In this document: one piece after another, positions 1 to 37,436 of the stretch
Layout: each line of letters begins with the position of its first letter
How positions within the stretch are numbered: position 1 is the stretch's first letter
Assembly (NCBI GenBank): GCA_003818505.1
Contig: RPRI01000038.1
Coordinates: 1-37,436 of the forward strand
Reading direction: 5' to 3'
DNA length: 37,436 bases
DNA from: Desulfobacteraceae bacterium
GTDB taxonomy: Bacteria > Desulfobacterota > Desulfobacteria > Desulfobacterales > RPRI01
The notes under the pieces: generated by a model
What the model saw: only the letters and a program-made list of their open reading frames with translations
Told to the model about the DNA's origin: nothing
The model's database searches: none
Position numbers and translations under genes: made by a program

Positions 1-81
1 GGCCCGAAGAAGCGACGGGCCTCCGGGGACCATTACCTTATGGAGAGGATGGAAGCGACTCGCGGATCTGAGTGAAGGCTG

Positions 82-752
82 GACACTGGCGGCTCAGGCA
101 TGATACTTGTGGGTAATAGAAAGTCAACGCAACAAGACATACGGACGGCGCCGTGGTCGCCGTCCTCAACTACGACACCAGCCGGCAGGCGGTTGATCTC
201 GGAGAGCGGATCACCCGTCATCTTGAGGATCAGAGCATAATCAAACCGGGAGTCATCCAATATAAGCGGCAAAGCCTCACAGAAAGTAGGGAGATGGCGG
301 ATCTGATCATCAAGATCGGCGTGATCTGCGGCCTCCGAGATGATGTGGCGGCTGTTCTTCTGGCAGAAGATTTCAATCAGCTGAACGAAGGCGGCAAGCT
401 GATCATTTCGTCATCCAACCACCACATGAAATGTACGGATCCCTTGAGCAGTTTTCTTATTCAACACATCGGTGCGAGGGACAATCCCTTTGGTGGATGG
501 GGACTTAACTTCCGAACGGAGGAAAGGCTGAAGGGATTACTGACTCGTGCCGGATTCAAGGACATCGTCATCTACAGCGACACTGATTATCCAGGCAAGG
601 CAAATTTACCAGAAGAAAAGCTATATGGCATCGATACTCTTCCATCAGAGGTCATGGGCTATAACCATAAGAGGATTCCTCTGCGTCTTCCAAATAAGGA
701 AGTCCTTGACAAGGGAACGCCTTATAACTTGATTGCTGTGGCAACAAAATAA
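82..752 (+). pseudogene. SAM-dependent methyltransferase, 5' end disrupted
   Basis: The open part (GTG at 153 to TAA at 752, 199 codons) reads like a class I methyltransferase lacking its first strand. It begins at the acidic-loop region (VLNYDTSRQAVDLGERI) and continues through a strand-4 region (LIIKIGVICGL) and a strand-5 region (GGKLIISSSNHHM). The missing glycine-rich motif I appears as DTGGSGM at 82-102, but in frame 1, whereas the body is in frame 3. Frame 1 is closed by a TGA at 73, and frame 3 has stops at 114 and 117. At least one frameshift therefore separates motif I from the body, and the reading upstream of 82 is also broken. The substrate cannot be inferred. It is either a decayed gene or a frame error near the window edge. 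The methyltransferase assignment rests on fold-level pattern only. Confidence 0.55.
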
Positions 753-769
753 AAATGGAGAAAAAAGCC

Positions 770-904
770 ATGAAGAAATTCGGAAAGTTTATAAAGGATC
801 TGGTACTGTATATAGCGATACAGTTCCTTACAGCATTCTTTTTTATTTTTGGTTTTTTTAACAAAGAACAACGGAGGCTTTTTCCGGGAAAGACAATCAA
901 ATAA
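770..904 (+). CDS. 44-residue single-pass membrane peptide
   Basis: A short reading frame starts at ATG 770 with a GGAG Shine-Dalgarno at 757-760, 9 nt upstream, and ends in TAA at 902-904. An in-frame ATG at 755 is possible but has no ribosome site. The product has a basic N-terminus (MKKFGKFIKD), one hydrophobic helix at about residues 11-30 rich in Phe and Ile, and a basic tail (NKEQRRLFPGKTIK). It begins 18 nt after the methyltransferase stop, on the same strand. No family is recognised. The ribosome site and the clean basic-hydrophobic-basic architecture are the only support. Confidence 0.45.
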   Translation: MKKFGKFIKDLVLYIAIQFLTAFFFIFGFFNKEQRRLFPGKTIK

Positions 905-907
905 AAA

Positions 908-1216
908 CTACAAAATTTTCACCCCTCGCTTTATTTCTTCAGTAAAAGGATTCCCGCTTTTAAAATCCTCCTCAGTTATAGGATGAGGCTCTATGCGCAG
1001 GTCAAATTTTCTCCGAAGCCTCATTAAATTTGACAGTTCTTTTATTGTATCTTTATATCCTTTCAATACGAGAGCTATGTCAATATCGCTGTCATCGTTG
1101 AATCGACCACGCGTGTATGAACCGAATAGGAAGGCTTCTTTTACGTTATAATATCGGTTAGAAACAAGGAAGTTCACGTAATCCCGCCCAAGTTTCAAAG
1201 CATTTTTTTTATCCAT
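908..1216 (-). CDS. MNT-family nucleotidyltransferase (antitoxin of a HEPN/MNT pair)
   Basis: This is a 102-residue minimal nucleotidyltransferase with the signature GSYTRG at about residues 32-37 followed by DDSDIDI at 41-47, which supplies the two metal-binding Asp residues (D44, D46). MNT proteins of this size usually sit next to a HEPN protein and act as its antitoxin, in studied cases by AMPylating the HEPN toxin. The HEPN partner lies immediately upstream on the same strand, and its readthrough frame overlaps this start by 22 nt, the usual arrangement. The catalytic motif is intact, so the antitoxin half looks functional while its partner is broken. The domain call is firm; the activity is inferred from the family. 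Confidence 0.85.
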   Translation of the reverse strand: MDKKNALKLGRDYVNFLVSNRYYNVKEAFLFGSYTRGRFNDDSDIDIALVLKGYKDTIKELSNLMRLRRKFDLRIEPHPITEEDFKSGNPFTEEIKRGVKIL

Positions 1217-1581
1217 ATCCTGAAAGACCTTATTTGGTTAATATGTTCTTCAGCAAATTTTTTCGTGCACATCGTGTAAAATTTCAAATTATAATCGTCA
1301 TAGCGCGCTTAAATATTGAAACTTGTCAGGGTGTCGAGGAAATTTTTCTGTTCTTCCGAAAGGCCAAGTTTTGCTTTTTCGGCAATGCGCAATAAATCGT
1401 GAATAAACGGTGTATTTACATCAATATATTTTGCATTATAGGCTTTTAATAGTTTTTCAATCACGATATGCCCGATAAATAACGACCACGGATAATTTTT
1501 GCCCTTAAACAGATATTGCATGGTTCGGTAGTCATTATCAGCTGATTTCAGCCAATATTCTAAAATAGAATTTTTATTCAT
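1195..1581 (-). pseudogene. HEPN-domain protein interrupted by an in-frame TAA
   Basis: The frame opens at ATG 1581 and codes a typical HEPN N-terminal part (residues 8-90 include EYWLKSADNDYRTMQYLF and FIHDLLRIAEKA). It hits TAA at 1309-1311 after TSFNI. Beyond the stop the same frame continues with ARYDDYNLKFYTMCTKKF, which is the conserved C-terminal segment of this family, and ends naturally at TGA 1195, just inside the MNT gene. The stop replaces one residue (Arg or Lys is usual before ARYDDY) with no frame change. Full length would be 128 residues, normal for the family. The 90-residue product would lack the last helix, so the toxin is probably inactive unless the stop is read through or is a base error. 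Confidence 0.8.
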
Positions 1582-1618
1582 AAATTAATTATATCACAAA
1601 ATGCCTTCATGCGCCATT

Positions 1619-2545
1619 TTATTGTTCCGAAGCATGATTTACGTCCGGACGGTTGACCAGATAAATGCCCGTACCTACCAGAAGAAGCGCCAGCAGCAGC
1701 GATTTTGAAACTGGCTCATTCAGCAGCAGTCCTCCGGCCAGCACGCCGAAAATCGGCGTGAGAAAAGTAAACGAAGCGATACGTGAAACAGGATAATGGC
1801 GGATGAGCCAGAACCATACAAGATATGTGATAAATGCAACCCAGACAGCCTGGTAGGCAAGACATAAAGCAATAAGAGGGGTCATCAGCACAATACCCCT
1901 TTCATTCATGACTATTGATGCTGCCGGCAGAACTAATGCGGAAACGCCAAGCTGATAAAGCAGTGTTTTACTATGCCCAATCCCGGCAAGAGGGCTCGCC
2001 TTGATCATTACGGTAACGGCTCCCCATAAAACAGCCGCAATAGCCAGCATGCAATCACCTATCAGCATCTTATATGTCGGAAAGCTCAAAGATTCCCAGA
2101 ATGCTATGACAATTCCGGTAAAAGCACAGCACAGACCCATGATTTGGATTTTTCTTAAATGTTCACCCGGGATAAAGAACTGCGATCCCAGTGCAACAAC
2201 AAAAGGCGACATGTACAGAAAAATTACGGCGCGCGATGCGTTGGTAAAAACGAGCCCCCAGTAGATGAGAATAAATTCTCCTGAAAACAGAAAACCAATT
2301 CCTATTCCCCACCAGAGTGTGCCGTCTTTCTTAAATAGCGGTTCACGGCATGCCGTCATCCAGATCCAGACCAGAATTGCAGCGCCTACAGACCTGATAC
2401 CGGATTGCAGGATCGGAGAAACTCCCTGGTTGGCGATCTTGATGGTTACCTGCTGCAGGCCCCAGCTTGCGCAAAGTACGGTCAGTAATACGATTGCTTT
2501 AAGGTCCAGAACACTGCTCTTTTGTGCCGATTGAAGCGCCTTCAC
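1619..2545 (-). CDS. EamA/DMT-superfamily permease
   Basis: This is a ten-helix drug/metabolite transporter of about 308 residues with two EamA repeats: the first starts near VLLTVLCASWGLQQVTIKIA, the second near GDCMLAIAAVLWGAVTVMIK. It sits in the inner membrane and probably exports a small metabolite; the substrate is not predictable. The frame is open upstream to 2824, but that stretch lies over the PQ-loop gene and does not look like protein. The chosen start is GTG at 2545, whose GTGA overlaps the TGA stop of the upstream gene by 4 nt. This implies translational coupling and gives the normal family length. Confidence 0.85.
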   Translation of the reverse strand: MKALQSAQKSSVLDLKAIVLLTVLCASWGLQQVTIKIANQGVSPILQSGIRSVGAAILVWIWMTACREPLFKKDGTLWWGIGIGFLFSGEFILIYWGLVFTNASRAVIFLYMSPFVVALGSQFFIPGEHLRKIQIMGLCCAFTGIVIAFWESLSFPTYKMLIGDCMLAIAAVLWGAVTVMIKASPLAGIGHSKTLLYQLGVSALVLPAASIVMNERGIVLMTPLIALCLAYQAVWVAFITYLVWFWLIRHYPVSRIASFTFLTPIFGVLAGGLLLNEPVSKSLLLALLLVGTGIYLVNRPDVNHASEQ

Positions 2546-2859
2546 GCTGTTTCCCTGACTTTCAGACTTTTCGTCCTGAATTTCACAACAAGAAAAATAG
2601 TGAACAGAATGCAGCACATCGAAGCAGCTGCCGAGATGATCAGAGGCCACCCCCTGCCGTTCAACATGAACTGGACTATCGCGTAGAACAGAGTAAAAGA
2701 CGCGGCCACGATCCAGATACACCATGAACGAAGGGATATATCCGAGCTTGACCGCGTATTGATCAGCTTGATCCACTGGGGCAGATAAGCCGACAGGGAA
2801 ATGAACGTAGTTGCAATCTGGCATACGTTGGCGGTTATAATCACTGAATCCGGCACCAT
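2542..2859 (-). CDS. PQ-loop / SemiSWEET-like membrane protein
   Basis: A small three-helix protein of about 105 residues carries the PQ-loop signature YLPQWIKLINTRSSSDIS in its first helix-loop, then two further helices (IVAASFTLFYAIVQFML and PLIISAAASMCCILFTIFLVV). SemiSWEET-type proteins of this size dimerise and move small solutes such as sugars across the inner membrane. ATG at 2859 is preferred because AGAGG lies 9 nt upstream; ATG at 2880 in the same frame has no ribosome site. It is coupled to the downstream EamA permease through a GTGA overlap, so the two transporters are probably co-expressed. The substrate is unknown. Confidence 0.8.
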   Translation of the reverse strand: MVPDSVIITANVCQIATTFISLSAYLPQWIKLINTRSSSDISLRSWCIWIVAASFTLFYAIVQFMLNGRGWPLIISAAASMCCILFTIFLVVKFRTKSLKVRETA

Positions 2860-2900
2860 ATCTTTGATCCTCTGTTGCATTTATTAATGAATTTTTAGTT

Positions 2901-2922
2901 GCCAGCCTGTCGCTGGCTTTTT
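2901..2922 (+). terminator. Hairpin with T-tract, possible intrinsic terminator
   Basis: GCCAGC, a 5-nt loop and GCTGGC form a perfect 6-bp stem followed by TTTTT. It faces the plus strand but has no plus-strand gene close upstream; it lies 40 nt upstream of the leftward PQ-loop gene. It may stop stray rightward transcription, or be a small repeat. Confidence 0.35.
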
Positions 2923-3121
2923 ATATGTAAAACTTTACAGATTTGTGGAATAATATCAATTTAAATTTAGATACTGTATTGCTAAAGTGATTTATATACA
3001 CCATCTGCCGCCTGAAAAGGCAGTTTCAGTGTTTGGCTGGACACCCACCAGCAAAAATGGTAATCATAGTTTATAAAAAGGCCTGATTACAATTACGCAA
3101 ACAGATCCGGAGAAAAAAACC

Positions 3122-3562
3122 ATGAGATCATTCATCAGCAAAAAACTCCTGGAAGTACGCGATTATGACAAAGAAGGGTACAGTCCTGTGGTTGACTATG
3201 CCACGTGGCGCGTCGCCATACTAAACTTCAGCAACGACCTTTTGCCGGAAAAGATTGAAGCGATGCAGCGCCACAATGAGACCGACGAAGTTTTCGTTTT
3301 GCTTTGTGGAGAATGCATTCTTTTTATAGGGGAAGGAAACGAGAAAATCACAGAAATATTTGCGGAGAATATGCAGCCGTTCAAGATTTATAACGTAAAA
3401 AAGTCGGTCTGGCATACACACACCTTAAGCAGGGATGCTAAAGTGCTGATAGTCGAAAACAGAAACACCACCTTTGATAATTCACCGTTCTGCTCCCTGG
3501 CCGTTGCTCAGAGAGAAAACATCGCCGAACTGACATCAGGGTTGTGGGATCAGGAGATATAG
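3122..3562 (+). CDS. Cupin-fold protein
   Basis: A 146-residue cytoplasmic protein with no signal peptide. Its middle resembles a single cupin barrel: MQRHNETDEVFVLLCGEC at about residues 48-65 fits the first cupin motif (His, then Glu-Val/Ile-Phe and a Gly-rich turn), and VKKSVWHTHTLSRDAKVLIVEN fits the second motif with His residues. The function within the cupin superfamily (small-molecule enzyme or binding protein) cannot be inferred. The start is supported by GGAG in the preceding AGATCCGGAGAAAAAAACC. It stands alone, with a dispersed repeat segment directly downstream. Confidence 0.6.
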   Translation: MRSFISKKLLEVRDYDKEGYSPVVDYATWRVAILNFSNDLLPEKIEAMQRHNETDEVFVLLCGECILFIGEGNEKITEIFAENMQPFKIYNVKKSVWHTHTLSRDAKVLIVENRNTTFDNSPFCSLAVAQRENIAELTSGLWDQEI

Positions 3563-3570
3563 AGCGATGG

Positions 3571-3622
3571 CTTTATACAGGATGTTATGCAAAGGTTTCA
3601 GGGTAATAACAGGTGCGGGGCA
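3571..3622 (+). repeat. Dispersed repeat, copy 1 (GATGTTATGCAAAG core)
   Basis: This intergenic segment shares the 14-nt core GATGTTATGCAAAG (3581-3594) with 10781-10794. Similarity extends on both sides: CTTTA before the core, and TAATAAC/GATAAC then a TGC-GGGG stretch after it. It lies between the cupin and DUF898 genes. It is either a small dispersed element or shared decay debris. Confidence 0.4.
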
Positions 3623-3645
3623 ACATCTTCCTGTAGGAGGAAAGA

Positions 3646-5007
3646 ATGGCTGAAATCAGATATAATATTGTGTTCAGGGGCGAAATCATGGCCGGCTTTG
3701 CGCCCGGTAATGTTAAACGTAATATTACAAGGCTGTTTTCAATAAGTGAGGAAAAAGCCGGGCAGATTCTTGCACAAAAGCGGTTTATTTTAAAAAAAGA
3801 TCTGGATGAGCGTACGGCCTGGAAATATGCCGAGGTTCTCAAAAAAGCCGGATTGCAGATATTTCTGGAACCTGTAGAGGTTCAGGCCGGCATTCAGGAG
3901 CAAAAGCCTTCAGAAACTCCATTGATGCAGGAACCGGGAGATGAAAAAAAATCCGCATATGCCGGCGCTGTGGAAACTGTTGAGATCAGCGAAAAGACTC
4001 AGGGGGCAAAACCGGCAGCAGCGGAAAAAAAGCCGGATAAAATTCCGTTTGAATTCCGCGGGAGCGGTTCCGAATATTTCCGAATATGGCTTGTCAATAT
4101 CCTTCTTTCAATAATTACCCTGGGAATCTATTCTGCCTGGGCCAAAGTCCGTAAGAACCAGTATTTTTACGGCAACACAAGAATCACAGGAGCAAGCTTC
4201 GAATACCTGGCAAAACCTTCCAAGATCCTGAAAGGCCGTCTTATAGTTGCAGGTTTCTTCCTGTTTCAGGGCCTCTTATCGAAAATATTACCCATTGCAG
4301 GGGTAGTTCTGAGCATAACCTTTGTCGTAGCCATTCCTTGGCTAATTACCCGGTCCCTTGCTTTCAATGCAAGAAACAGCTCCCTGAGAAATATTCGCTT
4401 TGCTTTTAACGGATCATACAGGGAAGCTGCAAAAGCATACCTTTTGTGGCCGATGGTTGCATTTCTGACACTTGGTATCATGTTTCCTTATGCTTACTAC
4501 AGGCAGAGAAAATTCATGGTTGAAAACTCCGGTTACGGCACTACCGGTTTTAAATTCAATGCAAAATACGGGGATTACAACCGTATTTTTCTCGGCCTTC
4601 TTATTCCTGTCCTGATTGGAATTCTCCTGATTGCAGGCTCTTTTTTTCTCTTTCCTCCGCTTTTTATTCTTGTTGCTCTTGCCCTCTATCTTTATATTTT
4701 TGCCTTCATATCGGTTAAGACCGGGAATCTCCTTTACAACTCAAGCAGCATTGTAGACCACCGTTTCGAAGCCGACATGAAGCTGAAAGATTATTTATTT
4801 ATTGTTTTGACAAATTCCCTGGCAACAGCACTAACCTTGGGGCTTTTCCACCCATGGGCAAAGGTGCGGAGCATGAAGTATAAGATTGAGCATCTTCAAC
4901 TCGCTCCCGGAGGAGATCTCGACGGTTTTGTTGCTGAGTCTAAAAAACAGATAAACGCGGTCGGGTCTGAAGCAACCGATTTCATGGATATTGATTTCGG
5001 CCTATGA
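3646..5007 (+). CDS. DUF898 (YjgN-family) membrane protein
   Basis: A 453-residue protein in three parts. Residues 1-78 are a small basic domain (IRYNIVFRGEIMAGFAPG then AGLQIFLEPVE) seen at the N-terminus of several deltaproteobacterial envelope proteins. Residues 80-130 are a low-complexity Ala/Lys/Glu linker. From about 132 to 430 is the DUF898 membrane domain, with the duplicated motif TLGIYSAWAKVRKNQYFYGNT and LGLFHPWAKVRSMKYKIEH and about eight hydrophobic segments. DUF898 function is not established. TAGGAGG lies just before the ATG. The stop overlaps the next gene's ATG by 4 nt (ATGA), so it is coupled to an M48 peptidase, a pairing common for YjgN homologues. Confidence 0.88.
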   Translation: MAEIRYNIVFRGEIMAGFAPGNVKRNITRLFSISEEKAGQILAQKRFILKKDLDERTAWKYAEVLKKAGLQIFLEPVEVQAGIQEQKPSETPLMQEPGDEKKSAYAGAVETVEISEKTQGAKPAAAEKKPDKIPFEFRGSGSEYFRIWLVNILLSIITLGIYSAWAKVRKNQYFYGNTRITGASFEYLAKPSKILKGRLIVAGFFLFQGLLSKILPIAGVVLSITFVVAIPWLITRSLAFNARNSSLRNIRFAFNGSYREAAKAYLLWPMVAFLTLGIMFPYAYYRQRKFMVENSGYGTTGFKFNAKYGDYNRIFLGLLIPVLIGILLIAGSFFLFPPLFILVALALYLYIFAFISVKTGNLLYNSSSIVDHRFEADMKLKDYLFIVLTNSLATALTLGLFHPWAKVRSMKYKIEHLQLAPGGDLDGFVAESKKQINAVGSEATDFMDIDFGL

Positions 5008-6047
5008 TTGCAATTAAAGGATACTGGTACGACGGCAGAACTTCGGCCCAGACTGCGGCTGTCTTCCGCGTTTACGATAACGGCGCAATCGGGATTGAGG
5101 ACTCCGAAAACGGAACTGTATTCAAGAAGGTTGCCGGGTTTGATATTTCAGTCTCTCCCCGCCTTGCCGAAACGCCAAGGTACTTATATTTCACAACCGG
5201 TGAAAAATTTGAGACGGAAGATAATGAAGCGGTTGACCATATTCTCAAACGACTGAAGCAACGATCATGGATGCAGGCAGTCCACTATCTGGAAGCGCGC
5301 AGGCTCTACGTTCTGATCTGCCTCGCGACGGTTCTCCTTTTTATGTTCGGGGCAATAAAATTCGGTGTTCCTGCCGCTTCAAAATCCATCGCCTTCCACC
5401 TTCCTCTTGCAACCGCCGGATATGCAGGCAGGCAGACTCTCGAAATTCTGGACAGGTCGGTATTTAAACCTTCAGAGCTGGATGAAGAGGTAAAGTTCCG
5501 CCTTACAAATCATTTACAGCCGGTTATCGATGATCACTCAAAATACGGACTGAAAATTCTGTTCAGAAAAGGCGGCAGGGTTGGCCCCAATGCATTTGCG
5601 CTTCCTTCCGGGATTGTTATCTTTACAGATGAGATGGTTAAGATATCGGGCCACGATAATGAAATGCTTGCGGTGCTGGCTCACGAGGCCGGTCACGTGG
5701 TACATCGACATGCCTTGCGCACTGTAATCCAGGACTCCCTGCTTTCTTTTGCCCTTCTTGCAATTACAGGCGATATATCCGGATCTTCTGAGCTGTTTCT
5801 CGGTCTTCCGGTCATATTGACACAGCTTTCATACTCAAGAAATTTTGAGCAGGAAGCGGATGACTACGCCGTTGATTATCTCCGCTCACACAACATACCG
5901 ACTGTTCATTTCGCCGAACTGTTGCTTCGGCTTGATAAAAAAAAGAAACCGGATCAGGAAAGTTCATCTGGAACATGGACGGGTTACCTGTCGACACATC
6001 CTCTGACAGAGGAAAGAGTGCAGCAATTTAAACATACTTATAAGTGA
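5004..6047 (+). CDS. M48-family membrane metallopeptidase
   Basis: A 347-residue zinc peptidase. Residues 1-95 form a soluble N-terminal domain, a transmembrane helix follows at about 101-121 (RLYVLICLATVLLFMFGAI), and the peptidase domain carries HEAGH at residues 227-231 and the downstream NFEQEADDYAVDYL (about 281-294) holding the third zinc ligand. The C-terminal TGYLSTHPLTEERV is the usual M48 ending. It probably degrades or processes misfolded envelope proteins, as BepA/HtpX relatives do. It starts inside the stop of the DUF898 gene, so the two products are made together and may form a complex. The fusion of a roughly 95-residue N-domain to M48 is typical of DUF898-linked members. Confidence 0.9.
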   Translation: MIAIKGYWYDGRTSAQTAAVFRVYDNGAIGIEDSENGTVFKKVAGFDISVSPRLAETPRYLYFTTGEKFETEDNEAVDHILKRLKQRSWMQAVHYLEARRLYVLICLATVLLFMFGAIKFGVPAASKSIAFHLPLATAGYAGRQTLEILDRSVFKPSELDEEVKFRLTNHLQPVIDDHSKYGLKILFRKGGRVGPNAFALPSGIVIFTDEMVKISGHDNEMLAVLAHEAGHVVHRHALRTVIQDSLLSFALLAITGDISGSSELFLGLPVILTQLSYSRNFEQEADDYAVDYLRSHNIPTVHFAELLLRLDKKKKPDQESSSGTWTGYLSTHPLTEERVQQFKHTYK

Positions 6048-6167
6048 TGCATTAGGAAATAGTCAATTTAAACGAGCTCCAATCGGAACATTATTCTGAC
6101 AATCACTATAAACCGGAGATATTCAGCAGCAATTTGTTCTGGACATAAGGATATTTTCCATGATACC

Positions 6168-6217
6168 AAGACGGCGTCTTATTATCAGTTGATATGTTAA
6201 CGTAAACAGTTCTGTTT
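6168..6217 (+). promoter_or_regulatory. Two palindromes upstream of the DUF3617 gene
   Basis: The 6048-6270 gap holds AAGACGGCGTCTT (6168-6180, perfect 6-bp arms) and AAACAGTTCTGTTT (6204-6217, perfect 6-bp arms) ahead of the DUF3617 start at 6271. Either could bind a dimeric regulator, for example the TetR protein encoded two genes on. No clear -35/-10 pair could be fixed by eye. Confidence 0.3.
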
Positions 6218-6270
6218 GTTTATCAATGCGCCTGATCGTTATATTAAAGTAAGGATCCCGGAGGAAGAAA

Positions 6271-6702
6271 ATGGACAAAAAATTCTTATTGCTCCTGATA
6301 ATCGTGTTATTGCTTACATATGTATCTTTTGCAGCTGCCGCGCCGGATATGAAGGAAGGTTTGTGGGAGATAACCGTTACATCAAAAATGGAAATGCCTG
6401 GAATGACAATGCCGATACCACCGGTTAAATATACACAGTGTCTTACAAAAAATGATTTTGTCCCCCAGAAGAACGAAAAAGGAGAGCAATGCGAGAAGGT
6501 AAATGTGACCGTAAACGGCAACACAGTATCCTGGACCGTAAAATGCAACGGCAAAGAGGGTCCAACTAAAGGCACGGGTAAAATCACCTATAAGGGAGAT
6601 GCATACGAAGGCGTTATGAATATGACCTTTCCGAACGAGGGCGGAGGTGAAGGCAAAATGACCAGCAACATGAGTGGAAAATGGATAGGTAAATGTAAAT
6701 GA
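6271..6702 (+). CDS. DUF3617-family periplasmic protein
   Basis: A 143-residue protein with an N-terminal signal peptide (KKFLLLLIIVLLLTYVSFAAAA, cleavage likely near residue 24). The mature domain follows the DUF3617 pattern: EGLWEITVTSKMEMPGM, a paired-Cys segment (YTQCLTKNDF and GEQCEKVNV), WTVKC, and a C-terminal GKWIGKCK. Four Cys residues suggest two periplasmic disulfides. Family function is unknown. GGAGG precedes the start closely. The TetR gene begins 40 nt downstream, so the two probably form one unit. Confidence 0.85.
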   Translation: MDKKFLLLLIIVLLLTYVSFAAAAPDMKEGLWEITVTSKMEMPGMTMPIPPVKYTQCLTKNDFVPQKNEKGEQCEKVNVTVNGNTVSWTVKCNGKEGPTKGTGKITYKGDAYEGVMNMTFPNEGGGEGKMTSNMSGKWIGKCK

Positions 6703-6711
6703 CCATTCATT
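6698..6711 (+). promoter_or_regulatory. Palindrome AATGA-N4-TCATT before the TetR gene
   Basis: AATGACCATTCATT overlaps the DUF3617 stop codon and lies 32 nt before the TetR start. ATGA/TCAT half-sites are common in TetR-family operators, so autoregulation is plausible, but the motif is short and may be chance. Confidence 0.25.
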
Positions 6712-6742
6712 GTTTGTCAGCGTCAGATGGAGATAAACCCTA

Positions 6743-7342
6743 ATGCCTAGCGCCCGCAAAAACACGGAAATAAGAAAAAGAGAAATAATTGAAGCCGCAA
6801 GGAAACTTATATACAAAAAAGGCAGTGAACATGTTACGGTAAAAAATATAGCAAATGAAGTTAAAATATCAGAAGCTGCTATCTACCGTCACTTCCACAA
6901 CAAAAAAGAGATCCTTTCCTTCCTTGCCCGTCATATTACCGACAGTCTGGTAAAAGACATCGATTCTGCGGCACAAAGCGATCTTCAATGTCCGGATAAT
7001 ATCGGCGAAACATTAAGAAACCATCTTTCCATAATTGAACAGAAGCGGGGGGTTTCATTTCAGGTAATCGCCGAAATTATCAGTTTCGGAGACAGGAAAT
7101 TAAACAAGCAGGTATATGATGATATACAAAATTACCTTCAGCATTTCACGGGCGTACTGGATAATGGAATAAAGGAGGGAGTGGTTCGGGAAGATATTGA
7201 TCCCGAAGCAACCGCACTTCTTGTCTTTGGAATGATACAGGGGCTTGTTAATACCTGGGCTTTAAGCAATTACAGCTTTGACCTTACAGCAAAGTTCGAC
7301 GCGCTATGGAATGTTTTTCACCGGATGGTGATACGGCGTTGA
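6743..7342 (+). CDS. TetR/AcrR-family transcriptional regulator
   Basis: A 199-residue protein with the TetR N-terminal DNA-binding domain: IIEAARKLIYKKGSEHVTVK, then NIANEVKISEAAIYRHFHNK (about residues 33-52), the classic recognition-helix signature ending in YRHF-NK. The C-terminal ligand/dimer domain (about 80-195) is divergent. GGAG lies about 10 nt upstream. It probably represses its own transcript with the DUF3617 gene, and perhaps the divergent genes around the TetR-like operator at 7588-7605. The ligand is unknown. Confidence 0.9.
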   Translation: MPSARKNTEIRKREIIEAARKLIYKKGSEHVTVKNIANEVKISEAAIYRHFHNKKEILSFLARHITDSLVKDIDSAAQSDLQCPDNIGETLRNHLSIIEQKRGVSFQVIAEIISFGDRKLNKQVYDDIQNYLQHFTGVLDNGIKEGVVREDIDPEATALLVFGMIQGLVNTWALSNYSFDLTAKFDALWNVFHRMVIRR

Positions 7343-7399
7343 TGTTTTTATCAGGCAGATACGATTAAGACGTCGTTCAAAAATAATCGTAAAGGCTCC

Positions 7400-7543
7400 T
7401 TATGCTCCACCGAATTTTTTCATGGTCGCCATTACAATAGTATAAATAATTATAATCATGGTCGCGCCGATGAAAAACCAGCGGACGTATTTTCCGACCC
7501 GGCTCTCTGAATCCGTCACCTTGTTTGTTTGTTCTTCAGACAT
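7400..7543 (-). CDS. 47-residue single-pass membrane protein
   Basis: A short frame runs leftward from ATG 7543 to TAA 7400, with AAGGA 9 nt upstream. The product starts with a soluble polar segment (MSEEQTNKVTDSESRVGKYV), then a hydrophobic helix at about residues 22-40 (WFFIGATMIIIIYTIVMAT), and ends MKKFGGA. The composition, ribosome site and position next to a TetR-type operator support a real gene. No family is recognised. It is convergent with the TetR gene and divergent from the DUF3795 gene. Confidence 0.65.
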   Translation of the reverse strand: MSEEQTNKVTDSESRVGKYVRWFFIGATMIIIIYTIVMATMKKFGGA

Positions 7544-7587
7544 AAATATAATTCCTTTTTCAGTATACTGTAAAAAACATATTAATG

Positions 7588-7605
7588 TAAGTAAACGCTC
7601 ACTTA
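7588..7605 (+). promoter_or_regulatory. TetR-type operator between divergent genes
   Basis: TAAGTAAACGCTCACTTA is an imperfect 18-bp palindrome (TAAGT/ACTTA outer arms, central CG) of the form seen for many TetR regulators (AAGTnAnCGnTnACTT). It lies 44 nt upstream of the leftward 47-residue membrane protein and 134 nt upstream of the rightward DUF3795 gene. The nearby TetR protein (6743-7342) is the obvious candidate binder; this is inference. Confidence 0.5.
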
Positions 7606-7738
7606 TAATAATAAAATTTCATCTTGTTTGTCAATCTTTTATTCAGGTTTTTTTTGATCAGAAGGGTTCAGATATTGGGTTAAATAACTATTGTTAATGG
7701 GTTCGTTATTTTTAAAAAACAACAGCGGGAGTCTTGTT

Positions 7739-8212
7739 ATGGAAAAAAAAGCAAATCTTATTGCCCCGTGCGGGTTGTATTGCGGAGTATGCGGTGTCTA
7801 TTATGCCACAAGGGACAACAACAGAAAGTTTCTGGAAAAGCTTGTAAGTGTATATAAATCAAATATTCCGGGTATTGATAAGCTGGAGCCTGAAGACCTC
7901 TTGTGTGACGGGTGCCTTTCAGACAGGAAATCCATATTTTGCAGGATATGCGGCATAAGGGATTGCGTTCAGGGCAAAGGTTATGAAGGATGTAATAACT
8001 GCGATGATTTCCCCTGTGATCAGATTAATAATTTCCCGATGCCGGTTGGGAAAAGGGTCATATTAAGATCTGTTCCCTACTGGCGGGAACATGGCACACA
8101 AAAGTGGATTGAGGATGAAGAGGCCCGGTACCTTTGCCCCGGCTGCGGGCATAAACTCTTCAGAGGAGCAAAGCGGTGCAATAAATGCGGCGTACCTGTC
8201 GACCTCGACTGA
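7739..8212 (+). CDS. DUF3795 Cys-rich protein with C-terminal zinc ribbon
   Basis: A 157-residue protein. The N-terminal DUF3795 domain carries APCGLYCGVC (C11, C15, C18) followed by CDGC, CRICGIRDC and CNNCDDFPCD, a cluster of Cys pairs that should bind metal (zinc or Fe-S). The C-terminus adds a separate zinc ribbon, CPGCGHKL then CNKCG. The start is taken at ATG 7739, preceded by CGGGAG; the same frame is open back to 7691 but that adds 16 residues unlike the family. Function is unknown; the family is common in anaerobes. Its stop abuts the stop of the convergent YtxH gene with no spacer. Confidence 0.85.
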   Translation: MEKKANLIAPCGLYCGVCGVYYATRDNNRKFLEKLVSVYKSNIPGIDKLEPEDLLCDGCLSDRKSIFCRICGIRDCVQGKGYEGCNNCDDFPCDQINNFPMPVGKRVILRSVPYWREHGTQKWIEDEEARYLCPGCGHKLFRGAKRCNKCGVPVDLD

Positions 8213-8476
8213 TTATTTATTTACTTCCTTATTATAAGCCTCTTTCCCCGCCTCAACCGCGGCTGAAAGAACGGATTTTTTTTCTTCAAGGATATCCTTT
8301 GCGCTTTCAACGGAAGCTGCCATCTTTTCTTTAACGGTTTCCGCAAACTCTTTTATTTTTCCCCTTGTTTCGCGTCCGGACTGAGGTGCGAGCAAGATGG
8401 CGATTCCTGCGCCGATCATTCCTCCCAAAAGAAATGAAGCAACCAAAGATCCTGTACCGTAAGTGTTTTTATCCAT
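8213..8476 (-). CDS. YtxH-domain protein
   Basis: An 87-residue protein: a glycine-rich transmembrane segment (LVASFLLGGMIGAGIAILLAPQSGRE, about residues 9-34) containing the YtxH hallmark LLAPQSGRETR, then a long amphipathic Ala/Lys/Glu helix predicted as coiled coil. YtxH proteins are linked to stress or envelope functions, but the mechanism is unknown. The start at ATG 8476 has GGAGGAG just upstream, one base after the stop of the DUF948 gene, so the two are co-translated. Confidence 0.85.
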   Translation of the reverse strand: MDKNTYGTGSLVASFLLGGMIGAGIAILLAPQSGRETRGKIKEFAETVKEKMAASVESAKDILEEKKSVLSAAVEAGKEAYNKEVNK

Positions 8477-8477
8477 A

Positions 8478-8888
8478 TTATTCTCCTCCTTTTTTCTCCT
8501 TATTGAGCAGCACATCAAGAGCCGCCTTTATGCCTGCTTTCAGGCCTGTTATTCGGTCGGAAAGCAGGTTTTGCAGGCCTTCCGTCAATAATCCGAAGAT
8601 TCTGACCTGTAGCGCTATATTAGAAAGTGCACCGGATATATTTCTGATGTTTGATGTGGCTGAGCCGATATCATCACTCACAGCCCTTATACTTTTTAAT
8701 GTTTCTTCAGCTTCTTTAAGCAGCGGGTTTAATTTCGAGTCGGTTGCCGCAAGGAAATCGGTCAAAGCGGTTGCGGCTCTTTTTATCTGAATGAAAGAGT
8801 ATATGAGAAGGAAAACAGCCGCAAGAAAAGTTATGGCAACGACGATAATCCCTATGCTGAGCATAGCTGTCCAGTATGGGTCAGGCAT
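8478..8888 (-). CDS. DUF948-family membrane protein
   Basis: A 136-residue protein with an N-terminal transmembrane helix (about residues 5-30, MLSIGIIVVAITFLAAVFLLIYSF) and a long helical, probably coiled-coil, cytoplasmic region (LLKEAEETLKSIRAVSDDIG and onward). DUF948 and YtxH genes pair often across bacteria. The start at ATG 8888 has an excellent AAGGAGG six nt upstream; the frame is open to 8918 without a ribosome site. It is the first gene of the two-gene leftward operon. Function is unknown. Confidence 0.85.
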   Translation of the reverse strand: MPDPYWTAMLSIGIIVVAITFLAAVFLLIYSFIQIKRAATALTDFLAATDSKLNPLLKEAEETLKSIRAVSDDIGSATSNIRNISGALSNIALQVRIFGLLTEGLQNLLSDRITGLKAGIKAALDVLLNKEKKGGE

Positions 8889-8944
8889 AAAACCTCCTTC
8901 TTTAAACAGATATCTCATTTTAGAACTACACTATATTTAATATT

Positions 8945-8978
8945 GTTGCAAGTTTAAAACTTGTTTAAAACTTGCAAC
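8945..8978 (+). repeat. 34-bp palindrome built of a tandem TTTAAAACTTG
   Basis: GTTGCAAGTTT at 8945-8955 and AAACTTGCAAC at 8968-8978 are perfect 11-bp inverted arms, and TTTAAAACTTG occurs twice in tandem across the centre. It lies 57 nt upstream of the DUF948 start and 170 nt before murJ. There is no T-tract on either side, so it is more likely an operator or small repeat than a terminator. Confidence 0.45.
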
Positions 8979-9151
8979 CGTCTTTGATGTATAAACATAT
9001 TTTGTTTTTTTGCATGAATTTATGGTATGGCAACATCCTGAATATAAAAGATCAACCTTTTTATTCGAACCGGAACAGCTATTGCATTCCATGCTGCCTG
9101 CGGCTGGGAGCTTCAATTATCAAACTATATCTTGGGCGAATTTAACAAAAC

Positions 9152-10729
9152 ATGTCTCCAGGTCTTTATAAAAAAATCGGAATTGCTTCGGCCATTATGA
9201 TGGTGTCGGTTTTTTTAAGCCGCGTAATAGGCCTTTTCAGGGAAATGGCAATTGCCTTTACCGGTGGAGCAGGCGGAGACGTTGATGCTTACCAGATTGC
9301 TTTTGTCATTCCTGAAATACTGAATCATGTCGCCGCAAGCGGATTCCTTTCAATAACTTTTATACCCATTTTTTCAGGCTATCTGGCGGTTAAAGATGAA
9401 GAAGAAGGGTGGCGAGTTTTTTCGCTGATCATGACCTGCTTTGGCTCACTCCTGATTTTGTTTATACTTGCAGCCATGGTTCTTGCACCGGAACTTGTTT
9501 CTGTAATAGCGCCGGGACTGAGGGATCCCGTAATATTTTCAAAAGCCGTCCGGATGACGAGGATAATTCTTCCGGCCCAGTTTTTCTTTTTTACAGGCGG
9601 CCTTTTTATGGCTGTTCAGTTTGCGAAGGAGAGGTTCTTTGTTCCTGCTCTGGCCCCGCTTTTATATAACCTGGGGATTATAGCAGGCGGAATCCTGCTC
9701 GGACCTTATTTAGGCATGGAAGCTTTTTCATGGGGGGTTTTAGGCGGCGCTTTTATCGGAAATTTCATCCTGCAATACCGGGGCGCAAAAAAAGCCGGAA
9801 TGAAATACAGGATTTCTTTTGATTTCAGGCATCCGGATTTCAGGAAATATCTATTTTTGACATTACCTCTTATGTTTGGACTGACAATGACATTTTCAAC
9901 CGAATTTTTTTTGAAATTCTTCGGCAGCTTCATGCCCGGTGGCAGCATTGCAGCGCTTAATTATGGTCTCAGGATAATGTTTATCATGGTTGGATTGTTC
10001 GGACAGGCCGTTGGAACGGCCACATATCCCTTCATGGCACACCTTGCAGCTGAAAAGAGACTGGAAGAGATGAATCACCTGCTTAATGACACTTTGCGGG
10101 GCCTTGCCGCAGTCGTGCCTTTTTCAGTGCTTGCGATGGTGCTGAGACATGAAATTGTGCTGATCATATTTCAAAGAGGAAGGTTTGATGCCGCCGCAAC
10201 GGAACTGACTTCCGGTATTCTTCTCTTTCTCCTTGCAGGCACTTTTGCTTTTGCAGCCCAGACAGTTGTTTCAAGAGGGTTTTATGCAATGCAGAACACA
10301 TTTTTCCCCGCTGTTTTCGGAACCATGTCGGTTCTTCTCAGCATACCCCTTTACTATTACGGCATGAAGGTCATGGGGGTTAACGGCATTGCCCTTGCGC
10401 TCTCTCTTTCCGCATTTATCCAGGTTGTCATTCTCTATGCCATGTGGAACAGACGAAGCAGTAACTTACACAGCAGGCAGGTTTATCTGTTTTTCGTGAA
10501 AATATGTCTGCTCAGCGCGGTAATGGGGGTTCTGATCGAGTGGTTCAAGGAAAACTATTTGGGTGGTTTTGATGTGGCTTCATTTTCAGGCAGCCTGTTG
10601 ATGGTTGCATTCCTTTCCGTACTGTTCGCGCCCATTTTTGTTTCTGCAGGCTATGTCTTCAGGATAAAAGAGATAACTGATATTGCTGACAGGCTTGCGG
10701 GCAGGCTGAAAAAAACAAGACTGTTTTAA
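9152..10729 (+). CDS. murJ: Lipid II flippase MurJ (MviN)
   Basis: A 525-residue MOP-superfamily membrane protein of the expected length with about 14 transmembrane helices. The N-terminus SVFLSRVIGLFREMAIAFTGG is a MurJ signature with its conserved Arg residues, and FIPIFSGYLA plus IIFQRGRFD also match the family. MurJ flips the undecaprenyl-linked peptidoglycan precursor lipid II across the inner membrane. No strong ribosome site precedes the ATG at 9152; a later ATG-ATG at 9197 would remove part of the first helix and is disfavoured. It stands alone, with the divergent DUF948/YtxH pair on one side and a convergent AsmA-like gene on the other. Confidence 0.95.
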   Translation: MSPGLYKKIGIASAIMMVSVFLSRVIGLFREMAIAFTGGAGGDVDAYQIAFVIPEILNHVAASGFLSITFIPIFSGYLAVKDEEEGWRVFSLIMTCFGSLLILFILAAMVLAPELVSVIAPGLRDPVIFSKAVRMTRIILPAQFFFFTGGLFMAVQFAKERFFVPALAPLLYNLGIIAGGILLGPYLGMEAFSWGVLGGAFIGNFILQYRGAKKAGMKYRISFDFRHPDFRKYLFLTLPLMFGLTMTFSTEFFLKFFGSFMPGGSIAALNYGLRIMFIMVGLFGQAVGTATYPFMAHLAAEKRLEEMNHLLNDTLRGLAAVVPFSVLAMVLRHEIVLIIFQRGRFDAAATELTSGILLFLLAGTFAFAAQTVVSRGFYAMQNTFFPAVFGTMSVLLSIPLYYYGMKVMGVNGIALALSLSAFIQVVILYAMWNRRSSNLHSRQVYLFFVKICLLSAVMGVLIEWFKENYLGGFDVASFSGSLLMVAFLSVLFAPIFVSAGYVFRIKEITDIADRLAGRLKKTRLF

Positions 10730-10771
10730 CCTATAGTAAATATCATAAATCTATTCCGTTCGGGTATGCAA

Positions 10772-10824
10772 CTTTAATAAGATGTTATGCAAAGCTCTGT
10801 GTTAGATAACTTGCAGCGGGGGGC
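10772..10824 (+). repeat. Dispersed repeat, copy 2 (GATGTTATGCAAAG core)
   Basis: The core GATGTTATGCAAAG at 10781-10794 is identical to 3581-3594, flanked by CTTTA upstream and a GATAAC-TTGCAGCGGGG stretch downstream that parallels copy 1 with small indels. It lies between the murJ stop and the end of the convergent AsmA-like gene. Confidence 0.4.
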
Positions 10825-10825
10825 T

Positions 10826-13800
10826 TTAATCCCCGGACAGCGGTTGCATTATTCTGATCGGAAGCTCGATAGTTCTTTGCAGCATTTTCAGCAATCCTGA
10901 ACCTACTGCAGTCGGAGAAAGAGGTATAACGTCAGGATCTTCCAGCTTTCCTGTGACCCTGAACGGAATTGATATTATGTTGCCGTCTAGTATCCGGTTG
11001 ACGAGGGGAATATATTTAATAATGAGATCGACGGTTTTAAACGGTGAGATAAGAATGACAAGGTCAATACTCTCTTTATTAAGATTGATATTGCCGGTGC
11101 AGACTATTGCCATTGAAGCGCCGTCGATAACAAACCTGGTAATTACAAAATTACCTTTTTCCAGTTTTCCGGATGCGGTTATTGAGTTATAGGCAAATCC
11201 TTCGCCGACAAGATCAGGGATTTTACCCCTGAATATTTCGGTTAAATTCAAGAGGGCAAATATTTTCGACAAAAACCCGAGTTGGTATATTCTTCCTTCC
11301 TTTGCTTTGAAGTCAAGTGTTCCGTTAAGCAGTCTTGCGATTTCGGATCCTTTACCCCTTGTAAATATTTCGCCGTCTAAACTGAAATAACCGGTTGCCA
11401 CCTGTTGCTTGTTGAAAAAGCAATTAATGGAAGATTCGAGTTTTTCATCACGGACAAAGGGGAATATCCTGAATTCAAATTTATTCCGCGCTGCTTCAAT
11501 TATTCCTGTAACCGATACTCCGCAAAAATCAGCGCCAATCAACGCAATTGAAAGATTGTCCGCTCCAAGAGTTATATCGGCATGAACAGGGCTCAAGGTC
11601 AGATTACCGTATTTTATATATTTTATTTTTGTCTTTATTATTCCTGAAAGGAAAGAATCTCTGGAGCTCTTTTTAGCCCCGCCTGTTTGAAATAATTTAT
11701 TATCCGCAAAATCCTTTATATCTGACCATTCCAGAAAATCGGCCGTAGCATTCACATCAAGCTGTAATTTCTCCTTTGACAAAATAGCGTTTCCACTAAA
11801 GGCTATATTGCTCCTTCCAGATTCGATTCTGCATTTTTCAATTTCGATTCTGCTTTCATTGAGTTTTTTCTGAGATTTTTCCCCGTGAGTTTTGAATATC
11901 AGGCTTGTTATTGTAACAGGCTCCCTGAAAAGGGCATCATAATTTACGGTCATATTTTCGATATTACCGGAAGTATTGAAGCTCCATGCCTGCGGGTCAA
12001 AAAGGGGGCCGTTTAACTCAAAATTATTAAGGTTTATCTTGCCCCTGGGGAATGAAATGTTTTTCAAGGCTTTTTTGGCGCTTTGGAAAGACAGAATAAA
12101 CGGATTGATTTCTTTTGCGTGGATTCTCGATTTCTCAGATAAAATTTTAAAAGAGTTATCTTTGTTATGCCTGAATCCTGCCGACAGGTTCGAGATTGAA
12201 GATCTGCCGCAGGCAGCATTTTGAAGTTTGAAATAAATCATCGAATCGTCGAGGAAAAATTTTTCACCACTGACTGCGACCGGGGCTGGAAATCTTTCAT
12301 ATAAGGCCTGCAGGTTAAATTTGGAAACATCCACCTTGACATTAGTAGAGCCTCCGCTGTCATTAACGGTTAATATCCCGTCTGCCTGACCTTCGCATTT
12401 TTTTATCAACGAAAGCTCGTGCAAAAAAGTTTCATCTTCCACAACCTGTTCAAGCACAGAAGGCAGTCGCGAAAGATCGGCATGGACAGATGTGTCCAGA
12501 TAGAAGAGGTCGCTGTTGTCAGATAAGCCGAGCTTAAGCACACCCTGTTTTGCAGTTGAATTTCCAAACCGGCCTTCAAGGTTGTTTCCCTCAAGAACAC
12601 CAAGTGAAACCGTCACATCCCCTTTAACACTTTCAAGTTCAAGCGCCGGCTCAGGGACGGTTATTTTCCCGTCAAGAATATTTCCCCTGATTGATATATT
12701 TTTAATATTCCCCAGCTCTGACAGCGAATGCGCTCTGGCGGTTATGTTGATGAAAGGCACCTTTCCATCTTTTATAATATCAAATATATCCTTAGTCGTA
12801 CCTGAATCACCTTCAAGGAAAAGGGCTGCTCTCCTGGTTGTATTGATATCTACATTTGTTCCGTCCAGATCAAATTTTACCAGGGAAAGGGATTTGCTTG
12901 TGAAAAAATTGCCGGCAAGACTAAGTTCCGGGTTAACCAGGTCGAGCTTCTTAATAGTAATGATGGTTTTATCTTTATCGGCGCTTATATCACCGGAGAA
13001 CGCTCTGCAGTTGATATTTAAATTTTCGGTATTTCTCTGAAATGAAAGAAGGGGTATCTCTCCTTCGAATTTCGAAGAAAACTTTAAAAGCCCTTCCTTG
13101 CTGAAATTCGCTTTTATATTTGCCTGCGAATTATTGAGCTTTATACCTGAACCGGGGAAATAATAATCAACAAGAGCCCCGGGATTTAAGTTCAGCAATT
13201 CAATACGACCTTCGCCGGTCGAACTGCCGGAAAGAAACTGGCCGTTAAATAATATCTTTTCACAGATATTCGATTTGCCGGTCAAATCAATTTTAATCCG
13301 GCCCGGTTTTAACCTTAAACGTAATGATATCCCGTTAAATATGAAAGAACGACTGTTCCCGGTATAAAAATCTATTTCTGCGTTTCTGACCTGAACGGCA
13401 AGATCAGTATCTTTTATCGACCGGTGCCTAATGATAAATTTAAGCTTTTTTTCAATCTCCTGAAAAGTAATTTCTTTAAACAATTCATTCTCTTCAGGCA
13501 TCTTTTCAGGCAAGAATATTTTAATGCGGGGAATGTCAAGATAAAGCTTTTTTACATTAACCTCCCCTCTAAATAAAGGAATAATTTCGGGATATGCTCT
13601 TATTAAATTTACTTTTACGGCAAATTTCTGCGGAACCGACAGGCTTGTGTTGCGGATCTGCGCATGCAGGCGCGGAAAGAACATCATCTCGACATTCTGG
13701 AGGCTGATATAAACTCCGGTCCTTTCAGATACATATCCGGCTATTCGTGCCTTAAGATATTCTTCGTTAATAACCCTTGGAAGTAACAGGTAAAGAGTCA

Positions 13801-13867
13801 GTAAGAGGATTATTAATAATCCCGCGCAAAAAGATGACCAGTATAAAATTCCTTTGATGAATTTCAT
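10826..13867 (-). CDS. AsmA-like protein (TamB/YhdP superfamily)
   Basis: A 1013-residue protein with one N-terminal membrane helix (about residues 7-30, LYWSSFCAGLLIILLLTLYL) followed by a very long beta-rich periplasmic domain. The segment just after the helix (ARIAGYVSERTGVYISLQNV) is the AsmA N-terminal pattern, and the C-terminal part (GTLDFKAKEGRIYQLGFLSK, then GNFVITRFVIDGASM and ITGKLEDPD-like VTGKLEDPDVIPLSP) matches the AsmA/YhdP C-terminus. Such proteins form groove-shaped bridges for phospholipid movement between inner and outer membrane. It converges on murJ. The start at 13867 has no obvious ribosome site, but the helix fixes the N-terminus to within a few residues. Confidence 0.85.
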   Translation of the reverse strand: MKFIKGILYWSSFCAGLLIILLLTLYLLLPRVINEEYLKARIAGYVSERTGVYISLQNVEMMFFPRLHAQIRNTSLSVPQKFAVKVNLIRAYPEIIPLFRGEVNVKKLYLDIPRIKIFLPEKMPEENELFKEITFQEIEKKLKFIIRHRSIKDTDLAVQVRNAEIDFYTGNSRSFIFNGISLRLRLKPGRIKIDLTGKSNICEKILFNGQFLSGSSTGEGRIELLNLNPGALVDYYFPGSGIKLNNSQANIKANFSKEGLLKFSSKFEGEIPLLSFQRNTENLNINCRAFSGDISADKDKTIITIKKLDLVNPELSLAGNFFTSKSLSLVKFDLDGTNVDINTTRRAALFLEGDSGTTKDIFDIIKDGKVPFINITARAHSLSELGNIKNISIRGNILDGKITVPEPALELESVKGDVTVSLGVLEGNNLEGRFGNSTAKQGVLKLGLSDNSDLFYLDTSVHADLSRLPSVLEQVVEDETFLHELSLIKKCEGQADGILTVNDSGGSTNVKVDVSKFNLQALYERFPAPVAVSGEKFFLDDSMIYFKLQNAACGRSSISNLSAGFRHNKDNSFKILSEKSRIHAKEINPFILSFQSAKKALKNISFPRGKINLNNFELNGPLFDPQAWSFNTSGNIENMTVNYDALFREPVTITSLIFKTHGEKSQKKLNESRIEIEKCRIESGRSNIAFSGNAILSKEKLQLDVNATADFLEWSDIKDFADNKLFQTGGAKKSSRDSFLSGIIKTKIKYIKYGNLTLSPVHADITLGADNLSIALIGADFCGVSVTGIIEAARNKFEFRIFPFVRDEKLESSINCFFNKQQVATGYFSLDGEIFTRGKGSEIARLLNGTLDFKAKEGRIYQLGFLSKIFALLNLTEIFRGKIPDLVGEGFAYNSITASGKLEKGNFVITRFVIDGASMAIVCTGNINLNKESIDLVILISPFKTVDLIIKYIPLVNRILDGNIISIPFRVTGKLEDPDVIPLSPTAVGSGLLKMLQRTIELPIRIMQPLSGD

Positions 13868-14120
13868 ATAATCATAAATAGCACCAACCGCCGCCCGGTC
13901 AAGTCAAAACTGTCTTTATTAATATAAGAGCATTGAATAACTCACTTCTACAGGACGGCTTGCCCATATCCTTTATTTGTGTTAGAAAGCATGCAATTGA
14001 AGTTGCCCGAAAGACCGGCCTTCTCAAGATTTTTCAATCGGGTTAAAAACACATATTTATGAGACTTATTACGAAGCCTTCATAATTGACACGGAAAACA
14101 AAAATATAACATGGAGAAAG

Positions 14121-14429
14121 ATGGGTTCGGGAATAAATGAAATAGCGTTAATAGCTTTGATAGCTTTCGCAATATTTTTTATACCAAGAATGAGAGCCGG
14201 TAAAAGGCAGGAGGTAACTTTTGTCAAACCGGTAAAAAAAGCTCTCGTTGTTTCCGGTCGTGTGCGCCTTGCAATATTTCTCTCCCTCCTGTGGATTATC
14301 TCAGTGGCATTTTATTTCGAACCGTGGAACAATAATCTGGCTGCTTTCTGTTATATAGGCGCATGGCCAATTTTCCTGGGATGGGGCTTAAGCTGGGTTG
14401 TCGCAGGCTATAAAAAATACCGAAGATAA
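14121..14429 (+). CDS. Small membrane protein, unknown function
   Basis: A 102-residue protein with an N-terminal hydrophobic segment (about 6-22, EIALIALIAFAIFFIPRM), a short basic loop with VKPVKKALVVSGRVR, and two more helices (LAIFLSLLWIISVAFYFEPW and FCYIGAWPIFLGWGLSWVVAGY), ending basic (KKYRR). GGAG lies close before the ATG. No family is recognised. It stands alone between the leftward AsmA-like gene and the convergent acyltransferase. Confidence 0.65.
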   Translation: MGSGINEIALIALIAFAIFFIPRMRAGKRQEVTFVKPVKKALVVSGRVRLAIFLSLLWIISVAFYFEPWNNNLAAFCYIGAWPIFLGWGLSWVVAGYKKYRR

Positions 14430-14600
14430 AAAAACCCTGCTTTACTCCCTGAAGTTCTGAAAGGATTTCCCTGTTGAGATAGTCCGGATTCCTGATAATG
14501 GCTGTTGCATCTGGAACTGAGTCTCCGAACCGCTTGCAGCTGGGATGAATCTAAGCCTTTGAACCCTGAGACTACCCACTAATTTTCAGATGACCATCTT

Positions 14601-15485
14601 TTATGATTTGAGCATGGCATTAATTTGCATGTCTTTTCGTTCCCAGACCGAATTGATCCATTTCTGGAAATTGTTCCTGAATTCCTCATTGTTGACATAA
14701 TCCCCGATTATCTCTCTGTTAACCGGCAAAGTTTCGACCATTATTTTTATTTCCCCTATTTTCCCGCACAGGAAATCCCAGAAGCTCTTTGCCCCATTTG
14801 GATATACAATCGTCACATTCACTATCTTATGCAACTGTTCACCCATTGCTGAAAGAACAAAGGCCGTTCCTCCGGCCTTGGGATTAAGCAGGTTTGCATA
14901 CCGGGATTTCTGTTTCCTGTGCTTTTCAGAGGTAAATCTGGTTCCTTCAACAAAATTCATTACTGATACAGGTATTGTTTTGAATTTTTCACAGGCCTTT
15001 TTTGTAATTTCTATGTCTTTCCCTTTCAAGTGCGGATACTTGTCAAGAAATGTCTTTGAATACCTCTTCATGAAAGGAAAATCGAGCGCCCACCATGCAA
15101 GACCTAAAAACGGGACCCATATAAGTTCCTTCTTTAAAAAAAATTTAAGAAAAGGAATTCTTCTGTGAAACACTCTCTGCAGAACGAGGATATCAGTCCA
15201 CGACTGGTGGTTAGCCACGACCAGATACCATCCGTCAGGCTTTAGGGTTTCGAGACCTTTAACATCCCACCGTATATTGTTCATAAGTTTCTGGTTAATC
15301 GTATTGACCAGTATCCACTTATCGGCAATCCAGTTAAGCAGTCTGTTATAATGCTTTTTCCAAAACGGCATGATCAGTTTTAAAAATGCGGCTATAAAAA
15401 GGAGCGTTGTCCAGAAAACTGTATTGACCGCATAAATCAGCACCGATAATACTCCGCGAAGATATCCGGGTAAAAAACTGAACAT
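14601..15485 (-). CDS. PlsC-like lysophospholipid acyltransferase (YihG type)
   Basis: A 294-residue acyltransferase with an N-terminal membrane helix (about 12-38) and the HX4D catalytic motif NHQSWTD (H93, D98). It also has the substrate/phosphate-binding motif NFVEGTRFT at about residue 173 and a GGTAFVL block near 205. The length and motif wording fit the YihG/LCLAT1-type branch, acting at the cytoplasmic face of the inner membrane on lysophospholipids. AGGAGAGGAAAGG precedes the start. It begins 25 nt after the end of the radical SAM frame on the same strand, suggesting a two-gene operon for lipid modification. Confidence 0.88.
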   Translation of the reverse strand: MFSFLPGYLRGVLSVLIYAVNTVFWTTLLFIAAFLKLIMPFWKKHYNRLLNWIADKWILVNTINQKLMNNIRWDVKGLETLKPDGWYLVVANHQSWTDILVLQRVFHRRIPFLKFFLKKELIWVPFLGLAWWALDFPFMKRYSKTFLDKYPHLKGKDIEITKKACEKFKTIPVSVMNFVEGTRFTSEKHRKQKSRYANLLNPKAGGTAFVLSAMGEQLHKIVNVTIVYPNGAKSFWDFLCGKIGEIKIMVETLPVNREIIGDYVNNEEFRNNFQKWINSVWERKDMQINAMLKS

Positions 15486-15510
15486 GATTGTTTTCCTTTC
15501 CTCTCCTGTG

Positions 15511-16851
15511 TCAGGAAATGGGGTTTCTCCTGACTTCTAATGAAATTGCCGGACATGAACGTTCAAATTCTTTAAACAGATCTTCCGTCCTTTTTGAAAC
15601 CTCGTTGAACTTAATTATTATTTCGTTGCGGAAGTCTGCATCGATTTTGCCTGCTTTTTTCTTCAATTCCTCAAAATTTTGCCTGCTTTGATTTAAAAGC
15701 AAAGTCGCTTTTATGATGGTCTCTCTGGAATTAACTTTTACCGTTTCCTGATATTTCTTAATCTGTTCCCTGAATTTGCAGTAAGATGCTTCAAGAGATA
15801 AATATATTCTATCCATCTTGAGCATTTCTCTCGTAATTACATGGAAATGGTGCCCGACAATGCCGAACCGGATAGTTTCGGCAAATATATTGCTGTGCTT
15901 AATTAAATTTCTTGTAAGAAACTTAATATATTGAAAACCATAACGTGTGAAGATCTGCCGGAATAGCGATTCAATAAATATTCTTATTTCCGGAAAACGG
16001 ACTTGTCTCTGGAAAAAAGCCGTATTCCCCAGATTATCAAGGAGTATGTTGCAGCGGGCAAAGTAATTTTTCAGGTTTGAGTCGTAAATATTGTCCAAAA
16101 CCTTCTTGTAACCTTCTTTTAATTTTACAACATCCATTTTAGTGACAAAATTGGTGCTCATCCCGTGTGTGTTGTTACCGATCGACTCACATATTATTCT
16201 GCCTTCTCTTTTTAATCGTGAAAAAAGGGACGTGTTGGGCAGCGCAATAAGAAGACCTACCATCGCTTTGGGAATCCCGGCGTTCTGAACAAAAGAGATC
16301 TGCCGGTCGAATATATCTTCCCCGTCGCTGTCAAATCCAACGATAAAACCCGCCATGACTTCCATTCCGTGACTCTGTATTTTAAGCACAGATTCCTGTA
16401 AATCGCTTTTAAGATTTTGTAATTTTCCGGTTTCTTTCAAAGATTCCAGTGATGGCGTTTCGATCCCGATAAAAACTTCATTAAAGCCCGCATTTTTCAT
16501 TTGCTCCATAAGCTCTTCATCATCCGCAAGGTTTATGCTGGCTTCCGTGAAAAATCTGAAAATGTATCTGTGCATTTTCTGCCAATCAGTAAGGGCCGGG
16601 AGCAGTTCGCCCTTGACCCGTTTTTTATTTCCGATAAAGTTATCATCCACTATAAAGACCGGCCCACGCCATCCAAGATCGTATAGTGAATCGAGTTCAA
16701 GAATTATATTATTTGCCGATTTTAACCTCGGGGTATTCCCGTATGATATCCAGATATCGCAGAATTCGCACCTGAAAGGACAGCCCCGGGAATATTGAAT
16801 TGACATCGAGGAGTAGGCTTTCATGTCAAGGAGATCAAATCTTGGAGTAAC
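15511..16851 (-). CDS. B12-binding radical SAM protein, radical SAM + DUF4070 part (after in-frame stop)
   Basis: This is the downstream, larger part of a gene that starts at 17310 and is cut by TAA at 16852-16854. Reading straight through, the frame resumes as [20 protein letters not shown] and gives the Fe-S cluster motif [10 protein letters not shown] (C-X3-C-X2-C), the SAM-domain segments [10 protein letters not shown] and [10 protein letters not shown], and then a DUF4070 C-terminal region with long helices. The first ATG after the stop is at 16824 and has no ribosome site, so independent translation is doubtful. The family is a large group of B12-dependent radical SAM enzymes in anaerobes; the substrate is unknown. 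The lipid acyltransferase neighbour hints at lipid or isoprenoid modification. Confidence 0.75.
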
Positions 16852-17310
16852 TTAGTTTGACAGGTCCGGACGGCCGCCTTGTGAATATGTCTTTTTTGCA
16901 CATCCGTTTTCATAGTCAGACAGAAATGTTTTCAGAGTATCTTCGACCTCTCCAAGGAGAAAGTGATCGACACCTTCTATCTTATCATAACTTGAGGTCG
17001 GGTAAGGGCCGCCCGCTACAACCGGAACGTGAAGGCGGTTGCAGGTTGAGACAACTTTAATAAATGATTCTTTCTGGATTATCATTGCCGATATAAATAC
17101 AGCATCCGCCCATAGAACATCCTCTTCCATAAGAAGCCCGATATTAATATCGACAAGCCTGATATTATATTCCGGAGGAATAAGAGCAGCTATGGTAATG
17201 AGTCCAAGAGGAGGCATAGAGCTTTTTTTATGCACGAACTTAAGGGCATGCTTGAAGCTCCAGTATGTGTTACCCGGTACTTCTGGATATACAAGTAAAA
17301 TGTTTTTCAT
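16852..17310 (-). CDS. B12-binding radical SAM protein, N-terminal cobalamin-binding part (ends at in-frame TAA)
   Basis: This is the N-terminal 152 residues of the same enzyme. MKNILLVYPEVPGNTYWSFK opens the B12-binding-like domain, followed by PPLGLITIAALIP, RLVDINIG, WADAVFISAMIIQKES, VVAGGPYPTS and VDHFLLGEVEDTL, all standard for this family. The frame stops at TAA 16852 right after GGRPDLSN, where the family continues with a short proline-containing linker into the radical SAM domain; the linker is present downstream in the same frame. The start is ATG 17310 with GAGG six nt upstream; ATG 17322 in frame lacks a site. One base change would restore a single 599-codon gene. Confidence 0.75.
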   Translation of the reverse strand: MKNILLVYPEVPGNTYWSFKHALKFVHKKSSMPPLGLITIAALIPPEYNIRLVDINIGLLMEEDVLWADAVFISAMIIQKESFIKVVSTCNRLHVPVVAGGPYPTSSYDKIEGVDHFLLGEVEDTLKTFLSDYENGCAKKTYSQGGRPDLSN

Positions 17311-17371
17311 TTTATACCTCATTAAGACTCATTATTTGGTGGAAAGAAAATTAACGCAGCGTCTTATATTT

Positions 17372-17526
17372 GATGGTTTCGTAAGAAGTTCAAATTCTTA
17401 TCACAAAGTGCACGAAGTGCACGAAGAAAGAAATAGAATTTATAATTTTTTTTTAAACTTCGTGTCCTTCGTGATCTTCGTGGTTTTAAAAATAATTACT
17501 CTTTTAAGATTTTTTACGAACTCATT
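17372..17526. mobile_element. MITE-like inverted-repeat element with CACGAAG heptamers
   Basis: The 17311-17675 gap holds a roughly 155-bp palindromic element. The left arm contains CACGAAGTGCACGAAG (17411-17426) and the right arm CTTCGTG repeated three times with 2-nt spacers (17458-17483), separated by an AT-rich centre. The outer ends are also inverted: TTCGTAA at 17378-17384 against TTACGAA at 17514-17520. A diverged copy lies at 20769-20895 and an end-like TTCGTAAAAAGTC at 27621. No coding capacity was seen. Similar CTTCGTG repeats are known from many environmental bacterial genomes; mobility is inferred from structure and copy number. Confidence 0.6.
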
Positions 17527-17675
17527 AATTTTATGTTGAGAATAATGAAAACAGGCGGGAAATAAAACAGTAATCTGAAATTTTACAAAAGTTTTACAAA
17601 GGCAAAGCAGGATTAAAAAGCAAAACATTCGGGCGTTGACATAAAATATAAGGTGTTGTAGTAATTTGTTATATT

Positions 17676-18620
17676 ATGGATCAGTCAAAATGGTTTTATC
17701 CGATTATTGTTTTTATTTTTTCCGTTCTGGCGTTGGCCGCCTCGCTTTTTTTGTTTATTTACTGGTATATGGAGGCCAGCACAGGCCTTGAGGCTGTTGT
17801 TGCCAGGTTTAACCTTGAGCCGTCGGTTGTCCTTGAATCACGATCATGGGTGGTTATTCTTGTATTATCTCTTCTTGTGGGCATAATACTGCTCGGGATA
17901 TTTACAATATTCGTATATAATCTCAAAACATACCAACTATACCGTCTTCAGCAGAACTTTATAAACAATTTCACCCATGAACTTAAAACCCCTGTAACCT
18001 CTTTGAAGCTTTTCCTTGAAACTCTTTCAAAACACGAACTGTCCCGTACGGAGCAGCTTAAATATATAGGATATATGATACAGGATGTTACCAGGCTTTC
18101 GGATAATATAGGGCGGATACTCGACCTTGCCCGGATTGAGAGTAAAAGCTACCAGGGAAAGCTGGTTGAGTCAGATCTTGTTGCTGTTATCGAAACTTTT
18201 TGTCAGACAAACAGTCATCTTTTCCCGGGATGCGAAATTAATGTCCATAATCCTTCAAAAAAATCATTTCATTATCCGGTTAACAGTTATCTCTTTGAAA
18301 TGCTTCTCATGAACCTTTTGACTAATGCGGTTAAGTATAATAATTCAGAAAAGCCCAGAATTGACATTACTTTTGATCTGTATAAACAAAGTCTCCACAT
18401 AAAGTTTGAAGATAACGGAATCGGAATTGAAAAGGCCCAGAGAAAGAAGATATTCAGAAAATTTTACCAGGTCGGCAAGTATAAGGATATGACCGCTAAG
18501 GGTAGCGGCCTTGGCCTTCATCTGGTTCAGAACATAGCACGTATCCATAAGGGAAGGGTTGTCGCAGAAAGCAAAGGAAACGGGAAAGGGTCGGTTTTTA
18601 CCCTTATTTTGCCATTGTGA
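17676..18620 (+). CDS. Sensor histidine kinase
   Basis: A 314-residue HisKA/HATPase kinase with two transmembrane helices (about 8-30 and 58-82) around a short, roughly 27-residue periplasmic loop. The phosphoacceptor H101 lies in FTHELKTPVTSL, the N-box at NLLTNAVKYNN, the G1 box at EDNGIGI and the G2 box at GSGLGLHLV. There is no HAMP or PAS domain, so the sensing region is minimal and may detect a membrane or envelope signal. The response regulator follows 29 nt downstream. Nothing in the sequence names the signal. Confidence 0.93.
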   Translation: MDQSKWFYPIIVFIFSVLALAASLFLFIYWYMEASTGLEAVVARFNLEPSVVLESRSWVVILVLSLLVGIILLGIFTIFVYNLKTYQLYRLQQNFINNFTHELKTPVTSLKLFLETLSKHELSRTEQLKYIGYMIQDVTRLSDNIGRILDLARIESKSYQGKLVESDLVAVIETFCQTNSHLFPGCEINVHNPSKKSFHYPVNSYLFEMLLMNLLTNAVKYNNSEKPRIDITFDLYKQSLHIKFEDNGIGIEKAQRKKIFRKFYQVGKYKDMTAKGSGLGLHLVQNIARIHKGRVVAESKGNGKGSVFTLILPL

Positions 18621-18649
18621 CTGATTGATCTTTCTGATAAAAAACCATT

Positions 18650-19375
18650 ATGAAAAATCCGGATAAAAAGCGAATCCTTGTCATAGAGGACGATATTCAT
18701 ATCGCTGAAGGGCTTAAGCTGAATCTTTCCCTTCAGGGATATGATGTCATGACTGCAAAGGACGGGATTTCGGGCCTTAACGAATGGAAAGAATGGAACC
18801 CGCATCTTATCGTGCTTGATATAATGCTTCCGGGAATTGACGGATTATCGATTCTTCAGAATATCCGGCTCGAGGATGAGCGTATCCCTGTCCTGATATT
18901 GTCAGCGAAATCGGATGCCCAGGACAGGATAATGGGTCTATCCTGCGGTGTAGACGATTATCTTGCAAAGCCATTCAATCTTGAAGAGTTTCTCTTAAGG
19001 GTCGAACGCCTTCTGGTCAGGGCCTCCTGGTCATTAAAAGGAGAAAGAGCTGAAACAGGAGAAATGTTTTCCGGATTATACAGGTTCGGAGAGAATATAA
19101 TCGATTTTCAAAAATCTACAGCCATATGCAGAGTTGGAAAAGTCACCCTCACCGAACAGGAACTGAAGCTGTTGAAGCTCTTTATTGCAAACAAGGGGAA
19201 ACCCCTTTCGCGAAAAAAACTTCTTGAAATAGGATGGGGATACACCGGCGCCGTTACTACAAGGACTGTGGACAATTTTATAGTCCGTTTCAGGAAATAT
19301 TTCGAAATAGATCCGAGGAAACCCATATATTTTAAAAGCATCAGGATAGTCGGGTATCTTTTTGACCACGAATGA
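18650..19375 (+). CDS. OmpR/PhoB-family response regulator
   Basis: A 241-residue regulator. The receiver domain has the acidic pair D14/D15 (VIEDDIH), phosphoacceptor D57 (VLDIMLPG) and K107 (YLAKPF). The C-terminal winged-helix domain (about 140-238) shows LTEQELKLLKLFIANKGKPLSR and TRTVDNFIVRFRKYFE, then a C-terminal hairpin ending IRIVGYLF. It is co-transcribed with the upstream kinase and presumably phosphorylated by it. Its targets are unknown; the alpha-barrel protein gene at 19652 is the next gene on the same strand. Confidence 0.95.
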   Translation: MKNPDKKRILVIEDDIHIAEGLKLNLSLQGYDVMTAKDGISGLNEWKEWNPHLIVLDIMLPGIDGLSILQNIRLEDERIPVLILSAKSDAQDRIMGLSCGVDDYLAKPFNLEEFLLRVERLLVRASWSLKGERAETGEMFSGLYRFGENIIDFQKSTAICRVGKVTLTEQELKLLKLFIANKGKPLSRKKLLEIGWGYTGAVTTRTVDNFIVRFRKYFEIDPRKPIYFKSIRIVGYLFDHE

Positions 19376-19588
19376 TGGACTCATTAAAAAAAATTCTTGC
19401 TTACAATCAGATTATTGGCTATTTGAAATTTTTTTTAATAATGAGAGAGCGTTGAACCAAAACAGCGAGTGATGACACTGCTGCTTAACGCGAGGTCAGC
19501 GAGCGAATACAAATAGACGCTGTTCCCTGCGGTCGAAGGTTTTCCGTAGCTAACTTCGGGAAATCTACAATTATTCATATTTGCCGGA

Positions 19589-19606
19589 TCAGACAATACT
19601 GTCTGA
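19589..19606 (+). promoter_or_regulatory. Inverted repeat TCAGACA-N4-TGTCTGA upstream of the alpha-barrel gene
   Basis: A perfect 7-bp inverted repeat with a 4-nt spacer lies 46 nt before the start at 19652. It could be a dimeric regulator site or a short hairpin; there is no T-tract. The rest of the 19376-19651 gap shows an AT-rich stretch and no gene. Confidence 0.3.
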
Positions 19607-19651
19607 CCCTAAACGGGATGTTTCGTAAGATCTCAAAAAGATAAGGGGAAA

Positions 19652-20767
19652 ATGGAATATAAGATTTCAAAAATAAAACAGGATCTTCCCGTTGATATTT
19701 CTGCGATTACAGACCTGATTATTAAAACACAGAGGCAAACCGGAGAGATTCCTTGGAGTCCCGGCCAGAAAACCGACCCGTGGGATCATGTCGAGTCTGC
19801 AATAGGGCTTACTACGGGCGGTTGTTTTAAGGAAGCACGGCTTGCATTCGAATGGCTTGCCGGCATGCAGCTTCCCGATGGGAGCTGGTATTCATCGTAT
19901 ATGAACGGTATTCCCGAAGATAAAACACGTGACGCGAATATGTCTTCATATATTGCGGTGGGAGTTTTTCATTATTACCTTGCCTCAGGCGATGCCGGTT
20001 TTCTGGAGAAAATGTGGAAAACCGTGAAACGGGCCGTCGAATTTACTGTCGGGCTGCAAGCGCCCGGGGGTGAAATATACTGGGCAATAAGCCCTGACGG
20101 CAATGTTGACAAAATGGCTTTATTGACCGGATCGAGCTCGATATATATGAGCTTAAAATGCGCCATAGCCATTTCCCAGCTACTTGGCCGCAAAAACACC
20201 GGCTGGGCCGATGCGTTGTTAAAGCTTGAAAATGCCATCAGAAATAAACCCTATCTCTTTAATATGACCAAATCACGCTTTTCCATGGACTGGTTCTATC
20301 CTGTGCTGACCGGCGCAATCACGGGCATTGAAGCGCAGAAGAGAATAAGCAGATCGTGGAAAAAATTTATTGTCAAAGGCCAGGGTATCAGATGTGTATC
20401 GGACGCGCCGTGGGTTACAATTGCCGAAACCAGCGAGCTCTCTCTTGCCCTTTCAGCAATTGGAAATTTCAATCTGTCACAAATTTTATTCGGATGGATT
20501 TGCGGCAAAAAATATGAAGACGGATCATACTGGTGCGGCTTTACCGTGCCTGATATGGCCATATGGCCTGTAGAAAAAATCACATGGACAAACGCCGGTG
20601 TTCTCATGGCGGCTGATGCCATTTATAATCTTACGCCGGCATGCAGGCTTTTTTCCCACGACTCGTGGGACCTGACCGGCATTTCATCTGCGGATTCGGA
20701 ATTAAAAGATAATAATATTTGCAGGCTCGTCGGTTCAGGACACAAACCGCATATTCTGCACATATGA
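19652..20767 (+). CDS. Alpha-barrel (terpenoid cyclase/prenyltransferase-like) protein
   Basis: A 371-residue soluble protein built of helical-hairpin repeats with aromatic/glycine turn motifs such as LPDGSWYSSYM, GEIYWAIS, EDGSYWCGFTVPD and ARLAFEWLAGMQ. This is the pattern of the alpha/alpha-barrel fold shared by squalene-cyclase-like, prenyltransferase-like and six-hairpin glycosidase proteins. No signal peptide is present and no DXDD or DXDDTA cyclase motif was seen, so a sugar-processing six-hairpin enzyme is at least as likely as a terpenoid cyclase. AAGGGGAAA lies just before the ATG. It is followed by a hexapeptide acyltransferase and a transporter, together suggestive of glycoconjugate or lipid modification. 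Confidence 0.6.
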   Translation: MEYKISKIKQDLPVDISAITDLIIKTQRQTGEIPWSPGQKTDPWDHVESAIGLTTGGCFKEARLAFEWLAGMQLPDGSWYSSYMNGIPEDKTRDANMSSYIAVGVFHYYLASGDAGFLEKMWKTVKRAVEFTVGLQAPGGEIYWAISPDGNVDKMALLTGSSSIYMSLKCAIAISQLLGRKNTGWADALLKLENAIRNKPYLFNMTKSRFSMDWFYPVLTGAITGIEAQKRISRSWKKFIVKGQGIRCVSDAPWVTIAETSELSLALSAIGNFNLSQILFGWICGKKYEDGSYWCGFTVPDMAIWPVEKITWTNAGVLMAADAIYNLTPACRLFSHDSWDLTGISSADSELKDNNICRLVGSGHKPHILHI

Positions 20768-20768
20768 T

Positions 20769-20895
20769 TGATGGTTTCTTATAGATCAGCATAATAGTGA
20801 TTATTCTATAAATAAACCAAGAAAATGAAAAGATTGTATATTTTTTTATTTCTTTGTGCTCTTCGTGTTGAAATTTGAATTCTTGCAAAGCCGTA
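20769..20895. repeat. Diverged copy of the CACGAAG inverted-repeat element
   Basis: It starts two bases after the preceding stop with TGATGGTTTC, as at the left end of 17372-17526. It ends with CTTTGTGCTCTTCGTG then AAATTTGAATTCTTGC, which matches the reverse complement of the first element's left arm at most positions. The left CACGAAG arm is not recognisable, so this copy is decayed. Confidence 0.45.
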
Positions 20896-20944
20896 ATAAT
20901 TGCTGAACGCTAAAAGTCTTTTCCCCTTTTGAGGTTGATTCCGC

Positions 20945-21664
20945 TTGATAAAAGACCACCGGCCATATTTTATTAAAAAGGCTTATCTTAAGTTCCAGAG
21001 ATTTTATACCGCCCGTTTTTTAAAACCTCATTTTGAATCTCTAGGAAAAGGGTTCCATTTTATGAAACCCTGGCATGTTGAGATTTTCGGATCTTCTATT
21101 CAACTCGGCGATTACGCAACAGTAATCGCAACTCCCGACAAGAAGATAAGGCTTTCCGTCTGGTCTGAAAAGAAGGATATGGGACATATCAGCATAGGCA
21201 GCTTCTGCCTTATATGCCCCGGAGTGAGAATCAGCTCCGCATACAGTGTGTCTATAGGAGATAACTGCATGATAGCTAGCGGAGCCTATATCACCGATTC
21301 GGACTGGCATGACATATACGACAGGGTTTCAACAGGTAAAAGCAAACCCGTAAAAATTGAGAATAATGTGTGGATAGGTGACAGCTCAATCGTATGCAAG
21401 GGAGTCGTTATCGGGGAGAACAGTATCATAGGGGCAGGTTCTGTTGTAGTAAATGATATTCCGCCGAATACGATTGCGGCGGGGAATCCGGCAAAGGTTG
21501 TCAGGCATCTTGACGCAGCCGGGAAAATAACAACAAGAGAGAGTTTCTTTTCAGATCCGGCCCTTCTTTCCATCTATTTTGACGCAATGGACAGGGATGC
21601 TCTCGGAAAAAATACTTTTTTCCACTGGTTTCGTTATCTGCTGTTCCCGCATAAAGGCGACTAG
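20945..21664 (+). CDS. Hexapeptide-repeat (LbH) acyltransferase
   Basis: A 239-residue left-handed beta-helix protein. Hexapeptide repeats run from about 85 to 185 (ISIGSFCLICPGVRI, VSIGDNCMIASGAYI, NVWIGDSSIVCKGVVIG, NSIIGAGSVVVNDIPPNTIA), ending with the GNPAKVVR signature of WbbJ/LacA-type O-acetyltransferases. The catalytic His is likely in DSDWHD at about residue 122. It probably transfers an acetyl or acyl group to a sugar of surface polysaccharide or a glycolipid. The start is TTG 20945, with GAGGTT about 9 nt upstream; no ATG fits the N-terminus. Confidence 0.88.
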   Translation: MIKDHRPYFIKKAYLKFQRFYTARFLKPHFESLGKGFHFMKPWHVEIFGSSIQLGDYATVIATPDKKIRLSVWSEKKDMGHISIGSFCLICPGVRISSAYSVSIGDNCMIASGAYITDSDWHDIYDRVSTGKSKPVKIENNVWIGDSSIVCKGVVIGENSIIGAGSVVVNDIPPNTIAAGNPAKVVRHLDAAGKITTRESFFSDPALLSIYFDAMDRDALGKNTFFHWFRYLLFPHKGD

Positions 21665-21674
21665 TCCCGCGGAT

Positions 21675-21732
21675 TTCCAACAAGTTCGTCTGAAACAGAT
21701 TGCAGCCAAGCTGCATAAACTTAGCTTTTTAT
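21675..21732 (+). repeat. 58-bp dispersed element with covarying hairpin, copy 1
   Basis: It begins TTCCAACAAGTTCGTC and contains the hairpin GCAGC-CAA-GCTGC followed by ATAAA and GCTTTTTATA. Copy 2 at 26763-26820 matches at roughly 80% by eye. Its stem reads GCCGC-AAA-GCGGC, so a middle base pair changed on both sides together. It overlaps the last bases of the convergent MFS gene. It may act as a bidirectional terminator-like element. Confidence 0.5.
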
Positions 21733-22880
21733 AAACACCTCATATTTTTATAAACCATAAAGATTATTCCGCCTGCAAGAGAAATGAGGCTGCTGAAGGC
21801 AAAAAGGGCCGGCGAACCTGCTTTCCCATAAAGCCATCCGCTTGCAAAAAAACCAACCATAAGCCCAAGTCCGTATGTAACAGAATTATTTAAAGACTGT
21901 CCGAGGGTCTTTGTTTCATCCGAGGTCATGGAATCAATATAAAGAATGCTCGATACATGAAAAGCGCCATACGTCACTGCATGAAGAGTTTGAGACAGGA
22001 GAATAAGCGCAGGTGATTTCACCGCGGAAAGAGTCAGCCACCTGGCGACAGCCGTAATGAAAGCAAAAATAATGACATTATCCGTTGAAAAACGCTTAAA
22101 AATCCTGTCCGAATTAATCATGACAAGTATTTCGGCAATTGAAGCTATAGCCCAGGCCGCTCCGATGAATGTCCGCCCGTATCCGATATTTTCGAGATGG
22201 ATCGAGAAAAAACCATAATATGCCCCATGGCTGACAAGCATCAAAAAAGCGCTTGAAAGAAAAAAAATAACCTGCCGTTTCTTTAAAAGCTCCCAGGCTT
22301 CACGCAAAAATGTCTTGTTGTCTTTTGGTTTGATTTCAGGAATTTTTATCGCAAACAGGGCGTGAATAGCGGAACCGGCAAGGATAAGCGGAAGAATTAT
22401 CCTGATAGGATATATGTCAAGAATCTTTCCCAGCAGGAAAACCATAACTATAAAGGCAACTGTTCCCCAAACCCTGATGCGGCCGTAACTTTCTTTCCTG
22501 TTTCCGAGAATATCTATCGTAAAGGCTTCAAGGAAGGATATGATAGGAGAATAGAATACCGTATAGCAGACCGTAACTATTAGCATCATCCAGAAGTCGG
22601 AAGTAAAAAGATAGAGAGACCATATCGTTGCGCTTAAAAAATGGCATGCCAGATATATCAGCTTTCTTGCGTGAAATCGGTCGGCAAGAGCGCCGAAAAG
22701 AAGAGGAGATAATACCATTACCACCGACCTTGCAGAAGAAAGAACTCCTATCTGAAAACCTGTAAAACCCAGCTTATAACAATAGAGGTTAAAATAGGGT
22801 AAAAATATCCCCATGACGCCGAAGTACAGAAAGTACTGGGAAGCAAGGATTGCTTTGCCGGAGACAGGTGCCTTATTCAT
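21729..22880 (-). CDS. MFS transporter (LacY/MFS_1-like)
   Basis: A 383-residue twelve-helix major facilitator. The N-terminus (ILASQYFLYFGVMGIFLPYFNLYCYKLGF, first half of the motif) and the loop GALADRFHARKLIYL (MFS motif A region, GxLaDrxgrr) are typical of the MFS_1-like/nucleoside-phenylpropionate branch. The central loop (EIKPKDNKTFLREAWELLKKRQ) separates the two halves. The substrate is unknown. It is convergent with the acyltransferase and stands as its own transcript. Confidence 0.88.
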   Translation of the reverse strand: MNKAPVSGKAILASQYFLYFGVMGIFLPYFNLYCYKLGFTGFQIGVLSSARSVVMVLSPLLFGALADRFHARKLIYLACHFLSATIWSLYLFTSDFWMMLIVTVCYTVFYSPIISFLEAFTIDILGNRKESYGRIRVWGTVAFIVMVFLLGKILDIYPIRIILPLILAGSAIHALFAIKIPEIKPKDNKTFLREAWELLKKRQVIFFLSSAFLMLVSHGAYYGFFSIHLENIGYGRTFIGAAWAIASIAEILVMINSDRIFKRFSTDNVIIFAFITAVARWLTLSAVKSPALILLSQTLHAVTYGAFHVSSILYIDSMTSDETKTLGQSLNNSVTYGLGLMVGFFASGWLYGKAGSPALFAFSSLISLAGGIIFMVYKNMRCL

Positions 22881-23011
22881 AAACTTTTAATATCTGATTC
22901 AGCGCCAAACAGCAATTGGAATGTAAATATCTTTATGCAGGATTATTTATTAATTCCCGTTAATAACCGCGGCGTGCTATTGGATTACGAGTGACGCCGG
23001 TGAGAAAAATG

Positions 23012-23038
23012 AGAGAGCCTGTCACACACAGGCTCTCT
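23012..23038 (-). terminator. Intrinsic terminator of the leftward Hsp20 gene
   Basis: AGAGAGCCTGT and ACAGGCTCTCT form a perfect 11-bp stem with a 5-nt loop (CACAC), 18 nt downstream of the Hsp20 stop. The leftward strand continues into CATTTTTCT, and the rightward strand into TTTT, so it may work in both directions. Confidence 0.85.
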
Positions 23039-23055
23039 TTTATGGTTATGCAGTC

Positions 23056-23505
23056 CTATTCTACATTGACTGTAATCTGTTTCGGTTTTTTCTCTTCAGG
23101 TTTCGGAATTTCAATTTTGAGGACGCCGTCTTTGAAATTAGCTCTAACCTTATCCGAACTGACTGCATCAGGCAGAGTAAATGCCCTTTGGAATGTCCCG
23201 AAGCTCCTTTCCTTCCTGTAGTAGTTATCTTCTTTTACTTCATTATCGATAACCCTCTCACCTTTCAAGGTGATAACGTTGTCCTTGATTTCAACGGAAA
23301 CATCCTTCTTTTCAACTCCGGGAAGTTCCGCTTTTATGACAATACTATCCGTATTGTCATAAATATCAACCGCGGGTTTCCATGCGCAAAGATTGATATC
23401 GTCTTCATTATCCCTCGAACGAACCAATGCGTCATCAAATATTCGGTTTATACGATCCTGAAGTGTTGCCACGCCCCTGAATGGGTCAAATCTTACCAGT
23501 GTCAT
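23056..23505 (-). CDS. Hsp20/alpha-crystallin small heat-shock protein
   Basis: A 149-residue chaperone. The short N-terminal arm (VRFDPFRGVATLQDRINRIFDD) is followed by the alpha-crystallin domain (about 47-140): WKPAVDIYDNTDSIVIKAEL, LPGVEKKDVSVEI, LKGER, YYRKERSFGTFQRAFTLP and ANFKDGVLKIEIPK. It forms oligomers that hold unfolding proteins for refolding. AAAGGAGGTG precedes the ATG. It is divergent from a second Hsp20 gene about 280 nt away. The gap holds no clear CIRCE element; a sigma-32-like site could not be fixed. Confidence 0.96.
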   Translation of the reverse strand: MTLVRFDPFRGVATLQDRINRIFDDALVRSRDNEDDINLCAWKPAVDIYDNTDSIVIKAELPGVEKKDVSVEIKDNVITLKGERVIDNEVKEDNYYRKERSFGTFQRAFTLPDAVSSDKVRANFKDGVLKIEIPKPEEKKPKQITVNVE

Positions 23506-23787
23506 AATAACACCTCCTTTTAATTATTTGGTCTATATATTCTTATTAACCCCAACTCTTTTTATAAAAAAGTTAATCACAGGTTATTTCTTGTCAAGGT
23601 CAAAATTAATTTTTATGTTTCGCCGCAAACTGAAATGAGATGCTTACAAAAATATTGCCTTGGTTATAATATAATGTTAGTCTTATCATTAATATAGGAT
23701 AGAAGTTTCGCTCAGCAAAAATCGGTGAATTTGCTTGCTTTCCCGGGTCCAAAAGAAATTAAAAGTTTTATAAATCAGGAGACTGAC

Positions 23788-24234
23788 ATGGACTATATCA
23801 AAATACGATTCGGCAATGATTTTGGAACGTCGGATTCCGGATATGAAAAATCCATCGAAGACATGTTCAGATCGATAAGCCCGATGTTTTCTCTTTCCGA
23901 ACGGGCGTGGAAACCCCAGATGGATATTTATGAAACTCCTCAGGAAGTTATTGTTCTTGCTGAGGTCGCCGGAATCGACAAGGAGAATCTTGAGGTTGAA
24001 ATAAGCAGCAGAGCGATAAGGATAAGGGGAAACCGCGAAGAAATTCCGCGTGTTGAAAGCGCAACGTACCGGCTTGCAGAGATACAGTACGGAACATTTG
24101 AACGTATTCTTTACCTCCCTGCTCCTATTGACACGGAGAAGGTTTCAGCCTCTTATCATAACGGCTTTCTGCAGATACGTCTTGCCAAGATATCATCAGA
24201 TAAGTCCCAGAAAATAACAATAACGGATGGGTGA
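23788..24234 (+). CDS. Second Hsp20-family protein
   Basis: A 148-residue, more divergent alpha-crystallin protein: WKPQMDIYETPQEVIVLAEV, AGIDKENLEVEISSRAIRIR, YGTFERILYLPAPIDTEKV and ASYHNGFLQIRLAK. The start is ATG 23788 with AGGAG seven nt upstream; the frame is open to TTG 23725 but that extension is not family-like. It lies 86 nt before lon on the same strand, which suggests co-expression of a holdase and a protease. Two unlike Hsp20 paralogues side by side suggest hetero-oligomers or different stress triggers. Confidence 0.93.
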   Translation: MDYIKIRFGNDFGTSDSGYEKSIEDMFRSISPMFSLSERAWKPQMDIYETPQEVIVLAEVAGIDKENLEVEISSRAIRIRGNREEIPRVESATYRLAEIQYGTFERILYLPAPIDTEKVSASYHNGFLQIRLAKISSDKSQKITITDG

Positions 24235-24320
24235 TTCCGGCCTTTTTTAAGAATTATTCTGAATCCTGGGTTATTCTTTTTACGAATTGAAGTTCTGTAT
24301 TCAGCAGTTTGGAGGCATCT

Positions 24321-26669
24321 ATGATTCAACAGCAATCTCAGATCGATTTGGGCACAGAAAAGCTCCCGGAGATTCTTCCTGTTCTGCCTTTGTTCGATTC
24401 CTCTCTTTATCCTAAGATGGTATTACCGCTTGTGGTAATGCAGGGAGGATCGGTACAGCTTGTTGACGAGGCAATGTCGAAAGACCGGATTGTGGGGCTG
24501 CTTGCATCAAAAAAGGCGAGCAAAGAGGCTGAAGATCCGAAAGCAGATCTTTACTCCGTCGGAACAAGCGCTTTGATTTTAAGGATGGCCAAGTCGGACG
24601 ACAATAATGCACAGCTTCTCGTTCAGGGACTCGGAAGATTCAGGGTTCTGGAATTTATTGACGGTAAACCCTATCTGCAGGCCCGGGTTGAGCACATAAA
24701 AGATAAAGAATCGAAAGGAAAAGAAACAGAAGCTCTTGTTTCAAACCTTTTAACCCTCTTTGCAAGAATAGTCGAGCTTACTCCCGGTCTTCCGAAGGAT
24801 ATGGCAAACATGGCGAAATCGATACAGGAGCCGGGAATCCTGGCCGACATGGTTGCCTCGCTCATTAACAGTGCCTCGGAGGAAAAACAGAAAATACTGG
24901 AAACAGACGATGTTCGGAAGAGATTAAAAGAGGTTACAAGGCAGGTTAACCATCACCTTGAAATACTTGAGCTGGGCAATAAGATACAATCCCAGGTCAA
25001 GGGGGATATGGAAAAAAGCCAGCGGGAATATTATCTGCGCCAGCAGATGAAAGCAATCAGGGAGGAACTTGGCGAAAAAGATGATGCGGCGGTTGAAGTT
25101 GACGATTACAGGACAAAGGTAAAAGATAAGAATCTCCCTCCGGAAGCGCTTAAAGAAGCGGAACGGGAATTGAACCGCCTTTCACGCATGCATCCGTCGT
25201 CCGCTGAATATACCGTGGCATCAACGTACTTAGACTGGCTCACAACTCTTCCCTGGAATGAAAGCACAAAGGATAATCTTGATATAAAAAAGGCAAGAAA
25301 AGTCCTGGATGAAGATCATTTCGGGCTTGATAAGGCAAAGAAGCGCATTATCGAATTTCTTGCGGTGCGAAAGCTGAAGCCTGAATCGAAGGGGCCGATT
25401 CTTTGCTTTGCCGGACCTCCGGGAACCGGCAAAACTTCTCTCGGGAAATCCATTGCCAGAGCCCTTGGCAGGAAGTTTATCCGTATATCTCTCGGTGGTG
25501 TTCGTGATGAAGCTGAAATCAGGGGCCACAGGCGCACATACGTCGGCGCTCTTCCGGGTCGTGTAATCCAGGGAATAAGAAGCGCCGGATCGAATAACCC
25601 GGTTTTCATGCTGGATGAAATAGACAAGGTTGGGAGCGATTTTCGCGGAGATCCTTCATCGGCTCTTCTTGAGGTGCTCGATCCCGAGCAGAACTATTCG
25701 TTTTCGGACCACTATCTCGATGTTTCATTTGACCTTTCGAAGGTAATGTTCATTACAACGGCAAACGTACTGCATACAATTCCGCCTGCCTTAAGAGACA
25801 GGATGGAGGTCCTGGAGCTTCTGGGATACACGGAAGATGAAAAAATTAAGATTGCCGGACGGTACCTTGTTCCCCGCCAGCGGAAGGCGCACGGCCTCAA
25901 ATCGGACCAGATATTATTCACGAATGGAGCGGTAAGACGCATCATTACCGGCTACACCCGTGAAGCCGGATTAAGGAACCTCGAGAGAGAAATTGCAACG
26001 ATATGCAGGGGTGTTGCAACGAAAATAGCAGAGGGAGATGCTGGAAGTGTTGAAATAAAAGTTCAGAACATAGCCAAATATCTTGGTCCTGAACGGATAT
26101 ATCCCGAAGTGCTTGCAAGAACATCCGTACCGGGTGTTGCCATAGGTCTTGCATGGACCCAGACAGGCGGAGAAATACTTTTTGTTGAAGCTACAGCCAT
26201 GAAAGGGAAAAAGGGACTCATACTTACCGGGCAGCTCGGAGACGTGATGAAGGAATCCGCAACTGCTGCCCTGAGTTTTATAAGAACAAATGCAGCAGCT
26301 TTGGGTATTGATGAGGAATATTTCGAAAATCATGAGATACACGTTCATGTTCCGGCAGGAGCAATCCCTAAAGACGGCCCTTCTGCCGGCGTAACAATGC
26401 TTACTGCCTTATATTCGCTCTTAAAAAACAAACCGATAGAAAAATATCTTGCCATGACCGGCGAGATCACCCTGAGAGGGCAGGTGCTTCCTGTCGGAGG
26501 AATAAAAGAGAAGGTTCTTGCGGCCCATAATATCGGAATAAAGACTCTTATCCTGCCGAAGTGGAATGAAAGAGATATTGAAGAGATACCCAAGAAGGTG
26601 CAGAAAGAGATAAATTTTCATTTTGTTGAAAAGATGCTGGATGTGCTCAAAATAGCTGTTGAAAAATGA
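24321..26669 (+). CDS. lon: ATP-dependent protease Lon
   Basis: A 782-residue protease of normal LonA length. The N-terminal substrate domain (LPVLPLFDSSLYPKMVLPL) is followed by a coiled-coil stretch (QREYYLRQQMKAIREELGEK). The AAA+ module has Walker A GPPGTGKTS at about residue 362 and Walker B PVFMLDEIDKVG, and the C-terminal peptidase has the catalytic Ser in KDGPSAGVTM (near 680) and Lys in GGIKEKVLAAH. It degrades damaged and regulatory proteins in the cytoplasm. GGAGG lies just before ATG 24321; an in-frame TTG at 24309 would put the ribosome site inside the gene. Confidence 0.97.
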   Translation: MIQQQSQIDLGTEKLPEILPVLPLFDSSLYPKMVLPLVVMQGGSVQLVDEAMSKDRIVGLLASKKASKEAEDPKADLYSVGTSALILRMAKSDDNNAQLLVQGLGRFRVLEFIDGKPYLQARVEHIKDKESKGKETEALVSNLLTLFARIVELTPGLPKDMANMAKSIQEPGILADMVASLINSASEEKQKILETDDVRKRLKEVTRQVNHHLEILELGNKIQSQVKGDMEKSQREYYLRQQMKAIREELGEKDDAAVEVDDYRTKVKDKNLPPEALKEAERELNRLSRMHPSSAEYTVASTYLDWLTTLPWNESTKDNLDIKKARKVLDEDHFGLDKAKKRIIEFLAVRKLKPESKGPILCFAGPPGTGKTSLGKSIARALGRKFIRISLGGVRDEAEIRGHRRTYVGALPGRVIQGIRSAGSNNPVFMLDEIDKVGSDFRGDPSSALLEVLDPEQNYSFSDHYLDVSFDLSKVMFITTANVLHTIPPALRDRMEVLELLGYTEDEKIKIAGRYLVPRQRKAHGLKSDQILFTNGAVRRIITGYTREAGLRNLEREIATICRGVATKIAEGDAGSVEIKVQNIAKYLGPERIYPEVLARTSVPGVAIGLAWTQTGGEILFVEATAMKGKKGLILTGQLGDVMKESATAALSFIRTNAAALGIDEEYFENHEIHVHVPAGAIPKDGPSAGVTMLTALYSLLKNKPIEKYLAMTGEITLRGQVLPVGGIKEKVLAAHNIGIKTLILPKWNERDIEEIPKKVQKEINFHFVEKMLDVLKIAVEK

Positions 26670-26762
26670 CGTCTCCGTAAATATCTGAAAAGACTGGATA
26701 GAGCGGGTGCTTCACCACCTGCCCCGCTTTCGCGGGAATGACGATACAGATAGAATCAAGGC

Positions 26763-26820
26763 TTCCAACGAGTTCGTCGAATATAGATTGCCGCAAAGCG
26801 GCATAAAATTGCTTTTTACA
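26763..26820 (+). repeat. 58-bp dispersed element with covarying hairpin, copy 2
   Basis: It begins TTCCAACGAGTTCGTC and contains GCCGC-AAA-GCGGC, then ATAAAATTGCTTTTTACA. See copy 1 at 21675-21732. It sits between lon and the RlpA gene, preceded by a second hairpin CCCGC-TTTC-GCGGG near 26728-26741. Confidence 0.5.
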
Positions 26821-26859
26821 ATTTCATCAAACATAACGAGTTTTTAATAAGCGGAATAG

Positions 26860-27612
26860 ATGAAATTTGATACAAGATTAATTTTCATAAAATATTTTCC
26901 GATATGGATTATTCTTCTTTTATTCCTGTGCAGCTGTTCTGCAGGCAGGTCGCCTTCGCCTGTTTCCCGTCCCGCCCCTGGATATCCGAGACCGTATCAG
27001 GTTTTCGGGAAATGGTACCAGCCTGTTCCTGATTCAGGGGGTTTTCGCGAACGCGGGCTTGCATCCTGGTATGGCAAGGATTTTCACGGCAAAAAGACCG
27101 CAAATGGTGAAACCTATAATATGCATGAAATGACGGCCGCCCATAAGACTCTGCCTCTCGGCACATATGTTGTGGTATTGAACCTTGATAACGATAAGGA
27201 AACCGAGGTCAGGATCAATGACAGGGGTCCCTTTGTAAGAGGCAGGATAATCGATCTTTCATATGAAGCAGCAAGGAGAATCGGCGTGGTCGGCCCAGGC
27301 ACGGCGTCTGTTGAGATAACCGCCGTAGGTCAGGAAGTCAAATCTGCTACTGATAGGGTTGTTCCCGTAGATTACAATAAAGGCAATTTCACTTTCCAGA
27401 TCGGGGCTTTTATAGATAAAACAAACGCCGAAAAGCTTAGGAACAAACTCGATGAAAAATATCAGAATGCGCATATAACCGTTTATGACAGCGGGGATAG
27501 AATTTATTACAGAGTGCGGGTTGGAAAATGCTCGAACCTTTCAACGGCTGCAGAATATGAGAAACTTCTGACAAAAGACGGATATACCGACGTCTTTACG
27601 GTTGCGGAATAA
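26860..27612 (+). CDS. rlpA: RlpA-family lipoprotein with SPOR domain
   Basis: A 250-residue outer-membrane lipoprotein. The signal ends in lipobox LCSC (modified Cys26). A Pro-rich linker leads to the RlpA double-psi beta-barrel (about 65-160: GLASWYGKDFHGKKTANGE, MTAAHKTLPLGT, VRINDRGPFVRGRIIDLS), with the catalytic-type Asp in NDRGPF. A C-terminal SPOR domain (about 175-250: FTFQIGAFIDKTNAEKL and YYRVRVGKC) binds denuded glycan at the division septum. RlpA is a lytic transglycosylase on such glycans in Pseudomonas. It appears to be a single gene. Confidence 0.92.
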   Translation: MKFDTRLIFIKYFPIWIILLLFLCSCSAGRSPSPVSRPAPGYPRPYQVFGKWYQPVPDSGGFRERGLASWYGKDFHGKKTANGETYNMHEMTAAHKTLPLGTYVVVLNLDNDKETEVRINDRGPFVRGRIIDLSYEAARRIGVVGPGTASVEITAVGQEVKSATDRVVPVDYNKGNFTFQIGAFIDKTNAEKLRNKLDEKYQNAHITVYDSGDRIYYRVRVGKCSNLSTAAEYEKLLTKDGYTDVFTVAE

Positions 27613-27972
27613 TGACGGCTTCGTAAAAAGTCATCGCAATAGTAGAGCAAATCCATTTTCTGCGACCAGTTTTTGATTATCTGCGTCTACGTTTCTCAAT
27701 GCGGCCAATAAAACCCAACCGACTCGTATCTTCGTACCGCTTCCAGTAACGGCATTAAGAAAGCCGCCACATGTTCGATAACAGTATCGAGGTCACCGGG
27801 TACATCCTCAGATTGGGATTAATGGATAAATGCCCGCTACAGGCTCTGCTTTTGCGCATCTTTCCGGAATTGGTGAATTCAACTTCAAAGTGCACCATTT
27901 AAGATAACCATAAGAAATGAGAGGGTATCTGGTAGTATAAGAAGCATAACCGATATTATGTGCGTTCATTGT
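27613..27972. other. 360-bp gap with end-like repeat motif and a possible AbiEii remnant
   Basis: The gap opens with TGACGGCTTCGTAAAAAGTC (27613-27632), resembling the outer end of the 17372-17526 element. On the minus strand, 27794 down to TGA 27696 codes a 32-residue stretch (DLDTVIEHVAAFLMPLLEA, then FYWPH). Its pattern resembles the C-terminal part of AbiEii/AbiGii nucleotidyltransferase toxins, without a start or the rest of the gene. The remnant call is weak. No intact gene is present. Confidence 0.3.
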
Positions 27973-28821
27973 TTATTGGGTTGACCTTGAATCCTGAATG
28001 GCCGTAATAACTATTTCCGGATCGACTTCAATTCCGGTCCACAGGGCAAAAGTGCTCCTTGCCTGATTGGCAACGGAAGAGAGACCATCCATAAACGGGA
28101 TGCTTTTGCTTTGGGCCATCTCCTTCCAGAAATTACGGGGGCGACCGTAATTAAGATCAATTACCATTTCACAATGCGGTAAATTAAGGCGGTTCACTAT
28201 TTCGACCAATTCAGGCGCCTCATCAGGACTGGATACCGATGTCGCATTGATCACAAGACTGACCGGAAGGTGTTGATCCGAAAGCGTGTCCAGCATTACG
28301 GCCTCTCCTCCTATCTGTTTGACGATAGCGCGGACCTTGCCTTGACTCCGGCCGGTGACAAGAATCGGATTTGCATGAACCCAGTTGAGGATGAAGATAA
28401 CCGCTCTGGCTGCACCACCCGTCCCGAATACAAGCGCCGGTTTGCCTGAGGCATCCAGGCCGGCTTCTTTCAGGGCGTCCATGAAGCCGATGGCGTTTGT
28501 GTTATATCCTTTGAGTTTATTCCCCTTTCGGACAATCGTGTTAATTGATCCGATAATGGTCGCACCTTCGGAGAGTTCGTCGAGGTAAGGGATCATTGTT
28601 TCTTTGTAGGGAGTGGTGACGTTTGCACCGGCTATATTCAATCTTCTGATTTCTTTTATCGCCTCGCTTAACTTCCCGGGGCTGATCACAAACGGCTCAT
28701 AAGTCCCTGTTACGCCGGCTTTCTTCATGATTGCGGAAAATATCTCAGGGGCTTTTGTATGCAATACCCTCTCATCGCCCAATAAATAAAATTTGTTTTC
28801 GATCTGCGATTTTTCTGAAAT
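27973..28821 (-). CDS. Variant shikimate dehydrogenase (AroE family), probable ATT start
   Basis: A protein of about 282 residues. The substrate domain has NVTTPYKE (catalytic Lys73) and GSINTIV. The NADP-binding domain has FGTGGAARAVIF near 128. Two hallmarks are changed: the HS-x-SP substrate loop reads HTKAP (21-25) and the catalytic Asp of NTD is Asn109 (YNTNAIG). Activity on shikimate may therefore be weak or shifted. The best start is unusual: AAGGAG lies 8 nt before ATT 28821, giving MSEKSQIENKFYLLGD, which keeps the first strand. TTG 28782 is the next standard start but cuts that strand off, and no ATG fits. It has no close same-strand neighbour. Confidence 0.8.
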   Translation of the reverse strand: MSEKSQIENKFYLLGDERVLHTKAPEIFSAIMKKAGVTGTYEPFVISPGKLSEAIKEIRRLNIAGANVTTPYKETMIPYLDELSEGATIIGSINTIVRKGNKLKGYNTNAIGFMDALKEAGLDASGKPALVFGTGGAARAVIFILNWVHANPILVTGRSQGKVRAIVKQIGGEAVMLDTLSDQHLPVSLVINATSVSSPDEAPELVEIVNRLNLPHCEMVIDLNYGRPRNFWKEMAQSKSIPFMDGLSSVANQARSTFALWTGIEVDPEIVITAIQDSRSTQ

Positions 28822-29020
28822 TGGATAATCTCCTTTAATTATATATATACGGATTAATTTAACTTACCCACTTAATATTTGCAACCGAATATCGCAGACT
28901 TCTGCAACTCCCGGCCGGCTTTAACCCAATTATGAATTGCTTTCCCCATATTAAGGGCGATATCGGGAACGCGCTTTACATGCATAGTTTATAGCCCGAA
29001 TATTTTACTATCAGTATGAC

Positions 29021-29224
29021 ATGCCAGGAAAGGCAAGCGTTGATGAAGATGGAACTCTTTATCATATCATTGGCGACGCCTACGGCGTCAACAACCAGGC
29101 CATTGGACACCGATGTTACTCGCTTGCATGTGCCTTCGGCACCCGCAAGCTTCGTTCCACGGGTCAACGCCGCATTATCCGGGGAATCGGGCGGGCCAGG
29201 TTATTTAAGGATGATACCGGATGA
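29021..29224 (+). pseudogene. REP-associated transposase (Y1_Tnp) remnant with hairpins
   Basis: ATG 29021 opens MPGKASVDEDGTLYHII, which fits the conserved N-terminus of REP-associated HUH transposases (M-x-R-K-x-R-x-D/E-x-x-G-x-x-Y/H-H-V/I). It then loses all resemblance. What follows is two strong hairpins: GACGCC-TAC-GGCGTC (29075-29089), and a GCTTGC/GCAAGC stem with an inner TGCC-TTC-GGCA (29122-29150). These look like the REP-type palindromes such enzymes act on, apparently fused to a deleted transposase. The surrounding 28822-29440 gap contains no intact gene. Confidence 0.4.
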
Positions 29225-29440
29225 AATAATTTTCCGGGTCGGATTGGGCCTGCCGGAAAAGGAACAAAACCGGATGGCGGATGTTTGTGCCTTCTTAAAA
29301 TTGACAGAAAGGCCGATTAATGCGATACGGTAAAATGTGAAAAGCAAATTCTTATCTTTATGATCGATACAAAAAAGAGCGTGAAGAGACCATCAAAAAA
29401 TCCCCATAGCTGCCGGTAATACCGGGAAAGAAATCCGTTT

Positions 29441-29809
29441 ATGAAATTCACTTTTGCACACAATAATTTTAACGTATTGAATTTGGAAAAAAGCCTCGAT
29501 TTCTACAAAAAGGCGCTGCAACTGACTGAAGCCAGAAGGCGTGAAGCGCCTGACGGGAGTTTTACCCTTGTTTTCTTAAGCGATGGCCATGTGCCGCACC
29601 AGCTCGAATTAACCTGGCTCAGAGACCGGAAGGCGCCTTATAATCTCGGTGATAACGAATTCCATCTGGCTCTTATGGTTGACGATTTTGCGGGCGCCCA
29701 TGCCCTGCATGAAAAAATGGGTTGTATCTGTTATGAAAACAAGGCGATGGGAATCTACTTTATCAATGATTCGGACGATTACTGGGTAGAAATTGTCCCC
29801 AAAAGATGA
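29441..29809 (+). CDS. Glyoxalase I-like VOC metalloenzyme
   Basis: A 122-residue vicinal-oxygen-chelate protein with two beta-alpha-beta-beta-beta modules. The four metal ligands of glyoxalase I are present: H7 (FAHNNFNVLNLEKSLDFY), E56 (HQLELTW), H75 (NEFHLALMV) and E117 (YWVEIVP). The length is close to bacterial lactoylglutathione lyases, so methylglyoxal detoxification is the likely role. Organisms of this kind may use another thiol than glutathione. A hairpin CCGGT-AAT-ACCGG lies at 29413-29425, just upstream of the start, and the ribosome site is weak. Confidence 0.88.
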   Translation: MKFTFAHNNFNVLNLEKSLDFYKKALQLTEARRREAPDGSFTLVFLSDGHVPHQLELTWLRDRKAPYNLGDNEFHLALMVDDFAGAHALHEKMGCICYENKAMGIYFINDSDDYWVEIVPKR

Positions 29810-30177
29810 TGTGGGTGGCTGATGACACACCAGGAGGAGAGGGGCACGTTCATTAATATATCAGTCATGCTGCAATTCGGACTATTCTCCTAAAAAGCTT
29901 ATCAGCATGCGTTATTCCCGGGATATTAATCAGTTTCCATCCGGAAATGGCCTTTTTGTGCGATCTAAAGTGTCAATCCGCTGGATTACTTGTGCGGCAC
30001 AGATTGCGTATGCCTTAAGCGCAATCCCTTGTTTTCTTGAGCTTGCCCGAAATTGCCTATTTCCGAATTGGAAACTTAACTGTGTCCGAGCTTGGTTTCC
30101 GGATGGACACTAATTCATATTTTCTGACCGGAATGCTCATAAGACGGATTTGAAGCTGTTTTTAAATATAACCCGAT
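29810..30177. other. 368-bp gap without a recognisable gene
   Basis: The longest frame here is a 68-codon one at 29907-30113 with no ribosome site, no domain pattern and mixed composition. No tRNA, terminator or clear repeat was found. It separates the VOC gene from the convergent end of the LysR gene. Confidence 0.4.
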
Positions 30178-31044
30178 CTACCCGGACCGTAATGAAGTCC
30201 AAAGCAGATCAATCAGATTGTATTTAGGGTTGTCCACCCTGGCAATGATGCCTCCTTCGCGTATTAATGGCGGAAGACCGAATGGCACACATTTTAGTGT
30301 ATTGCGATGCATTTTGGTCAAGAAATGCTCTTGCACGATACCAACGCCAAGCTTGTTTTTCACCATGATCAATATACTCTCATAATCATCCAGTTCCATT
30401 ACAGTTTTTAATTGAAGGCCGCGCTTGTCTATTTCACGATCCATCACGGTTTGAGTCAGCAGGTGCGGCTTAAACCGTATGTATGGTCCGCGTTCCAGCA
30501 GATCTTCATCCGTATTGCCCGGATAGTGATTTGGCGCAACCACATAGTATTTTTCCGACGAATACGGCAACCAGAGTAGTCCTTTTGGAAGTTCCAGCGG
30601 CCCGACTCCCAGCGCGGCATCGAGCTTCCCGTCCGCAACTTCCCGGGAAAGAAGGCTTGACACTCCCTGGGTATAAATGAGCTGGATCGTTACGCTCGGA
30701 TGAATTTCCCTTATTGATAAAAGAGCGTCTGCAAGAACATCTGTTATGGCGCTCCGGACGTAACCCAATACGATACATCCGGTAACCTCACTTTGATGCC
30801 GGTGTGATTTGTAATCATCGAAAATTCTCAGCATATTTCGCGCCGCAATAATCAGTTCGGCGCCTTCTTTTGTAATGCTGATAGGCCTAGTGGTTCTGTC
30901 AATAAGTGTGCAACCCAACTCTTCCTCAAGGTCCTTGATTTGCTGACTTACAGCTGACTGTGTCAGGTTTACCGATTTGGAAGCCGCTGTTATGCTGTTC
31001 AGATGTGCGGCGGCAACGAAGGATTTCAGTTTTTGAAGGTCCAT
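30178..31044 (-). CDS. LysR-family transcriptional regulator
   Basis: A 288-residue LTTR with the N-terminal winged helix (residues 1-60: LQKLKSFVAAAHLNSITAAS, VNLTQSAVSQQIKDLEEELG, LIDRTTRPISITKEG) and a C-terminal effector-binding domain (about 90-285). It is divergent from the TAXI TRAP transporter operon, the classic LTTR layout, so it probably controls that operon in response to the transported compound or a derivative. A candidate T-N11-A box lies at 31138-31152 between them. Confidence 0.94.
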   Translation of the reverse strand: MDLQKLKSFVAAAHLNSITAASKSVNLTQSAVSQQIKDLEEELGCTLIDRTTRPISITKEGAELIIAARNMLRIFDDYKSHRHQSEVTGCIVLGYVRSAITDVLADALLSIREIHPSVTIQLIYTQGVSSLLSREVADGKLDAALGVGPLELPKGLLWLPYSSEKYYVVAPNHYPGNTDEDLLERGPYIRFKPHLLTQTVMDREIDKRGLQLKTVMELDDYESILIMVKNKLGVGIVQEHFLTKMHRNTLKCVPFGLPPLIREGGIIARVDNPKYNLIDLLWTSLRSG

Positions 31045-31137
31045 GATTTTGTGCCTGATTTAATGCAAAAAACATGTTTTTTAGCTCGATTTTGGTGCGG
31101 ATTCGGTCGCGGCATAATCCGCTTCTCACAACAATAT

Positions 31138-31152
31138 ATTAGAAATGTTAAT
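31138..31152 (+). promoter_or_regulatory. Candidate LysR box in the divergent promoter region
   Basis: ATTAGAAATGTTAAT is an inverted repeat (ATTA-N7-TAAT) that fits the LTTR T-N11-A consensus. It lies 93 nt from the LysR start and 160 nt from the TAXI receptor start. The region is AT-rich, so chance occurrence is possible. Confidence 0.35.
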
Positions 31153-31311
31153 AATGTAAATAAGAATAATTTGTTTTACTTTTGATATCTTGCAATGATA
31201 ATAATTTTTATGACAGGTTTAAAAAATGGCAATCCGATTTGCTGTAAACTGTTTCCAACAAACAAGTCACTCTTTGACGTACAGTGGCAAACAAAAAAGG
31301 AGGCAATGATA

Positions 31312-32271
31312 ATGAAGAAAGCGGCATTTTTTACTTTGGCTCTCTTGGTATTCAGTCTGTTTCTGATCGGTGAGGTCTGCGCTCAGACACGCCTGGTAGT
31401 CAAATCGGCGAGGGCAGGAACTTCCTACTATGCCCTGGCCATCGGGATGGCAAAGGCCATCTCAACCGTTCCCGGGATCGAAGCCTCTGTAGAGGAAAGC
31501 CTCGGCTCCGTGGCCAATGTCAAGGAGGCAAGGACGCGAAGCCATTTCATCTTCACCTCCACCTCGGATCTCATCGCACAGGCTTTCAAAAAAGCAAAAC
31601 CTTTTGAAGAGGGCGGATATGAAAGGATCCGGACTCTGTGGGCCGTCCCCGGAGTTACCATGCACTGGGTCGTGAGAGAGGATAGCGGAGTCAAAACCAT
31701 CCGGGATCTCGCAGGCAAAAGATTCATTCCGGGAGGAATCGGAACATCTACCGAAAGATTGACTAAACTTATCTTAAAGACTTATGGCCTCGAAGGGAAA
31801 GTAGACCTTCCTGCCGTTGATTTAAAGGAAGGCGTTGATGCGGTGGTCAACAGGAGAGCCGTCGGATTTACTACCGGTAGTCCATTCCCCACGCCAATGG
31901 TGATGGAGATCAAGGCGACAACCCCTGTCCGGCTCCTTGAAATAGGCGAGCAGGAATTTAAGAAGCTGCTCGAAGTCGATCCAACATATTCACTTACCAC
32001 TATTCCCGGAGGAACCTACAAGGGAATAGATAATGATGTGAGGACAGTGGCTTCTCCGGTTCTCGCCTATACCACAGATGACCTTCCCGAAGAGATTGCC
32101 TATAAGGTGACCAAGGCTTTCTGGGAAAACAAAAAGATTATGGCTGATGCCCACCCAATCGGCACAGGCATAGATGTCAATGGGGTTAAATATGGTTTGG
32201 CAAAGATTCATCCGGGAGCGCTCAAGTATTATAAAGAGGTTGGTATAGACATCCCGCCTTCCATGAAATAA
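31312..32271 (+). CDS. TAXI-family TRAP transporter solute-binding protein
   Basis: A 319-residue periplasmic receptor. The signal peptide (KKAAFFTLALLVFSLFLIG, cleavage after VCA at 24) is followed by the TAXI pattern: LVVKSARAGTSYYALAIGMA, then VEESLGSVANVKEARTRSHFIF, and GKRFIPGGIGTSTERL, with LTTIPGGTYKGIDNDVRTVA late in the protein. TAXI receptors deliver carboxylates to TRAP permeases driven by a sodium or proton gradient. The start is ATG 31312, 8 nt after AGGAGG; upstream in-frame starts lie outside the signal peptide. It is the first gene of a rightward operon; a strong hairpin separates it from the permease gene. Confidence 0.93.
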   Translation: MKKAAFFTLALLVFSLFLIGEVCAQTRLVVKSARAGTSYYALAIGMAKAISTVPGIEASVEESLGSVANVKEARTRSHFIFTSTSDLIAQAFKKAKPFEEGGYERIRTLWAVPGVTMHWVVREDSGVKTIRDLAGKRFIPGGIGTSTERLTKLILKTYGLEGKVDLPAVDLKEGVDAVVNRRAVGFTTGSPFPTPMVMEIKATTPVRLLEIGEQEFKKLLEVDPTYSLTTIPGGTYKGIDNDVRTVASPVLAYTTDDLPEEIAYKVTKAFWENKKIMADAHPIGTGIDVNGVKYGLAKIHPGALKYYKEVGIDIPPSMK

Positions 32272-32280
32272 TAAATATCT

Positions 32281-32322
32281 GAGGGACAGGAACAGCGTAC
32301 CTTACAGCTTTTCCTGTCCCTC
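32281..32322 (+). promoter_or_regulatory. Intercistronic hairpin between TRAP receptor and permease
   Basis: GAGGGACAGGA (32281-32291) and TCCTGTCCCTC (32312-32322) form a perfect 11-bp stem with a 20-nt loop, followed by TTTC. It starts 10 nt after the receptor stop. Such stems usually protect or partly terminate the receptor mRNA, giving more receptor than permease. The short T-run argues for partial rather than full termination. Confidence 0.7.
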
Positions 32323-32349
32323 TTTCAGAAAGGTTCAGGATATAATTTA

Positions 32350-32961
32350 ATGGAAAAAATCAATAAGATTATCGCCGCTGCCACCCTGTGCTTTTCCGTC
32401 CTTCTGGCGCTCTTTTCCCTGCTTCTTCCCGTTTATGCCTTCATACCGAATCTTATTGAGAGGTCGGTCCATTTGGGACTCGCCATACCGATCATCTTTT
32501 TGGCGGGGAAGGGATTAAAGAAAAAACGGACCCTCGCAGTAGACCTTTTTTTGACTGCCATTGGGCTGTTTCTCTGTATTTACATCATGGTCGACTTCGA
32601 AGGGGTTCTCAATCAGTTCGGAATCGTCAAAAATTCCTATCAGGTTCTTATGGGTCTGGCAATGGTGCTGATCGTGCTGGAATGTGCGCGCAGGATGATA
32701 AAGCCCGTGCTTCCCGCAATCACCCTTCTCTTCCTCCTCTATGCGCTTTATGGCCATCATATCCCCGGCTATTTTGGGCATGTGCAGTACGATCTTTCCC
32801 AGGTTGCGGGGATGCTCTATCTGACGACAGGAGGTGTCTGGGGCCAGCTCACGGGAATTTCGGCCGGCATTATTGCCATATTCGTCTTTCTGGGCGCATT
32901 TATCGGCTATACGGGAGGAGGAATCGGGTTCAGAAAAATCTCCGTTCGCCTTGCAGGGTGA
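32350..32961 (+). CDS. TRAP 4TM/12TM fused permease, N-terminal part (ends at in-frame TGA)
   Basis: The first 203 residues of a fused TRAP permease: four DctQ-like helices (about 8-30, 37-52, 62-80, 97-110), then the start of the DctM-like domain (AITLLFLLYALYGHHIPGYFG, TGISAGIIAIFVFLGAFIGYTGGG). The frame ends at TGA 32959-32961 right after ISVRLAG. The family continues there with a basic residue and GGP-x-KV, which is exactly what follows downstream in the same frame. One base change (for example CGA to TGA) explains the break. The ribosome site is weak (AGGA). Confidence 0.8.
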   Translation: MEKINKIIAAATLCFSVLLALFSLLLPVYAFIPNLIERSVHLGLAIPIIFLAGKGLKKKRTLAVDLFLTAIGLFLCIYIMVDFEGVLNQFGIVKNSYQVLMGLAMVLIVLECARRMIKPVLPAITLLFLLYALYGHHIPGYFGHVQYDLSQVAGMLYLTTGGVWGQLTGISAGIIAIFVFLGAFIGYTGGGIGFRKISVRLAG

Positions 32962-34251
32962 CGGAAAGGCGGGCCGGGCAAAGTGGCAACCGTTGCCAGC
33001 GCCATGTTTGGAAGCATTTCCGGAAGCGCCTCCGCCAATGTGGTCACCACAGGCGCCTTCACTATTCCCATGATGAAGAAGCTGGGGTTCCGCCCGCCCT
33101 TTGCCGCGGCTGTGGAGGCTGTAGCCTCAACAGGAGGCCAGATCATGCCCCCTATCATGGGCGCAGGGGCCTTCATCATGGCGGAACTAACCCAGACTCC
33201 CTACCTCAAAATTGCGATAGCCGCTTCCCTGCCGGCTATACTCTACTTTTTCACCGTCTGGATAGGAGTCCATTTCTTTGCCATGAGGGATGGTCTTCAT
33301 GGGCTTGAGGCGAAAGAGATTCCATCCTGGAGCGAAACTATCGGGGCAAGCGGTTTTTTCATCATCCCTTTTGCTGTATTGATATTCTTCCTTATCCGTC
33401 TTTACACTCCCCAGTATGCCGCTTTCTGGGCTACACTGAGCACCCTACCTCTCGCCTTTGTCACGACGGATTGGAAATTTGACAGGACCTTCCTGACAAA
33501 AATCAAAGGAGCGGTTCAGGAAGGCGCTTCTCAGGTCGCCATGATCGCCAGCATATGCGCATGCGCCCAGATCATCATTGCCATCCTATCCTATACCGGG
33601 TTTGGCGTGAAGATCTCCACTCTTATTGTCGATTTGGGCGGGGGTAATCTCTTCCTCACTCTGGTCCTCACAATGGCCGCCTGCATCATTCTCGGAATGG
33701 AAGTACCCACCACGGCCGCTTATATAATGGCTGCCGTAGTGGCTGCCCCTGTTCTGATTAAGCTGGGCATCCATCCCCTTGCAGCTCATTTTTTCATCTT
33801 CTATTACGCTATTCTTTCGGCAATCACCCCTCCTGTCTGCGGCGCTGTCTTTATTGCCTCGGGGATGGCCGGAGCCGATTGGATAGAGACCGCCGGCTAC
33901 AGTCTCCGGTTGAGCTATGCAGCTTTTTTATTACCCTTTGTCTTTATCTATGACAACTCTATGCTGCTTATCACGGGAAATCTCTTTGATACTCTTTTAT
34001 GCGTAATCAGGGTGACCATGGCCATGATCTTCCTGAGCGCCGGATTTATCGGACAGTTCCGGAGGGAGTTAAATATCCCGGGGAAGCTCGTCCTGCTTTC
34101 TGTGGGGGTTCTGTGGATTGTGAATTACTGGCTCTGGGATCTGCTGGCTTTAATTGGAACGATCCTTGTTGTCTGGGACCGGAACCTGATCTACCGAAAC
34201 ACACCGAATCCTCAAAAGCTTGAAAGTGAAAGGATGAGCTCGGATGGTTAA
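32962..34251 (+). CDS. TRAP 4TM/12TM fused permease, DctM-like part (after in-frame TGA)
   Basis: Continuing in the same frame after the TGA: RKGGPGKVATVASAMFGSIS, GSASANVVTTGAFTIPMMK, GGQIMPPIMGAGAFIMAE and the late signature ALSAITPPVCGA-like ILSAITPPVCGAVFIASG. These are diagnostic of the large TRAP subunit, which forms the transport path. With the N-terminal part it would be a roughly 633-residue fused permease. A GTG at 32983 could restart translation but would delete part of a helix and has no good ribosome site. The stop overlaps the DUF362 start by 8 nt. The region is more GC-rich than most of the window. Confidence 0.82.
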   Translation, partial: RKGGPGKVATVASAMFGSISGSASANVVTTGAFTIPMMKKLGFRPPFAAAVEAVASTGGQIMPPIMGAGAFIMAELTQTPYLKIAIAASLPAILYFFTVWIGVHFFAMRDGLHGLEAKEIPSWSETIGASGFFIIPFAVLIFFLIRLYTPQYAAFWATLSTLPLAFVTTDWKFDRTFLTKIKGAVQEGASQVAMIASICACAQIIIAILSYTGFGVKISTLIVDLGGGNLFLTLVLTMAACIILGMEVPTTAAYIMAAVVAAPVLIKLGIHPLAAHFFIFYYAILSAITPPVCGAVFIASGMAGADWIETAGYSLRLSYAAFLLPFVFIYDNSMLLITGNLFDTLLCVIRVTMAMIFLSAGFIGQFRRELNIPGKLVLLSVGVLWIVNYWLWDLLALIGTILVVWDRNLIYRNTPNPQKLESERMSSDG

Positions 34252-35410
34252 GCCGCTTGTTATTGTTGCAAAAGGTGACGACCCCTACAACACCACAAAA
34301 ATGGCCCTAAAGCGTTTTCCCCTTCCTGATCTGAAAGGCAAAAGGATCCTGATAAAACCCAATGCCGCCCGATTGGCCTCTCCGGGTGAGGGTATCACGA
34401 CCCATCCTTCGGTGGTTTCCGCCACGATTGACTGTCTGAGAGAAAACGGAGCAAAGGATATCGTGATCGGGGAGGGCTGTATTTTTGGTGTGGATGCACG
34501 GGATGCGTTCCGGATGACGGGTATGGAGGAGATTTCAGAGAAGAAAAATGTGAAGCTTATTGACATGGACCGGTTCGGTCCGGCTGAACGGGCCATTCCC
34601 AACGGAAAACTCCTGAAGAAGGTGAAAGTTTCCTCCATGCTGAAAGATTTTGACTGGATTGTTTCAATCCCCGTGATGAAGACCCATATGCATACAAGGG
34701 TTTCTTTGAGCATTAAAAACATGAAGGGTCTCCTGTGGCGAAGGGAGAAGGCAAAACTTCACCATCTCCGGTCTAATAAAAAAATTACCCGGGGGTATAA
34801 GGAACTCGATTTTGGCATAGCCGAGATGGCTGCTGTTCTCATGCCCGATCTCGCTGTGATCGACGGCACGGTGGGGATGGAGGGGATGGGGCCGGCTTAC
34901 GGGAAGCCGAAAAAAATGGGGATCGTCCTGGTCAGTGACAGTCCCGTCTCTGCGGATGCTGTGGCTTCACGACTTATGGGATTTGCTCCTGAAGAAATTC
35001 CTTACCTTCAATTATCGGCGGAAAAGGGATTGGGAGAAATTCAACTTCAAAACATTTCCGTTGAGCCGCAGGATTATTTGAAATGGGAAGACCCTTTCGA
35101 TCTTCCCCCTTCCAAATTCTCCATTCCCTTCCCTGATGTCGTGGTGTATGATGAAGGATCATGCAGTGCCTGCCTTTCGACCCTTTTGTTGTTTCTTCAG
35201 AAGTATCATCAACAACTCGATGACTATCGTCTGGCTGACAAAAAAGTTCATATCGGAATCGGGAAATATTTGGATTCCTGTCCGGAGGGAACCATCCTTA
35301 TCGGAAACTGCACCTCGAACATCAAAAACAGAGGAATTTTCATCAAGGGGTGTCCTCCCATATCTTCAGAGATTATGCGCACCCTCGTTTTGATCAAAGA
35401 AAGAGGTTAG
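34244..35410 (+). CDS. DUF362-domain protein
   Basis: A 388-residue cytoplasmic protein with the DUF362 pattern: GKRILIKPNAARLASPGEGI, THPSVVSATIDCLRENGAKD, IVSIPVMKTHMHTRVSLSIK, NMKGLL, and DLAVIDGTVGMEGMGP. The ferredoxin domain often attached to DUF362 is absent. The C-terminal half has Cys residues in EGSCSACLSTLL, and later GNCTSN and KGCPP, that might hold a metal or cluster. Family function is not settled. It overlaps the permease stop by 8 nt and is followed after 5 nt by a prephenate dehydratase gene, so it belongs to the TRAP operon. Confidence 0.85.
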   Translation: MVKPLVIVAKGDDPYNTTKMALKRFPLPDLKGKRILIKPNAARLASPGEGITTHPSVVSATIDCLRENGAKDIVIGEGCIFGVDARDAFRMTGMEEISEKKNVKLIDMDRFGPAERAIPNGKLLKKVKVSSMLKDFDWIVSIPVMKTHMHTRVSLSIKNMKGLLWRREKAKLHHLRSNKKITRGYKELDFGIAEMAAVLMPDLAVIDGTVGMEGMGPAYGKPKKMGIVLVSDSPVSADAVASRLMGFAPEEIPYLQLSAEKGLGEIQLQNISVEPQDYLKWEDPFDLPPSKFSIPFPDVVVYDEGSCSACLSTLLLFLQKYHQQLDDYRLADKKVHIGIGKYLDSCPEGTILIGNCTSNIKNRGIFIKGCPPISSEIMRTLVLIKERG

Positions 35411-35415
35411 ATGGT

Positions 35416-36231
35416 TTGAATTCTCATGCAGACAGGAAAAAGATTGCCTATTTGGGTCCGCACGGGACTTTTACCCATGAAGCGGCTATAAGGTATTTTG
35501 GACCGGAAGAGGAATTCATTTCCCGAAATACGGTGAAAGATGTCTTATACCTGTATAAGGCCCGAGAGGTAAAAAACTGCGTTCTGGCCATTGAAAGCTC
35601 CATAACAGGGATTGTCCGTGAAAACCTTGATGAGCTGATAAAAATTGACCAGGGGTTTATTGTCGGAGAAATCCTCATCCCTGTCCATCACCATTTAATG
35701 GCAAAACCAGGGTCGGATTTGCATAGAATTAGAGTTGTCGCAGGCCATCCTGTAGCAATCGAAGAGTCAAAAATATGGCTTCGGCAAAACCTCCCGGATG
35801 TTAAGCTGGAAACGGTACCTTCATCATCCATGGCTCCAATAGAGGTCAGCCGGAAAAGATCTTTGGCGGTTGCGGCAATTGCATCAAAGACTGCGGCCGA
35901 CCTATATGGATTGAAAATTCTGGCTTCCGATATCGAAGATATTCACGACAACCTCACTCGTTTCTGGGTTCTCGGAAGAAAGATTCAATCTCCTGCAGGG
36001 CACGATATAACGGCTTTGTTGGTGCAGGAAGACCTTAATGCCGTCCTTTGTGGTTTAATAGCCCTCAATATTTCAATTATATCCATTTATGAACGCCCAA
36101 CCACGGAAAGATCAGGCGGTCACTTTTACCTTTTGGAAGTGGGAGGTCATGCCATGGAAAATCCCATGGATCTTTTTTTAAAGAAATTTGCAAAGATAAG
36201 GCTCCTGGGTTCCTATCCGGGAAAGTATTAA
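35416..36231 (+). CDS. pheA: Prephenate dehydratase with ACT domain
   Basis: A 271-residue enzyme that converts prephenate to phenylpyruvate. The catalytic domain begins KIAYLGPHGTFTHEAAIRYF, has AIESSITGIVRENLDEL (Ser where the usual motif reads E-N-S) and the essential Thr in NLTRFWVLG. The C-terminal ACT region has LNISIISIYERPTTERSGGH, where the common Phe-binding ESRP reads YERP, so feedback control may differ. The start is taken as TTG 35416 with AGAGG 9 nt upstream; the frame is open back to 35350 inside the DUF362 gene without family similarity. It is the last gene of the TRAP-DUF362 run. Confidence 0.9.
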   Translation: MNSHADRKKIAYLGPHGTFTHEAAIRYFGPEEEFISRNTVKDVLYLYKAREVKNCVLAIESSITGIVRENLDELIKIDQGFIVGEILIPVHHHLMAKPGSDLHRIRVVAGHPVAIEESKIWLRQNLPDVKLETVPSSSMAPIEVSRKRSLAVAAIASKTAADLYGLKILASDIEDIHDNLTRFWVLGRKIQSPAGHDITALLVQEDLNAVLCGLIALNISIISIYERPTTERSGGHFYLLEVGGHAMENPMDLFLKKFAKIRLLGSYPGKY

Positions 36232-36361
36232 AATCGGGCGATTGTGGATGTATGTGCATATCCTTGAGATTTGATTACCGGCCTGATACAGTCTCTTAAC
36301 GGTGTGCAAATATCTAACAGACTCCCGGATATTTACCGGTCTGCATTAAGGATGAGAAAAA

Positions 36362-36982
36362 ATGACTTCAATTACAGCGCTTGAAATCTTTTCGGATTAC
36401 GTCTGACCCTGGTGTTATTTCATTACCGGGCGTATTGAACAGTTGAAAAGAGAATATGAACTATCCATCCGGTGGCGGGCCTTTCCTCTTCATCCTGATA
36501 CACCGGAAGACGGCCTTCTGATCGAAAAATTGTTTGCCGATTATCCGGTAGATGTGAAAAAAATGATGGGCAAATTGCGTAAAAAAGCAGAAGATCTGGG
36601 GCTGCCTTTCGGAGAACGGGAAAAAACCTATAACAGCCGTTTGTCGCAGGAGCTGGGACTCTGGGCTGAATCAAAAAATAAAGGGGATGCGTTCCATCAT
36701 GCGGTATTCAGAGCTTACTTTGAAGACGGGAAGAATATAGCCAAATTACCGGTGCTTCTGGATCTGGCGGAATCCGCCAGCCTTCCCCGCGAAGAAGCCG
36801 CCGAAGTTCTTGAAACAAGGTCTTTTAAGGCGGCGGTAGATGCGGACTGGGCTCTATCCCGTGAGAAGGAGATTACAGCAGTTCCGACATTTGTCATGAA
36901 ACAGGACAGGCTGGTCGGCGCGCAACCTTACGATATGCTGAAAAGACTTATGGCCGCAAACAATATTAAAAAAAGAAGTTAA
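36362..36982 (+). CDS. DsbA/FrnE-family thiol oxidoreductase, probable selenoprotein (UGA = Sec15)
   Basis: The frame starts at ATG 36362 with AAGGA 9 nt upstream and reads through an in-frame TGA at 36404-36406 to TAA 36982, 206 residues. The N-terminus is ITALEIFSDYV-UGA-PWCYF: in FrnE-like DsbA proteins this is SDYVCPWC, so UGA replaces exactly the nucleophilic Cys of the C-P-W-C site, giving U15-P-W-C18. The rest is family-typical: RWRAFPLHPDTPEDG, GLPFG, HHAVFRAYFEDGKNI and the cis-Pro loop ITAVPTFVM. A stem-loop of SECIS type follows the UGA (36419-36439). No signal peptide is present, so it acts in the cytoplasm. Without readthrough the protein would begin after its active site and be useless. 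Confidence 0.88.
36419..36439 (+). promoter_or_regulatory. Putative bacterial SECIS stem-loop
   Basis: As RNA: UUCA pairs with UGAA, then a U-U mismatch, then UAC pairs with GUA, closing an apical loop CGGGC. The Gs of the loop are 22-24 nt after the UGA, inside the usual 16-37 nt range and close to the fdhF arrangement, where a G-rich loop on a short stem binds SelB. An alternative, closer hairpin (CCC-U-GGU with ACC-GGG) overlaps it but would place the loop too near the UGA. Confidence 0.7.
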
Positions 36983-37362
36983 GATGAACAGGAAAAACCA
37001 GGATGGAATTGTCTTTGAAGCAGGTCCTGTCATGCAAACCATTTTCACGATATCCTGCTCACTTTAGAATTTCTGTGACGGATAAACTTCGTTTTTAAAA
37101 CACGCTTCTCATATCCTTGCATCATGCGGTCAGCATCAGGCTTGACTTATTCATATTTCTTCTATAAATGTGAATCAATAAATAATTTTCCCGGCACCGT
37201 ATTAATCAATATAAGATAATATTCCATATAACATCTTTTTTTAGTTTAATTTTTAAAATGTCATTGTTGAGCTTCCATTGGATTTTTTACAGGTCAAGGT
37301 ATTTGTTTTAAACAATCTGAAACCGTAAACCAGAAACCAGCATTTAATAAAAGGAGGGCAAA
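36983..37362. other. 380-bp AT-rich gap
   Basis: No supported gene, terminator or repeat was found. A 27-codon frame at 36984 has no ribosome site of note. The last 60 bases carry the promoter region and the AAAGGAGGG ribosome site of the dodecin gene. Confidence 0.4.
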
Positions 37363-37436
37363 ATGGCAGAGAGTGTATACAAGATAGTCGAACTTGTCGG
37401 AACAAGCACAAAATCATGGGAAGATGCGGCAAAAAA
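37363..37436 (+). CDS. Dodecin family protein (5' part, cut by window end)
   Basis: The first 24 codons are visible: MAESVYKIVELVGTSTKSWE then DAAK. This is the diagnostic dodecin N-terminus (VYKxxElvGtSxxSwedAa). Dodecins are roughly 70-residue proteins that form hollow dodecamers storing flavin (or CoA) in the cytoplasm. AGGAGGG lies 5-10 nt before the ATG, a strong ribosome site. The rest lies beyond the window. Confidence 0.88.
   Translation, partial: MAESVYKIVELVGTSTKSWEDAAK

Follow-up and report, generated by a model that had tools for sequence, protein, structure and literature searches.

The gene at positions 36362-36982 of the window (the whole analysed stretch of 37,436 nucleotides from a Desulfobacteraceae bacterium) very probably encodes a selenoprotein of the DsbA family, in its FrnE-like branch, in which a SelB-dependent hairpin would direct selenocysteine (Sec) into residue 15 of a U-P-W-C redox site. 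We base this reading on the alternation of TGA and Cys codons at this place, a covarying hairpin specific to the UGA forms, the freezing of synonymous codons, and the presence of Sec machinery together with four other genes with TGA at Cys positions. A preliminary description of the DNA had proposed Sec insertion at the U-x-x-C site of a FrnE-like enzyme, and the comparative evidence supports that proposal.

The frame starts with ATG at 36362, is closed by a TAA stop at 36982 and contains a single in-frame TGA, at 36404-36406, which corresponds to residue 15. Translation with readthrough gives a product of 206 residues, MTSITALEIFSDYV-U-PWCYF..., so that the coordinates in the preliminary description, which placed the TGA at the first Cys of CPWC (SDYV-U-PWC), were exact; the ribosome site that it noted is present as well. 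The following features are recognized, all on the forward strand.

36348..36352, forward strand: Shine-Dalgarno-like AAGGA, read upstream of the ATG.
36362..36982, forward strand: putative selenoprotein gene for an FrnE/DsbA-like (PF01323) oxidoreductase, 206 residues long if UGA is translated as Sec, assigned from the PF01323 score and PDB matches.
36404..36406, forward strand: in-frame UGA, predicted Sec15, first residue of U-P-W-C, from 148 aligned loci.
36413..36415, forward strand: codon of Cys18, presumed resolving partner of Sec15, from the translation and the protein alignment.
36419..36439, forward strand: bacterial SECIS-like hairpin, from covariation; stem 36419-36426 with 36432-36439, apical loop CGGGC at 36427-36431.
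36881..36889, forward strand: Val-Pro-Thr, with V174 and P175 invariant and T176 nearly so in 37 proteins.

Purine-rich stretches like AAGGA also precede the start codons in 12 rows of a hand-picked set that includes the window gene; in one of these rows (L057) the start is GTG. With U given as C, residues 7-196 match PF01323 (DSBA) at 109.6 bits against a gathering cut-off of 25.6, and a cytoplasmic location of the FrnE-like protein fits a predicted domain that starts at residue 7. Cys18 is the sole Cys of the protein and is invariant in all 37 aligned proteins, 36 of which were picked from the best 80 of 136 relatives. The Val-Pro-Thr is presumably the cis-Pro loop of the thioredoxin fold.

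Under translation table 11, the only ORF listed in this frame has 179 residues and a TTG start at 36443, as had been foreseen for a gene caller bound by the stop; it loses the first 27 residues, catalytic site included. The best-scoring NCBIfam model (31 bits, cut-off 190) and all others stayed below their cut-offs, so the NCBIfam library would not rescue the gene, which is a clear example of how stop-bound gene calling drops an active-site residue. Searching 35800-37436 against Rfam yielded nothing at E values up to 1. No conserved neighbourhood was found among 70 UGA and 65 Cys loci, whose flanks are short (1.5-3 kb, with some loci ending early): a downstream gene forms the largest cluster with UGA loci in it and occurs in 10 loci, and we therefore propose no operon partner. 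A small gene begins at the window edge (37364-37436, forward strand) and may encode a dodecin.

Homologues were aligned at position 15, a check suggested in the preliminary description: of the 148 loci positioned with tblastn, 79 have TGA, 66 Cys (TGT 34, TGC 32), two TGG and one TAA. These loci are the best-scoring part of the existing ones rather than a census, and some genes were fetched twice (e.g. L027 = L053 and L068 = L152). At E 1e-15, 66 of 146 genomes were matched, and 59 of these 66 have an in-frame TGA; the aligned loci cover all of these but the match in G124, and in the 58 covered genomes, with this one counted, the TGA sits at this same codon. A scan of named genome contigs gave 136 relatives; among the best 80 of these, mostly metagenome assemblies, the nearest named ones are assemblies of Thermodesulfobacteriota and Desulfobacteraceae. 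Further UGA forms were seen in assemblies that bear the labels Nitrospirota, SAR324, and beta-, gamma- and alphaproteobacteria.

This distribution bears on the possibility that the gene is dead, a Cys codon having mutated to TGA or been miscalled as such in the assembly. The assembly does contain changes of this kind, two other frames in the window being cut by stops, but the recurrence of TGA at the same codon in many assemblies, the conservation of TGA and hairpin across genera and the RNA-level constraint downstream make a pseudogene or assembly error scarcely conceivable. The relatives of one of those two frames are, by contrast, free of stops. This frame (32350-34251, forward strand), which we take to encode a TRAP-type fused permease, has an in-frame TGA at 32960-32962 at an apparent Arg position; its 18 other matches, 28-39% identical and from seven of 11 genomes, all lack a stop, and the TGA looks like a nonsense change rather than a Sec codon. 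The second frame (15511-17322, reverse strand), presumably radical-SAM-like, is interrupted in frame by a TAA at 16852-16854.

On a tree of the aligned rows, the Sec/Cys label requires nine changes, seven of them forced by starred branches. Shuffled labels required 45.5 changes on average, and none of 500 shuffles was as low as nine. The tree comprises 136 of 141 rows, five with fewer than 150 aligned codons having been dropped, as were the TGG and TAA rows; its bootstrap is not fully settled and several branches are long. The codon-15 column was kept in the alignment, with Sec and Cys both coded C. The tree thus holds at least seven switches between Sec and Cys within one enzyme family. Sec and Cys copies occur together in one genome (L139 and L152 in G126), where they are mutual nearest rows on the tree.

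Two further copies deviate. In the congener G003 (L027 = L053, one gene), TGG (Trp) occupies the Sec codon and the downstream hairpin is kept, which is either a recent loss or a base error. In G004, one copy (L169) has both TGA and hairpin, and its homology ends after 46 residues; it is likely a remnant.

The TGG codon of G003 would fit a reading of UGA as Trp or Cys, through a changed code or near-cognate read-through, without Sec. Against this, UGA alternates with Cys (66 loci) and hardly with Trp (two loci, one gene), the SECIS-like hairpin persists in the UGA forms and is largely missing from the Cys forms, and selA, selB and tRNA-Sec are present in the genome. Reading TGA as sense within the window also overruns many table-11 ends, which suggests that UGA elsewhere is an ordinary stop. 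We consider such a reading highly improbable and retain Sec as the predicted residue.

The hairpin downstream of the UGA was anticipated in the preliminary description as a stem-loop with an apical GGG 22-24 nt after the UGA. The GGG is indeed found there, at 36428-36430, and the stem, of eight positions with one mismatch at 36423/36435, contains pairs that covary over 64 distinct UGA sequences. Counting the U of UGA as 1, the six core pairs 17-35, 18-34, 19-33, 21-31, 22-30 and 23-29 hold in 63, 64, 62, 64, 64 and 64 of these sequences, respectively, or 381 of 384 cells. Fifteen cells are changed on both sides, counted as sequences and not as independent events: A-U to G-C at 19-33 in four sequences, U-A to C-G in eight and to A-U in one at 21-31, and A-U to G-C at 22-30 in two. 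Pair 16-36 occurs in 51 of the 64 sequences and 20-32, mostly U-U, in 21. When the 3' arm was slid by 1-3 positions as a control, 15-50% of cells were paired and 0-1 were changed on both sides. The apical loop is CGGGC in 37 of the 64 UGA sequences; its position 2 is G, and its position 3 is G or U, in all 64.

In the Cys forms (55 distinct sequences), these core pairs are formed in 155 of 330 cells (51, 23, 28, 33, 5 and 15 sequences, in the order above). Pairs 17-35 to 23-29 are also present in all of six UGA forms that are more distantly related (27-40% identical); since these are nearly invariant, they show pairing and not covariation. Synonymous codon identity in the UGA forms is 0.86 in codons 20-26 versus 0.41 over codons 27-206, and in the Cys forms 0.40 versus 0.47. 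For the synonymous and covariation counts, near-duplicates by codons 5-59 were removed (73 to 70 UGA and 66 to 65 Cys sequences). Judged by these comparisons, the stretch downstream of the UGA is under RNA-level constraint.

Folding of single sequences gave a different picture. The stretch 36404-36450, proposed earlier for folding, does not form the apical-GGG hairpin when taken alone; it folds into a competing hairpin in which the GGG is paired (-10.2 kcal/mol, z -1.17, matched by 21 of 200 shuffles). For a 73-nt stretch the folding z was +0.58, and the GGG hairpin alone (36416-36442) reached at best -3.3 kcal/mol (z -1.22). The competing hairpin reaches 92.7% pairing across the UGA sequences compared above but has one cell changed on both sides versus 15, and we rejected this minimum-energy structure as the SECIS element, in which the GGG would be paired. 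The GGG hairpin is shown by covariation and not by energy, on comparative evidence, and the alignment yields a clean set of SECIS sequences for a structure missed by single-sequence folding.

A published bSECIS model, as given in extracts of PMC13188914, has a loop of 3-9 nt, a stem of 4-16 bp, a G in the first two loop positions, a spacing of 16-37 nt and a free energy of at most -7.5 kcal/mol; the same extracts state that some putative bSECIS elements fail the model. In shape the hairpin agrees with these extracts: its stem has eight positions, its 5-nt loop has G in second place and the spacing is 20 nt. Its -3.3 kcal/mol is weaker than the energy limit given there.

Genome searches recovered selA (614.9 bits), selB (388.4 bits) and tRNA-Sec (76.4 bits), all over their cut-offs, which were passed in one, two and five of 14 control genomes, respectively. 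The tRNA-Sec cut-off alone is loose, given these five control genomes; ARAGORN also called the same gene tRNA-Sec, with anticodon TCA. The selA gene is 74-88% identical to selA of the eight congeners searched and is thus native. Co-occurrence of selA was set aside as uninformative, since a selA match is found in 140 of 146 relatives; the one genome without it among the 59 that hold a TGA match is G115, which is 69% complete. The genome also encodes eight FlpD paralogues, four with in-frame TGA at Cys positions: in two it stands in C-x-x-U, and in the other two at a conserved Cys further along.

The preliminary description had called for a search for selA, selB, selC and selD, and had taken absence of the machinery as refuting Sec insertion; three of the four genes are present, and the fourth, selD, is absent from the assembly: the best match scored 52.7 bits against a cut-off of 125, and a SelD query from a congener gave at best 34.6 bits. 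The gene scored over cut-off in 27 of 30 genomes, among them each of the nine congeners searched, where it carries TGA. In four genomes (G001, G002, G003 and G005), a shared pair of genes flanks selD; we take these to be pyrK-like and atpZ-like. In this genome, these flanks adjoin on contig C108 (28768-30651, L198), with ~470 bp between the genes and no selD. Pieces of a dispersed repeat lie at this closed-up junction, so that deletion and assembly collapse are both possible. The repeat is short (~105 bp; 723-1035, mostly 848-955, of the congener locus L172) and occurs on many contigs of this genome, where 45 of 49 matches fall in the repeat stretch, a lower bound from scoring 40 of 199 first-look candidates.

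The closed-up junction would be expected if the strain had lost selD and no longer made Sec, the gene then being silent here though a selenoprotein in its kin. The genome nevertheless retains the selA and selB frames, tRNA-Sec and five or more TGA genes, and a short selD contig could have dropped from the bin or been lost through assembly collapse at the repeat; we hold this silencing to be very unlikely. It is likewise very unlikely that the lineage truly lost selD and kept selA, selB, tRNA-Sec and several SECIS-bearing TGA genes, a situation that would require another source of selenophosphate or a substitute for SelD.

In the preferred reading of the gene as a functional selenoprotein, SelB carrying Sec-tRNA would bind the hairpin just 3' of the UGA, and the ribosome would insert Sec at residue 15 to form the U-P-W-C site. 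By analogy with the family, Sec15 would attack substrate disulfides and Cys18 would resolve the mixed selenosulfide. As the protein has no C-terminal CXXXXC pair, its recycling would probably need an outside reductant.

The closest solved relatives by sequence are the FrnE chains 5cnw and 5cp1 in the PDB (E 4.5e-17 with the single sequence, 2.7e-34 with a 37-sequence profile), whose CPWC aligns on U-PWC and which we take to be Deinococcus radiodurans FrnE (DR_0659). The window protein is shorter (206 versus 260 residues in the PDB chain), with Sec first and one Cys. Apart from this Sec, its site agrees with the CP(W/F)C of the FrnE subfamily. A weaker sequence match (E 1.4e-4) is to 2-hydroxychromene-2-carboxylate isomerase (PDB 2imd), a glutathione-dependent enzyme not known to have a CxxC redox pair. 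According to excerpts of PMC8945050, D. radiodurans FrnE has Cys at both active-site places and a C-terminal CXXXXC, which is found in many, but not all, FrnE members; it is described there as a thiol oxidoreductase with a predicted cytoplasmic location, and its mutant shows sensitivity to cadmium and to diamide. The C-terminal CXXXXC of the FrnE subfamily is absent from the window protein, of which C18 is the single Cys.

We assume that COG2761, in which selenoproteins have been reported, corresponds to the FrnE group. Our literature searches for FrnE with selenoprotein returned no title on this group, and those for selenocysteine with FrnE-like, and for selenoproteins of metagenome-assembled genomes with DsbA and Desulfobacter, returned nothing. 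The novelty implied by the preliminary description was nonetheless too high, as DsbA-like UXXC selenoproteins of COG2761 were published in 2005, with nine sequences from the Sargasso Sea in the available extract (PMC1088965). Extracts of a 2006 paper list four DsbA-like selenoproteins and name Anaeromyxobacter dehalogenans, Desulfovibrio desulfuricans and Desulfotomaculum reducens as having them (PMC1794560), and those of the GOS study of 2008 list DsbA 1-3 (PMC2398784). Two reviews, of 2022 and 2026, place the DsbA-like UxxC family under PF01323 in the parts available (PMC9312934, PMC13188914), the latter under the name 'DsbA-like protein form 1'. The window protein shares with the DsbA-like COG2761 selenoprotein ('DsbA 1' in GOS) PF01323, U-x-x-C and a SECIS element just after the UGA, a likeness drawn from the published descriptions in these extracts and not from sequence; the 2005 and 2008 sets, as described there, consist of marine metagenome sequences. 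The gene reported here adds a member to a family of selenoproteins known since 2005, and its signal is real and conserved.
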